Source: Halorussus litoreus (GTDB lineage Archaea > Halobacteriota > Halobacteria > Halobacteriales > Haladaptataceae). Taken from it: 64,000 bases of DNA. The position numbers and the translations under genes were made by a program. Positions 1 through 64,000 of this stretch are shown here, piece after piece. Under the pieces are notes generated by a model that worked only from the letters and a program-made list of their open reading frames with translations, ran no database searches and had not been told where the DNA came from. Positions within the stretch are counted from its first letter, which is position 1; each line of letters opens with the position of its first letter. The DNA is taken from assembly GCF_003382685.1 (NCBI RefSeq), contig NZ_KZ859504.1:17265-81264 (forward strand), written 5' to 3'.

Positions 1-36
1 CGGTCGGGCGGGGGCGGAGGTGGGCCGCGGGTCGGG

Positions 37-144
37 CCCGACCGCACTGCGTTGGTGGTCTTGCTCTACCGCACTGCGTCGGCGACCGTGCTCCACCGCA
101 CTGCGTCGGCGACCGTGCTCTACCGCACTTCGTCGGCGGCCGCG
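37..144. repeat. four 27-bp tandem units over the end of the BtpA-like gene
   Basis: Four head-to-tail 27-bp units occupy 37-63, 64-90, 91-117 and 118-144. Units 64-90 and 91-117 differ at a single base, and the outer two are more diverged. The last unit contains the final codons and the TAG stop of the downstream-reading minus-strand gene. Read on the minus strand, the next units would encode a nine-residue copy of the same C-terminus (STVADAVR followed by W or stop). The array therefore looks like tandem duplication of the gene's own 3' end. Confidence 0.85.
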
Positions 145-929
145 ACGACTGCCGCGACGCGGTCCTGGTCGACCGGATTGGTCGTCTCGCCGCCCTCCTT
201 GAGCGCAGTGCCGACGACGACCCCATCTGCGACCGCGAGCAGGTCGGCGACGTTCTCCGCGGTCGCGCCGCTGCCGACGAGGACGGGCGCGTCGAGTCCT
301 GCCTCGTCGCGGGCCGCCGCCACCGCGTCGAGGTGGCCCGAATCGACCTCGTGGCCGGTGCCCGCGCCGGAGACGATCACGCCCTCGGCGAGTCCGCGCT
401 CGACCGGCTCGGCCACCGCTTCGGCGTCGAGCGGGCGGTCGGCGAGCCCCGCGGAGTGCTTCACGTCGAGGTCCGCGAGGACGCTGACCTCACTCCCGAG
501 TCGGTCGCGCAGGCGCATCGTCTCGTGGGCCGCGCCTTCGACGATTCCCTGGTCGGTCACGCGTGCGCCCACGTGGACGTTCACGCGCACGAACGCCGCG
601 TCGACTGCTGCAGCGACCGAGAGCGCGGCCGTCGCGTCGTTCCGGAGGACGTTGATCCCCAGCGGGAGATCGACCGACCCGCGGATCTCGGTCGCGACGC
701 GGGTCATCGACGCGACCACGTGCTCGGGCACGTCGTCGGGGTAGAACGGCGCGTCTCCGAAGTTCTCGACCATCAGGGCGTCGACGCCCCCGGCTTCGAG
801 TCGTCGGGCGTCGCGGACGGCGGCGTCTTGGACCGCTTCGAAGTCACCGGCGAACTTGGGTGCGCCCGGGAGGGGACCGAGGTGGACCATGCCGACCACG
901 GGCTTCTCGGCGTCGATAGCGAGAGTCAT
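120..929 (-). CDS. BtpA/SgcQ family TIM-barrel protein
   Basis: The 269-residue protein begins with PVVGMVHLGPLPGAP, the typical N-terminal strand of the BtpA/SgcQ family, and has the family patterns GVDALMVENFGDAPF near residue 50 and VLVGSGATAENV near residue 215. BtpA was named for photosystem I stability in cyanobacteria. In archaea the biochemical role is unknown, and a phosphate-binding TIM-barrel fold is likely. The length is normal for the family. The gene ends inside the 27-bp repeat array and no partner gene is visible to its left. The family call is firm; no function is claimed. Confidence 0.88.
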   Translation of the reverse strand: MTLAIDAEKPVVGMVHLGPLPGAPKFAGDFEAVQDAAVRDARRLEAGGVDALMVENFGDAPFYPDDVPEHVVASMTRVATEIRGSVDLPLGINVLRNDATAALSVAAAVDAAFVRVNVHVGARVTDQGIVEGAAHETMRLRDRLGSEVSVLADLDVKHSAGLADRPLDAEAVAEPVERGLAEGVIVSGAGTGHEVDSGHLDAVAAARDEAGLDAPVLVGSGATAENVADLLAVADGVVVGTALKEGGETTNPVDQDRVAAVVAAADEVR

Positions 930-1014
930 GCCTCGGAGAAGGACGGGTCCGCGGTTAAACGGTTCGCTCGTGGCGCGGACGGCGCGAAGCCCCGTCAGCG
1001 CCGTCGGCAGACGA

Positions 1015-1908
1015 CTACGCCGGCAGACAGTACTCGGCGGCGCTCACGATGGCGTCGACCGGTTGATAGATTATCTCGTGGACCGGCGGAAACGGCACCG
1101 GGACGCCCAGCAGGACGAGTCCGTGCGAGAGCGGCAGATAACCGAGGACGACGAACGCGACGCCGAGCGCGCGGTGGAGGCGGGTCCGCGTGGCCGCGCC
1201 CATCGACTCGAACAGAGTGCCGTAGACCAGCAGTGCCGGCACCGTCCCGACGCCCAGCGTCCCGAGCGCCAGCGCACCGCCGACCGGGTCTCCCCGCGCT
1301 AGCGCGTAGAGGTACGCAGGGTAGAGGAGCGGACACGGCAGGACACCGTGGACCGCCCCGAGCAACGCGATTCGCGGGCCGTCGACCCACCCGTCGATCC
1401 GGCCGGTGAGCGCGGCCGTCGCCCGGCCGAGGGTGGCCCCGAACCGCCCGCGTTCGAGTCTGCCCACGACGCCGCCGGTCGTGTCGCCTCGGGCGTACTG
1501 GACTCCGACCGCGACCACGAACAGCCCTACGACTACTCCGACCACCGCCCGGACCGCGTTGGCGGCCGAGGCGACGGCGGCCGCGTCGACCACGGCCGCG
1601 CCGAGCGCGCCCATCGCGCCGCCGATCAGGGCGTATGTCGCCGCGCGACCGAGGTTGAACAGCAACTGCTGGCGAACCCCGTAGAGGGTCACGGCCCGCT
1701 CGTCGGTGCCGCCGTCCATCCGGTCAGCGTACATCGACACCAGCGGCCCGCACATGCCCAGACAGTGTGCTCCCCCGAGGAGGCCGATAAGTAGGAACAC
1801 GGAGAGTTCGACCCGCGGCGCGATCGCGAACGCTCCTCCCGACTGTAGCACGACGAGGCCCCCATTCAGTGCCAGGTCCGTTGCACCCCCGACCGGCGTC
1901 AAGTCCAT
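1015..1908 (-). CDS. TauE/SafE (UreH-like, DsbD_2) membrane protein, copy 1
   Basis: The 297-residue protein has about six or seven membrane segments. The first segment carries HCLGMCGPLVSMY and a later one HGVLPCPLLYPAYLYA. HCxxMCGP and PCPLLY are hallmarks of the COG2836 group of cytochrome-c-biogenesis-like membrane proteins, often annotated as sulfite exporters. In bacteria these are frequently linked to copper-enzyme assembly. The ATG at 1908 is chosen because the reading frame upstream is a shadow of the neighbouring regulator. A longer paralogue lies at 2516-3715. With SCO1 and NosL nearby, a role in metal or thiol handling for a copper enzyme is inferred rather than shown. Confidence 0.8.
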   Translation of the reverse strand: MDLTPVGGATDLALNGGLVVLQSGGAFAIAPRVELSVFLLIGLLGGAHCLGMCGPLVSMYADRMDGGTDERAVTLYGVRQQLLFNLGRAATYALIGGAMGALGAAVVDAAAVASAANAVRAVVGVVVGLFVVAVGVQYARGDTTGGVVGRLERGRFGATLGRATAALTGRIDGWVDGPRIALLGAVHGVLPCPLLYPAYLYALARGDPVGGALALGTLGVGTVPALLVYGTLFESMGAATRTRLHRALGVAFVVLGYLPLSHGLVLLGVPVPFPPVHEIIYQPVDAIVSAAEYCLPA

Positions 1909-2000
1909 CGTCCGTGTGCTGGTACCGGCGTCCCAAGTAGGGTGGGGCACGGTTCTCGAAAGCGAGACCGGGGTGGCGTCGGCGAGCAACAGACCGACCG

Positions 2001-2519
2001 TCAGGCGGCGTCTTCGAGCAGTTGGTCGACCAGTCGCATGAACCGGTCGACGAACCGGTCGGAGTACGACGGCGTGATTTCCGCCAGCAGGAGCGCGGTG
2101 TCCTCGGGGTCGGTCAGGTGGACGGTCACTCGCCCCGCGTCGTCGCGGCGCTTCTCGACCACCGACTGCTCGACGAGGTGGTCGAGGTGCCACTCCAGCG
2201 TGCTCCGGGCGACCCCGACGGCGTCGGCGAGGTCGGCCGGCGCTCGACCGTCGTCTTCGAGCAGTTCGACCAGCACGTTTCTGGCGGTCTCGCGGCGCAA
2301 CAGCGCCAGTGCACCCCGCTCCCACTCGTCGTAGTCCGGCGAGTAGTAGTGGGAGCGACCGTACAGCGACTCCTCGACCACATCGTCCTCTCGGATGAGT
2401 CGGTAGACGTGGTGCTGGACCTGCCCTGATGCCATCTCCAGCTCGCGGACGAGTCCCTTGAAGTGGACGCCGGGGTTGTCGTCGATATGCGTTCTGATGC
2501 GTCGTCTCGTCTCGTTCAT
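2001..2519 (-). CDS. double winged-helix transcriptional regulator
   Basis: This 172-residue cytoplasmic protein has two predicted winged-helix units. The first is near residues 5-60 (GVHFKGLVRELEMASGQVQHH) and the second near 75-145 (ADLADAVGVARSTLEWHLDHL). Its ATG at 2519 overlaps the stop of the TauE/SafE-like gene at 2516-3715 by four bases, so the two are translationally coupled. It also sits between the two TauE/SafE-like paralogues. Regulation of this copper/thiol block is a reasonable inference. There are no clustered cysteines or histidines that would show direct metal sensing. Confidence 0.8.
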   Translation of the reverse strand: MNETRRRIRTHIDDNPGVHFKGLVRELEMASGQVQHHVYRLIREDDVVEESLYGRSHYYSPDYDEWERGALALLRRETARNVLVELLEDDGRAPADLADAVGVARSTLEWHLDHLVEQSVVEKRRDDAGRVTVHLTDPEDTALLLAEITPSYSDRFVDRFMRLVDQLLEDAA

Positions 2520-3715
2520 CTCTCGTCGATCTCCTCTATCGGTTCGTCGGCAGCGTCGTTCTCTTCGACCGAGACGTAGTAGATGGCACCCAGTATCAGC
2601 AGTACCGTCACCGCGTTCGAGAGGTAATCGAGTAGCTGGTAGGTGTCGCCGGCCAGCACGTCCAGGTACGTCAGCGTCGAGGCGAGCGTCTGGGCGGTGA
2701 ACGCCACCAGCGCGAGAGTCACCAGCAGGTACGAGACCGACCGGCGTCGGTACAGCGCGACCGCGCCGACCCCCACCAGCAGTAGCGACCCGACGCTGGC
2801 GACCGGCAGTGCCACGAGGACGGGGACGTGCTGGACGCCGGGCGACCCGAGCGGCTGGTAGACGGGAGCCCGGAACAGGTACGGCACGTCGAAGCCGAGC
2901 AGTGACGTTCCCAACAGCAGGGTGTTGACACCGAGCAGGACGAACGCCACGCCAACCAGCCGATAGACGAAGGCGTGCCGACGCGGCGCCGCGGTCTGGT
3001 ACAGCGTCCCGTACAGGAACATCGCGGGGAACGTCCCCGCTCCCAGCACGGCCAGCGCCAGCGCGCCGCCGACCGGGTCGCCGGTGGTGAACGCGTAGAG
3101 GAACGCGGGGTAGAGGAGCGGACACGGCAGGAAGCCGTGGACGAACCCGAGGACGAACGTCCGGTAGCCGCCGAGCCATCGGTCGAGTTCCGAGTGGACG
3201 CCTTCGCGTATTCGCCGGGTGATGCCGGCCAGCATCGGCACTTCACCCGAGAGGGCACCGCTGTGTCGGCCCGCGGCGTGGGCAGCGCCGGTCAGCACCA
3301 CGAGCAGACCGGTCGCGATGCCGACGATCCCCCGGAGTTCACTTCCGAAGACGACGACCACGTCGGCGGTCCGGAATACGGTGCTGCCGAGCAGGCCGAA
3401 CAGGCCGCCCAGCGTGGCGTAGATGGTGAGCCGTCCGAGATTGAACAGCGCGTGCTGGACCAGTAACTGCTCGGTCGACGCGCGGTCGGTCCGGTCCCGA
3501 CGGGCGTTCTTCTCGGCGAGTCGCTCGGAGTAGACCGACACGAGCGGCCCACACATCGTGAGGCAGTGGCTCGTGCCGAACAGGCCGATGACGAAGAACA
3601 GACCCAGTTCGACCGGGGCTCCCACGGCGGCGTCGACGGACGGGAGAGGACTCACGGGAACGCGCTCACCCCGACGTTCCCACTCGGCGTCTTTAGGTTC
3701 CGCTTGGATTCTCAC
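2516..3715 (-). CDS. TauE/SafE (UreH-like, DsbD_2) membrane protein, copy 2, extended
   Basis: The 399-residue membrane protein shares HCLTMCGPLVSVYSERL (near residue 51) and HGFLPCPLLYPAFLYAF (near residue 190) with the paralogue at 1015-1908. It has about 100 extra C-terminal residues with further membrane segments and an acidic tail. The conserved His-Cys and Cys residues in membrane segments suggest metal or thiol exchange across the membrane, as proposed for the COG2836/DsbD_2 family. It forms an operon with the downstream regulator through a four-base overlap. The ATG at 3715 gives a hydrophilic N-terminus of about 30 residues, and a later start is possible. The transported species is unknown. 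Confidence 0.8.
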   Translation of the reverse strand: MRIQAEPKDAEWERRGERVPVSPLPSVDAAVGAPVELGLFFVIGLFGTSHCLTMCGPLVSVYSERLAEKNARRDRTDRASTEQLLVQHALFNLGRLTIYATLGGLFGLLGSTVFRTADVVVVFGSELRGIVGIATGLLVVLTGAAHAAGRHSGALSGEVPMLAGITRRIREGVHSELDRWLGGYRTFVLGFVHGFLPCPLLYPAFLYAFTTGDPVGGALALAVLGAGTFPAMFLYGTLYQTAAPRRHAFVYRLVGVAFVLLGVNTLLLGTSLLGFDVPYLFRAPVYQPLGSPGVQHVPVLVALPVASVGSLLLVGVGAVALYRRRSVSYLLVTLALVAFTAQTLASTLTYLDVLAGDTYQLLDYLSNAVTVLLILGAIYYVSVEENDAADEPIEEIDER

Positions 3716-3875
3716 TTTCGAGAACCGTACTACAGGATTTACCCGCCTGCGGCACGTATCGATGCGGCTCTGGCGTTCGCCCCGACCGCTCCCGCGAAGC
3801 GTCTCGACCGCACGGTCAAGCGACGTACGCCCCTGGGCGCGGCCAAGCGACGTACGTCCTGCTGCGCGGACCGCG

Positions 3876-4562
3876 TCAGGCCACGCGCGTCCGGACGGTT
3901 TCGAGGTCGCGCTGGATGCGGTCGGCCTTCGGGTCGTCGCCGGAGTAGGCGCGCTCGACGTAGCCGTCCCGGTTGACGAGTACCACGAGCCCGAGGTGGT
4001 TGAACATGTACATGCTGCTGTCGGTCGCGCCCGTCTTCTCGAAGGCGACGCCGAACGTCTCCTGGACGACGCTCTTGGCGCGGTCCTCGGTCTCCGGCCG
4101 AAGGAAGAACCAGTTGTCGGCGTCGAGGTCGACGTTCATGGTCTCGGCGTACTCCCGAAGTCGGTCGGCCGTGTCGCGCTCCGGGTCGAACGTGACCGCC
4201 AGAACCGCGAGCTCGTCGCCGTACCCCCCCTCGACCGCCGCGGTCTTGACCGACCGGAGCGACGAGATGAGGAACGGACAGACCGTGTTGCAGTGGCTGT
4301 AGAAGAACGTCATCAGCACCTCCCGGTCGTCGAACGCGGTCGTGGTCACGTCCCGGCCGGCCACGGGGTCGGCCACCGTCACCTCGGGTAGTTCGTCGCC
4401 GTAGGTCGGATACGGCAGGGCCGAGCCGTCGACCTCCCGGTCGGGTTCGTCGAGGTAGGCGTTCGCGGAGCCGTCGCCCCCGAACGGGCCGACGTTCACG
4501 CCGAGACAGCCGGCGGTCGCGCCGATTCCCGAGAGCGCGGCGAGATATCGTCGTCGGTCCAT
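3876..4562 (-). CDS. SCO1/SenC family copper chaperone lipoprotein
   Basis: The 228-residue protein starts with MDRRRYLAALSGIGATAGC, a twin-arginine-like signal ending in an archaeal lipobox, so it is probably anchored outside the cell. The thioredoxin-like SCO domain contains HCNTVCP (the CxxxC copper site) near residue 90 and a partner histidine in MYMFNHLGL near residue 180. SCO proteins deliver copper to the CuA centre of cytochrome oxidase or nitrous oxide reductase. The neighbouring NosFYD/NosL genes suggest the second target, but oxidase assembly is equally possible. The ATG at 4562 is chosen because it begins the signal peptide. Confidence 0.92.
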   Translation of the reverse strand: MDRRRYLAALSGIGATAGCLGVNVGPFGGDGSANAYLDEPDREVDGSALPYPTYGDELPEVTVADPVAGRDVTTTAFDDREVLMTFFYSHCNTVCPFLISSLRSVKTAAVEGGYGDELAVLAVTFDPERDTADRLREYAETMNVDLDADNWFFLRPETEDRAKSVVQETFGVAFEKTGATDSSMYMFNHLGLVVLVNRDGYVERAYSGDDPKADRIQRDLETVRTRVA

Positions 4563-4648
4563 GTCCGATGGAGGGGACTCCGGGGTAGAAAACACCGTAG
4601 TCCGATTCTCGAACGGGCGACCGTCGGAGCCGTCGTGATGGGGGTGCC

Positions 4649-5521
4649 CTACTCCCGGAGCCGTCCGGTCGCCAGTGCCAGCCCTCCAACCGTCCACGCG
4701 AGCAGGCTCGCGGCGTCGAGGGCGGGCGCGCCGGCCCGGACCGACGGCCCGGTCGCCGCTCCCAGCACGGTTTCGAGAACGAGTCCGCGGTAGGCGCTCG
4801 CCGGACTCACCGCCTGCAGCGCCACCACCGCGTCCGGCCCGAAAACGGCTCCCGACAGCGCGGCGAGGCTGCCGAGATCGGCCGCGACCGCGACCGGGAC
4901 CCAGACGACCGCGACCAGCGCGACCGCGCTCCGGGGCCGGTCGGCCACCGCCGAGGTTGCCAGCGCGACCGACAGCACCGACAGCCCGAACAGGGTGGTG
5001 AGCGCGACGAACCGGGCGAACAGGAGCGGCGAGTCCGCACCCCGCTGTGCCGCGTACAGCGCCGACCCTGACCCGCCCGCGAGCCACGCCAGCAGGAGGC
5101 TTGGCGCGAGCGCGACCGCGACCCCGACCGCGAGCGCCACCCCGCGACCGAGGGCGGTGCCGGCCACGACCGACGCGTCGGACGGTGGGAGCGTATCGAG
5201 GACTGCGAGTTCGCCGCCCCGGCGGTCGTCGAGCAGGACGCGATAGCCCAGTGCGAACCCCAGCACCGGGACGAGAACCTCCGCGGGCGTCGACAGCGCA
5301 ACGACGGTCGGGACGTACCCGTCGGACGCGCCAGCCGTCCACGCGAACGCGGTGAACGCGGCTGCCACGCCCGCGATGAGCGCGTGAAGCGCGGGCGTCC
5401 GCCGGACGCTCCGGAGTTCGCGGCGGGCGCGAGCGAGCGCGTGGCGCGCGTCGGTCGCGCGCGACCGACGCGCGCCGGCCTCGTGAGATCGACTCTCGTC
5501 TGCGGACTTCGCGCCGGTCAT
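4649..5521 (-). CDS. nosY: ABC transporter permease, NosY-like
   Basis: The 290-residue protein has six hydrophobic segments after an arginine-rich cytoplasmic start. It resembles the ABC-2 permeases that partner NosF. Its ATG at 5521 overlaps the TGA of the ATPase gene (5518-6222) by four bases, which indicates a coupled NosF/NosY pair. In nitrous-oxide-reducing organisms NosFY and NosD together mature the CuZ centre of NosZ. Sequence conservation in the permease itself is low, so the name rests mostly on its position. Confidence 0.75.
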   Translation of the reverse strand: MTGAKSADESRSHEAGARRSRATDARHALARARRELRSVRRTPALHALIAGVAAAFTAFAWTAGASDGYVPTVVALSTPAEVLVPVLGFALGYRVLLDDRRGGELAVLDTLPPSDASVVAGTALGRGVALAVGVAVALAPSLLLAWLAGGSGSALYAAQRGADSPLLFARFVALTTLFGLSVLSVALATSAVADRPRSAVALVAVVWVPVAVAADLGSLAALSGAVFGPDAVVALQAVSPASAYRGLVLETVLGAATGPSVRAGAPALDAASLLAWTVGGLALATGRLRE

Positions 5522-6222
5522 CGCGCGCCCTCCCGGACGGTCGTTCCCGAATCGGCCTCGACGGTCGACTCGTATCGCGCGGCCAGCCGTTCGACGTCGC
5601 GACCGTCGACGCGGACCCGTCCCCTGTCGAGCAGGACGACCCGGTCGGCGTCCCGCTCGACCGCCCGGAGGTCGTGGGTGGCCACCAGTACGGCGCGCCC
5701 GTCGTCGGCCAGCGCCGACCCCGCCTCGAACACCCGGCGGGTCATCGTCGGGTCGAGGCCGCTCGTGGGTTCGTCGAGCACGAGCAGGGCGGGGTCGCCC
5801 ACGCTCGCCACGGCGAGGCCGAGCAGTCGCCGCATGCCGCCCGACAGCGCCCCGACCTGGCGGTCGGCCACGCCCGCCAGCCCCACGCGGTCGAGGAGTC
5901 GTTCGGGGTCCGGCCCGGCCTCGACCGCGGCCTCGAAGTACGCCACGGTCTCGGCGACGGTGAACTCCGCGCGGGGCGTGAACGCCTGCGGCAGATAGCC
6001 GACGCCGTGGCCCCGGTCGGGGTCGGGTCGGGCCACCTCGCCCTCGGCGGGCGTCTCCAGTCCGGCGGCGACCCGGAGCAGGGTCGACTTGCCGGCCCCG
6101 TTCGGGCCGACGACCGCCGTGAGATCGCCGACCGCGACGTCGAGGGAGAGGTCCGCGAGGACGGTCAGGTCGCCGTATCTGTGCGTCAGGTTCGAGGTCG
6201 ACAGGGCGGTGTCACGTGGCAT
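5518..6222 (-). CDS. nosF: ABC transporter ATP-binding protein, NosF-like
   Basis: The 234-residue cytoplasmic ATPase has Walker A GPNGAGKST near residue 38, signature LSGGMRR near residue 130, Walker B LLVLDEPTSGLDP near residue 150 and the switch histidine in ATHDLR. The start at 6222 lies inside the last codons of the NosD gene (11-base overlap), and its stop overlaps the NosY start. Order nosD-nosF-nosY matches known maturation operons of nitrous oxide reductase. It presumably powers the NosY channel. No nosZ is present in this window, so the true client copper enzyme is inferred. Confidence 0.85.
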   Translation of the reverse strand: MPRDTALSTSNLTHRYGDLTVLADLSLDVAVGDLTAVVGPNGAGKSTLLRVAAGLETPAEGEVARPDPDRGHGVGYLPQAFTPRAEFTVAETVAYFEAAVEAGPDPERLLDRVGLAGVADRQVGALSGGMRRLLGLAVASVGDPALLVLDEPTSGLDPTMTRRVFEAGSALADDGRAVLVATHDLRAVERDADRVVLLDRGRVRVDGRDVERLAARYESTVEADSGTTVREGAR

Positions 6223-8071
6223 GTGTGGCCTCCGCTCGGCGGAGCAGGACGGGGTTGTGCGGGGTCGCGGACGGCGTTCGGTCGAGGACGCCCCGGTCGC
6301 GCATGCCGGGGACCGCGCCCCTGAGCGCGCGGAGCGAGACGGCGACCGGCGAGCGCGCGACCGCGAGCGCGCCGGGGCGACGCAGGTCGCGGTCGGCCGG
6401 ACCGGTCGGTCGGTAGGGTCGGTCGAGGCCGCCGTCCTGACCGACCCCCACGGCGTCGTCCCAGTAGTTGCCCGACCCGTTCGCGGACCAGACCCGCAGT
6501 TGGCCCGCACCGTCCCGGACCGCCCGGGCGTTGTCCACGAAGTCGTTGCGCACGACCCGGTTCGAGGCGACGAACGAACTCGCTTCCGCGCCCACCTCGT
6601 TGCCGACGAGCGCGTTGTGCTCGTACAGCGAGGTCCGGGACCCGATTTTGAGTCCGACGCCGTTGTCCGCGAGGACGTTCCGGGCGACGTAGGAGTCGGC
6701 CCCGGCGGTCACGATGCCGTGGTTCGAGCGTCGAACGTCGTTGCCCACCACCGCGTTGTCGGCAGGCCGGGTCATTATCACGAGCCCGGTGTCGGCGTCC
6801 AGAACCCGGTTGCCGGCCAGCAGCGACCCGGAGGTGTACATCAGGTGGACGCCGAATCGGAGGTCCCGCATGGTCGAGTTCCGGACCACCAGACCGTCGG
6901 CGCGGTGGGCGTAGACGCCGTCCCGGCCGTCCACGAACGTCGAGTCCTGCACGACCACCGACGACCGCATCGCCATCACGCCCATGTACCCCTCCGTCTG
7001 GACCGGATTGCCGCGGACGGTGACGTTGGTCACGGCCGTCCGGTCGGCGTCGCGCACGAGGACGCCGTTCGAGGGCGTCTCGACCATGACGTCGTCCACG
7101 AGGACGCTCGAGACGTTCAGCACCGCGACTCCGGCGTCGCCCCGGCCGTAGGTGCGCTCGACCGACGAGTCCCAGCCGGTAGTCGTTGCGTCGGCGTCGA
7201 TAGTCTGGGTGCCGACGCCCTCCACCGCGAGGTCGGTGACCGCGACTCGCGGCGCGTCGACGGACACGACGGTCCCGTCGCCGCCACCGTCGAAGACGGT
7301 CGCGTTCGGTCCCGCGCCCCGGAGCGTCAACGGCTTGTCGACGCGGACGCGGGTGCGGTAGACGCCGCCGGGGACGACGACCGTCGTATTCGGCGGGGCC
7401 TGCTCGACCGCGGCCGCGACGGTAGGTGCGTCCTCCCCGACGACGACCGAGACCGGCCGGTCGAGCAGGGGCCGAAGTGTTGCGACGGTCCGGTCGGCGG
7501 ACGCGTGCCGCCGCTCGACCCGCGAGTCGTAATCGTACGATTCGCGCCCCGAGACCGTTTCGAGAACCGACCCCCAGTCACGGACCGTCCCGTCGACCTG
7601 CCGGGCGAACGACCGGGCCGCGGCCGGGTCGCCGAACGGGACGACCCGCGTCCCGTCTCCCGCCCGCGCGACCACGAAGCGGGCCTCCGCGGCGCGAACC
7701 CAGCCGGGATCGCCGCTCGCGTTCACGAACAAGCCGTCGGTGAGTCGGGGGTCGGTCCCCGCGAAGTCGCTCACGTAGACCGCGAGCGGCGGCCCGAACC
7801 GGGCGGTGTGGCCCGGTCGGCGACTCGTCTCCACGAACGACGCCACGCCGTAGTGGCCGACCACGCGGTCGTACTGGGCGTAGAAGACTTCGACCCTCGG
7901 AACGACGTGACCGCCAGACTGGGCAGTCCGGACCGTCTCGACCGGGAGACCGACCCTGACGGTGTGATCGAACGCCACCGGCTCCGGGGACGGCGTCGCG
8001 TCCACCGTGAACGGACCGACGTACGCGCCCGCGACGAGGACCACCAGCGCGGCGGCGACGCTTCGGCGCAT
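6212..8071 (-). CDS. nosD: NosL-like domain fused to NosD (right-handed beta-helix)
   Basis: The 619-residue protein has a signal segment (MRRSVAAALVVLVAGAYVG) and is probably secreted or membrane-anchored. Residues of about 200-560 form a NosD-type beta-helix with repeated strands such as NGVLVRDADRTAVTNVTVRGN. The preceding region of about residues 40-170 contains VYVSDFAG, EARFVVA and VPFGDPAAARSFARQ, which resemble the C-terminal half of NosL, but it lacks the CxxCGM copper motif. A C-terminal arginine-rich stretch follows. The ATG at 8071 is chosen because it begins the signal. NosD with NosFY is needed for copper insertion into NosZ in bacteria. The NosL similarity is my own reading and is moderate. 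Confidence 0.85.
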   Translation of the reverse strand: MRRSVAAALVVLVAGAYVGPFTVDATPSPEPVAFDHTVRVGLPVETVRTAQSGGHVVPRVEVFYAQYDRVVGHYGVASFVETSRRPGHTARFGPPLAVYVSDFAGTDPRLTDGLFVNASGDPGWVRAAEARFVVARAGDGTRVVPFGDPAAARSFARQVDGTVRDWGSVLETVSGRESYDYDSRVERRHASADRTVATLRPLLDRPVSVVVGEDAPTVAAAVEQAPPNTTVVVPGGVYRTRVRVDKPLTLRGAGPNATVFDGGGDGTVVSVDAPRVAVTDLAVEGVGTQTIDADATTTGWDSSVERTYGRGDAGVAVLNVSSVLVDDVMVETPSNGVLVRDADRTAVTNVTVRGNPVQTEGYMGVMAMRSSVVVQDSTFVDGRDGVYAHRADGLVVRNSTMRDLRFGVHLMYTSGSLLAGNRVLDADTGLVIMTRPADNAVVGNDVRRSNHGIVTAGADSYVARNVLADNGVGLKIGSRTSLYEHNALVGNEVGAEASSFVASNRVVRNDFVDNARAVRDGAGQLRVWSANGSGNYWDDAVGVGQDGGLDRPYRPTGPADRDLRRPGALAVARSPVAVSLRALRGAVPGMRDRGVLDRTPSATPHNPVLLRRAEATHAT

Positions 8072-8208
8072 CGTGTCCCGACCGTTCCGAGTCGAGCGCC
8101 TAAAGCGGGGTAGTACGTTCTTCGAACCCGGGAACCCGGGCGCGGCCCGTTCCCCGTTTCGAGTACCGTGCCATCCCACTCATTAACCCCCGCGGAGGAG
8201 TTGGGCGT

Positions 8209-9348
8209 ATGCACGACGACGACACGCCCAACCGGGCTCTCGACCGCCGAACGGTACTGACCGCCGGGGCAGTCGCCCTCGGGACCGGACTGGCCGGCTG
8301 TGCCGGCGGCGACGGCACGGAAACCGAGACGGAGGCGTCCGAGACGACGACGGCAGGCGAGACGACGGAGAGCGGGACGACCACGGAAGACGAGACCACG
8401 ACGGACGCCGAGACGACCACGGACGCCGAGACGGTCGCGCTCTCGGAGCCGGTCGAGCCGTCCGAGTCGGACGAGTGCGCGGTCTGTGGCATGACGGTCG
8501 CCAACTTCCCGGACTGGAACGGCCAACTCACGCTCGATTTCGACGGCGGGAAGCGCGCGTACGCCTGCTCGCCGGGGTGTCTGGTCACCCTCGCAGCGAA
8601 GCCGGGCACCTTCGTCGACGGCGCGACCGTCGAGGACATCGCGTCGGCGTGGGCGCACGACCGGGCGACGACCGACCTGATAGACGCGACGGCCGCGAGC
8701 TGGGTCCTCGACCCGAACGACGACCGGGCCGGCGGGCCGATGAGCGGAAACCCGCTCCCGTACGCCGAGGTCGCCGACGCCGACAGCTACGTCGGCGAGT
8801 ACGACGACGTCACGAAACACGCCGTCGTGGGATTCGATGCGTTCGACCCGTCGCTGGCCAACACGTATCGCGGCCGATTCCTCCCGGACGTGAGCGGCCC
8901 GTCGGTCCTCGACGCCGTCGAGGTTCCCGAGGACGCGACCTGTCCGGTGTGCGGGATGAAATCGGCGCAGTTCCCCGACGGCAACGCGCAGGTCGCGTTC
9001 GAGGACGGCGGTCGGGAGTACCCCTGCTCGCCGGGGTGTCTCGGCGCGTTCTACGCCGACACCGCCACGTTCGCTGAGGGCCGCGAGCAGGACGGCATCG
9101 TCTCGACGTGGGTCCACGACTACGCCACCGACGAGTTGACCGACGCGCTCGAAGCGTGGTTCGTCCTCGAAACGAAGGGCGGGCGCGTCTCCGATTTGCC
9201 GATGATGTCCAATCCGGTCCCCTACGCCGAGCGGCCCGACGCCGAGAGCTACGTCGAGCAGTACGACGACCGCACGACCGACGACGTCGTGCGACTGACC
9301 GACTTCACGACCGAACTCGGCGAGCAGTACCGGGGCAAGCACTACTGA
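8209..9348 (+). CDS. nosL: NosL-type copper lipoprotein with two NosL domains
   Basis: The 379-residue protein has a Tat-like leader (DRRTVLTAG), a lipobox LAGC near residue 31, and a Thr/Glu/Ser/Asp tether to about residue 85. Two similar domains follow. The first has CAVCGMTV and YACSPGC, the second CPVCGMKSA and YPCSPGC. Each domain therefore carries a CxxCGM motif plus a second cysteine pair. NosL proteins bind Cu(I) through a CxxCGM region and deliver it to the Nos machinery. The gene is divergent from nosD across about 140 bp. Most bacterial NosL proteins have one domain, so the tandem duplication is notable. Confidence 0.88.
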   Translation: MHDDDTPNRALDRRTVLTAGAVALGTGLAGCAGGDGTETETEASETTTAGETTESGTTTEDETTTDAETTTDAETVALSEPVEPSESDECAVCGMTVANFPDWNGQLTLDFDGGKRAYACSPGCLVTLAAKPGTFVDGATVEDIASAWAHDRATTDLIDATAASWVLDPNDDRAGGPMSGNPLPYAEVADADSYVGEYDDVTKHAVVGFDAFDPSLANTYRGRFLPDVSGPSVLDAVEVPEDATCPVCGMKSAQFPDGNAQVAFEDGGREYPCSPGCLGAFYADTATFAEGREQDGIVSTWVHDYATDELTDALEAWFVLETKGGRVSDLPMMSNPVPYAERPDAESYVEQYDDRTTDDVVRLTDFTTELGEQYRGKHY

Positions 9349-9438
9349 CGCTTCCGCCCCGTCGTCGCTCCCCTCGGCTCCTGCCGACGGTCGCCCTCGG
9401 CTCGCGCCGCCGCGCTCGCTCGGTGGCGTCTACGTTTC

Positions 9439-10548
9439 TTACTCGCCCTCGTCCGCCTTCCCGTCTTCTTCGCCCACTGCCTCTTCGACCTCCAGATTTC
9501 GGAAGGCGTCGAGAATCACCTGCTTTGCCACGGCCCCGCGGGTCGTCCAGTGGTGGGCGTAGTCGAGCATGTCGTCGTAGATGCCCGGCTTGCAGCCCGC
9601 GGCCTTGGGATGGCCGCCGCCGTTGACCTGTCGTGCGACCTCGTGTGCGCGCTCGAAGTTGTCGGTGCCGCGGATCGAGGCGCTCCCGGAGGGTTTCACG
9701 ACCACGGCGGCGTCGGTGCCCTGCTGGCGGAGCGCCTCGGCGACCTCGTTCTGGGAGCACCGGCCGTAGGTGACGCCGACCGTCCACGGGCCGACCTCCT
9801 CGATATCTGCGCGGGCGACCGCCTTCTCGATCAGCGCGTCCTTCTCGACGCGCATCTCGGCGAGGAACTCCTCGACGTCCTCGGGCAGGTCCGCGCCGTG
9901 CTCGGCGACGGCCTCGATGTACTCTTCGGGGTCGGCCCAGTAGGAGAAGTCCGCGAGGTCGTCGCTCCGCGGATCGTCGCGGATCCAGAGGTCGTGGTCG
10001 CGGGTGACGGCCGCGAGTTCGACGAGGTAGTCCGGGAAGTCGTACTCCAGCGCGCGGACCGCCACGTCGGCGGTACACTCCTCCTCGCTGTCGCCGACGA
10101 CGAGGTCGACGCCCGCGTCGCGGACCGCGGCGGCCACCGGGTCGGCCCACTGGTGGTGGTCGAACCACCGGACCGCGTTCGCGCTCCCGACCAGCGATTC
10201 GAGGGCCTCGCCCACGTCGTCGTAGCTGTCGGGACAGAGGTCGCAGACGAACGCGGTCGCGCCGGGTTCGCCGTACTCGGCCACGCGTTCGAGCGCGTCG
10301 TCGAGGTCGTGGGGCCCGGCGGGGACGAGCGCGGCGTCGCCGTACGCCTCGCGGACGAGCGCGGTGCAGGCGAGGCCGTCGGCGTCGGGGTCGGCCACGA
10401 TCACCACGTCCGCGCCGGTCAGCGCCGCCTCGACCTCGGCCTCCTCTTTCGCTTCCTCGACGGAATCCGGGACGAAGAAGCCCTCGCCCGGCAGGATTGA
10501 CTTGCGCTCGAGGGAGAGATTGTCGTCGTCGATGACCCAGTCTTTCAT
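9439..10548 (-). CDS. DHH/DHHA1 family phosphoesterase
   Basis: The 369-residue cytoplasmic protein has the DHH-family metal motifs DPDADG near residue 52 and FDHHQW near residue 130, and the DHHA1 substrate motif NGGGHPKAAG near residue 315. This places it with RecJ-like or nano-RNase-like phosphoesterases, which use manganese to cleave nucleic acids or small nucleotides. The C-terminus is acidic and low-complexity. The ATG at 10548 is preferred over an in-frame GTG three codons earlier. It stands alone, convergent with nosL. The exact substrate cannot be told from sequence. Confidence 0.88.
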   Translation of the reverse strand: MKDWVIDDDNLSLERKSILPGEGFFVPDSVEEAKEEAEVEAALTGADVVIVADPDADGLACTALVREAYGDAALVPAGPHDLDDALERVAEYGEPGATAFVCDLCPDSYDDVGEALESLVGSANAVRWFDHHQWADPVAAAVRDAGVDLVVGDSEEECTADVAVRALEYDFPDYLVELAAVTRDHDLWIRDDPRSDDLADFSYWADPEEYIEAVAEHGADLPEDVEEFLAEMRVEKDALIEKAVARADIEEVGPWTVGVTYGRCSQNEVAEALRQQGTDAAVVVKPSGSASIRGTDNFERAHEVARQVNGGGHPKAAGCKPGIYDDMLDYAHHWTTRGAVAKQVILDAFRNLEVEEAVGEEDGKADEGE

Positions 10549-10665
10549 GGGTTTCACTCCGGGTGCGGCGGGGAAGAATCCTCGGTTGTGAAACGGGATG
10601 GATACTTGCCGGACCGCGCTCGATGAAGCTTCCAGCAGGCTGCGCTCGATGCAACTTTCGACCCG

Positions 10666-10760
10666 GCGCGCGCTGGCGCGACCTCGTGTCGCGCCAAACC
10701 GTGCGAGGGACGAGGACCGCAGTGGAGCGTAGCGACCGAGGACCGCAGGAGGCTGGGGAG
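10666..10760. repeat. partial copy of the 310-340-bp palindromic repeat
   Basis: The segment has GGCGCG, a GGCGCGAC...GTCGCGCC stem and GTGCGAGGG, followed by a GGCTGGGGAGG block, in the same order as the left arms at 50628 and 60302. The central 102-bp core and right arm are missing. It abuts the other repeat family. Confidence 0.65.
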
Positions 10761-10823
10761 GCCTGAGGCTCGCGCTCGGTGGGACCGACCACCGAGTATC
10801 GGCCGGTGCAACGAATTCCGCCG

Positions 10824-10953
10824 GGTGGGACTGAAAGGGGCCGCCCGCTCGCGTTTACGTGGTCGCCTCCGGCGGCTCTATTCGGAGCGCCGAGCGAAGC
10901 GAGGCGCGAGAATATCCGCCGGAGCGACCGCGAGCGGGCGGGGGCTTTCAAAA
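10824..10953 (+). repeat. GAAAG...CTTTC repeat, copy A
   Basis: The element starts with GGTGGGACTGAAAGGGGC and ends with GGGCGGGGGCTTTC. Its termini form an imperfect inverted repeat (GAAAGnnnnnGCCC). The middle is a nested hairpin (GGCGGCTCTATTC, a loop, then GAGAATATCCGCC). A central stretch of more than 50 bp matches the copy at 44189-44374 exactly. A reverse-oriented end is recognisable near 11763-11785. Confidence 0.8.
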
Positions 10954-11118
10954 CGTTCCCGATCCTGGCTCTCGTCGTTAGGCCAAAATCGACTGAGATG
11001 CAAAGCGAGCGGGCGGGGGCTTTCTAAACAGTCTTCGCTCCGAACTTGCTATTCGCGCTTCAGAGAACCTCGATAGGAAACGAATCGCGGACGGACTCAA
11101 AAACGAGAATCCGACAGA

Positions 11119-11550
11119 TTACGCGTCGTTTTCGAGTTGCCGAACCGTCAACACGGGAACCGGACACGACCGCACCACCCGTTCCGCGACGCTCCCGATG
11201 AGAAAGCGGTTCTCGCCGTGGCGACCCCGAGTGCCGGTGGCGACCGCGTCGGCGTCCTGCTCGCGGGCGTACTCGGTGATCTCGGCCGCCGGGCGACCTT
11301 CCCGGACCGCGGTGGTCACGCCCCGGTCGGCGTGCTCGCGCACGGCGGCGAGCGCGTCCTCGCCCTGCGACTCGAGTGCGTTCTGGAGTTCGTCGCGCAA
11401 CTCCTCGGGCGAGGACTCGATCTCGCCGCGGTCGACCACGTAGAGGGCGTGGACCGAGGCATCGAACCGCCGGGCGAGGTCGAGCGCGACCCGCACAGCC
11501 CGCGTGACGCTTTCGGAGCCGTCCGTGGCGATGACGACGTTGTCTATCAT
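11119..11550 (-). CDS. universal stress protein (UspA family)
   Basis: The 143-residue single-domain protein starts MIDNVVIATDGSE and ends with the ATP-binding pattern GTRGRHGENRFLIGSVAERVV near residues 105-125, so it probably binds ATP. Usp proteins form dimers in the cytoplasm and are linked to stress or signalling; specific partners are unknown. A TATA-like TATTTAAG about 25 bp upstream (around 11575) implies a nearly leaderless transcript. It is monocistronic, between two repeat-rich gaps. Confidence 0.92.
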   Translation of the reverse strand: MIDNVVIATDGSESVTRAVRVALDLARRFDASVHALYVVDRGEIESSPEELRDELQNALESQGEDALAAVREHADRGVTTAVREGRPAAEITEYAREQDADAVATGTRGRHGENRFLIGSVAERVVRSCPVPVLTVRQLENDA

Positions 11551-11952
11551 GACCGCGTGTACTGTCGGACGCCTCTTAAATATCGGTGGGTCGTGTGGCG
11601 GTAGTGTTGCGATAGGCCTGTAGAGATAGTTTTGTGGTTTCGAAAGCTCGGACAGTTCGGCTCCCGCGACTCGCTGCGCGCTTCCCTCACTCGCTGCGCG
11701 CTTCCCTCACTCCCTGCGGTCGTTCGGCCCAGTGCGTGCGTCGTCGGGGTCGCCGAACTGCCCTCGCCCTTTCAGTCCTCCAGGACTATCGGTTGACTCA
11801 CCCCGTGAAACAGGGGTGGTCGCGCGTATCTGAACATGGGTGGCGAGTCCACACGCGACGCCGGCCCCAACGACGGCGATCTCGACGCCAGTCCCGCGAA
11901 GCCGGCGAACCGGGAGGCTTAGAACGGCTAGTCTCCAACCACCGGACGAGAA
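11551..11952. other. gene-free leader of pyrC with short direct repeats
   Basis: No gene was recognised. A perfect 20-bp direct repeat lies at 11669-11688 and 11689-11708, followed by a degenerate third copy. Around 11763-11785 there is a reverse-oriented GGACTGAAAGGG motif that marks one end of the dispersed GAAAG...CTTTC repeat family. Confidence 0.6.
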
Positions 11953-13290
11953 ATGCTCACTATCCGGAACGCGACGCTGGCCGACGGCCGCGAAGTCGAC
12001 GTGCGCGTGGACACGGCCGCGGGTCGCATCGCCGCGGTCGGCTCGACGCTCACCGAGTCCGGCGAATCGCTGGACGCCGACGGAAAGCTCCTCCTGCCGG
12101 GGATGATCGACGCCCACGTTCACTTCCGCGAGCCCGGTTTCTCCCACAAGGAGACGTGGGAGACCGGTAGCCGGTCGGCCGCGGCGGGTGGGGTCACCAC
12201 CGTCGTGGACCAGCCCAACACCGATCCACCGACCGTCGACGGCGAGGCGTTCGACCGGAAGGCCGACCGCGCGGAGTCCTCGTACGTCGACTACGGCATC
12301 AACGGCGGGGTCACCGAGGAGTGGGACTCCGAGGAGCTGTTCGACCGGCCGGTGCTCGCGCTCGGCGAGGTGTTCCTCGCGGACTCGACCGGCGAGATGG
12401 GCATCGAAGAAGAACTGTTCCGCGAGGCGGTCGAGCGCGCGACCGACGAGTACCGCGTGGTCACCGTCCACGCCGAGGACGCCGACCTGTTCTCGGAGGC
12501 CGCGACCGAACGGTCCGCGGACGACCGCGAGGCGCGTAGCGCCTCGGAACGGGCGAGCGAGCATCGCCCGCGAGCCGACGCGTGGAGCGCCTACCGGACC
12601 GCCGAGGCCGAGGTCGCGGCGGTCGAGCGCGCCTGCGAGATCGGCGACGAACTCGACGCCAGAATCCACGTCGCCCACACCAGCACGCCCCAAGGTGTCG
12701 ACGTGGCAACCGCGGCCGACGCGACCTGCGAGGTGACGCCCCACCACCTGTTCCTGTCTCGCGAGGACTACGACGAACTGGGCACCTTCGGGCGGATGAA
12801 CCCGCCGCTCCGGAGCGAGTCTCGCCGCGAGGCGCTCTTCGAGCGCGTGGCGGACGGCACCGTCGACATGGTCGCGACGGACCACGCGCCCCACACCCGC
12901 GAGGAGAAGGACGCCGGCATCTGGGACGCCCCGAGCGGCGTGCCCGGCGTCGAGACGGCGCTGCCGCTCCTGCTGGAGGAAGCCCGGACGGGTAACCTGA
13001 GCTACGAGCGCGTCCGCGACCTGACCGCGGCAAACCCCGCCGACGTGTTCGGGCTCACGCGGCGGGGCCGGGTCGAAGAGGGGCTGATGGCCGACCTCGT
13101 GCTGGTCGACCCCGACGACTCGCGGGAGATACGCGGCGAAGATCTCCACTCGAAGTGCGGCTGGACCCCGTTCGAGGGGATGGCGGGCGTGTTCCCCGAG
13201 CTGACGATGGTTCGCGGACAGGTCGTCTACGAGCGCGACGAGGACAGCGAGCGCTTCGGCGACCCGGTCGGCGAGAACGTCCGCGAGTGA
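11953..13290 (+). CDS. pyrC: dihydroorotase
   Basis: The 445-residue amidohydrolase closes carbamoyl-aspartate to dihydroorotate in pyrimidine synthesis. It contains the zinc motif DAHVHFREPG near residue 52, the metal-bridging region VHAED near 172, HVAHTST near 235, TPHHLFL near 265 and the catalytic ATDHAPH near 310. The length is normal for the archaeal enzyme. Residues of about 190-205 are encoded by two short hairpins (12528-12546 and 12551-12569) and look like a small in-frame expansion between metal-site regions. No other pyr genes are nearby. Confidence 0.95.
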   Translation: MLTIRNATLADGREVDVRVDTAAGRIAAVGSTLTESGESLDADGKLLLPGMIDAHVHFREPGFSHKETWETGSRSAAAGGVTTVVDQPNTDPPTVDGEAFDRKADRAESSYVDYGINGGVTEEWDSEELFDRPVLALGEVFLADSTGEMGIEEELFREAVERATDEYRVVTVHAEDADLFSEAATERSADDREARSASERASEHRPRADAWSAYRTAEAEVAAVERACEIGDELDARIHVAHTSTPQGVDVATAADATCEVTPHHLFLSREDYDELGTFGRMNPPLRSESRREALFERVADGTVDMVATDHAPHTREEKDAGIWDAPSGVPGVETALPLLLEEARTGNLSYERVRDLTAANPADVFGLTRRGRVEEGLMADLVLVDPDDSREIRGEDLHSKCGWTPFEGMAGVFPELTMVRGQVVYERDEDSERFGDPVGENVRE

Positions 13291-13698
13291 CGACTCTGCG
13301 CGGCCAGTGCGGTTCTCGTTCGACGAGTGGCGAGGACCGAATTCGATGCGTAGCAAGCGACGGCCCGTTCTCCCCTGTCAATTCTGGCTGTTTGAACAGG
13401 TATTACGGAGCTAGGGCTACGTTCGTAGCGATATCTCGACGAGGGGTGAATATATTGCCCGGAAACTCGGCGTTATGTGGTAACACTCCGTAGAACGCCC
13501 CGTCGGCACACCGCAGCCGACTGACGCACCGCCCGACGAAGACAGACCACCGGCCGACTCCGGGTGCTCGTCCGCAACTGGAGCCCACGGCGAGGTCTGA
13601 CTCCCTCGCCGCCGTTCCGGCGGGACCGCGCGCTCTTCGTCCCGCCACTCCGTTTCGAGAAGTCCTGTCCTATCCTATCGTACCGTTGCGAGCGAACG
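13291..13698. other. 408-bp gap, no gene recognised
   Basis: Between pyrC and the converging small membrane gene, the open frames on both strands lack any family signature and have basic, arginine-rich translations unlike haloarchaeal proteins. I see neither a repeat-family copy nor an RNA gene here. Confidence 0.5.
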
Positions 13699-13860
13699 CT
13701 ATCCTGCGACGCCGTCGCGAACGATCGGCGCGATTGCGTACCCGACCGCGGCGACTGCAAGGATAGCGGCGAACGCTCGCCCCGGCTCCTGAGAAGCCTG
13801 CCAGACCACGAACGCGAGCCCGATGCCGACGGCGATTGCTTGTCGCGTAACCTCGTTCAT
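13699..13860 (-). CDS. small two-segment membrane protein (53 residues)
   Basis: An ATG at 13860 opens a 53-residue frame (MNEVTRQAIAVGIGLAFVVW at the start) with two hydrophobic helices separated by QASQEPGR, ending DGVAG. It lies 39 bp downstream of the 124-residue membrane protein gene on the same strand. It could be the last gene of the ABC permease operon. Its composition is typical of small haloarchaeal membrane proteins, unlike the basic overlapping frames. The function is unknown. Confidence 0.6.
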   Translation of the reverse strand: MNEVTRQAIAVGIGLAFVVWQASQEPGRAFAAILAVAAVGYAIAPIVRDGVAG

Positions 13861-13899
13861 GCCCGCCGATAGCCGGCGCGCTCACTTAAATTAGCGCGG

Positions 13900-14274
13900 T
13901 CAGACCACCGCTCCGACCACCGCGGTCGTCAGGCTCGCCCCGACCATGCCGCCAGCCCCGACGCTGCCGAGGACCATCATCGCGCGCCGGGAGTCGGCCT
14001 CCGACCAGTCCGAGCGCCCGCCGATGTACCGCTGGAAGTTCTCGATGCCCCGGCCCGCGAACACCGACCCGGACCAACCGAGTATCGAGAAGCCGAAGAC
14101 GAGTGCGGCGACCGCGAACACCTTCTCGCTGGCGAACCGGACCGATTCACCCGAGAGGACGACCAACGGGACCGCAACCCCGGCGAGGACAGCGCCGAGC
14201 GCGAGCGCGCGGCCGATCAGCATTGCATAATCGCGGAGCGTCGGCGACGATTCGTCCGCCGAGTCCGACGCCAT
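13900..14274 (-). CDS. conserved haloarchaeal membrane protein (124 residues)
   Basis: The protein has an acidic cytoplasmic start, two membrane helices near residues 20-65, a hydrophilic loop (GRGIENFQRYIGGRSDWSEADSRRAM) and a glycine-rich C-terminal helix. I do not recognise a functional family. The ATG at 14274 lies three bases after the stop of the permease gene, so it is cotranscribed with the peptide ABC operon. A link to transport is only positional. Confidence 0.75.
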   Translation of the reverse strand: MASDSADESSPTLRDYAMLIGRALALGAVLAGVAVPLVVLSGESVRFASEKVFAVAALVFGFSILGWSGSVFAGRGIENFQRYIGGRSDWSEADSRRAMMVLGSVGAGGMVGASLTTAVVGAVV

Positions 14275-14277
14275 CGG

Positions 14278-15237
14278 TCAGTCCACGGTCTCGCGCATCC
14301 GCGGGTCGAGCGCGTCGCGCATCCCGTCGCCAAGCAGGTTGAACCCGAGGACGGTGATGGCGAGGAACAGTCCCGGGAAGAACGACCACCACCAGTCGCC
14401 GGTCAGCAGGCCCAGCTCGACGCCGTTGGCCAGCATCAGGCCCCACTCGGGCGTCCCGGCCTCGGAGCCGAACCCGAGGAAGGAGAGAGCCGCGATGTCG
14501 ATGATGGCGAGGCCGAAGTTGAGCGTCGACTGGACCGTGATGGGCGCGAGGCAGTTCGGCAGGATGTGGCGCACCAGCACCCGGGGGTCTTTCGCCCCGA
14601 GCGCCTCGGTGGCCTCGATGTACTCGTCTTCGAGCACCTTCAGCGCCGCCCCGCGGACGACGCGGGCGAATCGCGGGGTGTAGACGAGCGTGAGCGCGAT
14701 GACCACCTTCCAGAGACCGCTTCCGAAGATGGCGACCAGCGCGAGCGCGAGCAGGAGGCTCGGGAACGCCAACAGTACGTCCATCGTCCGCATGATGACG
14801 TTGTCGGTGATGTCGCCGTAGTACGCCGCGATGATGCCGAGGCCGACCCCCAGCACCGTCGAGGCCGCGACCGTGATGGTACCGAACTTGAGCGCGATCC
14901 ACGCGCCGTACAGCACGCGCCGGAAGATGTCGCGCGACTGGATGTCGGTCCCGAACGGGTACGCCCACGTGCCGTAGTCGGTGACGACCTGCGCCTCCTT
15001 CGGGCCGAGCCAGCTCGGCGGCGCGACGTTGGGGTTCGTGCCAATCTGGCTGGTGGTGACCGACTGGAGGTCGATGAACAGCCGTGCGTACAGGCCGATG
15101 GCCAACATGCCGAAGATGATGGCCAGCCCCGCGACGGCGAGTCGATTCGACAGCAGTTGCGAGAGGAACGGTGAGGCCCGGAGTCGCTCGACGACGCCGC
15201 GGTCCCCCACGTCCTCGGTTTCAGTTTGCGTGCTCAT
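14278..15237 (-). CDS. peptide-type ABC permease, DppC/OppC family (system 1)
   Basis: The 319-residue inner permease has a cytoplasmic N-terminus and a BPD_transp_1 domain. Family features include PFGTDIQSRDIFRRVLYGAW near residue 95 and EATEALGAKDPRVLVRHILPN near residue 215, which contains the EAA-like loop that contacts the ATPase. It pairs with the permease at 15234-16247 through a four-base overlap. The likely substrates are di- or oligopeptides, or other solutes handled by this family; sequence alone cannot decide. Confidence 0.92.
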   Translation of the reverse strand: MSTQTETEDVGDRGVVERLRASPFLSQLLSNRLAVAGLAIIFGMLAIGLYARLFIDLQSVTTSQIGTNPNVAPPSWLGPKEAQVVTDYGTWAYPFGTDIQSRDIFRRVLYGAWIALKFGTITVAASTVLGVGLGIIAAYYGDITDNVIMRTMDVLLAFPSLLLALALVAIFGSGLWKVVIALTLVYTPRFARVVRGAALKVLEDEYIEATEALGAKDPRVLVRHILPNCLAPITVQSTLNFGLAIIDIAALSFLGFGSEAGTPEWGLMLANGVELGLLTGDWWWSFFPGLFLAITVLGFNLLGDGMRDALDPRMRETVD

Positions 15238-16247
15238 TGTTCGATCCTCGGGTCGAGGTAGGAGTAGGTGATGTCCACGAGCAGGTTCACCATCGTGAAC
15301 AGGAACGCGAACGTCAGCACGGTGCCCTGCACGATGGGGTAGTCGCCGACCTGAATCGCGCGCACCAGCAACGTGCCGATGCCCGCGATGCCGAAGACGG
15401 TCTCGGTCAGCACCGCGCCGCCCAGCAGGGAGCCGAACTGGATGCCGATAACCGTCACGACCGGGATGAGTGCGTTCTGGAAGCCGTGTTTCATCACGGT
15501 GATCTTCGAACCCTGACCCTTCGCGCGGGCGGTCCGCATGTAGTCCTGGCGGATGACCTCCAGCATCGACGACCGCATCATCCGCGAGATGAGTGCCATC
15601 GAATAGATGCCGATGACCAGCGACGGGAGCAACAGATGCATCGCGGCCGACTGGAACGCCGCGAAGTTGCCGCTAATGAGCGTGTCGAAGGTGATCACGC
15701 CGGTTATCGGTTCGATGCTGAACTCCGAGGCGATGCGACCGCTCGCCGGGAACCAGCCCAGCACCTGCGCGAACAGCAGGATGACGAGCGGGCCGCTCCA
15801 GTAGATGGGGACCGAGATACCCGTCAGCGCGCCGATTCGGGTCACGTGGTCGCTCACCGCGTCCTGTTTGACCGCGCCGAGCAGTCCGGCCGGAATGCCC
15901 AGCAGGATGCCGAACAACTGTCCGTAGATGGCCATCTCCAGCGTGACCGGCAGCTTGTACCGGAGCACCTCCGTGACAGGCTGGCCGCGCTGGATCTGGT
16001 AAGACTGGCCGAAGTCGAGCTGAACCGCCTCGAAGAGGAAGCGGCCGTACTGCACCCAGATGGGGTCGTTCAGACCGAGCTCCGTCCGAATCTGGCGGAC
16101 GAACTCCTCGGACGCCCGCTGGCCCGCGATGACCCGCGCGGGGTCGCCCGGCGAGAGGTGCAGGATGGCGAAGACGAACGTCGCCACCCCGAACAGCACC
16201 GGGACGAGGAGCAGTAGCCGCTTTATCACAAACCGCTTGGAAATCAT
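15234..16247 (-). CDS. peptide-type ABC permease, DppB/OppB family (system 1)
   Basis: The 337-residue permease begins with the typical FVIKRLLLLVPVLFGVATFV helix and LSPGDPARVIAG, and has the EAA-like loop DYMRTARAKGQG near residue 235. Six membrane segments are evident. It overlaps the DppC-like gene by four bases. A T6 run (16275-16280) lies between it and the binding-protein gene upstream, which could set different expression levels. It is the membrane channel half of system 1. Confidence 0.92.
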   Translation of the reverse strand: MISKRFVIKRLLLLVPVLFGVATFVFAILHLSPGDPARVIAGQRASEEFVRQIRTELGLNDPIWVQYGRFLFEAVQLDFGQSYQIQRGQPVTEVLRYKLPVTLEMAIYGQLFGILLGIPAGLLGAVKQDAVSDHVTRIGALTGISVPIYWSGPLVILLFAQVLGWFPASGRIASEFSIEPITGVITFDTLISGNFAAFQSAAMHLLLPSLVIGIYSMALISRMMRSSMLEVIRQDYMRTARAKGQGSKITVMKHGFQNALIPVVTVIGIQFGSLLGGAVLTETVFGIAGIGTLLVRAIQVGDYPIVQGTVLTFAFLFTMVNLLVDITYSYLDPRIEQ

Positions 16248-16274
16248 TCACTCGGGGAAAGAATTGCGAGGGAC

Positions 16275-16280
16275 AAAAAA
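16275..16280 (-). terminator. T-run between binding protein and permease genes
   Basis: On the minus strand this is a T6 run in the 112-bp gap after the binding-protein gene. Archaeal RNA polymerase terminates at such runs, so partial termination here would lower permease expression relative to the binding protein. Confidence 0.4.
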
Positions 16281-16359
16281 GACTCGCTACCGCGGCGCCG
16301 TCACCGCGGTCGGGCGTCGCCGTTCAGTCGGCACCGAGCACCACTGGTTCGGGCCGATC

Positions 16360-18099
16360 TCACTCGTTCAGCGAGACGACGTTGAGGAACGGCCCGGCGA
16401 TGGGCGCGATCTTGAAGCCTTCGACGTGGTTGCCGACGCCGCGGAGCGCCTTGGCGTGGTTCATGGCGACCCACGGGACTTCCTCGTGGAAGATCTCGGC
16501 GGCCTGTTCGTACTTGGGCGCGCGCGCGCTCTCTTCGTAGCTCGTCTGGGCCTCCTCGACGAGGTTCATGTACTCGGTGTTGGCCCACGCGGCCGCGTCG
16601 AGCGTGTTGATGCCGTCGTGGTTGTCCGGGTCGATCCAGTCCTGCCCGTCGGGCACGGCGTCGGTCGAGACGCCGGGGTGGAGCAGTGCGTAGTGGAAGT
16701 TGTCCGGGTCGGCGTTGTCGGTCATCCAGCCGAGGAAGCACGCGTCGTGCTTGTACGTGTCCGTGTACTCGAGGAACGGGTCGAACGGCTGCTGGTTGAT
16801 GTTGACCGTGATGCCGACCTCGTTGAGGTTGGACTTGACCGTCTGGGCGGCCTGGATGGGCGAGGGGTTGTAGGTGCGGGGGTTCTTGAAGGTGGCGAGC
16901 TCGAACTCGAAGCCGTCGCCGTAGCCCGCCTCTTCGAGCAGCGACTGGGCCTGCTCGGTGTCGTACGGGTACGGGTCGAGACTGTCGTTGTACCCCATCA
17001 CGCTCTCGGGGATGGGCTGGCTCGCCTCCGAGGCGATGCCCTGGAAGATGGTGTCGACGATGGCCTTCGTGTTGATGGCGTAGTTGACCGCCTGCCGGAC
17101 CTTCTTGTTGCGGAACGGCTCGAACCGCGCCATGTTGAACGCCATGTAGCCGACGTTGATGCCGGGCATCGAGACGAGTTCGGCGTTGTTCGACTCCTCG
17201 ACGATCTGCGAGGAGCCCGCACCGAGGCCGTCGATGATGTCCGCGCCGCCCGAGTCGAGCGTCTGGGCGCGCGAGTTGTTCTTGCCGACGACCGTGAACA
17301 CGACCTCGTCGACCTTCGGGACTTCGCCCCAGTAGTCGTCGTTGGCCGACAGTCGGATGCGCTCGTTACCCTGATCCCAGTTGTCGAGTTCGAACGGGCC
17401 GGTCCCGACCGCGTTCTCGTTGAGGGTGTCGCCGTACTCCTGGATGGCGGCCTCCGAGTGGACTCGCGAGCAGAACATCGCGAGGTTCGGGATCATCGGA
17501 GCGTACGGCTTCGCCAGCGTGATCTCGAGCCCGTAGTCGCCCGTCTTCTCGACCGAGTCGATGGTGCCCAGCGAGTACGAACCGTACGCCGACACGTAGT
17601 CGTCGCCGGGGTAGTACTCGTGGTCGGGATTGGTGAACCGCTCGTAGGTCGCCACGTAGTCGTCGGCGGTGAACTCCTCGCCGTTGTGGAACTGGACGCC
17701 CTCCCGGAGCGTCATCGTGATGGTCGACCCGTCGACGTTGTACTCGGTGGCCAGTCCGGAGACGATGGACGTCGTGCCCGGATCGAACTGGACGAGGCCG
17801 TTGTAGATCTGGTTGGTGACCTTCGCGACCTCGCCGCTGGTGGTGCTCTGGAAGTCGAGCGACCCCGAGGAACTCCCGCGGGCGTACGTGAGGGTCGTCC
17901 CGCCGCTCTCGGAATCGTCCTCGGCGGTCGTCTCCTCGCCGCCCATCTCCTCGGTGGTGTCGTCGCCACCGCTCTCCTCGGTCGTGTCTGTCGACTCCTG
18001 GGTATCGTCGCCGGTACATCCGGCCAACGTGGCCGCGGCCGCCGCACCGCCAGCCGCCTTCAGGAAGCTACGCCGCTTGAGACTGTCGTCTGGCGCCAT
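16360..18099 (-). CDS. peptide-type ABC substrate-binding lipoprotein (SBP_bac_5), system 1
   Basis: The 579-residue protein has a Tat leader (KRRSFLKAAGG) and lipobox LAGC near residue 30, followed by an acidic tether (ESTDTTEESGGDDTT) to about residue 65. The rest is a family 5 binding protein: LREGVQFHNGEEFTADDYVATYERF near residue 130, GTGPFELDNWDQGNERIRLS near 230 and VRQAVNYAINT near 345. It captures the solute outside the membrane for the permeases downstream. The ATG at 18099 is chosen because it begins the signal. It has a close paralogue immediately upstream. Confidence 0.93.
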   Translation of the reverse strand: MAPDDSLKRRSFLKAAGGAAAAATLAGCTGDDTQESTDTTEESGGDDTTEEMGGEETTAEDDSESGGTTLTYARGSSSGSLDFQSTTSGEVAKVTNQIYNGLVQFDPGTTSIVSGLATEYNVDGSTITMTLREGVQFHNGEEFTADDYVATYERFTNPDHEYYPGDDYVSAYGSYSLGTIDSVEKTGDYGLEITLAKPYAPMIPNLAMFCSRVHSEAAIQEYGDTLNENAVGTGPFELDNWDQGNERIRLSANDDYWGEVPKVDEVVFTVVGKNNSRAQTLDSGGADIIDGLGAGSSQIVEESNNAELVSMPGINVGYMAFNMARFEPFRNKKVRQAVNYAINTKAIVDTIFQGIASEASQPIPESVMGYNDSLDPYPYDTEQAQSLLEEAGYGDGFEFELATFKNPRTYNPSPIQAAQTVKSNLNEVGITVNINQQPFDPFLEYTDTYKHDACFLGWMTDNADPDNFHYALLHPGVSTDAVPDGQDWIDPDNHDGINTLDAAAWANTEYMNLVEEAQTSYEESARAPKYEQAAEIFHEEVPWVAMNHAKALRGVGNHVEGFKIAPIAGPFLNVVSLNE

Positions 18100-18214
18100 A
18101 GGCCATGTTCCTCGGACCTCCCACATAAGTATGCCGAACCTAAACCAGACCAAAATAAAACGATAACTCGATATTGAGGTACCGTTTCGTCGACCGACGA
18201 AAGAACGAATCGAG

Positions 18215-20083
18215 CTATCCTTGAATCCGCACCCGTTTGAGTAGCGGCCCGCTGATGGGCGCAATCTGGAAGTTCCCTATCCGGTTGGCGACGCCGCGGA
18301 GCTCCTCGGCGTGGTCGATAAACACCCACGGCGCTTCGTCGTGGGCGATCTGACCGGCTTCCCGATAGAGCTCGGCGCGCTGGTCCTCGTCGAGGGTACC
18401 CTGGCCTTCCTCGACGACCTCCATGAACTCGGTGTTGGCCCACGCCGCGCGGTTGGTCGTGTTGAACCCCTCGGTGTCGAAGCTCACCCAGTCCTGGCCT
18501 TCGGGCACGTCCTCGACGTCGATACCCGGATGCAACAGCGCGTAGTAGAAGTTGTCCGGGTCGCCGTTGTCGGTCATCCACCCGAGGAAACACGCGTCGT
18601 GCTGTCCCTGCGAGGTGTACTCCAGGAAGGGGTTGAACGGCTGCTGGTTGACGGTGACCGAGATGCCGACCTCGTCGAGATTCGACCGGACCGTCTGGGC
18701 GGCCTGGATGGGCGAGGGGTTGTAGGTGCGGGGGTTCTGGAACGTGGCGAGTTCGAACTCGAAGCCGTCGCCGTAGCCCGCCTCGTCGAGCAGCGACTGG
18801 GCCTGCTCGGGGTCGTGCGGGTAGGGGTCCAACTCCTCGTTGTAGCCGAGCACCTGCTCGGGAATGGGCTGGCTCGCCTGCACCGCGATACCCTGGAAGA
18901 TGGTGTTGACGATGGCCTCGGTGTCGACGGCGTAGCTGATCGCCTGCCGCACCCGTCGGTCGCGGAACGGCTCGAATCGCGCCATGTTGAACGCCATGTA
19001 GCCGATGTTGATCCCTTGCGTTCGGATCAGTTCGGTCGCGTCGGAGTTATCGACGATCTGAGACGACTGGGCACCCAGACCGTCGATGATGTCCGCACCG
19101 CCCGAGACGAGCGTCTGGGCGCGGGAGGTGTTCTGCCCGATGGCCGTGAACACCACCTCGTCGACGAACGGCCCCTCGCCCCAGTAGTCGCCGTTGGCCG
19201 ACAGGCGGATACGCTGGTTGCCCTGATCCCAGTTCTCGAACTGAAACGCGCCCGTCCCGACCGGGTTCTGGTTCAGGTCGGTGCCGTACTCCTGGATCGC
19301 CTGCCGGGAGAGCACGCTGGAGGCGAACATGGCCAAGTTCCGCAGGAACGGTGCGTACTGCTGGCTGAGTTCGATAGTGAGGCCGTACTGGTCGTCGCCC
19401 TCCGTCGGAGTCACCGTCTCGGTGCCGCCAGCGGCGGTCTCCGTTCCGTCCTCCGCAGCGGTCGTCGTCCCGGCCGCCGTCTCGGTGCCGGTACCGGTCG
19501 TCGTTTCCTGATCGACCATCGCGGCCTCGGTGGTCGTTCCCCCGTCCGTCTCCGTTCCGCCAGCGGTCGTTCCCGCTCCGCCGCCGGCCGCCCCGCCCGG
19601 TTCGACGCTCTCGACCCAGTTACCCAGCGTGAACGGACCGTACGCCGAGATGTATTCGTCGCCCGGGTAGTACTGGTAGTCCGAGTCGGTGAACCGCCGG
19701 TAGGTGGCGATGAAGTCGCTGGCGGTGAACTCCTCGCCGTTGTGGAACTGCACGCCCTCCCGAAGCGTGAGGGTCGCCGTCGTCCCGTCGAGCGAGTACT
19801 CGGTTGCCAGCCCCGCCTGCAGCGAGGTCTGGTTCGGCTCGAAGTCGATGAGCGTGTCGTACATCTGGTTGATGACCTTCACGTCCTCGCCGCTCGTAGT
19901 GTTCTGCGGGTCGAGCGTGCCCGAGTCGTTCCCCCGGGCGTACGTGACGGTCCCGCCCTCCTGGTCCTGCACGTCGTCCATACTCCCTGTTCCCACGTAC
20001 CCCGCGACGGACGCCGACGCGGCCGCCCCGCCGGCTGCCTTCAACAAGCTTCGCCTTGAAACGGATGTGTCGTTTGAAGTCAT
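18215..20083 (-). CDS. second SBP_bac_5 binding protein with lost lipobox Cys and internal tether insert
   Basis: The 622-residue paralogue of the neighbouring binding protein keeps a Tat leader (SRRSLLKAAGG). The expected lipobox reads SVAGY, with Tyr29 (TAC, 19997-19999) in place of Cys (TGC), so lipid anchoring should fail. The usual tether after the leader is only about ten residues. Instead, residues of about 161-230 (19394-19603) form a Gly/Thr/Glu-rich stretch that looks exactly like a lipoprotein tether, inserted between NWVES and YGLTIELS, where the paralogue has seven or eight ordinary residues. All other family motifs are intact. Secretion as a free protein, or loss of function, are both possible. 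The ATG at 20083 is preferred over an upstream in-frame TTG. Confidence 0.9.
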   Translation of the reverse strand: MTSNDTSVSRRSLLKAAGGAAASASVAGYVGTGSMDDVQDQEGGTVTYARGNDSGTLDPQNTTSGEDVKVINQMYDTLIDFEPNQTSLQAGLATEYSLDGTTATLTLREGVQFHNGEEFTASDFIATYRRFTDSDYQYYPGDEYISAYGPFTLGNWVESVEPGGAAGGGAGTTAGGTETDGGTTTEAAMVDQETTTGTGTETAAGTTTAAEDGTETAAGGTETVTPTEGDDQYGLTIELSQQYAPFLRNLAMFASSVLSRQAIQEYGTDLNQNPVGTGAFQFENWDQGNQRIRLSANGDYWGEGPFVDEVVFTAIGQNTSRAQTLVSGGADIIDGLGAQSSQIVDNSDATELIRTQGINIGYMAFNMARFEPFRDRRVRQAISYAVDTEAIVNTIFQGIAVQASQPIPEQVLGYNEELDPYPHDPEQAQSLLDEAGYGDGFEFELATFQNPRTYNPSPIQAAQTVRSNLDEVGISVTVNQQPFNPFLEYTSQGQHDACFLGWMTDNGDPDNFYYALLHPGIDVEDVPEGQDWVSFDTEGFNTTNRAAWANTEFMEVVEEGQGTLDEDQRAELYREAGQIAHDEAPWVFIDHAEELRGVANRIGNFQIAPISGPLLKRVRIQG

Positions 20084-20106
20084 CCACCCCACCAATCAAT
20101 GATTTT

Positions 20107-20115
20107 GGATAAAAG
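20107..20115 (-). promoter_or_regulatory. TATA box for the second binding protein
   Basis: CTTTTATCC on the minus strand lies about 25 bp before the ATG at 20083, the spacing expected for a leaderless haloarchaeal transcript. Confidence 0.55.
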
Positions 20116-20287
20116 CCTACGGGAGCGGATTGGTCGGTGGGTCGGTTGGTTCAACTGTGATGTCTCGCCGCAAGCATTGCCGGGAGATCGGCGGCGCCTC
20201 TGAAGACCGGTTGGGATCTGTCGAGAAGCCCAGAACGGGCAGGACGCGACGACGATAGCGGGCCTCGGCTCCGGAAGTAGGAACTGA

Positions 20288-20303
20288 TTTAGGCCGCCCT
20301 AAA
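20288..20303. promoter_or_regulatory. DtxR/Idr-like iron box before the FilR1-type regulator
   Basis: TTTAGGCCGCCCTAAA is a palindrome with TTTAGG/CCTAAA arms. It resembles the DtxR-family operator core (TTAGGnnnnCCTAA), and haloarchaea use DtxR-family iron repressors. It ends 18 bp before the ATG of the regulator and is repeated before the siderophore binding protein. Repression by iron is inferred. Confidence 0.75.
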
Positions 20304-20321
20304 CAATTGGTCGCCAATCAG

Positions 20322-21191
20322 ATGATGTCCACGAACGCTGACGACCGAACGGAGGACGGAACCGTCGACGAGTTGCCGACAGACGCTGTCGAGCCGATGG
20401 CGTTTCTCGCCCGCTCAGAACACCGCATCCGCGTTCTTGGACTTTTGAACGGAAGGGAACGTACGCGGAACCAAATAAACGAACGGATGGACGTGACGCG
20501 CGTGACGCTGAGTCGCATCCTCCGCGATCTGGAGGATCGGGAGTGGATTACGCGACGACCGCCCGAAAACAGGTACGCTCTGACCGCGTTCGGCGAATTG
20601 GTCTACCGGGACGTCGCCCGACTGCTCGGGACCGTCTCTGTCGGCCGGGAGTATCCCGACGTGGTCGAGCGACTGCCGGCGGAGTGGTTCGGCTTCGACC
20701 TCCGGTGTCTGGTCGACGGTGAACTCGTGGCCGCCGAGAGTACCGACCCATTGGCCAGTGCCCGCGTCGTCGCCAACGCGGTTCGGGACGCGTCGTCGTT
20801 TCGCTCGCTTTTGGGGACGTTCATCTCGCTGCCGATGTACTCGTTCGGGGAGACCGTGCGAAGCGGGACCGAACCCGACGGAGCGGCCGTCTTCGACTCG
20901 GACGTTACCGACACGATGCTCGACGACCCGTCGCTGTTCGACCGGTGGCGGGATATCGAGGCTACTGCCGGGTCGACCGTCTACTACAGCACCGACGAAC
21001 GAGTACCCTGTAGTATCGACCTCATGGACGACGAGGCGGTGTTCCTGACGGTCGACCGGGAGCACGAGACGGGCTTCGACATCATCCGATCCACGCATCC
21101 CGAAGTGGTAGAATGGGCGCGCGAGACGGTCGAGCGATACCGCGAGAGCGCGATACCGCTCGAACAGCGTGTCAGCGACGACGAGGTGTGA
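20322..21191 (+). CDS. winged-helix regulator with FilR1-like sensor domain
   Basis: The 289-residue cytoplasmic protein has an N-terminal winged helix near residues 30-95 (ERTRNQINERMDVTRVTLSR) and a C-terminal region typical of FilR1-domain haloarchaeal regulators (VYYSTDERVPCSIDLMDDEAV, then HPEVVEWARETVERYRESAIP). The ligand is unknown. It is the first gene of the iron cassette and has its own iron box, so it may be a second-tier regulator of iron uptake. Two adjacent ATGs (20322, 20325) are possible starts; an upstream TTG is less likely. Confidence 0.85.
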   Translation: MMSTNADDRTEDGTVDELPTDAVEPMAFLARSEHRIRVLGLLNGRERTRNQINERMDVTRVTLSRILRDLEDREWITRRPPENRYALTAFGELVYRDVARLLGTVSVGREYPDVVERLPAEWFGFDLRCLVDGELVAAESTDPLASARVVANAVRDASSFRSLLGTFISLPMYSFGETVRSGTEPDGAAVFDSDVTDTMLDDPSLFDRWRDIEATAGSTVYYSTDERVPCSIDLMDDEAVFLTVDREHETGFDIIRSTHPEVVEWARETVERYRESAIPLEQRVSDDEV

Positions 21192-21286
21192 CTGTCGATG
21201 CGTTCGCGTTCAGGGCCAGTCATCGATAACACGCCGTGAACAGCCAATCGACCGCGTCACTCCGAACGGAGAGAATCATTAAGATG

Positions 21287-21304
21287 TTTTAGGCCAGCCT
21301 AAAA
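21287..21304. promoter_or_regulatory. DtxR/Idr-like iron box before the siderophore ABC operon
   Basis: TTTTAGGCCAGCCTAAAA is a palindrome almost identical to the one at 20288-20303. It ends three bases before the ATG at 21308. With a leaderless start it would cover the transcription start, an effective position for a repressor. Confidence 0.8.
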
Positions 21305-21307
21305 TAT

Positions 21308-22525
21308 ATGGTGCGCAGACGCCAGTTGCTCGCAAGTACCGCAGGTATCGCCGCGGCCGGACTCGCCGGCTGTACCGGTAGCGACGATAGTTCGACGAGT
21401 ACGACTGAATCGACCCCGAACACGACCACCGAAGCGTCCGAATCGGAGGCGAAAGAATCGGAGACGACCGAGTCCGAGACCACGACCGACGATTCCACAC
21501 CGTACACGGTCGAGATAGAGCCCAACGACCCGTACACGTTCGAGGAGATTCCGAAGACGTACGGCGTGGGCACCAGCCCCTTCATCGACATGGGGATGGC
21601 TCTCGGCATCCACCCGACGGCGACCACTGGCCTCGAACGTGCACCTCTGAAGTTCTACGACCTCCTCGACCTCAGGTTCGACGAGAGCCGGATCACCAAG
21701 ATCGCCAGCGACGCCGAGTCCGGCTACGACAAGGAGAACTTCTACGCCGCCGATGCCGACGTCTGGCTCATCTCCCGTGACAACATCGGTCGCTACGTCA
21801 GCTGGGACGACTCCGACTTCGACGACGTTGAGTCGCAGACCGGCCCGTTCCTCGGCACCACGCTGCGCTTCGCCCCGCAGTCAGCCGTCCAAAATGACCC
21901 GAACCCGTACACGATGTACGAAGCCTTCGAGAAGGTCGCGGAGGTGTTCCAGCGCCAGCAGCAGTTCGAGGCGTGGCAGTCGCTGCACGACGACCTCGTT
22001 GACACCATCGAGGACGGGCTACCGCCGGAAAACGAGCGGCCGACGATCGCCGCCATCTGGCGCGGCGTCAGCCCAGACTCCGGGCGGTTCCGCATCGCGC
22101 CACTGCACCGCCTCGGCAACAACACCAAGTCCTACTACCGCCTCGGCATGCAGGACGCCTTCGAGGGCCAGTACCCCGATGGTCCCGTCGGCTACGAGGA
22201 ACTACTCCGGGTCGACCCCGACTACATCGGCGCTGTCGGCGCCCTCACCTCCTCGACGCACGAGGAGTTCGTCACGAATGTCATCGAGCCGTTCGAGAAC
22301 AACGAGAACGGCCAGCAGCTCTCGGCCGTTCAGAACGGCAACGTCGTCCGGAGCGGTGGCCAGTACATGGGCCCCATCGTCGACATGTTCTCCACCGAGG
22401 CCGTCGCGAAGCAGGTCTACCCCGACGAGTTCGGCCAGTGGCCCGGCGCCGTCGGTGACGTCTCCAATGACGAACAGCTCTTTGACCGCCAGCGCCTCGT
22501 CGACATCGTCAACGGCGACCTTTAG
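21308..22525 (+). CDS. iron-siderophore ABC substrate-binding lipoprotein
   Basis: The 405-residue protein starts MVRRRQLLAS with lipobox LAGC near residue 22 and a Ser/Thr/Glu tether to about residue 65. The body is a TroA/FepB-like binding protein (FEEIPKTYGVGTSPFIDMGMA, later RLGMQDAFEGQYPDGPVGYEELL). It presumably binds a ferric siderophore or related chelate outside the membrane. It is followed by a permease after five bases and by an ATPase that overlaps the permease stop by one base, making a complete importer. An iron box sits directly upstream. The chelate cannot be named. Confidence 0.88.
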   Translation: MVRRRQLLASTAGIAAAGLAGCTGSDDSSTSTTESTPNTTTEASESEAKESETTESETTTDDSTPYTVEIEPNDPYTFEEIPKTYGVGTSPFIDMGMALGIHPTATTGLERAPLKFYDLLDLRFDESRITKIASDAESGYDKENFYAADADVWLISRDNIGRYVSWDDSDFDDVESQTGPFLGTTLRFAPQSAVQNDPNPYTMYEAFEKVAEVFQRQQQFEAWQSLHDDLVDTIEDGLPPENERPTIAAIWRGVSPDSGRFRIAPLHRLGNNTKSYYRLGMQDAFEGQYPDGPVGYEELLRVDPDYIGAVGALTSSTHEEFVTNVIEPFENNENGQQLSAVQNGNVVRSGGQYMGPIVDMFSTEAVAKQVYPDEFGQWPGAVGDVSNDEQLFDRQRLVDIVNGDL

Positions 22526-22530
22526 GTTCG

Positions 22531-23643
22531 ATGCCGGGACTATTCGAGCGCATCAGGGACCGACGGACGGCGGCCAGCCGCTGGTACGCCGACTCGGCGC
22601 TCGCGGGCGTCGCGCTCGGGAGCGCCGCAGTGCTGGTCGCAGCGACCCTCCTCCAGGTGAGCTTCGGTGCGTTCCCGTTGACGCTTGGCGAAGCCTGGGG
22701 CGCGGTCTTCGATCCCAGTATCCTGTTCAGCGCGGAGGCGTGGCGGTCGTTCCTGCTCGGCACCGACGTCCCCGAGTGGTTCACCCAGCAACAGCACATC
22801 GTCTGGAACATCCGGCTGCCGCGCATCCTCGTCGGCGCGCTCGTTGGCGCGAACCTCGCCGTCTCCGGCGCCATCTTCCAGATCACCACGCGGAACGAAC
22901 TCGCCAGCCCGTACATCCTCGGCGTCAGCGACGGTGCCGGGCTCGTCGTGCTGGTCGTCCTGACGGCGTTCGCCGAGTTTCTCCCGTTTGTTCCGGTGCT
23001 CGCCGCGCTCGGCGGCGGCGCGGCGTTCCTCCTGGTGTACATCATCGCGTGGAAGAACGGCACCAGCCCGGTGCGGCTGGTCTTGGCGGGCGTCATTGTC
23101 GGGACCGTCTTCGGGTCCGTACAGCGCGCGCTGTTCTTCTTCATCGACGACCTCGGCACGGTGATGTCCGCGCAGGCGTGGCTCTCCGGGTCGCTGTTGA
23201 ACACTGACTGGGGCGAGGTCCGCATCGCGGCCCCGTTCACTGTGCTGGCACTCGCGCTCGCGTTCACCGTGACCCAGGAGCTGGACGTGCTCGCACTCGG
23301 CGAGGAGACCGCCGAATCGTTGGGAATGCCCGTCGAGAAGATGCGGTTCGCAGTCGCCGGCATCGCCGTGCTGTCGACGGCGGCCGCCATCGCGGTCGCG
23401 GGCCTCATCGGCTTCGTCGGCCTCATCGTCCCGCACATGGTGCGGAACGTCGTCGGTGGCGACTCGCGGCGGCTGCTCGTCGGCTGCCTGTTCCTCGGGC
23501 CGGCGCTGTTGGTCGGCGCGGACGTTGGCGCGCGCCTCGCGCTCAGCCCCATCCAGCTCCCAGTCGGCATCATCACCGGGTTGGTCGGCGGCCCGTACTT
23601 CCTCTACTTGATGCGGAAGACCGAGAGCCTGGGTGAAGTGTGA
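22531..23643 (+). CDS. FecCD-family iron-siderophore ABC permease
   Basis: The 370-residue permease has about ten membrane segments. FecCD-family features include NIRLPRILVGALVGANLAVSG near residue 95, the loop ESLGMPVEKMRF near residue 265 and GLIGFVGLIVPHMVR near residue 300. One gene supplies both permease subunits as a homodimer in this family. The stop TGA shares one base with the ATG of the ATPase gene, so translation is coupled. Confidence 0.93.
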   Translation: MPGLFERIRDRRTAASRWYADSALAGVALGSAAVLVAATLLQVSFGAFPLTLGEAWGAVFDPSILFSAEAWRSFLLGTDVPEWFTQQQHIVWNIRLPRILVGALVGANLAVSGAIFQITTRNELASPYILGVSDGAGLVVLVVLTAFAEFLPFVPVLAALGGGAAFLLVYIIAWKNGTSPVRLVLAGVIVGTVFGSVQRALFFFIDDLGTVMSAQAWLSGSLLNTDWGEVRIAAPFTVLALALAFTVTQELDVLALGEETAESLGMPVEKMRFAVAGIAVLSTAAAIAVAGLIGFVGLIVPHMVRNVVGGDSRRLLVGCLFLGPALLVGADVGARLALSPIQLPVGIITGLVGGPYFLYLMRKTESLGEV

Positions 23644-24494
23644 TGCAGGACGGAAAAACACCGCGCGAACCGACCGAGGAGGCGAGTGACGGCGAGACGG
23701 CCATCAACGCCGACGAACTCGTCGTCGGCTACCCCGGCGCCGGCGAGCCGGTCGTCGACGGGGAGACGCTCGCGGTCCCCGAGGGCGAGGTGACGGCGCT
23801 CATCGGGCCGAACGGCAGCGGGAAATCGACGCTGCTGAAGGGCCTCGCGAACCGCCTGGAGCCCGAGGACGGCCGCGTGCTGCTGGACGGCCGGCGCGTC
23901 GACTCGTTCGGCTCGAAGGAACTCGCGCGGAAGCTCGGTCGGCTCTCCCAGCAGAACACCGCGCCGGACACCATCAGTGTTGAGGAGCTCGTCGAACGCG
24001 GCCGCTACCCCCACCGCGGGTTCTTCGAGTCGGGAACCGACGCCGACGAGGCCGCCGTCGATGACGCCATCGCGATGGCGGGCGTCGAGCACCTCCGCGA
24101 CCGCGAGGTCGGTACGCTCAGCGGCGGCCAGACGCAGCTCGTCTGGATCGCGATGGCGCTCGCCCAGGACACGGACGTGTTGCTACTGGACGAGCCGACG
24201 ACGTTCCTCGACCCGCACCACCAACTGGAGGTGATGCAGGTCGTCGAGACGCTCCGCGACGAGAGCGAGACGACGGTTGTGGTCGTGCTCCACGACATTG
24301 CTCAAGCGGCCCGCTACGCCGACCACGTGGTCGCACTCGAAGGCGGGTCAGTGTACGCTGCCGGACCGCCCGAGACGGTCGTCACGAGCCAGCTCCTCGC
24401 GGACGTCTTCGAGATCGAGGCGGCGGTTTCGACGACCGAACACGGTCTCCAGATCACGCTACTGAGACCACTCCACGACGAGGATCAGAAGTAA
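23643..24494 (+). CDS. iron-siderophore ABC ATP-binding protein (FecE-like)
   Basis: The 283-residue ATPase has Walker A GPNGSGKST near residue 57, the Q-loop region LSQQNTAPD, signature LSGGQ near residue 157, Walker B VLLLDEPTTFLDP near residue 178 and switch VVLHDIAQAARYADHVVAL. This arrangement is typical of FecE/FhuC/BtuD ATPases. The ATG at 23643 is preferred over the GTG three bases earlier. It is the last gene of the cassette and converges on the peptide ABC ATPase, 67 bp away. Confidence 0.93.
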   Translation: MQDGKTPREPTEEASDGETAINADELVVGYPGAGEPVVDGETLAVPEGEVTALIGPNGSGKSTLLKGLANRLEPEDGRVLLDGRRVDSFGSKELARKLGRLSQQNTAPDTISVEELVERGRYPHRGFFESGTDADEAAVDDAIAMAGVEHLRDREVGTLSGGQTQLVWIAMALAQDTDVLLLDEPTTFLDPHHQLEVMQVVETLRDESETTVVVVLHDIAQAARYADHVVALEGGSVYAAGPPETVVTSQLLADVFEIEAAVSTTEHGLQITLLRPLHDEDQK

Positions 24495-24561
24495 CGCTTT
24501 GCATCCGCCCGGGTCACGTACCGACCCGGAATCGCTCTACCACGCTGTCCGCGTTAAATCG

Positions 24562-27057
24562 TCACTCAGGCTGATCGTAGAGGTGACACGCCGCGGGATG
24601 GGCGTCGTCCTGCAGGACCGGGTTCTTGCGCTCGCAGACGCTCTCGAAGTGCTCGCCGAGCAGCGACTCGGCCGCCTCCCAGTCGCCGTCCGCGAGGTTG
24701 TCGAACGACTCGGCCACGATCTCGCGCGGGCGGCCCGTCGGCTCCGGGTCGAACAGCCGGTCCCAGAGGACGGCCTGGAACGCCTCGGCGGAGGCCTCCG
24801 GCCTGCCTCCGTCCGCGGCAGCAGCGGCCTCCGCTTCGGCCCGGCCACTTCCGGCGGCCTCCTCCCACGCCGAGTCGAGGTCGATGCGGCGGTCCTCCAC
24901 GCGCTCGCGGTAGTTCATCACCTGCCGGTAGGCGTCCTGTTCGACGTCGAGATCTTCCGGTGGGATGATCTTCGGACACCGCGTCCGGAAGTTACAGCCC
25001 GACGGCGGGTCGATGGGCGAGGGCACGTCGCCTTCGAGGATGACCCGGTCGTCGGTGTCCACCCGGGGATCGGGCTCGGGGATCGCCGAGAGGAGCGCCT
25101 GCGTGTACGGATGCTTGGGGTCGGCGAACAGTTCGTCGGTCTCCGCGACCTCGACGATCTCGCCGAGGTACATCACCGCGACGCGGTCGGAGATGTGCCG
25201 GACCACGCTCAGGTCGTGAGCGATGAACAGGTACGTCAGTCCGAACTCCTCCTGGAGGTCTTCGAGCAGGTTGAGGATCTGGGCCTGCACCGACACGTCG
25301 AGCGCCGACACCGGCTCGTCGGCGACGATAAAGTCGGGGTCGACCGCGAGTGCGCGCGCGACGCCCACGCGCTGGCGCTGCCCGCCGGAGATCTCGTGTG
25401 GGTAGCGGTCGTACTGGCCCTTCTCCAGCCCGACGGCGTCCATGAGTTCGAGGACGCGCTCGCGTCGCTGTTGTTTCTTCGACGTGTCGCCCTCTGGGGG
25501 TTCCTCGGGCAGGTCGTGAATCTTGAGGGGCTCGGCGATGATCTGGCCCACCGTCATCCGCGGGTCGAGGCTAGAGAGGGGGTCCTGGAAGATCATCTGC
25601 ATGTCCTTGCGCTTCTCCCGCAACTCCTCGCGGTCGAGCTCAGAGAGGTCCGTCCCCTGGAACACGATGGTGCCGTCGGTCGGCTCCTCGAGGTGGAGCA
25701 GGGTCCGGCCAGCGGTGGACTTCCCGCAACCGGACTCGCCGACGAGGCCGACCGTCTCGCCCTCGTAGATGTCGAAGCTCACGCCGTCGACCGCCTTCAC
25801 GCTCTCGATGTCGCCGGCGAGCCACTCGTCGAGCATCCCGTCGGCCCGCGAGAAGTGCTTTTTCATCCCCTGGACTTCGAGCAACCGGTCGCCGATCTCG
25901 TGGTCGCTGGTGGTGATGCCCTCGCGGTCCTCACCGTACTGGCTCTGGTCGAAGTCTTCGAGGACGCACTTCGCGCGGTGGTCGACCTCCGCGGGGCCGT
26001 GCTGGAGGTTCGGAATCTCGCCCTCGGTACACTCCGGCTGGGCCCACGGACACCGCGGCGCGAAGTGACACCCCTCGGGCATGTCGATGAGGTCGGGAAC
26101 GCTCCCCTCGATGGGGGTAAGTCGATCTTTGGTCTCGTCCGGGATCGACTCCAGCAGCGTGTACGTGTAGGGGTGGCTCGGGTTGTGGAAGATCTCGTCG
26201 ACCGGCCCGACCTCGACGATGTCACCGGCGTACATCACCGCGACCCGGTCGCAGGTCTCGGCTACCACGCCGAGGTCGTGGGTGATGAACAGGACCGACA
26301 TGCCGAGGTCGTCCTGCAGGTCGTTGATGAGGTCGAGGATCTGGGCCTGAATCGTCACGTCGAGCGCGGTGGTCGGCTCGTCGGCGACGAGCAGTTTGGG
26401 CTGGCACGCCAGTGCGATGGCGATGAGCACGCGCTGGCGCATCCCGCCGGAGAACTCGTGGGGGTACTCGTCGACGCGCTCGGTGGGTTCGGGGATGCCG
26501 ACCTGCTCCAGCATGTCGATCGTGTCGCGCAGCACCTCCTCGGAGACCTCCTTGCCGCCGAGGCTCGGCGCGATCTCCCGGACCGCGCTCCACCACGAGT
26601 CCTTCCGGCGGCCGCCGTACTGGTGGAGGCGCAGGCTCTCGGCGACCTGCTCGCCCACGGTCAGCGCGGGGTTGAGCGAGGTCATCGGGTCCTGGAAGAT
26701 CATGCTCATCTCGCCGCCCCGGATCTCGCGCATCGGTCCCTCGGGCGTCGACAGCAGGTCGACGTACCCCTCGTCGGGGAAGACGTACTCGCCGATGCCC
26801 TCTGCGTGGCGCTCGGCGAAGTCCTCGACCAGCGGCGGGTGGGAGAACCGGGCCTCCCCGTCGACGACCTCGCCGGGGTCGTCGACCAACTGCATCAGCG
26901 AAAGCGCGCTGACGCTCTTGCCGGACCCGGACTCGCCCACGAGCCCGACGGTCTCGCCTTCCCGGATCGTGAGGTCGAAGTCGTCGACGGCCTCGACCTC
27001 ACCGCGCTCGGTGTTGAACTGCGTTCGCAGATTCGAGATCGACAGTAAGTCGCTCAC
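24562..27057 (-). CDS. fused double ABC ATPase, DppD-DppF type (system 1)
   Basis: The 831-residue protein joins two oligopeptide ATPases. Domain 1 (residues ~1-345) has [16 protein letters not shown] and [12 protein letters not shown], followed by a Cys-containing tail ([15 protein letters not shown]). Domain 2 (residues ~395-725) has [28 protein letters not shown] and tail CNFRTRCP. About 110 extra C-terminal residues (Ala/Glu-rich, ending with further cysteines) resemble the usual C-terminal tail of haloarchaeal DppF. GTG at 27057 is the start; the frame upstream enters a repeat-rich leader. It belongs functionally with the permeases at 14.3-16.2 kb, from which it is separated by the iron cassette. 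Confidence 0.9.
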
Positions 27058-27239
27058 AATTACCAGAAAATGTTGCGCGCGCGGGCAAAAACCTTCCCAC
27101 TTTTGCCCCGGTGGAAGCCTTCCCAGCACTGCACGGTCGTTGGGCGTCCAGGCTGCGACTCGTCTGCTCAAATCGCCGCTGTGGTGTTTCTGCGCAGCGC
27201 GGACTCCTCGCTTCGCTCGTCGTCGTTGCGCTTCGCAGA

Positions 27240-27254
27240 AACGTCCTGACGGAG
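27240..27254. repeat. 15-bp copy of the tRNA-Arg 3' end
   Basis: AACGTCCTGACGGAG at 27240-27254 is identical to 27340-27354, the 3' acceptor/T-stem part of the tRNA-Arg gene plus flank, exactly 100 bp away. An inverted ACGTCAGGACGT lies near 27281. This may be an attachment-site remnant or a trace of local duplication. Confidence 0.6.
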
Positions 27255-27341
27255 TCCTCACGAGCGAAGCGAGTGAGGGCACGTCAGGACGTGACTGACG
27301 CACCGACTGCTGAGCGAAGCGAAGCAGTCGAAAGGAATGAA

Positions 27342-27414
27342 CGTCCTGACGGAGATTTGAACTCCGGTCCCTGGCTCCGCAAGCCAAGAGGATAGTCCAC
27401 TACCCTACCAGGAC
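27342..27414 (-). tRNA. tRNA-Arg (anticodon GCG)
   Basis: The 73-nt minus-strand sequence folds as a tRNA. The acceptor is GTCCTGG/TCAGGAC with discriminator G, the D-arm begins GGGTAGTGGACTATCCT, the anticodon stem TTGGC/GCCAG holds loop TTGCGGA (anticodon GCG, reading CGC/CGU), and the T-arm is CGGAG-TTCAAAT-CTCCG. CCA is not encoded. No intron is visible. Confidence 0.93.
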
Positions 27415-27543
27415 TCGACTCTTCCTTGGCCGGTTCCACTAATAGGGGTTACGGTCTGCCTACCGGCGTGCGATAGCGACCCAAACTCAAACAATCATTT
27501 TTCCATCCATGAAGCATATGAAAGGGCGCGTCGTGGTTCCGGT

Positions 27544-28098
27544 ATGGACCGACGTGAGCTACTCACGGCCGTCGGTGCCGCGGTCGGCACCGCGTCGCTC
27601 GGTGGCTGTCTCAGCGAGTACCGGGACGTCGCCGGAGACGTGGGGGAGACGACCGACGAACCGACCGACACGACCACGGAGGGCGACTCGGGCGGGACGA
27701 CCGAGCCCTCCGAGACGACCGATTCGTCGGGCGGAGAGTCGTCGCTGGCCGACGCGTCGCTCGAAATAGTCGACTCGGACTGCGGCCAGCCGACGAACGA
27801 AGCGAGCGTCAGCTTCCGCGAGGCCGACGCCGAGGTGGGAGTTACCGGCACCATCGCGGGGTCGAACGCCTGCTACATCGCGGAACTCGCGGGCGCGAGC
27901 TACGACGAGGCGTCCGGTGCGCTGACGCTGACCGTCGCCTCGACCAAGGAGGGGGGCTCGGAGGTGTGCGCCGAGTGCATCACGGAGATCGACTACGAGA
28001 TCACCGCCGCCTTCGAGGGCGGGCTACCGGCTACCGTCGAGGTCGTCCACGAGGCGATGGGCGAGACGACGACCGTCACGACGGCCGAGCCGGCGTAG
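27544..28098 (+). CDS. haloarchaeal lipoprotein of unknown function
   Basis: The 184-residue protein starts MDRRELLTAVG and has lipobox LGGC near residue 22, then a Thr/Ser/Glu tether to about residue 68. The mature domain (about 115 residues) has four cysteines: one in DSDCGQP, one in SNACYIAEL, and two in EVCAECITEI. These could form disulfides outside the cell. I do not recognise the fold, which looks like a small beta-sandwich. A conserved secreted protein of haloarchaea is the safest statement. Confidence 0.75.
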   Translation: MDRRELLTAVGAAVGTASLGGCLSEYRDVAGDVGETTDEPTDTTTEGDSGGTTEPSETTDSSGGESSLADASLEIVDSDCGQPTNEASVSFREADAEVGVTGTIAGSNACYIAELAGASYDEASGALTLTVASTKEGGSEVCAECITEIDYEITAAFEGGLPATVEVVHEAMGETTTVTTAEPA

Positions 28099-28116
28099 CG
28101 AGGCGGGGAGCGTACC

Positions 28117-28190
28117 GGTCTATCGAGGAGTGCAGTGGTCGCGGTCTATCGAGGAGTGCAGTGGTCACGGCCGGTCGAGGAGCGCGGTAA
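28117..28190. repeat. 26-bp tandem repeat, about 2.5 copies
   Basis: GGTCTATCGAGGAGTGCAG occurs at 28117 and again at 28143 with a degenerate third copy near 28173. It lies in the convergent gap between the lipoprotein and the MFS gene and could affect mRNA 3' ends. Confidence 0.7.
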
Positions 28191-28230
28191 TCTGCCGACT
28201 CCGTCGAAGTTCATCGTTGCTGACGAGTGA

Positions 28231-29454
28231 TCAGTCGTTCACCGGCACCTCCCACAGGAGGATGGCACCCGATCCGACGACGAGGATTACGCCGCCGATG
28301 GCTAATGCGAACAGTGGGGAGACGGAGTCCGAGATGACGCCGCTCCCGAGTTGGAACGGAACGACCGCCAATCCGCTGACCATCGCCATCGCACTCAACA
28401 CGGTCGCCCGCCCGAGCGTTTCGACGCGATTGTTGACGTACTGCCCCGCGAACGATCGCGTGACGTCCGAGAGCCCCCGAGCGACGAGGAACGTCGGAAG
28501 CGCGAGAACGGGGACGAAGTACATCCCCATCAGCGCCGCGCCGACCGCGAACGGAAGGACCAGGAACCACGTCCGCATACCGAACAACTCCTTGATCGCG
28601 CCGGTGTAGTAGCTGAGAACCGCACCGACGAGACTGTACGCCGCGTAGAACCACCCGAGAAGCGATTCGACCTGAGCGGGCGAGACGCCGACGTCGACGA
28701 CGACGGTCCGGAATATCGGCTGGAGGAAGACGAACACGAGATACGCCACGGCAGCGTAGAGGACGTAGTAATAGAGGATGAACGCCCGGAGGTTCCGTTG
28801 AGACAGCGCTTCGGTGACGATGTCGACGGTTCGCCGGAAGGTCAGGTCGTCCGAATCCGTCTTCTCGTACGTCTCCGACTCGCCCAGGGTGAGGAGCACG
28901 ATCGCGCCCAGCCCCGTGACGGCCGCGGCGACGAACCACGGGTACGAGAGGTCGATACTCCCGAGATACCCGCCGACGATGGCCGCGCCCGCCCCGGCCG
29001 CGAGCGATGCCGACTCCCCGCGACCGCGAACGCGCGCGAACTCGTCTTCCGAGAGGTCGTCGGTGAGCGTGTCGTAGAGCCACGCGTCCTCGCTCCCCGA
29101 TCTGAAATTGTACCCCGCGGACCAACAGACGTAGAGGGCGGCCAACGAGAGAAACGACTCGGCGAGACCGATTCCGAGCAGCGTCACGGAGATCAGCACG
29201 GTACCGACGAGGAGGCTGTTTCGCCGACCGACGCGGTCCCCGACGTAGCCGGTCGGGATCTCACCGAGCAGCGTCGTCAGGTTGTATATCGCTTCGAGGA
29301 TCGCGATCTGGGTGAAGTCGAGGCCCTGCGCGAGAAAGAAGAGGTACATGATCGGCCGATAGAACTCGACGGCTTTGGTGGACTTGTAGAGATAGTACTT
29401 CAGAACGCGCCCACGCGCCGACCCGTGCCAGCGAGACGCCGAGAGAACGGTCAT
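28231..29454 (-). CDS. MFS transporter
   Basis: The 407-residue protein has twelve predicted membrane helices. Major facilitator features are GEIPTGYVGDRVGRRNSLLVG between helices 2 and 3 (the motif A loop) and an acidic central loop around DSDDLTFRRTVDIV. The N-terminus (KYYLYKSTKAVEFYRPIMYLFFLAQGL) is typical of a haloarchaeal MFS group with unknown substrates. It stands alone. Confidence 0.9.
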   Translation of the reverse strand: MTVLSASRWHGSARGRVLKYYLYKSTKAVEFYRPIMYLFFLAQGLDFTQIAILEAIYNLTTLLGEIPTGYVGDRVGRRNSLLVGTVLISVTLLGIGLAESFLSLAALYVCWSAGYNFRSGSEDAWLYDTLTDDLSEDEFARVRGRGESASLAAGAGAAIVGGYLGSIDLSYPWFVAAAVTGLGAIVLLTLGESETYEKTDSDDLTFRRTVDIVTEALSQRNLRAFILYYYVLYAAVAYLVFVFLQPIFRTVVVDVGVSPAQVESLLGWFYAAYSLVGAVLSYYTGAIKELFGMRTWFLVLPFAVGAALMGMYFVPVLALPTFLVARGLSDVTRSFAGQYVNNRVETLGRATVLSAMAMVSGLAVVPFQLGSGVISDSVSPLFALAIGGVILVVGSGAILLWEVPVND

Positions 29455-29693
29455 CAGTCGAAGATGGCGACGGGGGATTGAACTATGTTCTGTTACTCCG
29501 GTCCCGAGAAATCGTAATAACGAGCCTTCGGGTAAACTACCGACGAGAGCGGTAGCTCACCCGAGAGTTTAAATCCGAAGGCGGGACCAGTTCGGAGCGT
29601 GACCGCTCGACACCACTACCGAAATCGGGAGCCAGCCCCGCCGGGGAAACCGCACGCCAGCGCCGAGCCGAACCGCCGTTCGCGGATAGGACA

Positions 29694-29702
29694 ATACTTA
29701 AG
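29694..29702 (+). promoter_or_regulatory. TATA box of the RPA gene
   Basis: ATACTTAAG lies about 35 bp before the ATG at 29733, which would give a leader of about ten bases. Confidence 0.5.
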
Positions 29703-29732
29703 CGCGGGCCACGCCTGCGATACCATACGATT

Positions 29733-31229
29733 ATGGGCGCGATAGAGGACGTTCACGCCGACCTCGACGCCGACGTCTCCCTCGAGGAGTTCCGGGAGGC
29801 GGTCGAGGAGAAGGTCGAGCAGATGGGCGGCCTCGCGGACGAGGAGACCGCCGCGATGCTCATCGCCCACGAACTCGACGAGGAGGGCGGCGAGGTCGAC
29901 AGCGTGGCGGACATCGAGGCCGGGATGGAGGAGGTGAAGTTCGTCGCCAAGGTGGTCGGCGTCGGCGACCTCCGGACGTTCGAGCGCGACGACGAGGACC
30001 GCGAAGACGGCCGCGTGCTCAACGTCGAGGTCGCCGACGAGACGGGGTCGATCCGCATCACCTTCTGGGACAAGCAGGCCGACGCCGGGAGCGAGGAGCT
30101 CGACGTCGGCGACACCCTCCGCGTCGCGGGACGACCCAAGGAGGGGTACAACGGCGTCGAGGTCAACGTCAACGACGCCGAGCCCGCCGACGAGGTCGAG
30201 GTGGACGTGCAGGTCCGGGACACCTACCGCGTCGAGGACCTCTCGCTGGGCCTCTCGGACGTGAATCTCCGCGGGAAGGTGCTCGACACCGACGACGTCC
30301 GCACCTTCGACCGCGACGACGGCTCCGAGGGCAAGGTCGCCAACCTCAAGCTCGGCGACTCGACGGGACGAATCCGGGTCACGCTCTGGGACGAGCGCAC
30401 CGCGGCCGCGGAGGAACTCGACCCCGGCGTCTCGGTCGAGGTCGTGGACGGCTACGTCCGCGAGCGCGACGGCGACCTCGAACTCCACGTCGGCAACCGC
30501 GGCGCGATAGAGGAGATCGACGAGGAGGTCGAGTACGTGCCCGAGACCGCCGACATCGCCGACCTCGAGATCGGCGACGAAGTCGACATCGCGGGCGTCG
30601 TGCGCTCGGCCGACCCCAAGCGCACCTTCGACCGCGACGACGGCTCGGAGGGGCAGGTCCGGAACGTCCGCGTGCAGGACGAGACCGGCGACATCCGGGT
30701 CGCGCTCTGGAGCGAGAAAGCCGACGCGGACATCGCGCCCGGCGACGAGATCCAGCTCGCCGACCTCGAGATCCAGGACGGCTGGCAGGACGACATCGAG
30801 GGGTCGGCCGGCTGGCAGTCCACCGTGACCGTCCTCGGCGAAGCCGACGCAAGTGTCGGCGGCGGGGACGGCGGTGGAAGAGCAGACGCGAGCGCGGGCA
30901 GCACCGACGACTCCTCGTCCGGCAGCCAATCGGCCGGTCTCGACTCGTTCGGTGACGAGGGCGCGAGCGACGGCACTGAAGCCGGCGGAGCCGAAGCCGC
31001 TGGAACCGATACTGCGAGCGCCGACGGAGCGACTGCCGACGACGCCGCGACCGGTGGCGAATTCGTCGAGTTCACGGGGACCGTCGTCCAGGCGGGCGAC
31101 CCGATAATCTTAGACGACGGCGAGGAGACGGTGAGCGTCGAGTCGGCGGCCGACGTGACCCTCGGTCAGAAGGTCACCGCGCGGGGGGAGCTCAGCGACG
31201 GGACCCTCGACGCCGAGGACGTGTTCTGA
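29733..31229 (+). CDS. rpa2: replication protein A, multi-OB-fold ssDNA-binding protein
   Basis: The 498-residue acidic protein has a short helical N-terminus, then three related OB folds at about residues 68-155, 170-250 and 270-370. Each has a (K/R)TF(E/D)RDD..G.V.N..V.D.TG.IR(I/V)..W signature. A Gly/Ser/Asp/Ala linker (about 375-440) leads to a final small OB-like domain (FVEFTGTVVQAGDPIILDD). It coats single-stranded DNA in replication and repair. The architecture and isolated position match the stand-alone haloarchaeal RPA usually called Rpa2, not the operon-linked Rpa1 or Rpa3. Confidence 0.88.
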   Translation: MGAIEDVHADLDADVSLEEFREAVEEKVEQMGGLADEETAAMLIAHELDEEGGEVDSVADIEAGMEEVKFVAKVVGVGDLRTFERDDEDREDGRVLNVEVADETGSIRITFWDKQADAGSEELDVGDTLRVAGRPKEGYNGVEVNVNDAEPADEVEVDVQVRDTYRVEDLSLGLSDVNLRGKVLDTDDVRTFDRDDGSEGKVANLKLGDSTGRIRVTLWDERTAAAEELDPGVSVEVVDGYVRERDGDLELHVGNRGAIEEIDEEVEYVPETADIADLEIGDEVDIAGVVRSADPKRTFDRDDGSEGQVRNVRVQDETGDIRVALWSEKADADIAPGDEIQLADLEIQDGWQDDIEGSAGWQSTVTVLGEADASVGGGDGGGRADASAGSTDDSSSGSQSAGLDSFGDEGASDGTEAGGAEAAGTDTASADGATADDAATGGEFVEFTGTVVQAGDPIILDDGEETVSVESAADVTLGQKVTARGELSDGTLDAEDVF

Positions 31230-31252
31230 AGTTGGGGCAGTCGCCCCGACGA

Positions 31253-31729
31253 CTACGGTGGATCTACTGCGTCGTTGACGCCGTCGAACGACCCCTGTTC
31301 GTAGACTCGTCGCCAGAGCGTGTGCGCGGCGCGGGCAACGAGCGGAATCTCGGTGACCGCGATACACGAGCACTCGACTGCCTCCGGGTCGGTTGAGGCG
31401 TCCGGTTGGGGATGAAAGTGTCCGTCGTCGCCCGGAACCGGATAGTCGTGGGGATGTACGTCCCAGCGGAGATTCCGGTCCAGTCCGTCTGTGTAGTGGA
31501 TGTTGTAATCGTGGAGCGTCGTCCAGATAACGTCGAGTCGCGCACTTTCGGCCGCCCCTACGCCGTCGCTCAGGTAGACGTGAAGTTTGGACGGTTCGAA
31601 GAAGTCGTCGAGTTCGCCCTCGGCCAGCGGTTCCATCTCGGTGAACACCTCTCGAAAGTCGAGGAGCGCGCCTCGGTCGGTCGGCCTGCGGAGTGCGTGG
31701 GATTCGCTCGCGGAGTTACGCGACGACAC
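31253..31729 (-). CDS. TumE/DUF6516-like putative toxin
   Basis: The 158-residue protein starts at a GTG five bases after the stop of the HTH gene, so the two are an operon. It has conserved-looking aromatic and histidine-rich patterns: HDYNIHYTDGLDRNLRWDVHPHD followed by GHFHPQPD and ECSCIAVTEIP. This resembles the TumE/DUF6516 family, whose members pair with HTH antitoxins. Catalytic residues are not established. The start is uncertain, since the first 40 residues are polar and weakly conserved in appearance. The toxin-antitoxin call is an inference from similarity and gene order. Confidence 0.6.
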   Translation of the reverse strand: MSSRNSASESHALRRPTDRGALLDFREVFTEMEPLAEGELDDFFEPSKLHVYLSDGVGAAESARLDVIWTTLHDYNIHYTDGLDRNLRWDVHPHDYPVPGDDGHFHPQPDASTDPEAVECSCIAVTEIPLVARAAHTLWRRVYEQGSFDGVNDAVDPP

Positions 31730-31734
31730 CGAAA

Positions 31735-32262
31735 CTACACCGCCTTCGTCCGTTGGACAGTCTCTTCGGCTTGGCTGAGCGCGAGCGCGGCTTTGGCGAT
31801 GTCGAGATTTCGGCGGGTGGTCTGCCACTCCCGAAGCGTCTCACTGTCGACGTCGCAGTCACGGATTGCGGCGTCCTCGGGCGAATCGGCGTCGAGTTCG
31901 TTCCGATACGCCCGGATCTCCTCACGCATCTCCCCGATTCGGTCGACCAGTCGCTCCGTGCTGGTCGCGTCGAGGATGTCGTGGGCCTGTTCCAACACGA
32001 GCGATTCGTTCGACCGCTCGTAAACGGTGGTCCCGCCGCTCGCCGGTACCTCGTCGACGAATCCGCTGTCCGCGAGCTGTTGGAGGTGGGTTCGCGCAGT
32101 TGTCGGAGTCGTTCGTGCCCGTTCGGCGATAGTCGGGGCCGACTCCGCCTCGTAGGTCCGCTTCATCACCGTCCGGACGCGCTCGAACGGCGTCGTCGCT
32201 TCGACCCACTCGTCTACGACGTGTTCGTTCACGTCCTCGCCGTCGGGCGGGAGTTCGGACAT
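31735..32262 (-). CDS. HTH regulator, DUF7342-like, putative antitoxin
   Basis: The 175-residue protein has an N-terminal winged helix (RVRTVMKRTYEAESAPTIAE, then TTPTTARTHLQQLADSGFVDE near residue 55) and a C-terminal helical region with GEMREEIRAYRNELDAD that could form a coiled coil. It is the first gene of the pair with the TumE-like gene. A TATA box and inverted repeat directly upstream suggest autoregulation. It resembles the haloarchaeal HTH group DUF7342. Confidence 0.75.
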   Translation of the reverse strand: MSELPPDGEDVNEHVVDEWVEATTPFERVRTVMKRTYEAESAPTIAERARTTPTTARTHLQQLADSGFVDEVPASGGTTVYERSNESLVLEQAHDILDATSTERLVDRIGEMREEIRAYRNELDADSPEDAAIRDCDVDSETLREWQTTRRNLDIAKAALALSQAEETVQRTKAV

Positions 32263-32281
32263 GGTTCGGATGTAGTGCGAC

Positions 32282-32313
32282 CAAATATATTACTCTTTGG
32301 ACCACCATATTTG
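32282..32313. promoter_or_regulatory. candidate autoregulatory operator over the TATA box
   Basis: CAAATAT (32282-32288) and ATATTTG (32307-32313) form an inverted repeat with an 18-bp spacer. The minus-strand TATA (AATATATTT, near 32283-32291) is inside it, about 25 bp from the ATG at 32262. A second overlapping inverted repeat is CCAAA/TTTGG at 32281-32300. Confidence 0.5.
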
Positions 32314-32437
32314 CTGATTGCGGTCGCGAGCGTTCCGCTTCGCGAACGAGTCCGACCGCTACCGTGCCGAAAACGACGCAGTAACGAGGAAACGCGCTAC
32401 GGAAAGAACTAAGGGCGCGAGATACCCGGCATTGGGT

Positions 32438-32869
32438 ATGAGCGTCGAGTTGCCGTTCGCACCGGTCGACACCATCATCAGACGGAACGCGGGCAACCTC
32501 CGAGTCAGCGCGGGCGCGGCCGAGGAACTGGCCCGCCGAATCCAGGACCACGGAGCCGACCTCGCCATCGACGCCGCCGAGGAGGCGACCGCCGACGGCC
32601 GCAAGACCCTGATGAGCGGGGACTTCGGCGTCGAGCAGGTGGTCGACAAGGAGTCGCTCGAACTCCCGGTCGCGCCGGTCGACCGTATCGCCCGGCTCCG
32701 CATCGACGACAGCTACCGGGTGGCGATGGACGCCCGCATCGCGCTGGCGGACATCCTCGAGGACTACGCCGACAACGTGGCCCGGGCCGCGGCGGTCCTC
32801 GCGCGCCACGCCGACCGGCGAACCGTTAAGGCCGAGGACATCGACACCTACTTCGAACTGTTCGGATGA
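32438..32869 (+). CDS. hstA: archaeal histone doublet
   Basis: The 143-residue protein contains two histone folds in tandem, the haloarchaeal form. Fold 1 (residues ~3-66) starts LPFAPVDTIIRRNAG and fold 2 (~75-141) LPVAPVDRIARLRI, with the helix-loop-strand ends TLMSGDFGVEQVV and RTVKAEDIDTYFE. It acts on chromosomal DNA as a chromatin or regulatory protein. It has few lysines, so few acetylation targets are visible. It overlaps the histone deacetylase gene by four bases. Confidence 0.95.
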   Translation: MSVELPFAPVDTIIRRNAGNLRVSAGAAEELARRIQDHGADLAIDAAEEATADGRKTLMSGDFGVEQVVDKESLELPVAPVDRIARLRIDDSYRVAMDARIALADILEDYADNVARAAAVLARHADRRTVKAEDIDTYFELFG

Positions 32870-33930
32870 ACTTCGGCTACAGCGAGGAGTGTCTCGCCCA
32901 CGACACGGGCGAGCGCCACCCCGAGAACCCCGACCGGCTCCGGGCCATCCGGGAGCGACTCGCCCGCAAGCACGGCGTCGAGTACGTCGAGAGCGACCCC
33001 GCCGACCGGGAACTCGTCGAGGCGGTCCACGACCCCGACTACGTCGCGGAGTTCAGCGAGTTCTGCGACTCGGGCGGCGGCAACTGGGACCCCGACACCG
33101 TGGCGGTCGAGGCCACGTGGGACGCCGCGCTTCGCTCGGCGGGACTCGCCTGCTGGGCCGCCGACGCCGCGCTCGACGGTGACGAAGGCCGCGACACACC
33201 CTTCTCACTCGGGCGGCCGCCGGGCCACCACGCGGTCGCGGACGACGCGATGGGGTTTTGCTTCTTCAACAACGCCGCGGTCGCGGCCCGGTACGCCATC
33301 GACGGTGGTGGGGAAGACGACCGTGGCGGTGACGACCGCGGCAGTGACGATCACGGCGGCGACGCCGACCGCGTCGCCATCTTCGACTGGGACGTCCACC
33401 ACGGCAACGGCACGCAGGACATCTTCTACGACGCGGGCGACGTGTTCTACGCCTCGGTCCACGAGCAGGGCCTCTACCCCGGCACGGGCGAGATCGGCGA
33501 GTCCGGCGAGGGGTCTGGCGCGGGCGCAACCCTCAACGTCCCGCTGCCCGCCGGCGCGGGCGATCCGGAGTACCGCGACGTGATGGACGACTTGATCGCG
33601 CCCGCGTTCGAGGCCTTCGACCCCGACCTTCTGCTGGTGAGCGCGGGGTTCGACGCCCACCGTCACGACCCCATCTCCCGGATGCGGGTCTCGACCGAGG
33701 GGTACGGGATGTTGGCCGCGCGCGTCCGCGAGCTGGCCGAGGAGCTCGGGGCCGCCCTCGGATTCGTACTCGAAGGCGGCTACGGTCTCGACACGCTGGC
33801 CGACAGCGTGGCCGAGGTCCACGAGACCTTCGACGGGAAGCAGCCGTTGACTCCCGACGAGGACTCCAACGAGGACGTGCGGGAGTTGATCGGCGAGATC
33901 CGGACGTCGCATTCAGTGTTCGACGGGTGA
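32866..33930 (+). CDS. hdaI: histone deacetylase family protein
   Basis: The 354-residue zinc hydrolase has RPPGHHA near residue 117, DWDVHHGNGTQ near residue 173 (zinc and catalytic residues), SAGFDAHRHDP near residue 260 and LEGGYGLDT near residue 305. All catalytic residues are present. Residues of about 147-165 are a tandem acidic/Gly insert (DDRGG, DDRGS, DDHGG units) just before the active-site strand. Translational coupling to the histone gene supports a chromatin role, though acetylpolyamine or general protein deacetylation is possible. The haloarchaeal homologue HdaI is known to be important for growth. Confidence 0.92.
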   Translation: MNFGYSEECLAHDTGERHPENPDRLRAIRERLARKHGVEYVESDPADRELVEAVHDPDYVAEFSEFCDSGGGNWDPDTVAVEATWDAALRSAGLACWAADAALDGDEGRDTPFSLGRPPGHHAVADDAMGFCFFNNAAVAARYAIDGGGEDDRGGDDRGSDDHGGDADRVAIFDWDVHHGNGTQDIFYDAGDVFYASVHEQGLYPGTGEIGESGEGSGAGATLNVPLPAGAGDPEYRDVMDDLIAPAFEAFDPDLLLVSAGFDAHRHDPISRMRVSTEGYGMLAARVRELAEELGAALGFVLEGGYGLDTLADSVAEVHETFDGKQPLTPDEDSNEDVRELIGEIRTSHSVFDG

Positions 33931-33972
33931 GGCTGCTTTCGGTTCCGTGAAGTGCCACCGACCACGGGATGC

Positions 33973-34004
33973 GCCGCGCTCGCGCAGTCCTGCGCGAGCG
34001 CGGC
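33973..34004. repeat. perfect 14-bp hairpin after the deacetylase gene
   Basis: GCCGCGCTCGCGCA and its exact complement are separated by four bases. A second small hairpin (CGCGGCG/CGCCGCG) lies at 34062-34080, and the gap ends with GAGGGCTTTCGG, which resembles the right end of the GAAAG...CTTTC repeat. The 268-bp gap is otherwise empty. Confidence 0.75.
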
Positions 34005-34198
34005 AGGGAGGTACGGGGCGCAGTGCGGTTCCTCGGCAGATGAAAGGCGAGGAAGCGAGAGCGCGGCGCTTCACGCCGCGGCGACGCGAGCAGTGAAACC
34101 GCGAGCGAAGCGACCGAGGGCTTTCGGAAATGCCACGCCAACTTCGCCGGCGTATGTCAACAATTTGGCGACCGTTGAGCTGAAAAACGACGAACGAC

Positions 34199-36775
34199 CT
34201 ATTCGTCGGGCTCCACCCGCGCCAGCCGCATCGCGTTCCCGGTCACGCCGAGGCTCATCCCCATGTCGCCGACCAGAATCGCCACCGCGACCGACACCAG
34301 CCCGAGGGGGGCACCGACCGCCAGCACGGCCTTCACCGCGAGGCTGGCCCAGATGTTCTGCCGGATGACCGCGTTGGCCTTCCGGGAGAGCCGGTACAGG
34401 TACGGCACCTTCCGGAGGTCGTCGCCCAGCAGCGCGATGTCGGCGGTCTCGATGGCGGTGTCGGTCCCGGCCGCGCCCATCGCCACGCCGACCGTCGCGG
34501 CGGCGAGCGCGGGCGCGTCGTTCACGCCGTCGCCGACCATCGCGGCCGAGCCGTGGCGGTCGACCAACTCCTCGACGGCGTCGACCTTCTCCGCGGGGAG
34601 CAACTCCGCGCGGAACTCGTCGACGCCGACTTCCTCGGCCACGGCGCGGGCGGTGCCCTCGTTGTCGCCGGTCAGCATGACGCACTCGACGCCGAACGAC
34701 TGGAGGCGAGCCACCGTCTCGCGGGCGGCCGGGCGCACCTCGTCGGCGATGGCGAGCACGCCCTCCAGTTCCTCGTCCGTGCCGACGAGGACGACCGTCT
34801 TGCCCTCGCGCTGGAATCGCGGCACCACGTCGGCGAGCAGGTCGAGGCAGTCCTCGCGGTCCGCGCACCGGCTCTCGGTCGCCTCGGAGACGATCTGGCC
34901 GCCGTCCGTCATCGACTCCCCGCCGTCGGTGTGCAGGTGAACGTGTTCGAGGTCGAAGCCCAACTCCGCGAACAGCGCGGGCTTGCCGGCGTAGTGGGTC
35001 ACGCCGCCGAGGTCCGCGCGCACGCCCTTGCCCGTCAGGCTCTCGAAATTCTCGACGGGACGGTCCTCGCCCGATTCGTCATGGGGGTCCCCGCGCCGGT
35101 GACCCTCGTCCACGATGGCCTCCGCGATGGGGTGCTCGCTCCGGCGTTCGAGGTCGTGGGCACACCGCAGCACGTCCGACTCGTCGTTGTCCCCGAGCGC
35201 GACCACGTCGGTCACGGCGAGTTCGCCCGCGGTGAGCGTCCCGGTCTTGTCGAACGCGACCGCCTCGACCGTCCCCATGGATTCGAGGTGCGGGCCGCCC
35301 TTCACGAGCACGCCGTTTCGCGCCGCGCTGGTCACGCCGGAGACGACCGAGACGGGCGTCGAGATGACGAACGCGCACGGGCAGGCGACGACGAGGAGCG
35401 TCAGCCCGCGGACGAACCACACCCGGAACGGCTCGCCGAGCAGCGGCGGGACGAACGCGGTCAGGAGCGCCCCGACGACGATGATCGGCGTGTAGTAGCT
35501 CGCGAACCGGTCGACGAACTGCTCGCGGTCGGTGCGGTCGCGCTGGGCGTCGCCGACGAGTTCGACAACTTGCGACAGCGTGGTCTCGTTGGCCTCGGCG
35601 GTCGCCTCGACTTCGAGATACCCTTCCTCGTTGATGGTGCCGGCGAACACCTCGTCGCCGGGCGACTTGTCCACCGGGACGCTCTCGCCCGTGATAGGGG
35701 CCTGATTCACCGCGCTCGAACCCTCTAGCACGTCGCCGTCGACGGGTATCTTCTCGCCCGGCCGGACGACGACCGTCTCGCCGACCGCGACCTCCTCGAC
35801 AGGGACGGTCTCCTCGGTCGTCTCTCCATCGTCGTCAGATCGCCGGACCGTCGCGGTGTCGGGCGAGAGGTCCATCAGCTCGCGCATCGAGTCGCGGGCC
35901 CGATCCATCGAGAACTGCTCCAGTAGCTCGGCAACGCTGAACAGGACCGCCAGCGTGGCGGCCTCGAAGTAGAGGCCGACCGCGACCGCGGCGACCACGC
36001 CGGTCCCCATCAGCAGGTCGATGTCGAGGCTCAGCGTCTTCGCGGAGTAGTAGCCGTTCCGGAGGATGGCCTGCCCCGCGACCCCGGCAGCGAACAGGAG
36101 CAGGACGGCGGAGACGTGGAACTCGCGGCCGAGTGCCGAGAACAGGAGCGCGTCGGCGCTCGTGAGGAAGAACTCGACGGCGAGGCCCGCGACGAGGAAC
36201 GCGGCTCCGACCCACGTCTTGATGCCGCGCGGGCTCGTCCAGACCTCGCTCTTGTCGGCTACGCTCGGACCGCCACCGCTCGCGCCGGTGTCGCTTGTGC
36301 CTTCGTCGTCGCCCGAGGAGCCGACGACCTCGTAGCCCGCACCCTGAACCGCCGAGCGAACCTCGGCGGGGTCGGCGTCGCCGGTCACGAGCACCTCGCC
36401 CGTCGTCGGTCGAGTGTCGATTCCTTCGACTCCCGGCAGGCCGTCGAGGGCGTTCTCGACCTTGCCTGCGCAGGAGGCGCAGTCCATCTCCGGCACCGAG
36501 AGCCGAAGCTCTCCGGCGGTTTCGCTGTCGTCGCTCGCGATGGATCCGTCGCCTTCGACCCCGTATCCGGCCGCCTCGACGCGTTCGCGGACTGCCGCCG
36601 AGTCGGTCGCCGCCGCGTCGTAGGTGACCACCAGCGTGCCGGTCGTCGGTACCGGGTCGGTGTCGCGCACGCCGTCGAGGCGCTCGACGCTGCCGGTCAC
36701 CTTCCCGGCGCAGGACGGACAGTCCATCTCGGGGACCGAGAACCGGACCGTGCGTTCGCGCTCATCGGAACTCAT
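34199..36775 (-). CDS. zntA: P1B-type heavy-metal ATPase, Zn/Cd class, two HMA domains
   Basis: The 858-residue pump has two N-terminal heavy-metal domains (MDCPSCAGK near residue 17, MDCASCAGK near residue 95), eight membrane helices, ACPCAFVISTPVS in helix 6, the phosphorylation site DKTGT, and GDGVNDAPAL. The STP after CPC and VGDMGMSLGVT in helix 8 are typical of zinc/cadmium/lead exporters rather than copper exporters. A TATA-like TTAATAT about 25 bp upstream suggests a leaderless mRNA. An inverted repeat further upstream may be a metal-responsive operator. No regulator gene is adjacent. Confidence 0.92.
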   Translation of the reverse strand: MSSDERERTVRFSVPEMDCPSCAGKVTGSVERLDGVRDTDPVPTTGTLVVTYDAAATDSAAVRERVEAAGYGVEGDGSIASDDSETAGELRLSVPEMDCASCAGKVENALDGLPGVEGIDTRPTTGEVLVTGDADPAEVRSAVQGAGYEVVGSSGDDEGTSDTGASGGGPSVADKSEVWTSPRGIKTWVGAAFLVAGLAVEFFLTSADALLFSALGREFHVSAVLLLFAAGVAGQAILRNGYYSAKTLSLDIDLLMGTGVVAAVAVGLYFEAATLAVLFSVAELLEQFSMDRARDSMRELMDLSPDTATVRRSDDDGETTEETVPVEEVAVGETVVVRPGEKIPVDGDVLEGSSAVNQAPITGESVPVDKSPGDEVFAGTINEEGYLEVEATAEANETTLSQVVELVGDAQRDRTDREQFVDRFASYYTPIIVVGALLTAFVPPLLGEPFRVWFVRGLTLLVVACPCAFVISTPVSVVSGVTSAARNGVLVKGGPHLESMGTVEAVAFDKTGTLTAGELAVTDVVALGDNDESDVLRCAHDLERRSEHPIAEAIVDEGHRRGDPHDESGEDRPVENFESLTGKGVRADLGGVTHYAGKPALFAELGFDLEHVHLHTDGGESMTDGGQIVSEATESRCADREDCLDLLADVVPRFQREGKTVVLVGTDEELEGVLAIADEVRPAARETVARLQSFGVECVMLTGDNEGTARAVAEEVGVDEFRAELLPAEKVDAVEELVDRHGSAAMVGDGVNDAPALAAATVGVAMGAAGTDTAIETADIALLGDDLRKVPYLYRLSRKANAVIRQNIWASLAVKAVLAVGAPLGLVSVAVAILVGDMGMSLGVTGNAMRLARVEPDE

Positions 36776-36842
36776 TGGATGGACGTAGCCGCCGAAGCGA
36801 TATTAACCCTACTGTCACGAACCCGGTCGAAATTAGGAGTTC

Positions 36843-36871
36843 TTAACAACGATTACGGTAGTAGTTGTTAA
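36843..36871. promoter_or_regulatory. inverted repeat upstream of the metal ATPase
   Basis: TTAACAAC (36843-36850) and GTTGTTAA (36864-36871) are perfect 8-bp arms with a 13-bp spacer, about 70 bp before the ATPase start and 45 bp beyond its TATA region. The AT-rich dyad is unusual in this GC-rich DNA and could bind an ArsR-type regulator. It could equally serve a gene to its right. Confidence 0.45.
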
Positions 36872-37028
36872 TAATGGGCAACGGAACGTTCCTCTCGGTC
36901 CAACGAGGGATTTCTCTGGCGCTGAAACCGTTCACGGGAGTTCATTGCGTTGGGTATCGGCCGTAATCGCAAACGGTCGGCAACAGTGTGTCCGACTTAT
37001 TGTGAGTCGCTCGCAAGTAGGGAACGAG

Positions 37029-37142
37029 ATGAGCGCCTTCAGGGGAACGGGCACGAACGCGCTGAAGATCGGGGCGGCCGTCACCGTCCTCGCGGCGGAA
37101 CTGCTCGCCGCCATCCTACTCCTCATCGTGGTCGTGGGATGA
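37029..37142 (+). CDS. small single-helix membrane protein (37 residues)
   Basis: An ATG at 37029 opens a 37-residue frame. A short polar start (MSAFRGTGTNALK) is followed by one long hydrophobic helix rich in Ala, Leu and Val, ending VVVG. It is oriented toward the 3' end of the RNase P RNA gene. No family is recognised. Composition and a clear membrane helix support it over the overlapping basic frames. Confidence 0.5.
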   Translation: MSAFRGTGTNALKIGAAVTVLAAELLAAILLLIVVVG

Positions 37143-37199
37143 GGCCGGGCGAGGTCGAGTCGGGGAAACGTTGACAGCTGCACCGCTCGTCGTACGAAA

Positions 37200-37651
37200 G
37201 CGGCTGAGGGGAGTAAGCCCCCTTCTGTTCGGCCGAGTATTCGGCTGAGCGTCCGCGTCGTCGTCCGAGCTACCTTGGCGATGCGAAGCATCGCGTGACG
37301 CGGACTTGCACCGGCGAGGGTTCGCCGTTCCATCCATTCTCTCCCGTCTGCGTGCTGGCAACGCCAGCACGTTTAGTGAGGCGGCAGGGCCGCCGCACGC
37401 CCTCGATTGATTAACTCCCCGTTCCTTCACTCGGCACGTGCCTTCGCTCGGTCGGGGTTCGCATATCTCATCGGTCGGGGAGAGGGGTCTCGTTTCTGTT
37501 CCAGAGCCAGCGGTCTCCCGCTCCGGGCTTGCGCCCGGTCGCCCGCCCGGACGGTGGGGGGACTTTCCTCACGTGGATGCCGGGGCCACCGACACCGTGT
37601 GCGCGCGGCGTGCGCCGCGCGCTCCCGCGGGAACTCGGCTCCCTCTGCCGT
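37200..37651 (-). ncRNA. rnpB: RNase P RNA
   Basis: The minus strand contains the universal RNase P core blocks: GAGGAAAGTC (37561-37570, the 5' half of P4) and AGAAGGGGGCTTACT (37212-37226, the 3' half of P4). The ends pair as P1 (GGC-A-GAGGG with CCCTC-A-GCC), giving boundaries close to 37651 and 37200 and a length of about 450 nt, normal for haloarchaeal type A RNA. It removes 5' leaders from tRNA precursors. The exact ends are inferred from P1 pairing and the TATA position. Confidence 0.92.
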
Positions 37652-37673
37652 TCGAAGGTAGGTGCTGGCCGGC

Positions 37674-37679
37674 TTTAAG
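37674..37679 (-). promoter_or_regulatory. TATA box of rnpB
   Basis: The minus-strand CTTAAAG lies about 25 bp before the inferred 5' end of RNase P RNA at 37651. Confidence 0.55.
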
Positions 37680-37905
37680 GCGTTCGGTGAGATCGGGGTT
37701 CGATCCTGGGGAAATGCACCATTACCGGTGTCGGGACGGTCGTTGCCGGGATTCGACCAGCTATTCCCGAGTTAGTCACCGATTACCGACTTCAGGCACG
37801 GCGTGACGTCGTGCTAATCGTTCCCATCTGAACGGTATCGGAACGTTTCCGTCTTTAGTATTGAAGGGAAGACTTGAAGGTACTTCCTGCCATAGAGAAT
37901 TACGT

Positions 37906-38508
37906 ATGGCACAGGCTCAGGCAGTAACTCTCTCCTACGAGGATGGTACGCGGGCGGTCGAACTCGCACGCGAGTCCGTCGAATCCTACGTCATCAACGG
38001 CCAGCGCGAGCAGCCCGGCAGCATGCGCGAAGCGTTCTACGCACGCACGGGGGTGTTCGTTCGGCTCGCGTCCACGCGAGGGCGCTGCCGCCTTCGAGGC
38101 TGCGACGGCGCGTACGAGGGAAGCGACCAGCTCGGCCATCTCATCGTCGACTCGGCCATCAGCGCCGCCAGCGACGACTCGTGTGGTTCCGAGGTGGAGG
38201 AGGCCGAACTTCCGAACCTGCAGATCTCGGTGTGCGTGGTCCAGGACACGCGCCTCTCGGAGGACCCGGTCGAAGACGTCGAACTCGGCACCCACGGGGT
38301 CGCCGTCGAGGGTCGGGGCAAGCAGGCGTGGATGTACCCCACGGTGCCCGAGGAGAACGACTGGAGCGTCTTCGAGTATCTCGACCGGACCTGCCGGAAG
38401 GCGGGCCTTCCGCGCGGCGCGTGGGAGGACGACGACGTTCACGTCACGCTGTTCGACGGCCAGGTGTTCACCGAGCGCGAGCCCGAAGGCACGGTCGAAG
38501 AGAGATAA
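37906..38508 (+). CDS. AMMECR1 domain protein
   Basis: The 200-residue protein covers an AMMECR1 domain. It has ESVESYVINGQRE, GVFVRLASTRGRCRLRGCDGAY (the RGC signature near residue 62) and a C-terminal PEENDWSVFEYLDRTCRKAGLP. The family is widespread in archaea and eukaryotes, and its biochemical role is unknown; in some archaea it is encoded near radical-SAM and MEMO proteins, not seen here. The ATG at 37906 is supported by the usual family start. Confidence 0.9.
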   Translation: MAQAQAVTLSYEDGTRAVELARESVESYVINGQREQPGSMREAFYARTGVFVRLASTRGRCRLRGCDGAYEGSDQLGHLIVDSAISAASDDSCGSEVEEAELPNLQISVCVVQDTRLSEDPVEDVELGTHGVAVEGRGKQAWMYPTVPEENDWSVFEYLDRTCRKAGLPRGAWEDDDVHVTLFDGQVFTEREPEGTVEER

Positions 38509-38695
38509 GTTAGGTCCTTTTTGGAGGGTGCTGGCAGTGCAATGTCCGGTGAGACTATCGTAACGTGAGAGGCCTCGAAAGCCCTCACGCGCTCGCCCGT
38601 TCAGTCCGCCAGGGAATCGGTTGATTCGCTTGCCGAAGCGACCGGCTGGTCGGGACGAGCTTGGAAAACCCGGTCCAGCAGAGCGCAAAGCCGAC

Positions 38696-39844
38696 CTATT
38701 CCTCCTCGCGGAACCCCACGGCGTCGGCGTCCGCCAGCGCGCGCTCGGCGGCCTCGTCCACTTCGAACTCTCGGACGATCTCGCCGTCGCGGACGAGCGG
38801 TTCGAGCAGGGGTTCGCCCTCGGGGTCCGCGCGGTCGGCGAGGCCCACGTGGTGGCCGCCGTCGGGGGTTCGGAACGCCTGCTTGACGCCCGAGAGCTTC
38901 CCGCGCTTCGAGACCGCCTCGCCGTCGCGTTCCACGATGTCGAGCGCGAAGTCGAGCGGGTCGGCGTTGCTGACGTGGCCGCCGACGCCGAAGCCGTCCG
39001 CCACGTCCCGGAGAGTCCGAAGTTCCTCCGGGCCGAGTCCGCCGCTGACGAAGATCTCCACGTCGTCGTAGCCCCGCGCGTCGAGTTCCCACCGGACCTC
39101 GCGGACGATGTGGCAGAAGTCCCCGCGGCGCGAACTCGTGGTATCGAGTCGCACTCCGTCGAGCGCGTCGCCGAGCGCCTCGGCGGCGCGGATGGACTCG
39201 TCCTTCTCGTCGGCGTACGTGTCGGCGATGGCGATGCGGGGCACCTCGGGCGCGACCGCGTCGTCGAACGCGGTCCACGCGGCCTCCTGGTCGCCGAACG
39301 CGATGACCAGCGCGTGGGGCATCGTCCCGCTGGCTTCCCGGCCGAGCACCTCGCCCGCCGCGACGTGCGAGAAGCCGTCGAGACCGCCGATCAGCGCGCC
39401 GCGCTCGACGACTGGCGCGATGGCGGGGTGGACGTGACGCGCGCCGAAGCTCAGGACCGAGGAGTCCGGGGCGGCCCGTCGGGTTTCGAGCGCAGCGGTG
39501 GCGATACCGCTCTGGTGGGAGAGAAAGCCCAGCAGCGAGGTCTCGTACCGCGCGAAGTCGAGGTAGTCGCCTTCGATTCGCATCACGGGCCCGCCGTCGA
39601 ACAGTTGCCCCTCGCGCATCGCGTCAACGTCGACTGGCAGTCCTTCGAGCAAGCGGGCGGCGTCTTTCACGCCCGCGAGCAGGTCGAACTCGCCGGTCGG
39701 GAACTGATCTTGGGTCACCTCCGCGACGACTCGCGGGTTCCGGCCGGCGGCCTCCAGCGTCTCCTCGGTCCGCAGGAAGTAGGCGTCGGTCGCGGTCCCG
39801 TCGCGGACGGCCGACTCCGACACTACGTCGAACCGGTCGCTCAT
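38696..39844 (-). CDS. pncB: nicotinate phosphoribosyltransferase
   Basis: The 382-residue enzyme joins nicotinate to PRPP in NAD salvage. Family features include TDAYFLRTEETL near residue 20, SFGARHVHPA near residue 133, GTMPHALVIAFGD near residue 173 and FVSGGLGPEELRTL near residue 275. The archaeal-length form lacks the long C-terminus of the E. coli enzyme. The ATG at 39844 begins the conserved protein. A nicotinamidase gene, the step before, lies 1.8 kb away beyond the Hvo_1808-like gene. Confidence 0.9.
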   Translation of the reverse strand: MSDRFDVVSESAVRDGTATDAYFLRTEETLEAAGRNPRVVAEVTQDQFPTGEFDLLAGVKDAARLLEGLPVDVDAMREGQLFDGGPVMRIEGDYLDFARYETSLLGFLSHQSGIATAALETRRAAPDSSVLSFGARHVHPAIAPVVERGALIGGLDGFSHVAAGEVLGREASGTMPHALVIAFGDQEAAWTAFDDAVAPEVPRIAIADTYADEKDESIRAAEALGDALDGVRLDTTSSRRGDFCHIVREVRWELDARGYDDVEIFVSGGLGPEELRTLRDVADGFGVGGHVSNADPLDFALDIVERDGEAVSKRGKLSGVKQAFRTPDGGHHVGLADRADPEGEPLLEPLVRDGEIVREFEVDEAAERALADADAVGFREEE

Positions 39845-39892
39845 ACGTACCGCCTCGGGAGAGTCATGTCCGGACGTACCTCGGGCGAAGCG

Positions 39893-39898
39893 AAAAAA
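39893..39898 (-). terminator. T6 run after the Hvo_1808-like gene
   Basis: A minus-strand T6 run follows the Hvo_1808-like stop codon by about 40 bp and precedes pncB, consistent with archaeal termination. Confidence 0.4.
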
Positions 39899-39936
39899 CC
39901 CCGCGTTTGTCGCTCGTTTCCTCCCCGTTTCCGCCG

Positions 39937-41475
39937 CTACTGTTCGGGTGCCGCGCCCTCGCGGACCTCCGACAGCTGGTCGACGCTGGGCGCGTTCACC
40001 ACGACCACGGTGTCGCCCTGCTGGCCGACGTAGAACGCGTCGCCGAACTCGCTGTCGTCGGGCACGCGCCACGTGTCCGCGTGGCCGTCGACCGACTCGG
40101 CGTCGTGGTAGTCGAGCAGCTGCTGGTAGCCGTCGACGAACTCCTGCGCGTCTGCTTCGGAGTCCCAGACGGACTTCCAGACGTAGCCGGTCTCGTTCTC
40201 GGCGGCGGACTCGCTGGTGTACACTGCGAGCTTGTCGCCGTCCCAGCCGTTCGAGTAGCTACTGTTGTAGTTCATCGGGTCGAACTGCTGGATCTGGTTG
40301 CTCCCCTCCTTCAGATTGAAGAACTGCTGGGCCGAGACGATCTGGGTCTGGCCCTGGCTCGGGTAGTAGGGGTAGAACAGCATCGAGACGATGCCCGCCT
40401 CGCCGACGCTCCCGTAGCTCGGCCGGGCGTCGAGCCGCAGGCGGTCCCAGTCCGCGCTCGAACGGTCCTCCACGTTGAACTCGGCGGGCTGGTCCTCGCC
40501 GTACTTGTTCGGGTGGATGACCTGCTCCGTGCTGGCGGGCGGGTCCTCGTAGAGGTCGTTGACGGCCTCCCAGCCGCCCCGTCGCTGGATCGACCGCACG
40601 AACGCCGGGCCGTCGCTGTACGGCTGGAACTTCAGGAGGTACGGACCGAAGTTGGCGAGCTGGCCGCTCGACCCCGACTCCGACGTGGGGGTCAGGCAGT
40701 CGCCGTTCCACTCGTCCTGACACCGCTGGGAGTAGAGGTAGTCGACGTAGTTGCCGTCACCCTCGATGAGGCCGTCCTTGGCGTTGTGGAGCTCGCGCGT
40801 GGACTGGTTGAACGAGCCGAAGTCGAACTTCTGGTCCTGAAGCGCGTGGAACAGCTCCTGGGAGAGCGTGATCTCGTCGAGCTGGGGCGTCGACGTGTTC
40901 TCGGAGACCACGACGATGCGCTCCTCGCTCGGGCTGTAGTAGCCGCCGACCGACGTGCCGGAGTTGGCGTTCTGGACCGCGATGGAGTCGGTGGACTCGC
41001 CGATCATGAACAGCGCTTCGTACTTCGCGTTGTCGAACAGCCGCCGGTCGTTCGGCGTCGAGCCGCCGCGCTGCTCCTCGCGGAACTCGTCGCGCGTCAC
41101 GATCTCGACGGGCACCTGTTCTTCGAACTCCAACTCGCGGATCTGCTCGACGCGGGCCATCGCGCGAGCGACGGTCCGGTTCATCTCCGTGTCGTTCAGC
41201 CCGTTCTCGGGGTTCACGTCGATGGTCTCGTTGTACCAGATGCCCGCCTCCCACCCGAGTACGTCGGTCCCGGGGTCGTCGGGCTTGACGACTTCCTCGG
41301 CGTCGTCGCTGGTCGTCGATTCCGTTCCGGCGTCGGAGTCGGTCGTTCCCGGCTCCGAGTCGACACCGGTCGTCACGTCCGTCGTGTCTGCCGTCGTGGT
41401 CCCACCGCCGGGGGCCTGCGAACAACCCGCGACGACGAGCATCAGCACGACTGCGATTGCGATGCTGGTGCGCAT
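39937..41475 (-). CDS. Hvo_1808 family surface lipoprotein
   Basis: The 512-residue protein has a Sec-like signal and lipobox VAGC near residue 17, then a Thr/Asp/Glu tether to about residue 65. The large extracellular domain matches the haloarchaeal Hvo_1808 family. At about residue 210 it has LSQELFHALQDQKF, which resembles an HExxH zinc-peptidase helix but with Gln in place of the first histidine. Whether it is a degenerate metallopeptidase is an open question. The ATG at 41475 is preferred to an upstream TTG. Confidence 0.8.
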   Translation of the reverse strand: MRTSIAIAVVLMLVVAGCSQAPGGGTTTADTTDVTTGVDSEPGTTDSDAGTESTTSDDAEEVVKPDDPGTDVLGWEAGIWYNETIDVNPENGLNDTEMNRTVARAMARVEQIRELEFEEQVPVEIVTRDEFREEQRGGSTPNDRRLFDNAKYEALFMIGESTDSIAVQNANSGTSVGGYYSPSEERIVVVSENTSTPQLDEITLSQELFHALQDQKFDFGSFNQSTRELHNAKDGLIEGDGNYVDYLYSQRCQDEWNGDCLTPTSESGSSGQLANFGPYLLKFQPYSDGPAFVRSIQRRGGWEAVNDLYEDPPASTEQVIHPNKYGEDQPAEFNVEDRSSADWDRLRLDARPSYGSVGEAGIVSMLFYPYYPSQGQTQIVSAQQFFNLKEGSNQIQQFDPMNYNSSYSNGWDGDKLAVYTSESAAENETGYVWKSVWDSEADAQEFVDGYQQLLDYHDAESVDGHADTWRVPDDSEFGDAFYVGQQGDTVVVVNAPSVDQLSEVREGAAPEQ

Positions 41476-41667
41476 CCTCTGTGCCAATCACGTTGGGCTA
41501 CTCCGTCAAAAATCTCTTGATGGGCCGATGAAAAATGCGGTCGCGAGTCGGGGTCGGCGGGACTCGACTCGCCGCGGTCGGTTCACCTCCCGTCCGTCGT
41601 CAGCGGAGTCGCCGAACCCCAACCATCGTCGGAAAGTATTTTCGACCAGTACGCACTACCCTCGCAC

Positions 41668-42246
41668 ATGAACGTCGACCCCGAAGCGACGGCAGTCGTA
41701 GTCGTGGACATGCAAAACGGCTTCTGCCACCCGGACGGCAGCCTCTACGCGCCCGCCAGCGAGGACGCCATCGCGGACGTAACCGACGTGGTTTCCCGTG
41801 CGCGCGAGGCCGGCGCGTCGGTCGTGTACACCCGCGACGTCCACCCGAACGAGCAGTTCGAGGGCAACCACTACTACGACGAGTTCGCCCGCTGGGGCGA
41901 GCACGTCGTCGAGGGCTCGTGGGACGCGCGACTCCACGACGACCTCGACGTGCGCGAAGACGACCACATCGTGGAGAAACACACCTACGACGCGTTCTAT
42001 CAGACGGACTTGGAGGGGTACCTCGACAGTCACAAGATCGACGACCTGCTCATCTGCGGGACGCTGGCGAACGTCTGCGTGCTCCACACCGCGGGGAGCG
42101 CAGGACTCCGGGACTACCGCCCGGTGCTGGTCGAGGACGCGATTGGCTACATCGAAGAGGAGCACAAGGAGTACGCGGTCGAGCACTCGGACTGGCTGTT
42201 CGGCGAGGTGACGACGACCGAGGAGATCTCGTTCCAGACGGAATAG
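41668..42246 (+). CDS. pncA: isochorismatase family nicotinamidase
   Basis: The 192-residue hydrolase shows VVVDMQNGFCHPDGSL near residue 12 (catalytic Asp), TRDVHPNEQFEGNHYY near residue 50, a lysine in VEKHTYDAF near residue 100 and CGTLANVCVLHTA near residue 130 (catalytic Cys136 region). It deamidates nicotinamide to nicotinate, the substrate of the nearby PncB. Isochorismatase-like proteins with other substrates exist, but the pncB neighbourhood supports this call. Confidence 0.85.
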   Translation: MNVDPEATAVVVVDMQNGFCHPDGSLYAPASEDAIADVTDVVSRAREAGASVVYTRDVHPNEQFEGNHYYDEFARWGEHVVEGSWDARLHDDLDVREDDHIVEKHTYDAFYQTDLEGYLDSHKIDDLLICGTLANVCVLHTAGSAGLRDYRPVLVEDAIGYIEEEHKEYAVEHSDWLFGEVTTTEEISFQTE

Positions 42247-42316
42247 TCGAGTTCGACCTGTAACAGTTTTCAGGGGGTTCACGTCCGGCTGGCACGTTGC
42301 TGACGAGGTACCGGAG

Positions 42317-43219
42317 CTACCTGTCTGTCTCGAAACGAACCTCGACCGCCTCTCCGACCTCGAAATCCACGTCCGGACAGACCAACTTCACCCCCAGCGC
42401 CTCGCGCGCGAGGAACAACGAGATGCCCGTGATGGGCGTCCCGTTCGCCAGCACGGTCAGGTCGTCCCACGCGACCGTTCGGCCCGCCGCCGTCCCGACG
42501 CCCTGACCCGCCAACGAGACGGTCTCCGGACTACCGTCGCCGAGAACACCACCGCCGTCGTAGTGGGGAAGGCCGCCGTCGAGGACGCCATCGTCTTCGG
42601 TTCCGCTCGGGTCCGGTGCGATTCCGGCGAAGCGCTCGCCGGGTGCGGGATGATCCGGTGCGTCGAGGACGACGTAGGTGTCGCCGCGCACGAGGACGGT
42701 CCCCGTCCCGTCCCACGGAACTCCGGCTATTCCCGCGCTTGGAGCGACCTCGACCGGGAGCGACCCCGAGGCTCGGTAGGGGTTCGCGTCGCGCTCGCGG
42801 AACCCCAGATGCAGGTGGTTGTCGACCCACGGCGCGAAGAAGCCCGAGCGAACCATCTCGCCGAGCGAGTCGCCGAGAGCCACCTCGTCGCCCGGCTCGA
42901 CCGCGGGGTCGACGTGGAGGACTCGCGCGAGGTGGTCGCCGGTGTCAACCACGACGAGGTGGTCGTGTGCCGCGGCGTAGGGCTTCGGCGGGGCCTCGAC
43001 GGTCCGGGTCGCGACGACCTCGCCGGCGACTGGGCTCGGGGCGGCGGTTTCGCGATTCTCGTCGCTGTCGTTCGCCTCGTCTCCGTCACCTGCCTCGCGC
43101 CAGTCCCCCCGGTGCGGGTACAGATCTATCGCGCACCCCGCGTCGTGGGCGGCGTACGGCGAGTTGTACAGCGAGAAGCGCGGGAACCGCGCCAGCGCGG
43201 CCGGGCCGACGGTGACCAT
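42317..43219 (-). CDS. LytM/M23-like domain protein
   Basis: The 300-residue protein lacks a clear signal peptide. Residues ~20-160 look like a degenerate M23 (LytM) fold: AGCAIDLYP where M23 has HxGxD, PVAGEVV, a hydrophobic strand pair, VEPGDEVALGDSLGEM, and DNHLHLGFRE resembling the HxH zinc motif. The C-terminal half is beta-rich with a Gly/Asp-rich loop. Archaea lack murein, so the substrate is unknown and the site may be non-catalytic. It is divergent from the lipoate ligase-like gene across only 55 bp. Confidence 0.6.
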   Translation of the reverse strand: MVTVGPAALARFPRFSLYNSPYAAHDAGCAIDLYPHRGDWREAGDGDEANDSDENRETAAPSPVAGEVVATRTVEAPPKPYAAAHDHLVVVDTGDHLARVLHVDPAVEPGDEVALGDSLGEMVRSGFFAPWVDNHLHLGFRERDANPYRASGSLPVEVAPSAGIAGVPWDGTGTVLVRGDTYVVLDAPDHPAPGERFAGIAPDPSGTEDDGVLDGGLPHYDGGGVLGDGSPETVSLAGQGVGTAAGRTVAWDDLTVLANGTPITGISLFLAREALGVKLVCPDVDFEVGEAVEVRFETDR

Positions 43220-43274
43220 CGTCCGGCCGTCCGAGACGCGAGGATTTAGGTACTCCGGATGCGACCGTCTCACC

Positions 43275-44057
43275 ATGCGCGTACTCCGCGGCCGGGCGGC
43301 GACCCGGGACGCCGACCGCGAGGTCGTCGCCGCGATGCTGGACCGGGCGGCCGACGACGGCGAGGCCTCGGTCCGGGCGTGGCGACCCCACCGACAGCTC
43401 GCGTTCGGTCGGCGCGACGCCCGCGCGGACGACTACGAGGTGGCGGCGAAGGTAGCCCGGGCCTGTGGGTTCGAGCCGGTCGAACGCTCGGTCGGCGGGC
43501 GAGCGGTGGCCTACACCGGCGACACCGTCGCGTTCGCGAAGGTAGTCCCGCTCGACGACATGCGGGAAGGGATGGACGAGCGCTACGACGAGGTCACGCA
43601 GGCGGTCCAGCGCGCGCTCTGGCGGCTGGGCGTGCCCGCGCGCCGCGGCGAACCCGAGGCGAGCTTCTGCCCCGGCGACTACTCGCTCCGGCGCGGCGGC
43701 AAGCTGGTCGGGGTCGCCCAGCGCGTCCGGAAGGGCGCGGCGCTCGTCTCGGGCGTCGTGGTCGTCCGCGGCCACGCCGAAATCGCGGGCGTGCTCGACC
43801 CCGTCTACGCTGCGCTCGACCTGCCGTTCGACCCGGATTCGGTGGGAAGCGTCGCCGACGCGGGCGGGACCGACGACCCCGACGCCGTCGCCCGGACCAT
43901 CGAGGAGCTGCTGGTCGGCGACCAGGACGTCGAGGTGGTGGACGTCTCGGCCCTCGCCGACGGCGCTGTCGACGGGTTCGATGCCGTGGACGAATCCGAT
44001 TCTGCCGACGAAACCGACGCTGATGCCCCACCGAGCGTGACCGACTGGGAAACGTAG
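43275..44057 (+). CDS. lipoate-protein ligase A family protein
   Basis: The 260-residue protein carries a BPL/LplA-type domain: AWRPHRQLAFGRRDA near residue 37, ERSVGGRAVAYTGDTVAFAK near residue 73 (the substrate RRxGGG-like loop), CPGDYSLRRGGKLVGVAQR near residue 135 with the likely catalytic lysine, and GAALVSGVV. It probably attaches lipoate or octanoate to acyltransferase or GcvH proteins. A C-terminal acidic tail of about 40 residues follows. No lipoyl acceptor gene is in the window. Confidence 0.8.
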   Translation: MRVLRGRAATRDADREVVAAMLDRAADDGEASVRAWRPHRQLAFGRRDARADDYEVAAKVARACGFEPVERSVGGRAVAYTGDTVAFAKVVPLDDMREGMDERYDEVTQAVQRALWRLGVPARRGEPEASFCPGDYSLRRGGKLVGVAQRVRKGAALVSGVVVVRGHAEIAGVLDPVYAALDLPFDPDSVGSVADAGGTDDPDAVARTIEELLVGDQDVEVVDVSALADGAVDGFDAVDESDSADETDADAPPSVTDWET

Positions 44058-44188
44058 GATTCGCGCTGGATACCCGTCCGACCTGTTTCGGCCGGTGGAC
44101 CGTTCCACTGGAAGCACTTGGTGTGCCATCCGCCGAGGAACCCCCGGTAAAGCATCCACCAGAGAGCGCTCGGTGACACGTCCCATCG

Positions 44189-44374
44189 GGTGGGACTGAA
44201 AGGGGCCGCCCGGTCGCGGTCACGCGAGCGAAGCGAGTGTGACCTCGGAAGTCGCGGGTTGTCTTCCGGCGTTTACTGTAGTCGTCTCTGGCGGCTCTAT
44301 TCGGAGCGCCGAGCGAAGCGAGGCGCGAGAATATCCGCCGGAGCGACAGCGAGCGGGCGGGGGCTTTCGAAAAC
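44189..44374 (+). repeat. GAAAG...CTTTC repeat, copy B, in a 433-bp gap
   Basis: The element starts GGTGGGACTGAAAGGGGC and ends GGGCGGGGGCTTTCG, with the same nested hairpin as copy A (10824-10953) but about 55 bp longer because of an inner insertion around 44215-44275. The remaining gap (44058-44188 and 44375-44490) contains no recognised gene. Confidence 0.8.
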
Positions 44375-44490
44375 GAAGTCGTGATTCTCCCAGTCACCGA
44401 CAGAGTCCACAGCAAACGTCGTTCGGTCTCGACTTCCAGTCATTCCATCCGAAAACCATTCACCTCCCACGACCGAACGTAAATCGACCG

Positions 44491-45108
44491 ATGCACGATT
44501 ACCTCCGCGCCGGAATCGCCATCTACAACGCCGGGGAGTACCACGCGGCCCACGACGCGTGGGAGGACCACTGGCTCGACCTCGAATCGGGGACTGACGA
44601 CGAGCGATTCCTCCACGGTCTCATCCAGTTCACCGCGGCGGTCCACCACACCCACGACGCCAACTGGGCGGGCGTCCGCGGGCTCGCCGACAGCGGCGCG
44701 GGCTACCTCGCCGACCTGCCGGCCGACTACCGCGGGGTGAACGTCGGCGACGCTCGGGAGTATCTCCGCGCGGTCGCGGCCGACCCCGAACACGTCGAGC
44801 GCGTCGCGCTGCCGACGCTGACCTACGAGGGCGTGGTCGTAATGGCCGAGGACCTGCAGTTCGATGCCGCCGCAATCGCGGCCGCGGTGCTGGCCGAGGA
44901 GTACGGCTACGACGAAGGGGTGGTCGAGCGCGCGGTCGAGTACGCCCGCGCGGACCTCGAACGCGGGGCGGCGACCAGCCAGTTCGTCACCTTCGTGATG
45001 GACTTCGCGCGCGACGCGGCGAATCGCGGGATCATCTTCCAGCGACTGGAAGGCGCTGCGGGGAAGCGCGACCACGAGGAGGAGGACGTGGAGGGCTTGT
45101 TCGATTAG
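44491..45108 (+). CDS. DUF309 family protein
   Basis: The 205-residue protein has the DUF309 core IAIYNAGEYHAAHDAWEDHWL near residue 9 and FLHGLIQFTAAVHHTHDANW near residue 45, both histidine- and tryptophan-rich helices. The family is widespread and uncharacterised. The second half is an all-helical extension (EEYGYDEGVVERAVEYA). The ATG at 44491 starts the conserved helix. Confidence 0.85.
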   Translation: MHDYLRAGIAIYNAGEYHAAHDAWEDHWLDLESGTDDERFLHGLIQFTAAVHHTHDANWAGVRGLADSGAGYLADLPADYRGVNVGDAREYLRAVAADPEHVERVALPTLTYEGVVVMAEDLQFDAAAIAAAVLAEEYGYDEGVVERAVEYARADLERGAATSQFVTFVMDFARDAANRGIIFQRLEGAAGKRDHEEEDVEGLFD

Positions 45109-45157
45109 TGGGCAAGTTTCGCTGACACGATTTGCCTGAGGAGTAGTTCGGGAACTC

Positions 45158-46501
45158 CTATTTCGACGGAACTACCCGGTGTACCGCACCTGATCCCTCC
45201 GTAAACTGGGTCGTGAGGACGTAGAGTTCACCTGCCCCATCGCGTCCGAGCGAAAGGACGAACCGGTTTTCCATATCCAGCCCCGTCGTCACGTCGACGC
45301 TTGCCATCGGCCACAACCCGTCCTCGGTCGGTGTTGCCACGAACAGCCCGGAACCACGCCCTGATAGGTCGGCGAACACGTATTTGTTCCGGAGTGCTGG
45401 AATCGTCTCATTCTCGTACAGGTACCCGCCGACAACCGCGTTCCCGACTCGTTCTCCCTCCCGGTAGTGCGGATACGCGACGACGGGATCCCGCAACGGG
45501 TCGCCGTCGGGAGTCTCGTCCGGGCATATCGGATACGTCTTCTCGAACCACGGCGTCTTCGCTAGTGCCGCCATCCAGAGCCGATTGTTGTGACAGCGAT
45601 GGCCCTCCTTCACGTTCCACCCGTAGTTCCCTCCCTTCACGACCTTGTTCACCTCTTCGACGTGGCCTTCACCGACGTCGCCAACGTAGAGGTCGCCCCG
45701 GGAGAACGACATTCGATACGGGTTCCGGAACCCCCACGCGTACTGTTCGTCGAGTCCTTCCTCTCCGACGAATGGATTATCGTCCGGAACGGCGTATTCC
45801 TTGCCGTCTGCCCGGTTGTCCACGTCAACTCGAAGGATACTCCCGCGGAGGTTCTCGGTCACGTCTTGACCGTTTCCGCCCTCATTGAGCCAGTACCAGT
45901 CCGTGGCGTGCCCGGTGCCGCGGTCACCTTTCCCGGATTGGCCGTCCCCGACCCCGATATAGAGATACCCGTCCGGTCCGAACGCGATAGCTCCCGAGTT
46001 GTGGTTTCCCCCCGGTTCGGGGATTTCGAGGAGAACGCGCTCGGAGTCGGGGTTTACACGGCGATGGTCCGCCCCGGCGCGGAACTCCGACAGGACGAAC
46101 CTGTGGTTGAACGCCTCCGGAATGCTGTCGTCGGGCGGTGCGCTATACCGCACGTAACACTTGCCGTTGCGCTCGAAGTCGGGATGCAACTCGAACCCGA
46201 GGAGGCCCTGCTCCCACGAGGAGAATTCGACGAGTCGATCGGACACGTCGAGAAACGGTTCCTCTCGGAGACCGTCGCCGTCGCGGACGAAAACGCGTCC
46301 GTGCTTGTCGGCGACGTATTTGAGTTGGTCGTCACGCGCGGTCTGAAACGCGAGTGGTTCGTGGAACCCCTCTACGACTGGTTCTAACCCGATTGAAGGT
46401 CCTTCCTGGAACGAACTCAGCTCCGTCGCAGTTGGTCTTCGCATCGCATAGCCTGCTAATCCGGTGGCCCCAACTGCCGCGAGAAATCGTCGTCGTTCCA
46501 T
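45158..46501 (-). CDS. PQQ-type glucose/sorbosone dehydrogenase family protein
   Basis: The 447-residue exported protein has a Tat signal (MERRRFLAAVGATGLAGYA) without a lipobox cysteine. The body is a six-bladed propeller of the soluble aldose dehydrogenase family, with QGLLGFELHPDF near residue 98, GGNHNSGAIAFGPDGYLYIG near residue 163, YAWGFRNPYRMSF near residue 255 and GGNYGWNVKEG near residue 290. It would oxidise sugars using PQQ outside the cell, though PQQ synthesis genes are not present here. Codon use is visibly less GC-biased than its neighbours, which suggests later acquisition. Confidence 0.88.
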   Translation of the reverse strand: MERRRFLAAVGATGLAGYAMRRPTATELSSFQEGPSIGLEPVVEGFHEPLAFQTARDDQLKYVADKHGRVFVRDGDGLREEPFLDVSDRLVEFSSWEQGLLGFELHPDFERNGKCYVRYSAPPDDSIPEAFNHRFVLSEFRAGADHRRVNPDSERVLLEIPEPGGNHNSGAIAFGPDGYLYIGVGDGQSGKGDRGTGHATDWYWLNEGGNGQDVTENLRGSILRVDVDNRADGKEYAVPDDNPFVGEEGLDEQYAWGFRNPYRMSFSRGDLYVGDVGEGHVEEVNKVVKGGNYGWNVKEGHRCHNNRLWMAALAKTPWFEKTYPICPDETPDGDPLRDPVVAYPHYREGERVGNAVVGGYLYENETIPALRNKYVFADLSGRGSGLFVATPTEDGLWPMASVDVTTGLDMENRFVLSLGRDGAGELYVLTTQFTEGSGAVHRVVPSK

Positions 46502-46523
46502 CAATGACGCCTATATAAGACAA

Positions 46524-46531
46524 GTTATAAA
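46524..46531 (-). promoter_or_regulatory. TATA box of the sugar dehydrogenase gene
   Basis: The minus-strand TTTATAAC in an AT-rich stretch lies about 26 bp before the ATG at 46501, predicting a leaderless transcript. Confidence 0.5.
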
Positions 46532-46661
46532 AAAGAATGGGGCGTTTTGTGTAGACTATCTAGGGGAAAGGTTCGTTTCCCGAATGTAGTAGTAACATTG
46601 TCACCAAACGTTTAGGGTTACTGATGGAAAGGCGCGATGTACTGAGGGACAGTCGTGATAA

Positions 46662-46982
46662 TCAGTCGGGTAGCCGAGAATCCTGTTCTCGTTCGTCCGA
46701 AACGAGACGGAGGCGGATCCAGTCGAATAGACCGACGAGAATGGCAGCAATACCAAAACAAAAGAGCGCAAGCCCGACCCAGAACACGTAGAACCCGGGA
46801 TACTGGTGGACGAACGCGTTCAGAACGAGCAGATACAGGTAGGAAAGCGGCGTGGCGAGCTCCGTGATAACCGTCGTCTGGAGAAGCGCTCCAACAGCGG
46901 GCCAACCCCATAGCAGGCCAGCTATCCCCCAAATACGAAAGTCAGTCACGACCGACTGGACTCGACGCTGCGTACTCACCAT
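46662..46982 (-). CDS. small membrane protein (106 residues), unknown
   Basis: The protein has two or three hydrophobic helices (IAGLLWGWPAVGALL, LATPLSYLYLLVLNAFV and FYVFWVGLALFCFGIAAILV) and a charged C-terminus. I recognise no family. It is within the lower-GC patch shared with the sugar dehydrogenase and may have arrived with it. The ATG at 46982 is preferred over a TTG two codons upstream. Confidence 0.7.
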   Translation of the reverse strand: MVSTQRRVQSVVTDFRIWGIAGLLWGWPAVGALLQTTVITELATPLSYLYLLVLNAFVHQYPGFYVFWVGLALFCFGIAAILVGLFDWIRLRLVSDEREQDSRLPD

Positions 46983-47095
46983 GACCAAAGTGGTCTCGGC
47001 GGTGAGGGATAACGTTTAGCATACGCACGGAACTTTTCGGGAACCAGCCGCGTTGCGGGTCGGAGAATCGAAGTCGAAAGCAGCTTGTGCCGATC

Positions 47096-47866
47096 TTAAC
47101 CTTCCGACGCGACCTTCTCGTCTTCGACGAACTCTGCCGAGTTGTCCTGCGGGTCGTAGCCCAGCACCTCCTTCGCGCGCTCGATGGAGTAGTACCTCCG
47201 GTCGTTGTCCGAGATGCCGTAGACGATCTCGAACCCGTAGTCGGCCTGCAGGCACCGGTCGAACAGGTGTGCGCAGTCCCGGTGGGAGAGCCACATCGCC
47301 TGCCCGCGCTCGTAGTCCTTCGGCGGATGGCCTTTCGTGAGGTTGCCGATGCGGACGCAGACCACGCTGAGGCCGTGCTCGTCGTGGTAGAACCGCCCCA
47401 GCACCTCGCCGGTCGCCTTGCTCACGCCGTAGAGGTTGCTCGGGCGCGGAAGTTCCTCGCCGTCGAGCAGGAAGTCGTCGTGGGGCCGGTAGAGGTCGGG
47501 TTTGCGCTCGCTGGTCTCGTACGCGCCGACCGCGTGGTTCGAGGAGGCGAACGCTACTCTTTCGACGCCCTCCTCGACGGCCGCCTGCAGGACGTTGCGT
47601 GTCCCGTCGATGTTGTTCGCGAGAACGCTGTTCCACGGGGCCTCGGGCCGCGGGTCGCCCGCGAGGTGGATCACCGCGCTTACGCCCGCCATCGCCTCGC
47701 GGACCGCGTCCTCGTCGGTGATGTCGGCGACAACGAACTCGTGGCGCGTGTCGCGGGTCGGCGGGTCCCTGTCGAGGAGTCGCCAGTCGTACTCCCCCGA
47801 CAGCTCCGAGAGGATGGCCTGTCCGACGCGGCCCTCCGCGCCCGTGAGCAGGACGGGGTCGTCCAT
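47096..47866 (-). CDS. azf: NAD-dependent glucose-6-phosphate dehydrogenase (Azf)
   Basis: The 256-residue extended short-chain dehydrogenase has TGAEGRVGQA near residue 8 (NAD-binding GxxGxxG), AVIHLAGDPRPEAPW near residue 64, FASSNHAVGAYE near residue 105 and the catalytic YGVSK near residue 145. Wording of these blocks matches the haloarchaeal Azf enzyme, which starts the oxidative pentose phosphate pathway with NAD. Related uronate dehydrogenases are the main alternative. It is not in an operon. Confidence 0.85.
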   Translation of the reverse strand: MDDPVLLTGAEGRVGQAILSELSGEYDWRLLDRDPPTRDTRHEFVVADITDEDAVREAMAGVSAVIHLAGDPRPEAPWNSVLANNIDGTRNVLQAAVEEGVERVAFASSNHAVGAYETSERKPDLYRPHDDFLLDGEELPRPSNLYGVSKATGEVLGRFYHDEHGLSVVCVRIGNLTKGHPPKDYERGQAMWLSHRDCAHLFDRCLQADYGFEIVYGISDNDRRYYSIERAKEVLGYDPQDNSAEFVEDEKVASEG

Positions 47867-47983
47867 TCAGGTCGAGTGAGGGAGCGCGGCGATAAGTAAG
47901 GTGCGATTCGTCGCCGGAGAGAGCGGACGGACCGGTAGCGGGCCAGCGGACTCGTCGCTCGGGGCGTCGGTTCGGGGTCCGAC

Positions 47984-48577
47984 TCAGAACTCGCCGAGCC
48001 GGGACTGTCCGCCGCCTCCGCCCTCGCCCGCCATCGAGGCGGCCTTGTCGAGTGCGGCGTCGAGGGTTTCCTCCTGACTGCGGTCGTACAGCGTCGCGGC
48101 CGGATGGACGCAGATGAGTACGTCCCGGACCCTCCCGCCGAGGTCGGCCTGCGCGAGCGAGCCCGCCTCGTTCGTGACCGCCACGTCGCGGTCGAGCAGG
48201 TGTTCGCTGGGCACCTTGCCGAGCGTGATTATCACGTCGGGGTCGACCTGCTCGATCTCGCGCTGGAGGTACGGAAAGCAGTTCTGTAGCTCCTCGCTTG
48301 TGGGATCGCGGTTCTCTGGCGGTCGACACCGCACGCAGTTGGTGATGCGCACGTCCTCGCGGGCCAGCCCGCGGGCGTCGAGCTTGTCGTCGAGGATGGT
48401 GCCGCTTCGGCCGACGAACGGCTCGCCCTGCTGGTCTTCCTGCTGGCCGGGTCCCTCGCCGACGAACAGCAGGTCCGCGTCCGCGGGCCCGGTGCCGTTG
48501 ACGATCCGGGTCCGGCTGTCGACGAGTTCGGGACAGCGCGTGCACTCGGTCACTTCGAGGCCGTCCATGTTATCCAT
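47984..48577 (-). CDS. family 4 uracil-DNA glycosylase (Fe-S)
   Basis: The 197-residue enzyme has CTRCPEL near residue 12, GEGPGQQEDQQGEPFVGRSG near residue 41, NCVRCRPPENR near residue 81 with another Cys in LQNCFPY, and HPAATLYD near residue 160. The four cysteines expected to hold a 4Fe-4S cluster are present. It removes uracil from DNA. The C-terminus is a glycine-rich tail. A second in-frame ATG (48568) follows the chosen start. The next upstream gene on the same strand encodes endonuclease dU, another uracil-linked repair enzyme. Confidence 0.92.
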   Translation of the reverse strand: MDNMDGLEVTECTRCPELVDSRTRIVNGTGPADADLLFVGEGPGQQEDQQGEPFVGRSGTILDDKLDARGLAREDVRITNCVRCRPPENRDPTSEELQNCFPYLQREIEQVDPDVIITLGKVPSEHLLDRDVAVTNEAGSLAQADLGGRVRDVLICVHPAATLYDRSQEETLDAALDKAASMAGEGGGGGQSRLGEF

Positions 48578-48630
48578 GCGTGGGGCCACGGGACCGGGGT
48601 AGTAAGTATCGGTGGCTCGGGGCCGACCCG

Positions 48631-49197
48631 TCATTCGGATACTTCCCTCCGCCGGAACCCGTCGCCCGCTCGCGCCGCCAGCCGGGCCACTCGCAGGGGT
48701 TCGGGGCGACCGCCTTCCGGAGTAAAGGCACGGACCGCGTCGCGGGCTTGCCCGGACTCCAGTCCTACCGAGCGCACGAACACGGTCTGGTCGTTTATCG
48801 AAAGCCGATCTCTGGCCGGCTGGCGCTCGTAGATCTCTCGTCGCCGGTCCAGCGCCTCGCCCTCGAACTCGGATTCCAGCGCCGCGAGTAGCCCCGAACT
48901 CTCCTCGAACGTGACCGAGATAACTGGTCGGTCGGTCTCCGCGTGAACCCGGTGCAAGTCCACGACGTTGTACCACGCCAGCGCGACGCCCGCGACGAAG
49001 ACGTAGCTCACGTCCTCGCGGTCGAGTGAGTGGAAGAGGTCGACTATCGCGTCGGTGGCGTCGAGACCGCCGACGGTGCAGGTCCGGTAGGCGAAGCCGT
49101 CGGCGACGCGGCTCGCGCGAACGACCGCACCGGCGAGCGTGCTCCGGTCTCCGCGGTAGGACTCGGCGACGCCCAGCGCGCGGACGCCGGGCTTCAC
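48631..49197 (-). CDS. endonuclease dU (DUF99 family)
   Basis: The 188-residue protein matches the archaeal DUF99 family: GVAESYRGDRSTLAGAVVRA near residue 9, VGGLDATDAIVDLFHSL near residue 42 and VAGVALAWYNVVDLHRVH near residue 68. Family members related to endonuclease V can nick DNA at deoxyuridine. The start is a GTG at 49197; no in-frame ATG lies nearby. It lies 54 bp upstream of the UDG gene, forming a uracil-repair pair. Confidence 0.85.
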   Translation of the reverse strand: MKPGVRALGVAESYRGDRSTLAGAVVRASRVADGFAYRTCTVGGLDATDAIVDLFHSLDREDVSYVFVAGVALAWYNVVDLHRVHAETDRPVISVTFEESSGLLAALESEFEGEALDRRREIYERQPARDRLSINDQTVFVRSVGLESGQARDAVRAFTPEGGRPEPLRVARLAARAGDGFRRREVSE

Positions 49198-49260
49198 GGG
49201 TCGCCCCTCGGCATCACGGGTCGTGCCTCGCGCTCACGGCACGGACTCCGTTCGCACGGC

Positions 49261-49452
49261 TCAGGCCTCTTTCTGGCCGTCCTCTTTGATGTCCTGGAGC
49301 CGGTCGAGGAGCTCGTCGTTCGAGGCACCGATCTCGAAGTCGACGCTACCTTCGTGGGCGTTCTCGTCGGTCGCCACGCCGTTTTCGTCGTCGAGATCGG
49401 CGTCGTACTCCTGGTTGTCCTGTTCGGACTCGTCGTAGCTCCCAAAGCCCAT
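49261..49452 (-). CDS. DUF5786 family small acidic protein
   Basis: The 63-residue protein starts MGFGSYDESEQDNQEYD and is very acidic, with a C-terminal helix (SNDELLDRLQDIKE). It matches the short haloarchaeal DUF5786 family of unknown function. It lies upstream of the endonuclease dU gene on the same strand. Confidence 0.8.
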   Translation of the reverse strand: MGFGSYDESEQDNQEYDADLDDENGVATDENAHEGSVDFEIGASNDELLDRLQDIKEDGQKEA

Positions 49453-49535
49453 GTCTAATGAACAGTAAGCACTTGTGCCACTAAAGTTCCTCGCCGCCCA
49501 TCAGAGTTTTGAGGGGTGGTCACGAACCGCCCGGC

Positions 49536-50192
49536 ATGCGAGTCCACGACGTCACCGCCGGAGCGGAGACGTTCACCTGCAACGCGTATCTCGTCGAGGG
49601 CGACCGGACCGTGCTGGTCGACGCCGGGACCATGCCGGGCGTCGAAGAGGTGATCGCCGACCACGTCGAGGACGTGGACGCGGTGGTGCTGACCCACCAG
49701 CACGGCGACCACGTCGGGGAACTCGACGCGGTGCTGGACGCGTTCGACGCGGAACTCTACTGCTACGCTGACCACCCGCGCCAGACGGAACAGCTGGGCG
49801 ACGGCGACACCGTCCGCATCGGCGACGAGACGTTCGAGGCCGTCTACTCGCCGGGCCACGCCGACGACCACCTCGCGTTCGTGAGCGAGTCGACCCTCTT
49901 CAGCGGCGACGTGGTGGTGTACAACGACGGCGCGTTCGACGACGGGAGCTTCGGCCGGACCGACATGCCGGGCCAGTCCCGCGAGCGCGAGATCGAGAGC
50001 ATCCGCGAGATTCTGGACCGACTGCCCGAGGGCGTTGCCGAGCGAAGCTCGGCAGCTCGTGCGACGGAGTCTCACGGCGTCGAGCACATGTACGCCGGCC
50101 ACGGCGACGAGTTCCACGGGGACGTGCGCGAGGTCGTCGAGCGCGCGCTGGAGCGGGCCGAGCGCCGGGAACCGAAGTACCCCGAGGAGTAG
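49536..50192 (+). CDS. MBL-fold metallohydrolase (glyoxalase II-like)
   Basis: The 218-residue enzyme has THQHGDHVG near residue 55 (HxHxDH), SPGHADDHLAF near residue 107, SGDVV near residue 125 and YAGHGDEFHGD near residue 188. All metal ligands are present. The substrate is unknown; hydroxyacylglutathione-hydrolase-like proteins of haloarchaea share this form. Residues of about 168-173 are encoded by a hairpin (TGCCGAGC/GCTCGGCA at 50036-50054) and look like an in-frame insert. The ATG at 49536 begins the fold. Confidence 0.88.
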   Translation: MRVHDVTAGAETFTCNAYLVEGDRTVLVDAGTMPGVEEVIADHVEDVDAVVLTHQHGDHVGELDAVLDAFDAELYCYADHPRQTEQLGDGDTVRIGDETFEAVYSPGHADDHLAFVSESTLFSGDVVVYNDGAFDDGSFGRTDMPGQSREREIESIREILDRLPEGVAERSSAARATESHGVEHMYAGHGDEFHGDVREVVERALERAERREPKYPEE

Positions 50193-50242
50193 CAAAACCG
50201 GCACTCGTTTTACCGTCGATTCCGGGGTTGGACCCGAGAGCC

Positions 50243-50548
50243 ATGAACGCTCAGCAGCGAGTCGCGGAGTTCCTCGCGACCTACGAGATGGACAGCGACC
50301 CGGCTTACCGCGTGCTCGACCTCGCCTCGGAGGTCGGCGAGCTGGCGAAGGACGTGAACGCCTCCACCGACTACGGCGACGAGCCCGACGCGGTGGCGGT
50401 GAACAGCGACGAACTCGGCGACGCGCTGTTCGCCCTGCTCGCGGTCGCAGAGTCGCTCGACGTGGACGCCGACGAGGCGCTCGACGAGGCGCTAGTGAAG
50501 TATCGGGACCGAATCGAGGAGACTGGCGACCCGGGCTCCGGCGAATAA
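50243..50548 (+). CDS. MazG-like nucleotide pyrophosphohydrolase
   Basis: The 101-residue protein has the MazG metal motifs ASEVGELAKDV near residue 30 (ExxE) and DELGDALFALLA near residue 56 (ExxD). Such proteins hydrolyse nucleoside triphosphates, often damaged ones, as a housecleaning step. It follows the MBL gene by 50 bp on the same strand. Confidence 0.88.
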   Translation: MNAQQRVAEFLATYEMDSDPAYRVLDLASEVGELAKDVNASTDYGDEPDAVAVNSDELGDALFALLAVAESLDVDADEALDEALVKYRDRIEETGDPGSGE

Positions 50549-51079
50549 ACGTTGAGGACGCGTGGAGTTGGGACGGTTTCTAACGGATCATTTTTATTCT
50601 CGGCGTGCGCTCGCTCGTCCTTTCCATCCGGCGCGTGCTGGCGCGAGTTTATCTCGCGCCAAAACGCGCGAGGGCTGAGCATCGCAGGCCGAAGGCCGAG
50701 AAGCGCAAGCGGTTGGGGAGGACGAGGCTCTCGCGGTGCGGTTGCGGTCACGCCGAGGCTCAAGATGAAGCTAGCTTCACTGCACAACTACTTCTGTCGA
50801 AAGAGCAGCTCTTGCTAGCTACTGCTTGAGCCTCGGCGTGACCGCACCGCGACTGCACCGCACCAGCACCGCGACCGCGGGCCCCACGCCTCCCCAGCCT
50901 CCTCCCTCGCTTCGCTCGGTCGTCCCTCGCGCGCGCCGGAGTGGAATGTTCCATCGAGCGCACGCTTCTGAGGAACGGACCACCGAGCCCACGCTGTCGA
51001 AACACCCGTCCCACGAACACTCACAGAAAAACAGAGAAGCAACTACCCGAAGGCGGTCGAGAGCGAAGAGAGGCGCCAA
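50549..51079. other. 531-bp gap dominated by a large palindromic repeat
   Basis: The gap between the MazG-like gene and L40e contains the repeat at 50628-50939 and no recognised gene. Open frames across it on both strands result from the repeat and its symmetry. Confidence 0.7.
50628..50939. repeat. large dispersed palindromic repeat, copy 1
   Basis: The outer arms carry CCGGCGCG at the left and CGCGCGCCGG at the right, with CGCGCGAGGG-type blocks inside. The 102-bp core (50744-50845) is bounded by a 21-bp perfect inverted repeat beginning GCGGTCACGCCGAGG. The core has the same length as that at 60425-60526 and is about 80-85% identical by eye. A partial copy is at 10666-10760. Confidence 0.8.
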
Positions 51080-51229
51080 TCAGGCGTTGCGCGGTTCCTT
51101 GCTCTTCGGGCGGAGCTTGCCGTAGCCGCACTTCCGGCAGTTGTCTGCCTCCTTGGGGTTGCGAGCGTTACAGCGCATGCAGATCATCTTGTCGAGGATG
51201 CGCGCCTCGGCTTTCTCGAAGCTGGCCAT
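51080..51229 (-). CDS. rpl40e: 50S ribosomal protein L40e
   Basis: The 49-residue protein starts [20 protein letters not shown] and has a zinc-ribbon pattern C17-x2-C20-x10-C31-x2-C34, with a basic C-terminus ([12 protein letters not shown]). This matches archaeal L40e, which lacks the ubiquitin part of the eukaryotic precursor. It belongs to the large ribosomal subunit. Confidence 0.93.
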
Positions 51230-51290
51230 ACAGACCGGTTGGCCGCCGCCGCATTTAAACCTTACAGACTCACTCGCCGCGTCGGGACGG

Positions 51291-51623
51291 CTAGTGCGCC
51301 GACACGTCGGAGACGACGTTGAGGAGATACACGCCCGCGACGATGAGCGCGATGCCGACGACGCCGACCGCGTCGAGTCGTTCGTCGAACACCACGACGC
51401 CGATGGCCGCCACGCCGACGATTCCCAGCGCGGCCCACGTTCCGTAGACGATGCCGACCGGGAGGTCCTCCAGCGTCAGCGAGACGAGGTAGAACGCGAC
51501 GCCGTAGCCGACCAGGACGCCGAGGCTCGGGAGCGGGCGCGAGAACCCCTCCGAGAGCTTGAGCGCGGTCGTTCCGACGAGTTCCGAGCAGATGGCCGCA
51601 CCGAGGGCGACGTACGGATTCAT
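51291..51623 (-). CDS. SMR family multidrug/guanidinium transporter
   Basis: The 110-residue protein has four membrane helices and the essential glutamate at residue 14 ([11 protein letters not shown]), as in Emr[29 protein letters not shown]-type helix 2-3 features are typical of the family. It would exchange protons for cationic compounds as a homodimer; no second SMR gene is adjacent. A drug versus guanidinium role cannot be separated here. Confidence 0.9.
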
Positions 51624-51701
51624 GCCTGACGCGTCTCCCCGGCGTTCAGTAGGTCTTTCGCTCGACACTTCTCTCGGCGGTCGCAACCGACTCGCGGACG
51701 A

Positions 51702-52271
51702 TTACCGGTCGCTTTGGTCGGCGTTGCCCTCGTTTGTGTCGACTGCCGTCGAATCCCCGCTCGCGCGCTGGGCGTTCCCGGCGTCGAGGTACTCCTGCTG
51801 GACCGCGACGACCTCGGTCGAGTCCGCGCAGTCGGCGTACCGCCGGAGCGGCTCGGCGTTGAGGTCGAGGAACGTCTCGCCCCACGTGAACTTGCTCAGA
51901 ATCTCCTCGGCGTGGTCGCGCTCGCCGAGGATGGTCAGCGCGGCCGCGAACGCCTCGACCGTGTTGAGCCGGAACGGCTTGCCGTAGTTGACGGGGTTGG
52001 CCGCCACGAGGAACGGGAGCGCGCGGTGGACGCCCGGCATCTCGAACAGCGCCCGCTCGGCGGTCTCCCACGAGCAGTCGAGCGCGACCAGCGCGTCGGT
52101 CTCCTCGCGGTCGGCCGGCGAGAGCGCCTGCTCGGCGTGGGGGTTGAGGACGATGCCGTAGGGGGTCGCCCGAGCGCTCCGATGGAGTTTGGCGAGGTCG
52201 AACCGCGCGAGCTTTCGCGCGCTGCACTTTTCGGGGTCGTCGTCGCCCTCGTATCTGACGTGGAGCTTCAC
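51702..52271 (-). CDS. tsr3: Tsr3/DUF367 rRNA aminocarboxypropyltransferase
   Basis: The 189-residue protein has [12 protein letters not shown] near residue 19, [13 protein letters not shown] near residue 42, ALDCSWE near residue 63, [21 protein letters not shown] near residue 86 and [11 protein letters not shown] near residue 128, all typical of Tsr3. The enzyme adds an acp group to a small-subunit rRNA nucleotide late in ribosome assembly. It is divergent from an RNA ligase gene across 90 bp. Confidence 0.92.
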
Positions 52272-52361
52272 CGGGTCGACGTTGGCGAGTGGCGTTCAAA
52301 AGTCGCTCGGACGGCCTCCCGTGCCAACCCTTACTTCCCCGCACCGACTACTCCACGTCGG

Positions 52362-53207
52362 ATGAAGCAGTTCCCGTCGATCCCGCGCGTCGAGAACGCG
52401 CCCGCCGACCTCCTCGACTCGGGCCACCTCTGGCTCCAGGAGAAGGTCGACGGCGCGAACTTCCGGTTCCGGCTGCTCGACGACGGCGTCGTCGAGTTCG
52501 GCGACCGAAGTCGGACCTACCGCGACGCCGACGAGATTCCCGACCCGTACCGTCACGCGGTCCGGCACGTCCGCGAGCGGGTCGACCGCGAGGCGCTCCG
52601 GCGCGCGGTCGCCGACGTGGAGTCGGTAGTCTGCTTCGGCGAGGCGATGCACCGCCACGCCGTCGACTACGACTGGGACCGGACGCCTTCCTTCCTCGGC
52701 TTCGACGTGTGGGACGGCGAGGAGGGCCGCTTCCTCCCGCCGGACGCGGTCGAGCAGGTGTACGACCGGCTCGGCTTGGCGGCCGTCAACGCCTTCGAGA
52801 AGGAGGTCCGGGCGACCGACTTCGACCCCGCGGACTACGAGGTCCCCGAATCGGCGTGGTACGCCGGCCCCGCGGAGGGCGTCGTCGTTCGGAACAAGAC
52901 CGGCGGTCGCGCGAAGCTGCTCCACCCCGAATTTCGCGAGGTCGACGACACCGTCCCGGTCGAAGCGCCCGCCGAGGAACTGGCCGACAAGTACGTCACC
53001 CGCCACCGGATCGAGAAGACCGCCCACAAGCTCGCCGACCACGAGCGACCGGTCACCTTCGACGCCGTCTTCGACCGCGTGGTCGAGGACGTGGTTCGCG
53101 AGGAGCACAAGCAGCTGTTCCACGGCGACCGCTCGGTCGACGTGAGCGCGTTCCGGTCGGCGGCGGCCGAGCTGACCCAGCGATTTCTCGACGAGGAGCG
53201 TCAGTAG
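52362..53207 (+). CDS. ATP-dependent RNA ligase family protein (Rnl2-like)
   Basis: The 281-residue protein has nucleotidyltransferase motifs: EKVDGANFRFRL near residue 28 (motif I lysine), FGEAMHRHAVDY near residue 93, FLGFDVWDG near residue 113 (motif IIIa), AEGVVVRNK near residue 167 (motif IV) and AKLLHPEFRE (motif V). It should seal RNA nicks with ATP or transfer AMP. The C-terminal helical domain is unrelated to DNA ligases. The physiological RNA is unknown. Confidence 0.85.
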   Translation: MKQFPSIPRVENAPADLLDSGHLWLQEKVDGANFRFRLLDDGVVEFGDRSRTYRDADEIPDPYRHAVRHVRERVDREALRRAVADVESVVCFGEAMHRHAVDYDWDRTPSFLGFDVWDGEEGRFLPPDAVEQVYDRLGLAAVNAFEKEVRATDFDPADYEVPESAWYAGPAEGVVVRNKTGGRAKLLHPEFREVDDTVPVEAPAEELADKYVTRHRIEKTAHKLADHERPVTFDAVFDRVVEDVVREEHKQLFHGDRSVDVSAFRSAAAELTQRFLDEERQ

Positions 53208-53248
53208 CGACGGAACGTCGGTCAGTCGCTCAGATCCTGAACGTTCAC

Positions 53249-53662
53249 TCAGAGCCCGAGCGTCCGCCGCAGACGGCCGAGCAGTCCGGGGTCGTCGACG
53301 GGAAGCTCGCGAGCGACGGCGTCGAGTTCGTCGTCGCCGAATCGGTCGTCGTGGCGGGCCTCCACAAGCCACGACTCCCACTCGTCGGCGGTCATGGTGC
53401 CCCGCGACTCGGGGCCCCACTGCTCGACCAGCGCCTCGCGGTCGCGGAACGGGACGTCCATCTCCCCGCCGCCCCAGTACAGCGGCGAGAGTTCGAACTC
53501 GTAGTCCGCATCCTCGGCGGGCGACGCGTCCGCTGCGGACGCGTCGCCCGCCGAGGACGCGTCGTCGTCCGGAAACTGGACGCGATACGGGTAGTTCTCG
53601 TAGAGGAACACGTCCTCGGGCGTAACGGTCTCGCCGTTCGGCAGTTCGAGTTCGCGGGCCAT
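53249..53662 (-). CDS. haloarchaeal hypothetical protein with palindrome-encoded insert
   Basis: The 137-residue acidic protein starts MARELELPNGETVTPEDVFL and contains YENYPYRVQF and LSPLYWGGGEMDVPFRDREA, patterns of an uncharacterised haloarchaeal family. Residues of about 36-51 (SSAGDASAADASPAED) are encoded by a perfect 47-bp palindrome and look like an in-frame insertion in a loop. The function is unknown. Confidence 0.8.
   Translation of the reverse strand: MARELELPNGETVTPEDVFLYENYPYRVQFPDDDASSAGDASAADASPAEDADYEFELSPLYWGGGEMDVPFRDREALVEQWGPESRGTMTADEWESWLVEARHDDRFGDDELDAVARELPVDDPGLLGRLRRTLGL
53511..53557. repeat. 47-bp perfect palindrome inside a gene
   Basis: Two exact 23-bp arms beginning TCCTCGGCGGGCGACGCG flank a single central base. 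The element lies in frame within the 137-residue protein gene. Confidence 0.95.
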
Positions 53663-53745
53663 TCGATTGCGTGGTGGTAGGGTTTGGAGCGTCTTGAGGG
53701 TTGGTTCGGAATCGAGGAGACGGGGCGATAGCCGGGTCGGAAGAA

Positions 53746-54729
53746 CTACAGCAGGTCTCGATTCCGGAAGTAGAGCACGCCCGCGACCGGCGCGAGCACC
53801 GTCCAGACGAGCAGGACGACCGCGGCGAACGGGTAGCCGGTCGCTGCGGACGTGACGGACTCGCTCGGGGCCGTGACGAGCGGGTGGCCGTACTCGAAGT
53901 CCGCGAACAGCGTCGTGAGCTTCACGTAGGCGTTGAGGGGGTTGAGCCGACCGACCCAGAAGAACCACTCCGGTCGGGGGTACTGCTGTTCGACGCTCTG
54001 CATCAGGACGAACTGGATCGCGGGCCAGCCAGCCCGGAGCATGGCATACACCGCGATGACGACTGCGACCGCCCGGTTGGAGTTGTCGGCGTACGCCGAC
54101 GCGGTCAGCCCGATGCCGACGAACAGGAGCGCGTACGGGATCGACACCGCGGCGAGTCCGACCATTCCGACGAACGAGCCGTTCTGGAACGTAAACGCGA
54201 CGATGCCGCCGGTGAGCACGAGGCAGACGACCAGCGGGACGAGGACGACCGTGGCCCGCGAGCAGAACTTCCCGAGGAAGGCGTCGTCGCGGGAGTTCGG
54301 CAGGCCGAGCAGGAAGCGGACGCTCCCCGTCTCGCGCTCGCCGACCAGCGCGGCGTAGCTCCCGACGAGGCCGACCAGCGGGAGCACGAACGACAGGCCC
54401 GAGCCCACGGACATGACCGCGAGTTCCATGTCGGGGCCGACCCCAGCGGTCCGCGGGTCCGCGAGTGCGAGCGTGAGCGCGACCGCGAGAACGGTGAACG
54501 TGACGACGACGCCAGCGATCTGGGCGGGGTCGCCGAGGAAGACCAGCGCGGCGATGGCACCGACGGTGAGCAGCGCGCCGACCGCCGCGATCGCGGCCAC
54601 GTCGGCCGCGAGCGCGAACAGCCCCACGGCGACCACGGTCACGAGCGCGACGATGGCCGTCACGGCCGTCCCGGTCCGCGAGCGGTAGACGCTCGTGAGA
54701 TCGCGCAGGTAGACGTCGGTCCAGCTCAC
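53746..54729 (-). CDS. ABC-2 type permease
   Basis: The 327-residue protein has six or more membrane helices and ERETGSVRFLLGLPNSRDDAFLGK near residue 130, the loop typical of ABC-2 export permeases that contacts the ATPase. Its ATG at 54729 overlaps the stop of the ATPase gene by four bases, so the pair forms one exporter. The substrate is unknown; such haloarchaeal pairs resemble NosFY and the Cu-processing family. Confidence 0.88.
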   Translation of the reverse strand: MSWTDVYLRDLTSVYRSRTGTAVTAIVALVTVVAVGLFALAADVAAIAAVGALLTVGAIAALVFLGDPAQIAGVVVTFTVLAVALTLALADPRTAGVGPDMELAVMSVGSGLSFVLPLVGLVGSYAALVGERETGSVRFLLGLPNSRDDAFLGKFCSRATVVLVPLVVCLVLTGGIVAFTFQNGSFVGMVGLAAVSIPYALLFVGIGLTASAYADNSNRAVAVVIAVYAMLRAGWPAIQFVLMQSVEQQYPRPEWFFWVGRLNPLNAYVKLTTLFADFEYGHPLVTAPSESVTSAATGYPFAAVVLLVWTVLAPVAGVLYFRNRDLL

Positions 54730-55736
54730 GCGTCGCCCTCCATCGGCGTGGCTGAGCCGCCGTCGTCGCGGTTCGAGGCGTCGCCCGCCGCGAGTCCCGA
54801 TGCATCGCCATCGATTCCTTCGGAAGCGTCACCTTCGGTGTACTTCGAGAACACGTCCGAGAGCGACGCCTCGCGGACAGCGAAGTCCTCGAACAGGCCC
54901 GCGTCGGCCGCGGCGTTCAGCACGCGGAGCTTCGTCTCCCCGCGGCCGTCGCAGTCGACCTCGACGCGGCCGTGGCGGGCCGTCACCTCGCGGACGCCCT
55001 CGACGGCTCGCATCTCGGCGAGGAGTTCGTCCGGGACGGCCGACAGCCACACCGAGAGCGTGGCGCCCGCGCCGAGTTCGTCCCGGAGTTCTTCGACCTC
55101 GCCGACCGCCGCGAGTCGACCGTCGAGCAGGATACCGATACGGTCGGCGACCGCCTCGACCTGTTCGAGGATGTGGCTGGAGAAGAAGACGGTCGCGCCG
55201 CGGTCGGCCTCCTCGGTGACGACCTCGCGGAGCATCCGCGCGCCGTTGGGGTCGAGCCCGGTGGAGGGTTCGTCGAGCACGAGCAGGTCGGGGTCGCCGA
55301 CCAGCGCGACCGCGATGGCCATCCGTTGGCGCATCCCCTTGGAGTAGCCGCCGGCGCGGCGCTCGCGGGCCGCCTCGTCGAGCCCCACGCGGTCGAGCAG
55401 CGCGTCGGGGTCGTCGTCGGCGTCCTTCGTGTCGATGGCGTGCTGGACGTGCTCGCGCCCGGTGAGTCGGGGGTACGCGCCGTACCCCTCCAGCAGTAGG
55501 CCCGAGCGCTGCCGGACCGCGACCGACTCGCGCCGGGTGTCCCGGCCGAACACCCGGACCGCGCCGCTGGAGGGCTTCGTGAAGTCGAGCATGGCGTTGA
55601 TGGTCGTCGACTTGCCCGCGCCGTTGGGGCCGAGGAAGCCGAACACCTCGCCGCCCTCGACCGACAGCGAGAGGTCGTCGACCGCGACCACGTCGCCGAA
55701 CTGCTTGGTCAGACCGTCTATCTCGATTACTGACAT
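54726..55736 (-). CDS. ABC exporter ATP-binding protein
   Basis: The 336-residue ATPase has GPNGAGKST near residue 37, YSKGMRQRMAI near residue 133 (a variant signature), LLVLDEPSTGLDPNG near residue 157 and the switch SSHILEQVE. The C-terminal 100 residues carry the DUF4162-like domain and end in an Asp/Gly/Ala/Ser-rich tail with repeated GDAS units. It pairs with the downstream permease. The start at 55736 begins the typical MSVIEIDGLTKQFG. Confidence 0.9.
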   Translation of the reverse strand: MSVIEIDGLTKQFGDVVAVDDLSLSVEGGEVFGFLGPNGAGKSTTINAMLDFTKPSSGAVRVFGRDTRRESVAVRQRSGLLLEGYGAYPRLTGREHVQHAIDTKDADDDPDALLDRVGLDEAARERRAGGYSKGMRQRMAIAVALVGDPDLLVLDEPSTGLDPNGARMLREVVTEEADRGATVFFSSHILEQVEAVADRIGILLDGRLAAVGEVEELRDELGAGATLSVWLSAVPDELLAEMRAVEGVREVTARHGRVEVDCDGRGETKLRVLNAAADAGLFEDFAVREASLSDVFSKYTEGDASEGIDGDASGLAAGDASNRDDGGSATPMEGDA

Positions 55737-55793
55737 TGGGGACGTGTTTCGAACCCCGAAGACCGGCGAAATAAGTCTTCTCACGCTGCGATG

Positions 55794-55842
55794 GCGGGGC
55801 GGCCGGGCGGCGGCACACGATACCGCCGCCCGGCCGCCCCGC
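55794..55842. repeat. intergenic perfect hairpin, 20-bp stem
   Basis: Arms beginning GCGGGGCGGCCGGGC at 55794-55813 and 55823-55842 are exact complements with a nine-base loop. It lies 58 bp upstream of the ABC exporter ATPase start. Beyond it, the rest of the 372-bp divergent gap (55737-56108) is AT-richer and holds the promoter of peptide system 2. Confidence 0.95.
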
Positions 55843-56020
55843 TTCGGAGATTCTGCCTTCGGACTCGAAATGATTCGCAACCCTTGACCTGAAACCGCAA
55901 CGATAGGTGGCTATTCTTTCCGTCTCCATATTCTCTCTCGCATAGAATTGGAACGAAACCCGGTTTCGCGGAACAACCTCCAACAGTTCCCCATTGTTGG
56001 TGAACAACAAACACCGAAGA

Positions 56021-56026
56021 TTTATA
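56021..56026 (+). promoter_or_regulatory. TATA box of peptide ABC system 2
   Basis: TTTATA in AT-rich DNA about 25 bp before 56050 is the only clear promoter for the permease operon. A TTGTT-ggtg-AACAA dyad at about 55997-56010, just before it, may be a regulatory site. Confidence 0.5.
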
Positions 56027-56041
56027 CACGCCTGTCGGGTT

Positions 56042-56104
56042 ATGGCACGTGTGAAAGTGGCACAGGAATCCGACCGTCGTATCGACGTTCGACTCGGGGG
56101 ATAG
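56042..56104 (+). CDS. possible 20-residue leader ORF before peptide permease
   Basis: An ATG at 56042 opens a frame (MARVKVAQESDRRIDVRLGG) that ends with TAG at 56104, four bases before the GTG of the permease gene. A GGAG ribosome-binding sequence lies between. An in-frame GTG at 56051 falls almost at the transcription start predicted from the TATA box. It could be a translated leader that couples to the permease, or simply untranslated leader. Confidence 0.3.
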   Translation: MARVKVAQESDRRIDVRLGG

Positions 56105-56108
56105 GAGC

Positions 56109-57056
56109 GTGAGGTATCGCTACATCGCAATTCGACTGCTCCAGACCGTCCCGGTCCTGTTCGGCGTTTCGGTCGTGGTCTTCATCATCATCCATTCGGC
56201 ACCGGGCGACCCCGTCGTGAACATGCTCGGCATCGAGGCGACCGACGAGAACGTCGCCCAGATTCGGCAAGCGTACGGGTTGAACGACCCGCTGTACGTC
56301 CAGTACGCCAACTGGCTCGGCGGCATTCTCCAAGGCGATCTCGGCCAGTCGCTCACCCAGAACCGTTCGGTCACCGCGCTCATCGCGAGCCGACTCCCCG
56401 CGACGCTGTTCCTCGCGGTCGCGTCGATGCTCATCGCGGTCGTCATCGCCATCCCGGCCGGGATAATCAGCGCGGTTCGAAAGGGTTCGGCCAGCGACTA
56501 CGGCGTCACGCTCGGCGCGCTGACCGGCATCTCGATCCCGAACTTCTGGCTCGGCCTCATCCTCATCCTGCTGTTCGCGCGGACGTACAACGTCTTCCCG
56601 CCCGGCAACTACGTCCCGCCCTCCGAGGACCCCGTGGCGGCCATCAGGCACGTCGCGCTCCCGGCGATCACGGTCGGGACGGCGTTCGCCGCGCTGCTCG
56701 CCAGACAGACCCGCTCGTCGATGCTCGACAACCTCAATCAGGAGTACGTCAAGATGGCCAAGTCGAAGGGCCTGGGCTCCCGGAAGATCTTCGTCCGGCA
56801 CGCGCTCAAGCAGGCGCTGCTCCCCGTCATCACGGTCGCGGGCCTCCAGTTCGGCTACCTGCTCTCGGCGACGGTCGTCGTCGAGCAGGTGTTCGCGTGG
56901 CCCGGGATGGGCCGGCTCATCTGGTCGGCGGTCCAGCAGCAGGACTACCCGACCGTTCAGGGGACCGTGCTCGTCGTCGCCACGCTGTTCGTGCTCATCA
57001 ACGTGATCGTCGACCTCACCTACTCCTACCTCGACCCACGGGTGAGCGCATCGTGA
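56109..57056 (+). CDS. peptide-type ABC permease, DppB/OppB family (system 2)
   Basis: The 315-residue permease starts at GTG with RYRYIAIRLLQTVPVLFGVSV and HSAPGDPVVNMLG, and has the ATPase-contact loop NQEYVKMAKSKGLGSRKIFVRH near residue 215. Six membrane helices are evident. A GGAG sequence lies three bases before the GTG. Its TGA overlaps the next GTG by four bases. It is the channel half of a second complete peptide-type importer. Confidence 0.92.
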   Translation: MRYRYIAIRLLQTVPVLFGVSVVVFIIIHSAPGDPVVNMLGIEATDENVAQIRQAYGLNDPLYVQYANWLGGILQGDLGQSLTQNRSVTALIASRLPATLFLAVASMLIAVVIAIPAGIISAVRKGSASDYGVTLGALTGISIPNFWLGLILILLFARTYNVFPPGNYVPPSEDPVAAIRHVALPAITVGTAFAALLARQTRSSMLDNLNQEYVKMAKSKGLGSRKIFVRHALKQALLPVITVAGLQFGYLLSATVVVEQVFAWPGMGRLIWSAVQQQDYPTVQGTVLVVATLFVLINVIVDLTYSYLDPRVSAS

Positions 57057-58021
57057 GTGGGGAGAATCCAACCGGCGGCTCCGCTGGAACCGACGACTCG
57101 GCGGGACAGACGGCAGACGAGTCCACGAAGCCCGAGAGTCCAACTGGCTTCCGGCGGACGTGGCGGGGCTTCCGCGCGCACGGCCTCGCGGTCGCGGGCC
57201 TCGTCGTCGTTTCGGTCGTGACGCTCGTCGGCATCTTCTCGTACGTCGACGACGCCTTCCTCGGGAACTCGCTCATCACGTCGGTCTACTACAGTCCGTT
57301 CGCGCCGGAGTTCATGCCGCTGCAGGGGCCGAGCATGGCCCATCCGTTCGGGACCGACACGCTCGGTCGGGACGTGCTCGCCCGGACCATCTACGGCGCG
57401 AAGGTGTCCATCCAGGTCGCGCTGACAGCGGTGCTCGTGGCCGCATCGCTCGGCTCGCCGCTGGGCGTCGTCGCGGGCTACCTCGGCGGCACCGTCGAGA
57501 CGGTCGTGATGCGGACGGTCGACGTGATGCTCGGGTTCCCCGCGCTCGTGCTCGCCATCGGGCTGGTCGCGGCGCTCGGGTTCAACCTCACGAACGTCAT
57601 CATCGCGCTCGGCATCGTCTACGTCCCGCAGTTCGCTCGCATCGCGCGCAGCACCGCGCTCAGCGTCTCGAACGAGGAGTACGTCGACGCCGCGAAGGCG
57701 CTGGGCTACTCGACGCCCCACATCGTGTTCCGCGAGGTGCTGCCCAACTGCATCTCGCCGCTGCTCGTACAGGCGTCGCTGCTGATGGCGTTCGCAATCA
57801 TCGCCGAAGCGTCGCTATCGTTCCTCGGGCTGGGCGTCCAGCCGCCGACCCCGACGTGGGGCCAGATGGTCTCGGACGGGAGCGGCTACCTCACCTCGGC
57901 CCCGTGGATCTCGCTGTTCCCGGGGGCGGCCATCTTCGTGACGGTGCTCGGGTTCAACCTCATCGGCGACGGCCTGCGCGACGCACTCGACCCGCGTGAG
58001 AGCGCGGAACGGAGGTTCTGA
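57053..58021 (+). CDS. peptide-type ABC permease, DppC/OppC family (system 2)
   Basis: The 322-residue permease begins with a polar, Gly/Ser/Thr-rich cytoplasmic stretch, then a membrane helix, AHPFGTDTLGRDVLARTIYGA near residue 97 and EYVDAAKALGYSTPHIVFREV near residue 205, the EAA-like loop. It starts at a GTG overlapping the preceding stop and is followed after one base by the ATPase gene, so the three genes are an operon. Confidence 0.92.
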   Translation: MSGENPTGGSAGTDDSAGQTADESTKPESPTGFRRTWRGFRAHGLAVAGLVVVSVVTLVGIFSYVDDAFLGNSLITSVYYSPFAPEFMPLQGPSMAHPFGTDTLGRDVLARTIYGAKVSIQVALTAVLVAASLGSPLGVVAGYLGGTVETVVMRTVDVMLGFPALVLAIGLVAALGFNLTNVIIALGIVYVPQFARIARSTALSVSNEEYVDAAKALGYSTPHIVFREVLPNCISPLLVQASLLMAFAIIAEASLSFLGLGVQPPTPTWGQMVSDGSGYLTSAPWISLFPGAAIFVTVLGFNLIGDGLRDALDPRESAERRF

Positions 58022-58022
58022 G

Positions 58023-60200
58023 ATGACTGATGCACTACTTTCGGTCCGCGATCTGACAACCGAGTTCGCCACCCCGAACGGGAGCATCCGCGCCATCGAG
58101 GACGTAAGCTTCGACGTCGAGTCGGGCGAGAAGCTCGGCATCGTCGGCGAATCGGGCTCCGGCAAGAGCGTCACCGCCCGGTCGATCATGGGTCTGCTCG
58201 ACGAGAACGGCCGCATCGCGAACGGGTCGGTCGAACTCGGCGGGCACGACCTCACGTCACTGTCCGAGCGCGAACTCACCGACGTGCGCGGCACGGAGGT
58301 CGCGATGATCTTCCAGGACCCGATGTCGTCGCTGACGCCGGTGCTGACGGTCGGCACCCAGATCACCGAGACCATCCTCGAACACCGCGACGTGACGAAG
58401 GCCGAGGCCCGCGAGCAGGCCATCGACCTGCTCGAACAGGTCCGGATTCCGGACCCCGAATCGGTCATCGACACGTACCCCCACCAGCTCTCGGGCGGGC
58501 AGCGCCAGCGGGTGCTCATCGCCATCGCCATCTCCTGCGACCCGGACCTGCTCATCGCCGACGAGCCGACCACCGCGCTCGACGTGACCATCGAGGCCCA
58601 GATCCTCGACCTGCTCGAAGACCTCGTGAGCGACCGCGAGACGAGTCTGGTCCAGATCACCCACGACCTCGGCGTGGTCGCGGAGACGTGCGACCGGGTC
58701 GCGGTGATGTACGCCGGGCGCGTGGTCGAGCAGGGGCCGGTCTCGGAGGTGTTCGTCGAGCCGCGCCATCCCTACACCGCGGGGCTGCTCCGGTCGACGC
58801 CGCGCATCGCCGACGTGGAGCCCGAACTGCTCGCGGGCAACGTCCCCGATCCCGGCGAGCGCCCGGTTGGCTGCAACTTCGCGCCGCGGTGTCCCCACAG
58901 CACGGACGACTGCCACGTGGACGACCCGCCGCTCGAACCGGCGGGGGCAGCGTCGCGCCCCTCCGCGGAGGGGCGCGACGCTGCCCCCGCGGAAGGTAGG
59001 GAGGTCGCTTCCGGAGAGGGCCGCGAAGCCGCATCCGCGGAGGGCCGCGAAGTCGCCTGCGTGCGGACCGACGACATCGGAACCCTCGAACCGATTCCCG
59101 AGGCGAAACGCGAGCAGACCGCGACCCCCGAGGTCGGCCCGACCATCGTCGAGGGCGAGCGCGTCGAGAAGGACTTCAGCTCGGCCGACTCGCTGCTCGA
59201 CCGGCTCCTGCCCGGCGGGGAACCGCCCGTCAGGGCCGTCGACGGTGTCGACCTCTCGCTCGCGGAGGGCGAGACGCTGGGGCTGGTCGGCGAGTCCGGG
59301 TCGGGCAAGACGACGCTCGGCCGGCTCCTCCTCGAACTCACCGACCGGACGGGCGGCGAGATCCGCTTCGACGGGCGGCCGCTCGCCGAGGTGCCCGAGC
59401 AGGAGCTCCGGAGCCGCATCCAGTTCGTCTTTCAGGACCCCAACTCCTCGCTCAACCCGAGACAGACCGTGGGGAAGATCCTCCGGTTCGCGATCAAGAA
59501 GCACGACGCTGCCACCGATGTGGACGACCGCATCGCCGAACTGCTGACCGAGGTCGGGCTCGACCCCGAGACGAGACACGACTACCCGCACCAGCTCTCG
59601 GGCGGGCAGAAACAGCGCGTGGGGGTCGCTCGCGCGCTCGCGGTCGACCCGGACGTCATCGTGGCCGACGAGCCCACCAGCGCGCTCGACGTGAGCGTGC
59701 AGGGCCAACTGCTCGACCTGCTCGACGACATCAAGCGCGAGCGCGGACTCTCGATGGTCTTCATCAGCCACGACCTCTCGGTCATCCGCCACATCGCCGA
59801 CCGCGTGGCGGTGATGTACCTCGGCCGCATCGTCGAGGTCGGCGACACCCGCGGGCTGTTCGGCGCGCCCCAGCACCCCTACACGGAGGCGCTACTCAGC
59901 GCGGTGCCCGACCCCGACCCGGGGGCGGAAGTCGACCGCATCGTGCTCGACGGCGAGATTCCGGACCCGAAGCGACCGCCCGAGGGCTGTAACTTCGTGA
60001 CTCGCTGCCCGGAGGCAATGGCCGAGTGCGAGAGCCACGACCCGGAGCTCGTGGCGAACGACGACGGCGAGGTGGCGTGTCTGCTCCACCACGACGTGGT
60101 TCGGGGCGAGAGCGCGGACGGGGCTACTGTCAGTGACGGCCCGCCCGAGTCCGAGGCCGGTGACGCCGCGCGGGCCGACGGCAGCGGGGACTCGGTCTGA
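58023..60200 (+). CDS. fused double ABC ATPase, DppD-DppF type (system 2), with palindrome-encoded insert
   Basis: The 725-residue protein has two ATPase domains. Domain 1 has GESGSGKS near residue 42, [10 protein letters not shown] near 157 and [12 protein letters not shown] near 177; its C-terminal tail has [14 protein letters not shown]. Domain 2 (from about residue 380) has [18 protein letters not shown] and [12 protein letters not shown], with tail CNFVTRCP. In domain 1 the tail is interrupted between PPLEP and VACVR by about 30 Ala/Gly/Glu/Arg-rich residues, the first part encoded by a perfect 50-bp palindrome and the rest by 24-bp-like repeats. This lengthens the spacing to the last tail cysteine, part of the Cys set that can hold a 4Fe-4S cluster in this family. 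All ATPase motifs are intact. Confidence 0.9.
58941..58990. repeat. 50-bp perfect palindrome inside the ATPase gene
   Basis: Exact 25-bp arms beginning GCGGGGGCAGCGTCGCGCCC meet with no loop. It encodes about residues 307-323 of the double ATPase, in frame. Confidence 0.96.
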
Positions 60201-60764
60201 GAGAGACGGGTTTCGTCGGGTGGGAGTATCGGACGCCAATTTTCGACTTCGTCTGCTGGTTTGTCCGTTCCACTGTGCACGCGCTAGCTCAGCCCTCCAG
60301 ACCGGCGCGTGCGGCCGCGACCTCTGTGTCGCGCCAAAACGCGCGAGGGCTGAGCATCGCAGCGAAGCGAGAAGCGCAAGCAGTTGGGGAGGACGAGGCC
60401 GTTGCGGGGCGGTGCGGTCGCTGTGCGGTCACGCCGAGGATCAAGCGAAAGTTAGCTTCACGGTGTGATCACTTCTGCCGGAAGAGCGGCTCGGGCTAGC
60501 TACTGCTTGCGCCTCGGCGTGACCGCAACCGCACAGCACCGCAGCCTCAAACCTCCCCCGCCTCCTGCGTTGCTCGGCCTCCGCTTCGCTCCGGCCTGCG
60601 CTACTCGTCCCTCGCGCGCGTTGCTCGCGCGCGCCGGAATCAAAACACAGTGTTGCTCGGAGAAGGGCTAGAGTACCGCTCTAAGAAAGCGGAGAGACCT
60701 CCGTTGAGCGACGCTGACGAACGAATGCGGAAAAAGAAACCCAAATCAGCCGAAAGCGCAGCGT
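60201..60764. other. 564-bp convergent gap with a large repeat
   Basis: Between the double ATPase and the convergent binding-protein gene there is no recognised gene. The gap contains the large palindromic repeat at 60302-60638. Its symmetry could form a strong stem at both mRNA 3' ends. Confidence 0.7.
60302..60638. repeat. large dispersed palindromic repeat, copy 2
   Basis: The arms begin CCGGCGCG and end CGCGCGCCGG, and the 102-bp core (60425-60526) is bounded by inverted GCGGTCACGCCGAGG. The core length equals that of copy 1 at 50744-50845. Several positions in the stem differ in pairs, such as CTCAAG/CTTGAG versus a mismatched equivalent, so fold conservation is partial. Confidence 0.8.
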
Positions 60765-62393
60765 TCAGTTCACCGAGGCCGAGTCGAGCGAGCGGAACGA
60801 CCCGTTCGCGTACTGCTCGTAGCCCTCGATGCGGTTCGAGATGCCCTGGATGCGGTCGGGGTAGTACGTGTACACCGAGTACGCCTCGTCGTAGACAATC
60901 TTCTGGATCTCGTTGATGATCTCTCCACGCGCCTCCGGGTCGACGGTCCGGCGCTGCTCTTCGAGGAGGCCGTCGAGTTCCTCGTTGCTGATGTTCCAGA
61001 CGTTCAGGCCGTCGGTGTGGTAGAGGTACAGGAGCGTGTCCGGGTCGCCGAACCAGGTCCAGTTCGAGATGGCGATCTCGTAGTCGCCCTCGGTCTCCTG
61101 GGAGAAGAACGCGTTGCCTTCTAGCGTCTGGATGGACGCGTCGATCCCGACCTGACCCAGCATGCTCTGGACGAGCGTGGCCGTCCGCTCGTGGCGCGAA
61201 CTCGTCGAGGTCTTGATGGTAAGGGAGAGGTCGTTGTAGCCCGCGTCGTCGAGCAGCGACTGGGCCTGCTCGGCGTCGCCGTTCGGATGGTTGAAGTCCG
61301 AGATGGAGTCGTTGTACTGCGGGAGCGAGTTCGGCAGGACCGACTTCGCGGGGGTGCCGTACCCCTGCAGGACGGTCTGGGTGATCTGTTGCTTGTCGAG
61401 CGCCCACGCGATGGCCCGCCGGACCTTCCGGTCGCCGAGCGGTTCGACGTCGGTGTTGAAGTCGATGCGGCCCGAGCTGACCCCGCCGGTCGTGATGACG
61501 CTCGCGTTGCCCGAGTTCTCGACGCGGTCGGTGAACTGCGCGGGCATGCGGTCGAGGAGGTCGATGCTGCCGGCTTCGAGCTGAGCCACCTTCGAGGAGT
61601 CCTCGGGCAGGATGCGGAACTCGATCCGGTCGATGTTGGGCTCGCCCTCTTTCCAGTAGTCGTCGTACTTCTCGAGGACTGCCTTGTTACCGGAGTCCCA
61701 CGAGGTCAGTTCGAACGGCCCGGTACCGACAGGGTTCTGGTTGTAGTCGTCGCCGTACTCGTTCATCGCCGTCTCCGAGAGCGGCCACATGACCGCGTGG
61801 ACCTTGTAGAGGAACGGCGCGTACGGCTCCGAGAGGTCGAAGCGGACGGTCGTGTCGTTCTCAACCACCACGTCCTCGACCGCTGCGACGTAGTTCTTCC
61901 GCGGGTTCTCGTTGTTCTGGATCCAGTCGTAGGTGTACTTCACGTCGTCGGCGGTGAAGTCCTCGCCGTTGTGGAACGTGACGCCCTCTTCGAGTTCGAA
62001 GACGAACTGGGTGTCGGACTCGCGCGACCAGTCCGAGGCCAGGTCTGGCACGACTTCGGCGTCGGAATTGAGGTTGACGACGTTGTCGTAGATGAGGGTG
62101 TACACCTTGTTCGAGTCAAAGTCGGTGTCGCGGGCTGGAATCAGGTCCCAGCCACCGTTCGTGATGCCGATGCTGACGGTCGTCGGGTCGCCGCCGTCCC
62201 CGCCGTCGTCGCTGGTCGTGTCCCCGCCGCTGGATTCGGTCGTGTCGTCCCCACCGTCCTCGGTCGTTTCCTGGTCCTCCGAGTCACCGCCGCCCATACA
62301 ACCCGCGAGCGATACCGCACCAGCCCCACCGAGTCCGGACAGGACTCGACGCCGGGACGGTGTCAGCCAGTTCGTATTTGTGTCGTCAACCAT
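60765..62393 (-). CDS. peptide-type ABC substrate-binding lipoprotein (system 2)
   Basis: The 542-residue binding protein has a Tat leader (PSRRRVLSGLGG) and lipobox LAGC near residue 32, then an acidic Asp/Thr/Gly tether to about residue 72. The family 5 body has LEEGVTFHNGEDFTADDVKYTYDW near residue 130, PVGTGPFELTSWDSG near 220 and KVRRAIAWALDKQQITQ near 320. It is convergent with the permease/ATPase operon of system 2, for which it is the likely receptor. The ATG at 62393 begins the leader; a GTG at 62408 fits the TATA box (near 62430) as a leaderless start and is an alternative. Confidence 0.92.
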   Translation of the reverse strand: MVDDTNTNWLTPSRRRVLSGLGGAGAVSLAGCMGGGDSEDQETTEDGGDDTTESSGGDTTSDDGGDGGDPTTVSIGITNGGWDLIPARDTDFDSNKVYTLIYDNVVNLNSDAEVVPDLASDWSRESDTQFVFELEEGVTFHNGEDFTADDVKYTYDWIQNNENPRKNYVAAVEDVVVENDTTVRFDLSEPYAPFLYKVHAVMWPLSETAMNEYGDDYNQNPVGTGPFELTSWDSGNKAVLEKYDDYWKEGEPNIDRIEFRILPEDSSKVAQLEAGSIDLLDRMPAQFTDRVENSGNASVITTGGVSSGRIDFNTDVEPLGDRKVRRAIAWALDKQQITQTVLQGYGTPAKSVLPNSLPQYNDSISDFNHPNGDAEQAQSLLDDAGYNDLSLTIKTSTSSRHERTATLVQSMLGQVGIDASIQTLEGNAFFSQETEGDYEIAISNWTWFGDPDTLLYLYHTDGLNVWNISNEELDGLLEEQRRTVDPEARGEIINEIQKIVYDEAYSVYTYYPDRIQGISNRIEGYEQYANGSFRSLDSASVN

Positions 62394-62591
62394 GTGATTC
62401 GTGAGCACTATGGTACGACCAGGTAGTTAAATCTTTATTCAATTGGAACTCTATTTGCCAAAACAAAATTCAATCAGGCAGCGTATTCAAGAAGTAGTTC
62501 CGCTCTCACCTTCTCTCCCTCGTAAAATGTTCCAAGCGACTGGGGTGCCGTAGAACGGGCCACGAATCCTCGCCGAGGTCACGAATCCGCT

Positions 62592-62636
62592 CTGGCACGC
62601 GTGGCGGCCGCAGATTGCGGCCGCCACGCGTGCCAG
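62592..62636. repeat. intergenic perfect hairpin, 21-bp stem
   Basis: Arms beginning CTGGCACGCGTGGCGGCCGC at 62592-62612 and its complement at 62616-62636 flank a three-base loop. It lies in the 344-bp divergent gap (62394-62737) between the binding-protein gene and the beta-CASP gene. The left part of the gap is AT-rich promoter DNA of the binding protein. Confidence 0.96.
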
Positions 62637-62737
62637 CGCATCCGGCAACTGGCAGCGGGAAGGCGTTCGGGAATCGGCGGACGAAAACCACCTCGGAACC
62701 GACGGACGAAAGGCGTTCGGCCGACTATCGGCGGCCA

Positions 62738-63661
62738 ATGGACGTCGAGTTCCTCGGCGGAGCCCGGGAGATCGGCCGGAGCGCCGTCCTCGTGGACGAC
62801 TCGCTGTTGCTCGACTACGGGATGGCGACCGGCAACCCGCCGTCGTTCCCGGTCGGCGACCCCGACCCGGACGCCGTGGTCGTGAGCCACGGTCACCTCG
62901 ATCACGTCGGCGCGATCCCCTCCCTGCTCTCCGGGGACGCTCGGCCGCCCATCCACTGGACGCCGCCGACGCGCGACCTGACCCGCGTGCTGGCCGAGGA
63001 CACGCTCAAGTTACATGGCGGAAGCTACGACTGCCCGTTCACCGAGGCCGAGATCGCGCGCCTCTCACAGGTCTCGGAGGTCCACGGCTACCGCGAGACC
63101 TTCAGCGCGGCGGGCTACGAGATCACGTTCTTCGACGCGGGCCACATCCCGGGGAGCGCGCACGTGCTCGTCGACGACGGCGAGACGCGCCTGCTCTACA
63201 CGGGTGACTTCCACACCGGCGACCAGCAGTTGCTGTCCGGCACCACGGCGCGACCGGACGCGGACGTGGTGATCACCGAATCGACCTATTCGGACGTGGA
63301 CCACGACCCGCGAGCAACCGTGGAGGAGCGATTCGCCGAGAGTGTGAAGACGACGATCTGGGAAGGTGGGACGGTCGTCGTCCCCGCGTTCGCCATCGGG
63401 CGCACGCAGGAGATACTGCTGGTCTGTGAGGCCCACGACGTCGATTGTTACGTCGACGGGATGGGCCAGCGGGTTACCCGGATCGTGCGACAGTATCCGG
63501 ACTTCGTGCGCGACGCCGACGCGCTCCGGCGCGCGAAGTCCAACGCGCGATTCGTGACGGGGAGAGACGGCCAGCGCAAGCGCATCGCCGACCAGAACAC
63601 GGTGATCGTGACGACCAGCGGGATGCTCGGAAACGAAGATCCGCTAGCAGTTGCGGGTTAA
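62738..63661 (+). pseudogene. beta-CASP metallo-beta-lactamase RNase, truncated at its 3' end
   Basis: The 307-residue frame has intact MBL motifs: SHGHLDHVG near residue 50, AGHIPGSAHVLV near residue 138 and LLYTGDFHTGD near residue 154, then the beta-CASP motif A region ITESTYSD near residue 175 and VVVPAFAIGRTQE. It matches archaeal RNA-processing exonucleases (COG1236-like), usually about 410 residues. The protein stops nine residues after TTSGML, so about 100 residues with the last beta-CASP motifs are missing. The break coincides with the start of AT-rich DNA. It is probably inactive, unless the shortened form has another use. Confidence 0.8.
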
Positions 63662-63708
63662 GGGAATGACGAGCCGTAGTTCTCAGAAGGGGGCTATAGA
63701 TTTTATAG

Positions 63709-64000
63709 CTATGAGGATCCTGGAGAATAGGATGCATTGTACGCTGCTTCGTCTAGATCCTGATTTACTTCTTGTATAGCTAAGCCGTGATCAATATCAT
63801 GATCGATGTATCTGAGAATTATACTAGAGAAAACGACTCGCGCCCGCTCAGTGAGTTGTGGTGCAGAATAGTTGGTGAGTTCATCATTTTCTGAGGCATT
63901 AATCGCTTGCTCTAAGGGTTTATCTTGGTGGACAATTTCCCCGCGGACAGAGTATAGACCCTGCAAGAAGTTCCGTATACGCTCACGGTCCCACGAAATC
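63709..64000 (-). CDS. partial HEPN-like (ApeA-like) protein, runs off the right edge
   Basis: The frame is open from the window edge to a TAG at 63709 and gives at least 97 C-terminal residues. RIRNFLQGLYSVRGEIVHQ contains an R-x4-H motif (RGEIVH) in a helix, and TERARVVFSSIILRYIDH follows. This pattern resembles Apea-like HEPN domains, many of which are RNases in defence systems. The DNA and codon use are much more AT-rich than the rest of the window, a sign of transfer. The N-terminal part, which would show other domains, is outside the window. Confidence 0.55.
   Translation of the reverse strand, partial: ISWDRERIRNFLQGLYSVRGEIVHQDKPLEQAINASENDELTNYSAPQLTERARVVFSSIILRYIDHDIDHGLAIQEVNQDLDEAAYNASYSPGSS

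Follow-up and report, generated by a model that had tools for sequence, protein, structure and literature searches.

A Tat-type dipeptide-binding protein paralogue of Halorussus litoreus that lacks the lipobox cysteine and is paired with a lipidated twin

The window, a stretch of 64,000 nucleotides of Halorussus litoreus, encodes a dipeptide-binding protein that is probably exported without a lipid, stands beside an anchored paralogue and acts as a soluble or loosely held collector of peptides. Comparison with relatives suggests that its lipobox cysteine was lost once, before the radiation of Halorussus, and that the low-complexity insert in the middle of the protein is a separate and later acquisition. 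The features discussed are the following.

18215 to 20083, minus strand: DppA-type solute-binding protein (SBP_bac_5) without the lipobox cysteine, 622 aa, ATG at 20083 (Pfam PF00496, E 8.7e-87)
19994 to 20083, minus strand: its Tat-type leader, SVAGYV replacing LAGC, with Tyr29 = TAC at 19997-19999 (Gly-Tyr in 15/15 genus orthologues)
19391 to 19597, minus strand: its insert, residues ~163-231, rich in Gly, Thr, Ala and Glu (alignment; pLDDT <50; repetitive DNA)
16360 to 18147, minus strand: tandem lipidated paralogue, LAGC and a 39-aa tether (Pfam; reading of leader and tether)
15234 to 16247, minus strand: DppB-like permease (Pfam BPD_transp_1; NCBIfam DppB/Opp2B scores below their cut-offs)
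14278 to 15237, minus strand: DppC-like permease (Pfam BPD_transp_1; NCBIfam DppC/Opp4C scores below their cut-offs)
13900 to 14274, minus strand: small DUF7268 protein after DppC (PF23930, E 2.6e-35; syntenic in most named loci)
24562 to 27387, minus strand: 941-aa ORF, a pair of ABC ATPase domains plus a pair of oligo_HPY regions (Pfam)

The protein, its leader and its operon

The leader of the window protein (MTSNDTSVSRRSLLKAAGGAAASASVAGYVG) carries a twin-arginine stretch, RRSLLKAAGG, as read from the sequence, while the Pfam TAT_signal model (E 0.001) matched the paralogue and left the cysteine-less copy unmatched. Codon 29 is TAC (19999-19997, with the A at 19998), and from Tyr29 to the start of the conserved domain (GTVTYARG) there are only ~14 residues, versus 39 in the paralogue. 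The ORF and codon reading thus bear out the initial annotation, which had described an SVAGY lipobox with TAC for Tyr29, a nearly absent N-terminal tether, and a neighbouring paralogue with a normal lipobox, a normal tether and no insert. The missing cysteine is present in 100% of the published TatLipo motif (PMC2945643), and a protein without it should, judging from the sequence, have no access to ordinary lipid anchoring. Haloarchaeal Tat lipoproteins, the tandem paralogue included, share the twin-arginine leader and the SBP_bac_5 domain with the window protein, which differs from them in the absent cysteine and the nearly absent tether. Substrates of the archaeosortase ArtA are defined by a PGF motif plus a hydrophobic segment; the window protein contains no PGF, and outside the leader its best 19-residue mean hydropathy is at most 0.89.

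The family assignment is well supported by the Pfam model PF00496 (292 bits, cut-off 32.4), and the score against the NCBIfam DppA_dipep equivalog NF043070 is 222.7 bits, far from the curated cut-off of 1005; the protein is DppA-like and not the bacterial equivalog. The best Foldseek match is E. coli DppA (1dpe, E 2.1e-47). The haloarchaeal cell has no outer membrane, and in such cells binding proteins are expected to be anchored, which prevents their loss. E. coli DppA, of the DppABCDF importer, is instead periplasmic in a two-membrane cell; it shares with the window protein the fold, the equivalents of R383 and D436 and the adjacent permease genes, whereas the window gene has a lipidated twin next to it. 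R383 and D436 hold the ends of the dipeptide in E. coli DppA (PMC12136057) and align with R452 and D505 of the window protein, both invariant in the 47 sequences of our alignment (A2). Several binding proteins per Dpp permease are likewise known from Pseudomonas aeruginosa, where DppA1-5 are described as having distinct substrate profiles (PMC12728205).

The cysteine-less gene is followed by the lipidated paralogue, the DppB-like and DppC-like permease genes and the DUF7268 gene, whose product trails DppC in almost every haloarchaeal locus with this dpp-like operon and is likely part of the transporter. On the same strand, upstream of the cysteine-less gene, lies the ORF with two ATPase domains, likely a DppD-DppF fusion, which could power the transporter, an assignment to this permease suggested by its proximity. 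The DNA around the ATG of the cysteine-less gene (20060-20118, minus strand, ~ -35 to +24) is unusually conserved among the 15 Halorussus orthologues, with third positions of codons 2-8 alike in 14-15 of the 15 (9-15 for codons 9-20) and a TATA-like stretch ~30 bases 5' of the start codon; a leaderless transcript or an operator could give such a pattern.

Distribution of the cysteine-less state and selection

A search of 18 Halorussus genomes gave 15 orthologues, that of the window included; one of the other genomes (G012) has only the lipidated binding protein (L023), and two (G001, G008) have neither binding protein at E 1e-100. All 15 orthologues have Gly-Tyr at the place of the lipid-bearing cysteine, and in all of them the tyrosine codon is TAC. 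Two outgroup orthologues of the same family, one from Halomicrococcus and one (G023) that groups with the genus group containing Haladaptatus, have neither cysteine nor tyrosine there. This repeated occurrence in the genus, together with the cysteine-less outgroups, indicates a fixed state and no sequencing error: TAC is a single base from TGC, but an error at 19998 mimicking the loss is refuted by TAC in 15 of 15 genomes and its probability is practically nil. The initial annotation had also held that the anchor was lost by one base. This fits the codon (TAC against TGC) and does not fit the history, as lipidated proteins from the host family encode the cysteine by TGT (23/23) and the outgroups lack the tyrosine. 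With TGT also prevailing in the named loci (TGT 61, TGC 12, of 73 read), a direct step from TGC to TAC is not indicated.

The named loci (79) were gathered by a scan with two peptide patterns and are a non-random sample. Among them, the cysteine is retained in all 72 readable operons that have just one binding protein (counting L121 and L124, whose leaders, with a long upstream frame, were read by eye), and the five complete operons with two binding proteins invariably have the cysteine-less protein first and the cysteine-bearing one second. Two further two-protein loci, one ending at a contig end and the other partial, come from the same metagenome-assembled genome. In the named genomes the cysteine-less form therefore occurs only upstream of a second, lipidated binding protein. 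Through shared ancestry this pairing is one evolutionary event and not five independent ones, and it fits a loss of the anchor that may have been tolerated only beside an anchored twin. A simple loss of the cysteine gives no explanation for the strict conservation of the tyrosine.

In a maximum-likelihood tree built without the leader and insert columns, 17 cysteine-less proteins fall together across one branch, with a support of 85/91 in the careful tree and 97 in the quick one. They are nearest to single-copy, lipidated proteins from Halogranum, Halobium and Halegenticoccus, and their own downstream neighbours are more distant. Parsimony places one change of the cysteine at the base of this branch, so that a single loss appears moderately supported (85/91). 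A recent one-base loss is not borne out, since all 17 proteins on the branch (17/17) lack the cysteine, including 10 that are free of the insert. Along the same lines, the idea that the tether had ended up in mid-protein does not hold: relocation from the N terminus was considered and rejected, the two events lying apart on the tree with the insert as the later one.

A way to judge whether the unanchored copy is decaying is its selective constraint. By a simple counting method in three genome pairs with orthologous partners, its dN/dS was 0.160, 0.081 and 0.136, where the lipidated partner had 0.322, 0.229 and 0.288. Two of the five pairs, those involving G009, were left out of this comparison, the partner in G009 belonging to another clade (0.12 and 0.15 for the cysteine-less gene versus 0.56 and 0.57 for the partner). 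Sequence identity between genomes is also higher for the cysteine-less gene than for its partner in 89 of the 105 pairs, and in 40 of 55 after removal of the 4/15 genomes with non-orthologous partners. Values below those of the partner mean that this is no decaying copy, and by these measures purifying selection acts more strongly on it than on the lipidated neighbour. Ordinary relaxed evolution, in which a redundant paralogue with no particular role has a decayed anchor and a low-complexity insertion that is neutral, would agree with the presence of the paralogue and with the repetitive insert of variable length; we consider it quite improbable given the greater constraint (dN/dS 0.08-0.16), the presence of the gene in 15 of 18 genus genomes and the retention of the residues for the ligand ends.

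The window protein is not the only case. Nine SBP_bac_5 genes were found in the same genome, two of them cysteine-less, and the other one (L166:6366-8240) encodes a Tat protein 65% identical to a lipidated paralogue on another contig of the genome. Its family, conserved in the genus and the wider family (L168-L187, L196 and L197 among its members), comprised 30 inspected loci, one of them truncated; the 29 readable leaders lack the cysteine in 22 cases, typically reading xGTAAGQ, and have LAGC in seven. Like the window family it combines a Tat leader without cysteine with a lipidated paralogue in the same genome; unlike the window protein it keeps the low-complexity stretch after the leader, and the former lipobox is typically xGTAAGQ. 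In the 16 kb around the copy in the window genome there was no DppB or DppC match to the permeases of the window. Cysteine-less binding proteins thus recur in the group, which makes the window case less odd singly and more interesting as a pattern.

The insert within the binding domain

The low-complexity stretch of ~70 residues reported inside the binding domain was found again, at residues ~163-231; nowhere else in the protein do 40-residue windows attain 85% G/T/E/A/D/S/N/Q. It is carried by seven of the 15 genus orthologues and missing from the other eight and from both outgroups. The carriers lie within a nine-member subclade (100/98) whose two insert-free members, L012 and L013, are a sister pair (99/96). 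Two changes on the tree suffice, and a tree holding the seven carriers alone as a clade is disfavoured (AU p 0.028). The insert was thus probably gained inside Halorussus and lost again in L012/L013; with insert-free outgroups this is the simplest reading, the change counts alone being unable to separate gain from loss. The suggestion that an ancestral loop of a non-lipidated subfamily might be involved is half right: the subfamily is indeed non-lipidated, but the loop is derived.

AlphaFold2 with 47 sequences gave a mean pLDDT of 81.6 with a confident core, and values <50 at residues 166-225, with strands 157-162 and 234-239 on either side. The insert is therefore predicted to be a disordered surface loop on the turn of a beta-hairpin, in support of the earlier idea of a surface loop. 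Its DNA contains 19 repeated 9-mers, versus a mean of 3.3 in codon shuffles (a number reached by 0/2000), and a repeat search identified imperfect copies of 37 and 46 bases. Tandem Repeats Finder detected no array in the insert, the only one being in the tether of the paralogue. An origin as a copy of a known tether was tried and rejected: apart from the site itself, a DNA search of its own genome returned only weak, short matches (the best with E 3e-5 over 54 bases), and within the window there were only short matches, such as one (E 8e-4) to the tether of a lipoprotein encoded at 8209-9348. Local repeat expansion would fit its origin better than a copied tether.

The loop might work as a tether, its Thr, Glu and Gly holding the protein to the S-layer or carrying O-glycans in replacement of the lipid tether. 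The composition comes near that of the paralogue tethers (0.91-0.95 versus 0.97-1.00 G/T/E/A/D/S/N/Q, the insert being poorer in Glu and richer in Ala), and the O-glycopeptide candidates of Hfx. volcanii include a lipobox protein, DppA8 (PMC8241124). Such a role is possible and unneeded, because the insert-free orthologues are equally cysteine-less (8/15 in the genus plus both outgroups); with the probable loss in L012/L013 and the variable length over the aligned region (33 to 76 residues), we regard it as improbable.

Export, localisation and a possible role

A glimpse at the fate of such proteins comes from Hfx. volcanii, in which Tat lipoproteins with Cys-to-Ser changes were still exported, three being released and two remaining cell-associated and unprocessed (Storf et al., PMC2945643). 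By analogy, the window protein would be exported and either free or held by its leader. In the latter case the uncleaved Tat leader would serve as a membrane stem: with no cysteine there would be no lipid processing, and the protein would be anchored by other means and not released. The two unprocessed substrates speak for this, as does the conservation of the leader up to GYV in 14-15 of the 15 orthologues with divergence right after it. Yet the hydrophobicity of the leader is weak (Kyte-Doolittle mean of 1.06 in the best 19-residue stretch), and its small residues at -3/-1 (SVA, VAG) would also permit cleavage by signal peptidase I. The three other mutants, moreover, were released (PMC2945643). 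We think a leader stem somewhat unlikely, favour the free or S-layer-confined collector working with the shared permease, and estimate release to be about twice as likely as anchoring by the leader.

For this free or confined collector the sequence of events was probably as follows. The folded cysteine-less protein would be exported by Tat and would not become a lipoprotein. A second, anchored binding protein serving the permease may have made the anchoring of the upstream copy dispensable, and the cysteine would then have been lost in a single event that preceded the radiation of Halorussus. Strong selection would since have maintained the protein, soluble or loosely held within the S-layer, to collect short peptides, most likely handed on to the anchored twin or the permease that both share. 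The disordered insert would have grown later, in a single subclade of Halorussus, as repeats expanded locally within a hairpin turn. More speculatively, haloarchaea may have a two-tier capture, in which an unanchored dipeptide binder picks up its cargo in the medium or the space under the S-layer and delivers it to the anchored twin and shared permease; the split would have arisen at least twice (the window and xGTAAGQ families), with the variable disordered loop tuning retention. This broader proposal we hold only tentatively and would not bet on.

A search of the open-access literature gave no description of cysteine-less haloarchaeal binding proteins. The conserved and strongly selected loss of an anchor, found only beside an anchored twin and accompanied by a second cysteine-less family in these genera, amounts to a natural experiment on why anchoring matters. 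The cysteine-less proteins are natural counterparts of the Cys-to-Ser mutants used for the study of archaeal lipoprotein processing, and offer a natural test of whether free binding proteins are retained or shared by archaea.

What the first reader, a model, noticed from the sequence alone, without database searches (positions are those of the whole stretch)
53511..62636. Cluster of long perfect GC-rich palindromes, inside and between genes
Four perfect palindromes of 45-50 bp occur within 9.2 kb: 53511-53557 (23-bp arms), 55794-55842 (20-bp arms), 58941-58990 (25-bp arms, no loop) and 62592-62636 (21-bp arms). Their sequences differ, so they are not simply copies of one element. Chance does not explain exact arms this long. 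Perfect symmetry implies recent formation or gene conversion between arms. Possible causes are template-switching events at forks or a mobile palindromic element of variable sequence.
Basis: seen in the sequence. Interest (0 to 1): 0.75.

Follow-up and report, generated by a model that had tools for sequence, protein, structure and literature searches.

The report
Genus-wide burst of perfect DNA palindromes
Genomes of some salt-loving archaea (Halorussus) carry many perfect mirror-image DNA hairpins that related archaea lack, and comparison with sister species suggests that each is made locally by copying a short stretch of DNA backwards next to itself, a known kind of replication error that seems unusually frequent here.

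Summary
All four palindromes are real and exact, two inside genes and two between; the window holds two more (arms 17 and 15). They are far beyond chance. They are not a local oddity: 1.13 Mb sampled from the same genome (a Halorussus species) holds 52 palindromes with arms of 15-30 bp and loops up to 20 bp, where matched random sequence gives none (loops up to 8). Other Halorussus species range from none to about 240 per Mb, in assemblies including complete plasmids, while none (loops up to 8) was found in 450 kb from 12 other haloarchaeal genomes or plasmids. Palindrome sequences are mostly unrelated to each other, so this is not one mobile element. Alignment with sister species shows how several arose: one arm is the old sequence, and the other is its inverted copy, either overwriting the old bases without changing length or inserted in frame beside a short pre-existing inverted repeat. 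Most are perfect or nearly so, hence young or continually re-perfected. This fits quasipalindrome template switching during DNA synthesis, known from E. coli, yeast and primates. New here is the scale, the restriction to one archaeal genus, and species-specific arm lengths. The cause is unknown; loss of Rad50 is not it.

The parts
53511..53557 (.). perfect palindrome, 23-bp arms, 1-nt loop, in a disordered linker of the 137-aa protein on the minus strand
   Evidence: the linker is absent in Halorussus marinus and differs in H. halobius
55794..55842 (.). perfect palindrome, 20-bp arms, 9-nt loop, between divergent genes
   Evidence: no orthologous sequence in H. halobius
58941..58990 (.). perfect palindrome, 25-bp arms, no loop, in the linker between the two ATPase domains
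   Evidence: absent in H. halobius
58962..59057 (+). degenerate tandem array of 24-bp units coding for (S/G)AEGREVA-type repeats; its first unit makes up most of the right arm of palindrome 58941-58990
   Evidence: H. halobius aligns to about one unit
62592..62636 (.). perfect palindrome, 21-bp arms, 3-nt loop, between divergent genes
5443..5476 (.). perfect palindrome, 17-bp arms, no loop, near the 5' end of a called gene
33973..34004 (.). perfect palindrome, 15-bp arms, 2-nt loop, between genes
53249..53662 (-). gene for a 137-aa conserved hypothetical protein, frame intact through the palindrome
   Evidence: no Pfam family
58023..60200 (+). gene for a 725-aa double ATPase of an oligopeptide ABC transporter, frame intact through the palindrome
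   Evidence: PF00005 twice, PF08352 twice

Best explanation
The palindromes are the products of a local mutation process, quasipalindrome template switching. During DNA synthesis the growing strand at a short imperfect inverted repeat folds back (or switches to the opposite strand) and copies a stretch of its own recently made sequence in inverted order, then returns to the normal template. One arm is therefore the original sequence and the other a fresh inverted copy. The copy either replaces the old bases without changing length (arm rewriting) or is added as an insertion beside a small pre-existing inverted repeat (hairpin extension). Insertions and rewrites survive where tolerated: between genes, in disordered linkers and protein ends, or in frame. 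SHOWN: the palindromes, their genome-wide excess, the variation between species, and, at several sites, an ancestral arm beside a derived arm. INFERRED: that a polymerase switch at a fork or repair tract makes the copy, and that some Halorussus-specific feature of replication or repair makes it frequent.
For: Excess: 52 palindromes with arms >=15 bp (loops <=20) in 1.13 Mb; for loops <=8, 48 observed against 0 in Markov-5 sequence. Ancestral arm against new arm, mismatches to the ortholog majority: L087:8081-8130 (16 orthologs, no indel) left 8/21, right 2/21; L076:11346-11381 (14 orthologs) left 2/18, right 14/18; L086:11152-11194 left 5/21, right 14/21; G005 L245:11275-11309 (one comparator, no indel) left 11/16, right 4/16; orthologs of L086:11152 carry a short native inverted repeat, and this genome has a 12-bp in-frame insertion that, but for one base, is the inverted copy of the ancestral flank; at L076:11346 the left arm is conserved coding sequence, and the inverted right arm occurs only in some species. 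Window 58941: the right arm belongs to a tandem array continuous with sequence kept in H. halobius, and the left arm is its inverse. Of 48 hairpins with arms >=20 bp, 28 are perfect and 15 have one mismatch. About two thirds of the palindromes in H. salilacus lie outside genes: 16 of 24, 4.1 expected.
Against: Only about five sites have orthologs close enough to tell the old arm from the new; many others lie in linkers or spacers that do not align. L085:5279-5325 is mixed: left 8/22 and right 6/22 mismatches, with the outer part of the left arm rewritten and the inner part changed on both sides. No mutation was seen as it happened. The arm-length peak at 21-27 bp in this genome, and about 15-17 bp in G005, is not explained by a generic template switch. 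No responsible gene was identified; a Rad50-like ATPase is present in all 18 genus genomes.
Confidence: 0.72

Rival explanations
1. Mobile palindromic element: a small hairpin element of variable sequence inserts into genes and spacers, as Rickettsia palindromic elements do.
For: Many copies, inside genes and between them, frames intact. A few of the 52 do sit in a dispersed intergenic repeat with a hairpin (L074:7482, L079:8760).
Against: Only 5 of 52 arms have a near-full-length match elsewhere in the sampled genome, all short and GC-rich. Arms are shared with the ancestral local sequence. Two rewritten arms show no insertion at all.
Confidence: 0.05
2. Selected functional hairpins: regulatory sites, RNA structures or terminators kept by selection.
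For: Enriched outside genes, and some lie just after genes (L086:7299). Perfect pairing is frequent.
Against: Positions are not conserved in sister species, sequences are unrelated, many lie inside genes and some between divergent genes. Number per genome varies from none to hundreds per Mb among congeners. Haloarchaeal terminators are not known to need hairpins (own knowledge).
Confidence: 0.1
3. Old palindromes kept perfect by continuing conversion between arms, rather than newly formed ones.
For: Perfect and one-mismatch hairpins dominate; the same was noted for nematomorph mitochondria (PMC6649704). The palindrome at L076:11346 is partly shared by several species with different centres.
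Against: The palindromes at 58941 and 53511 are absent or different in H. halobius, and other palindromes are absent in orthologs, so most are not old.
Confidence: 0.1
4. Sequencing or assembly artefact.
For: This draft (75 contigs) has poly-G/poly-C runs beside N gaps (L048 just before 14182, L037 17182-17245), as can happen where reads fail.
Against: Frames run through the palindromes, the one clean coding insertion is a multiple of three, and independent assemblies, including complete plasmids of H. salilacus, H. vallis and H. caseinilyticus, show the same excess.
Confidence: 0.03

Closest known systems
Quasipalindrome-associated template-switch mutagenesis (E. coli; e.g. PMC7202029)
   Same: An imperfect inverted repeat becomes a perfect one by intramolecular copying of one arm from the other
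   Different: Studied as rare reporter events; here a large number of palindromes with arms of 15-30 bp has built up across archaeal genomes
Template-switch mutations creating hairpins and protein changes (yeast PMC8604942; RNA genes and primates PMC8794818, PMC7954356)
   Same: Arm homogenisation and new reverse-complement repeats, clustered substitutions in genes
   Different: Those surveys found scattered events (39 genes in the S. cerevisiae lineage); here the density reaches tens to over two hundred palindromes per Mb in one genus
Coding palindromes in mitochondrial genes of Nematomorpha (PMC6649704)
   Same: Many perfect inverted repeats inside working genes, nearly all perfect, gained and lost between species, cause unknown
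   Different: Mitochondrial, up to 284 bp, in conserved coding regions; here chromosomal and plasmid DNA of archaea, shorter, and often outside genes
Rickettsia palindromic elements
   Same: Palindromic sequences within reading frames
   Different: Those are copies of one mobile family (own knowledge); here sequences are unrelated and locally derived

Membership tests
Quasipalindrome template-switch products | perfect or near-perfect closely spaced inverted repeat | tested here: met
Quasipalindrome template-switch products | one arm ancestral, the other its inverted copy | tested here: met
   at four sites; mixed at L085:5279; most other sites could not be aligned
Quasipalindrome template-switch products | a shorter or imperfect inverted repeat at the site in relatives | tested here: inconclusive
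   clear at L086:11152 and in some species at L076:11346; not resolved elsewhere
Quasipalindrome template-switch products | arises during DNA synthesis and responds to replication or exonuclease defects | not testable with these tools
   needs mutation experiments
Mobile palindromic element (Rickettsia-type) | copies share a common sequence | tested here: not met
   47 of 52 arms have no near-full match elsewhere in the sampled genome
Mobile palindromic element (Rickettsia-type) | clean insertion into an empty site | tested here: not met
   two rewritten arms without indel (L087:8081, G005 L245:11275)
Nematomorph-type coding palindromes | both arms encode conserved protein regions | tested here: inconclusive
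   true for a few (L087:8081, L085:5279); many lie in linkers or spacers

The most novel reading that the evidence does not exclude
Halorussus has a genus-specific change in replication or repair that makes inverted template switching so frequent that species fill their genomes with perfect palindromes of a characteristic length, reshaping proteins and spacers; the lineage would be a natural hypermutator for this one class of mutation.
Probability: 0.45. Interest if true: 0.78.

Novelty: new variant of a known kind. Interest (0 to 1): 0.6.

Why it matters
Perfect palindromes are usually counted as hazards that cells remove. A genus of archaea that accumulates them, with sister species ranging from none to hundreds per Mb, is a natural experiment on what controls template switching and on how cells live with hairpins. 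The variation between close relatives makes the responsible gene mappable. It also shows a route by which proteins gain new linker sequence in one step.

Tried and rejected
Rad50 loss: the zinc-hook model is too insensitive here; the Rad50-type ATPase domain with a long open frame is present in all 18 genus genomes, so rejected. The genome-contig scan with the 137-aa protein found only two relatives, which at least named G001 as H. halobius. Rfam found no RNA family in the two stretches with the dispersed hairpin repeat. Literature search found no report of palindromes in Halorussus or of this process at scale in archaea; absence from a partial library is weak evidence.

Full report
OBSERVATION. 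The four palindromes are present exactly as described. The window holds two more with arms of at least 15 bp, 5443-5476 and 33973-34004. Simulated sequence of matched composition reached 14-bp arms at most. The palindromes at 53511 and 58941 lie inside intact reading frames: a 137-aa protein without a Pfam family and a 725-aa double ATPase of an oligopeptide transporter. Those at 55794 and 62592 lie between divergent genes.

ORGANISM AND SCALE. The window lies in a draft genome of 3.84 Mb in 75 contigs. I sampled 1.13 Mb of the genome. It holds 52 perfect palindromes with arms of 15 to 30 bp and loops of at most 20 (46 per Mb), which extrapolates to about 175 in the genome. For loops of at most 8, 48 were seen and fifth-order Markov sequence gave none. 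Even loops outnumber odd ones; the cause was not tested.

OTHER SPECIES. With the same criteria (arm >=15, loop <=8) the density varies strongly inside the genus: G005 23 in 100 kb, G012 5 in 20 kb, G001 1 in 200 kb, G004 none in 80 kb, G016, G007 and G008 none in 40 kb each. Complete plasmids of named species agree: H. salilacus 24 in 100 kb, H. vallis 7 in 50 kb, H. caseinilyticus 6 in 50 kb, H. halophilus none in 50 kb, and low-GC plasmids of H. aquaticus and H. limi none in 50 kb each. Outside the genus, five genomes (100 kb) and seven plasmids (350 kb: Halomicrococcus, Halobaculum, Haladaptatus, Haloferax, Haloarcula, Halorubrum, Salinirubellus) gave none; one 18-bp palindrome with a 10-nt loop lies in G031. 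Some samples are small, and plasmids need not represent chromosomes.

HOW THEY AROSE. The informative evidence is alignment with orthologs. (a) L086:11152-11194, in a gene for a membrane phosphatase-like protein (my reading of the sequence, not tested): orthologs have a short inverted repeat, and this genome has a 12-bp in-frame insertion which, but for one base, is the inverted copy of the ancestral flank. (b) L087:8081-8130, in an amidohydrolase-like gene (likewise my reading): 16 orthologs align without indel; the right arm keeps the family sequence (2/21 mismatches to the majority) while the left arm is changed (8/21) so as to mirror it. (c) L076:11346-11381: the left arm is conserved coding sequence (2/18), the right arm is not (14/18); inverted right arms occur in some species (L255, L256, L257, and a variant in L264) and are missing in others. 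(d) In another species, G005 L245:11275-11309: left 11/16 and right 4/16 mismatches, without indel, against a single comparator. (e) L085:5279-5325 is mixed (8/22 and 6/22): the outer part of the left arm mirrors the conserved right arm, the inner part is changed on both sides. Over (a)-(d) the old arm differs from orthologs at 13 of 76 positions and the new arm at 47 of 76 (sums figures).

THE WINDOW'S OWN CASES. At 58941 the right arm is built mostly from the first unit of a degenerate 24-bp tandem array that runs into sequence conserved in H. halobius, which lacks the palindrome and most of the array. The left arm is the inverse of the right. This is the same pattern, read from the site itself. 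At 53511 the palindrome fills a linker that is absent in H. marinus and different in H. halobius; the old arm cannot be told. The two intergenic palindromes could not be aligned with orthologs.

AGE AND PLACEMENT. Of 48 hairpins with arms >=20 bp in the sample, 28 are perfect, 15 have one mismatch and 5 more than one. Either most are young or they are re-perfected; both fit template switching. In H. salilacus, with the gene coordinates of its public record, 16 of 24 palindromes are not fully inside genes where 4.1 are expected; in this genome my simple gene caller, which under-calls, puts 22 of 52 inside genes. Palindromes within genes often lie in Ala/Ser/Asp/Glu-rich linkers or near protein ends. 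This is the pattern expected of mutations filtered by selection.

WHAT IT IS NOT. The arms do not form a sequence family: 47 of 52 have no near-full match elsewhere in the sample. A few short ones (L074:7482, L079:8760, probably L081:14133) belong to a dispersed intergenic repeat and are a separate matter. An assembly artefact is unlikely because frames are intact and independent assemblies agree.

CAUSE. Unknown. A Rad50-type ATPase is present in all 18 genomes of the genus searched, so loss of Rad50 is not the explanation; Mre11, exonucleases and polymerases were not compared. The typical arm length differs between species (21-27 bp here, 15-17 bp in G005), which a generic template switch does not predict and which may point to a species-specific step.

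PLACE IN KNOWLEDGE. The mechanism class is known: quasipalindrome template switching in E. coli (PMC7202029), yeast (PMC8604942) and RNA genes (PMC8794818). The nearest parallel in outcome is the coding palindromes of nematomorph mitochondria (PMC6649704), whose authors name template switching as one possible mechanism without knowing why the repeats are so common there. I found no account of such a burst in an archaeal genus, in a library that holds only part of the literature.

Noticed in passing
L074:7482-7515, L079:8760-8795, L249:6737-6770 and many other copies: A dispersed intergenic repeat of the genus (GAAAGCCC...CGGTCGCTCAGCG...) carries a central hairpin whose stem differs between copies while staying paired (TATTCGGCGCGC.../...GCGCGCCGAATA and variants). 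It also occurs on Halorussus and Haladaptatus plasmids and has no Rfam match.
   Followed up: partly
window 50604-50828 and about 60250-60660: Two copies of another dispersed intergenic repeat: window 50604-50828 aligns to the H. halobius place orthologous to about 60300-60511.
   Followed up: no
L037:17182-17245 (just before the window) and L048 about 14130-14180: Runs of G and C, one next to a gap of N, probably sequencing failures in this draft.
   Followed up: no
C9:22892-31194 against C2 (160 kb): Palindromes are unevenly spread: six in 8.3 kb of C9, one in 160 kb of C2, which has lower GC (58.6%).
   Followed up: partly
L268 near its match: The orthologous linker in G010 also contains an N gap flanked by G and C runs.
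   Followed up: no

Follow-up and report, generated by a model that had tools for sequence, protein, structure and literature searches.

An attachment site inside a beta-CASP RNase gene of Halorussus litoreus and the probable integrative defence element that carries a full-length copy of that gene

The interrupted beta-CASP gene and the ends of the insert

The window analysed here is a stretch of 64,000 nucleotides from Halorussus litoreus, corresponding to positions 17265-81264 of contig C4 (NZ_KZ859504.1), and window coordinates equal C4 coordinates minus 17,264. The source genome consists of 75 contigs (3.84 Mb), and C4 runs on beyond the window. The features at the right edge of the window and in the continuation of the contig are the following.

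Window 62738-63661, plus strand: 5' part of the host beta-CASP RNase gene (KH-less, aCPSF2-like), 307 aa, domains Lactamase_B and partial Beta-Casp
Window 63622-63628 (C4:80886-80892), unstranded: attL core GATGCTC, 7 bp, duplicated at the right end
Window 63629-63640, plus strand: left arm of the element, GGAAACGAAGAT, with its inverted counterpart TTTTCGTTTCC ahead of the right-end core
Window 63709-64000, minus strand: C-terminal 96 codons of a HEPN-like gene, first gene inside the left end, variable cargo
C4:79999-80901: host beta-CASP 5' part, 76% identity to a full-length homologue
C4:83276-84454: tyrosine recombinase (integrase), 2.4 kb inside the element, Phage_integrase 35.6 bits (cut-off 27.1)
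C4:119561-120814: complete borne beta-CASP gene, from the whole-genome search with the full-length homologue
C4:123171-123506: host beta-CASP 3' part, 78% amino acid identity to the full-length homologue
C4:123173-123179: attR core GATGCTC; the missing host 3' part resumes from 123173

The host beta-CASP frame extends from an ATG at 62738 to a TAA at 63659-63661 and encodes 307 aa, compared with approximately 410-417 aa in intact relatives, so that the premature stop noted in the preliminary description, about 100 residues early, is real. The MBL portion is complete, the protein terminates directly after TTSGML, and the DFSAHAD and NHGD stretches found in full-length copies are missing. The final 10 codons (GNEDPLAVAG) and the stop codon of the truncated frame are derived from the element. 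At the junction the GC content falls from about 0.66 to 0.42-0.48, it stays at 0.41-0.60 across 42 kb, and it returns to 0.66-0.72 at about 123.2 kb of C4. The composition drop formerly placed at 63660 was therefore confirmed as a fall in GC, with the exact junction slightly further left, at the core (63622-63628).

When a full-length homologue was searched against the whole genome, three pieces were obtained, all on C4: the two host parts and the complete gene. The 3' part that had been expected past the island is thus present, and since it sits 42 kb away, a sequencing frameshift near 63630 was ruled out as the cause of the truncation. Ordinary core genes in the right-hand region were also ruled out, the region being a defence island. 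Because its C-terminal motifs are missing, the split host gene is presumably dead.

The insert measures 42,287 bp from core to core and lies within the beta-CASP gene. Its left junction reads ACCAGCGGGATGCTC followed by GGAAACGAAGATCCG, and its right junction ACATTTTCGTTTCC followed by GATGCTCTCGGGCGGG. An empty site is provided by the uninterrupted gene of a genome of the same genus (G026), which has a single GATGCTC (L123 5568-5574); the left-side match ends at 5574 and the right-side match begins at 5568, and this 7-bp overlap is the core. The arms TTCGTTTCC and GGAAACGAA are inverted copies flanking the core; the site predicted after excision (attP) would read TTCGTTTCC-GATGCTC-GGAAACGAA and form an inverted repeat centred on it. 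Inverted arms around a core are the pattern expected for a tyrosine recombinase site, and the recombinase of the element would exchange attP with the genic attB. The strain itself showed neither an excised circle nor attB; the distribution among genomes points to a mobile element.

The border of an inserted element proposed earlier is accordingly borne out by gene halves at both ends and by the duplicated 7-bp core, and the att repeats, integrase, and defence genes to be looked for with it were all found in the continuation of C4. We conclude that the edge of the window is very probably the attL of a site-specific integrative defence element of 42,287 bp that splits the beta-CASP gene, bears a copy of it, and carries a cargo similar to BRIGADE Type II and Dpd systems.

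Distribution of the element among haloarchaea

The attL pattern, composed of core and arm, was detected in 7 of 369 haloarchaeal genomes, and a reversed control pattern in none of them. In five of the seven it lies inside the beta-CASP gene: the window genome (G000), G050, G172, G250, and G177. Independent insertions at the same site elsewhere comprise those of G050 and G172 and the decayed ones of G250 and G177; related or decayed versions occur in four genomes besides the window genome and G050.

The clearest counterpart is that of G050, a one-contig chromosome from another family (f8), in which the same element splits that genome's own beta-CASP gene at the same codons. Its identity to C4 is 94.6% over 83275-116453 and 89.6% over 118155-120815, its ends are GATGCTCGGAAACGAAGATTCG (attL) and TCTTCGTTTCCGATGCTC (attR), and a full-length borne beta-CASP copy is present. 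In G172, from a third family (f13), the element is spread over three contigs, one with attL and a 79% identical integrase, one with attR, and one with the full-length copy. A diverged relative of 83 kb in G212 (C1:1814234-1896990, from L127 15235 to L129 16991) has the same core, different arms (ACTAATGAAGATC), and a 48% identical integrase. The beta-CASP copy of the G212 element is broken by two stops, and a separate intact copy lies 11 kb outside its attL.

In G177 (C1, L184 13351-19982) the beta-CASP halves are 5.3 kb apart and the attL arm is retained. No full-length beta-CASP copy was found in this genome, in which two aCPSF1-like genes are present. A split gene without a full copy indicates that the gene is dispensable there, that rescue is not universal, and that the borne copy is not always kept. 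Judged by eye, the 5.3-kb insert encodes a SWIM-type protein and a PIN-like/antitoxin-like pair.

These observations bear on an alternative reading, which takes the host gene for a decaying pseudogene, the AT-rich part for variable DNA of an ordinary kind, and the second full-length copy for an unrelated paralogue that lies 39 kb away by chance. Truncation and composition change alone would fit it, and G177 shows that the gene can be lost. However, at the far end the 3' half has kept an intact sequence, the 7-bp core is duplicated with inverted arms, and the complete chromosome of G050, from another family, has the identical architecture. The two-ended junctions together with the G050 replicate refute this reading, and we consider it hardly credible.

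In the two remaining genomes with the attL pattern, G026 (C10, L121 11917-11942) and G354 (C5, L183), core and arm are joined to DNA other than beta-CASP, and these joins are possibly secondary insertion sites. G354 already carries a resident beta-CASP gene lacking the core. Among the other integrases (34-51% identity) whose positions could be compared, that of G212 alone lies close to a beta-CASP gene. Double beta-CASP matches, seen in many genomes, mostly look like one gene interrupted by a short insertion or a frameshift, as judged from scores and from opened cases. In G027, another Halorussus, two beta-CASP stretches about 10 kb apart (L040 4742-5047 and 14718-16007) comprise a full gene whose altered core reads AATGCTA and a 3' fragment, with no recognised integrase between them. 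A scan of viral contigs for the integrase and the attL pattern yielded no relatives, and the beta-CASP matches listed from plasmids and phages were aCPSF1 or distant MBL proteins.

The borne beta-CASP copy and mosaic resident genes

The most unusual feature of the element is its own full-length, recoded copy of the gene that it splits, which lay outside the view of the preliminary description. MBL, Beta-Casp, and RMMBL domains score above cut-off in the beta-CASP protein, and its best NCBIfam model is aCPSF1, below cut-off. Typical resident genes have GGGATGCTCTC at the place where the borne copies of G000, G050, and G172 have GGAATGCTGTC; these synonymous changes abolish the GATGCTC core. With its core altered in this way, the borne copy should not be a target of its own element. 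Among the 46 full-length genes examined, all element-borne copies lack GATGCTC, and most resident genes have it. About a third of the resident genes lack it as well, a sizeable minority, and deliberate recoding can therefore not be claimed.

The borne copy would take over the function of the split host gene, which would explain why the insertion is tolerated. Alternatively, the element may be real and the copy be ordinary cargo or a defence effector instead of a stand-in. A beta-CASP nuclease, Cas14, occurs in type VII CRISPR, and aCPSF1 and Cas14 are among the NCBIfam matches of the copy, all below cut-off; moreover, three small conserved genes accompany the copy, and G177 lives without a full-length one. 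Against this, the copy shares 76-78% identity with the gene that the element interrupts, far more than with aCPSF1 (35%), it lacks the core, and in several genomes a gene with element-type sequence is the sole full-length copy and occupies the native locus. We therefore regard a role as mere cargo or effector as improbable and favour the stand-in function.

A full-length gene with an altered core was found in G250, G354, G100, G390, G156, and G099, with native flanks confirmed for five of them. Windowed identities for G250, G354, and G100 show genes that over about the first 1,000 nt are mostly 81-98% like the element copy and that in the last stretch have 53-59% identity to the element copy and 79-86% to native genes, with breakpoints just 3' of the att site. 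In G390, G156, and G099 the genes are element-like chiefly mid-gene, and G018 is a partial case, element-like in the middle with the GATGCTC core kept. In phylogenetic trees, the 5' part of the G250 gene was placed inside the element copies and the 3' parts of G354 and G100 among native f8 genes; the borne copy of G172 stood apart from those of G000 and G050. Furthermore, G250 has a native 5' half joined to an element arm, an attL scar, 10 kb from its mosaic gene.

Mosaic resident genes in relatives, one of them still near an attL scar, point to gene replacement after insertion, and the simplest reading is that the borne copy recombined with the host fragments. Homologous recombination between them would delete much of the element, and its product would be a chimeric resident gene no longer carrying the core. 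Haloarchaea recombine across species, and the mosaics might instead reflect ordinary gene conversion or allele exchange among them, the element having captured one of two existing allele classes. In line with such cross-species recombination, element-like sequence occurs in several families, and the G018 gene combines an element-like middle part with a retained core. The scar of G250, 10 kb from its mosaic gene, and the breakpoints of G250, G354, and G100 immediately 3' of the att site speak against it. As a general explanation we consider gene conversion rather unlikely; it may hold for the mosaic genes without scars.

Returning to replacement by the borne copy, we tentatively propose that certain haloarchaeal defence elements form a class whose members interrupt a conserved RNase gene, bring along a full copy immune to their own integrase, and, once decayed, leave this copy as the resident gene, a proposal slightly more likely to fail than to hold. 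If true, hosts would be converted to an insertion-proof allele, and replacement of the gene would at the same time shut out similar elements arriving later.

Cargo genes and comparison with known systems

The genes carried between the two ends are arranged as follows.

Left end, in order: HEPN-like protein (509 aa); 187-aa protein; integrase; small proteins; winged helix protein; Csa3-like CARF regulator
Operon, in order: proteins of 310, 309, 1025 (DpdH-like ATPase), 278, 1842 and 1819 (YprA-type helicases), and 658 aa (PLD)
After the operon: exonuclease-III-like protein; DpdA-DUF6884 (967 aa); TGT (344 aa); 298-aa protein; BrxD-like ATPase
Right end, in order: pentapeptide-repeat ion channel; three small proteins; beta-CASP copy; HNH; DGQHR/DpdB-like protein

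The DpdA protein matches NF041059 with 273 bits (NCBIfam cut-off 200) and is fused to a DpdC-like DUF6884 domain, and a second TGT is present. The two large helicases are about 40% identical over their N-terminal half and have DruE/DrmA/BrxHI-like matches. The 658-aa nuclease matches PLDc_2 with E=1.5e-5 and 25.2 bits, slightly below the cut-off of 27; matches to DpdH and DpdJ are far below their cut-offs, and a DpdB-like gene occurs in the variable cargo only. Of 394 haloarchaeal genomes, 52 have relatives of DpdA, and between certain families these are 98-99% identical. A counterpart of C4:86448-115889 with about 95% identity occupies other loci in G085, G304, and G351; the regions read in these three genomes contain neither an integrase of this type nor a beta-CASP copy, which indicates that this part moves as a unit between carriers. 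Two loci with this type of DpdA were also noted on plasmid NZ_CP122313.1 of Halospeciosus flavus (L073, L077).

The genes at the ends, HEPN/187 aa and HNH/DGQHR, are swapped for others in G050 and thus form variable cargo. The DGQHR (DpdB/DndB-like) and HNH pair of the right end (C4:120895-123117, L006 6896-9118) has a 38% identical counterpart adjoining the att arm in G026 (L121 9492-11794), and the pair may be a mobile two-gene module. The full HEPN-like gene (C4:80973-82502, 509 aa) is absent from the sister element of G050 and has homologues in 30 of 394 genomes; a broken second homologue (39%) lies at C12:72280-72825 of the window genome. The R-x4-H motif on which its HEPN-like character had been proposed is real and conserved, R431 and H436 being invariant in 22 of 22 aligned homologues, within a modelled helix at 417-437. 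A HEPN match by profile or by Foldseek was not obtained. No Pfam or PADLOC profile was significant or reached a curated cut-off, and Foldseek against the PDB gave no significant match for good models of the whole protein and of its C-terminal domain (pLDDT 81 and 91). The sole relevant matches to profiles of solved structures were to the HEPN anti-phage protein ApeA (PDB 9hxm, 9hxb), over the R-x4-H helix and at a similar C-terminal position; these are weak (E 0.02-0.07, about 30 residues), and no fold match to ApeA was found. On the conserved motif, the protein is probably a HEPN protein.

The exact ends, attachment site, and integrase are now given for an element that spreads BRIGADE/Dpd-like defence among haloarchaeal families, and they show a mobile element targeting the middle of a conserved protein gene. 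The prediction that follows is that the integrase drives exchange at GATGCTC, that the borne gene can complement, and that element alleles come to replace those of the host.

The defence module, which had been suspected to be undescribed, mostly is not: the main cargo corresponds to BRIGADE Type II, which a 2025 preprint (PMC12458937) had predicted for haloarchaea. According to its authors (Bell et al. 2025 preprint; PMC12458937), this system is exclusive to halophilic archaea and combines a 7-deazaguanine cluster with a PLD nuclease and a pair of similar YprA helicases. By gene content and the published description, the cargo matches a BRIGADE Type II/Dpd-like modification-restriction system, and by analogy with its family it would label the DNA of the host with a 7-deazaguanine base and attack DNA that lacks this label. 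Common to both are a pair of YprA helicases of the ARMADA/Druantia-like type, a TGT cluster resembling that of Dpd, and a PLD nuclease. The helicase pairs of the preprint are described as nearly identical (PMC12458937), whereas those described here share about 40% over the N-terminal half; in addition, the DpdB-like gene lies outside the conserved core, and this core adds the Csa3-like CARF regulator, the BrxD-like ATPase, and a second TGT. The BRIGADE Type II-like system is now tied, from sequence comparison, to a defined integrative element with known ends that carries a full copy of its split target.

Similarity to Dpd is seen in DpdA above cut-off, the DpdC-like domain, weak DpdH and DpdJ matches, and the PLD nuclease. 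In contrast to Dpd, the helicases are Druantia/ARMADA-like and not canonical DpdJ, DpdB-like sequence is confined to the variable cargo, and several genes of the canonical set (DpdB, DpdC, DpdD-K, canonical DpdJ) were not found in the element. BRC systems with TGT (PMC12839542) were rejected because they need PglZ and HerA, neither of which was found among the island proteins.

With regard to integration, archaeal tyrosine-recombinase elements and proviruses, such as virus BJ1 in the HMG-CoA reductase gene (PMC8371274), likewise combine a recombinase with an att core in a coding gene. Such elements usually restore the target gene by providing its end at the junction, whereas here a complete separate copy lies near the far end of the element. 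The defence system had already been predicted in the literature; what appears unusual is an RNase-splitting element with a recoded copy of its target, apparently left behind.
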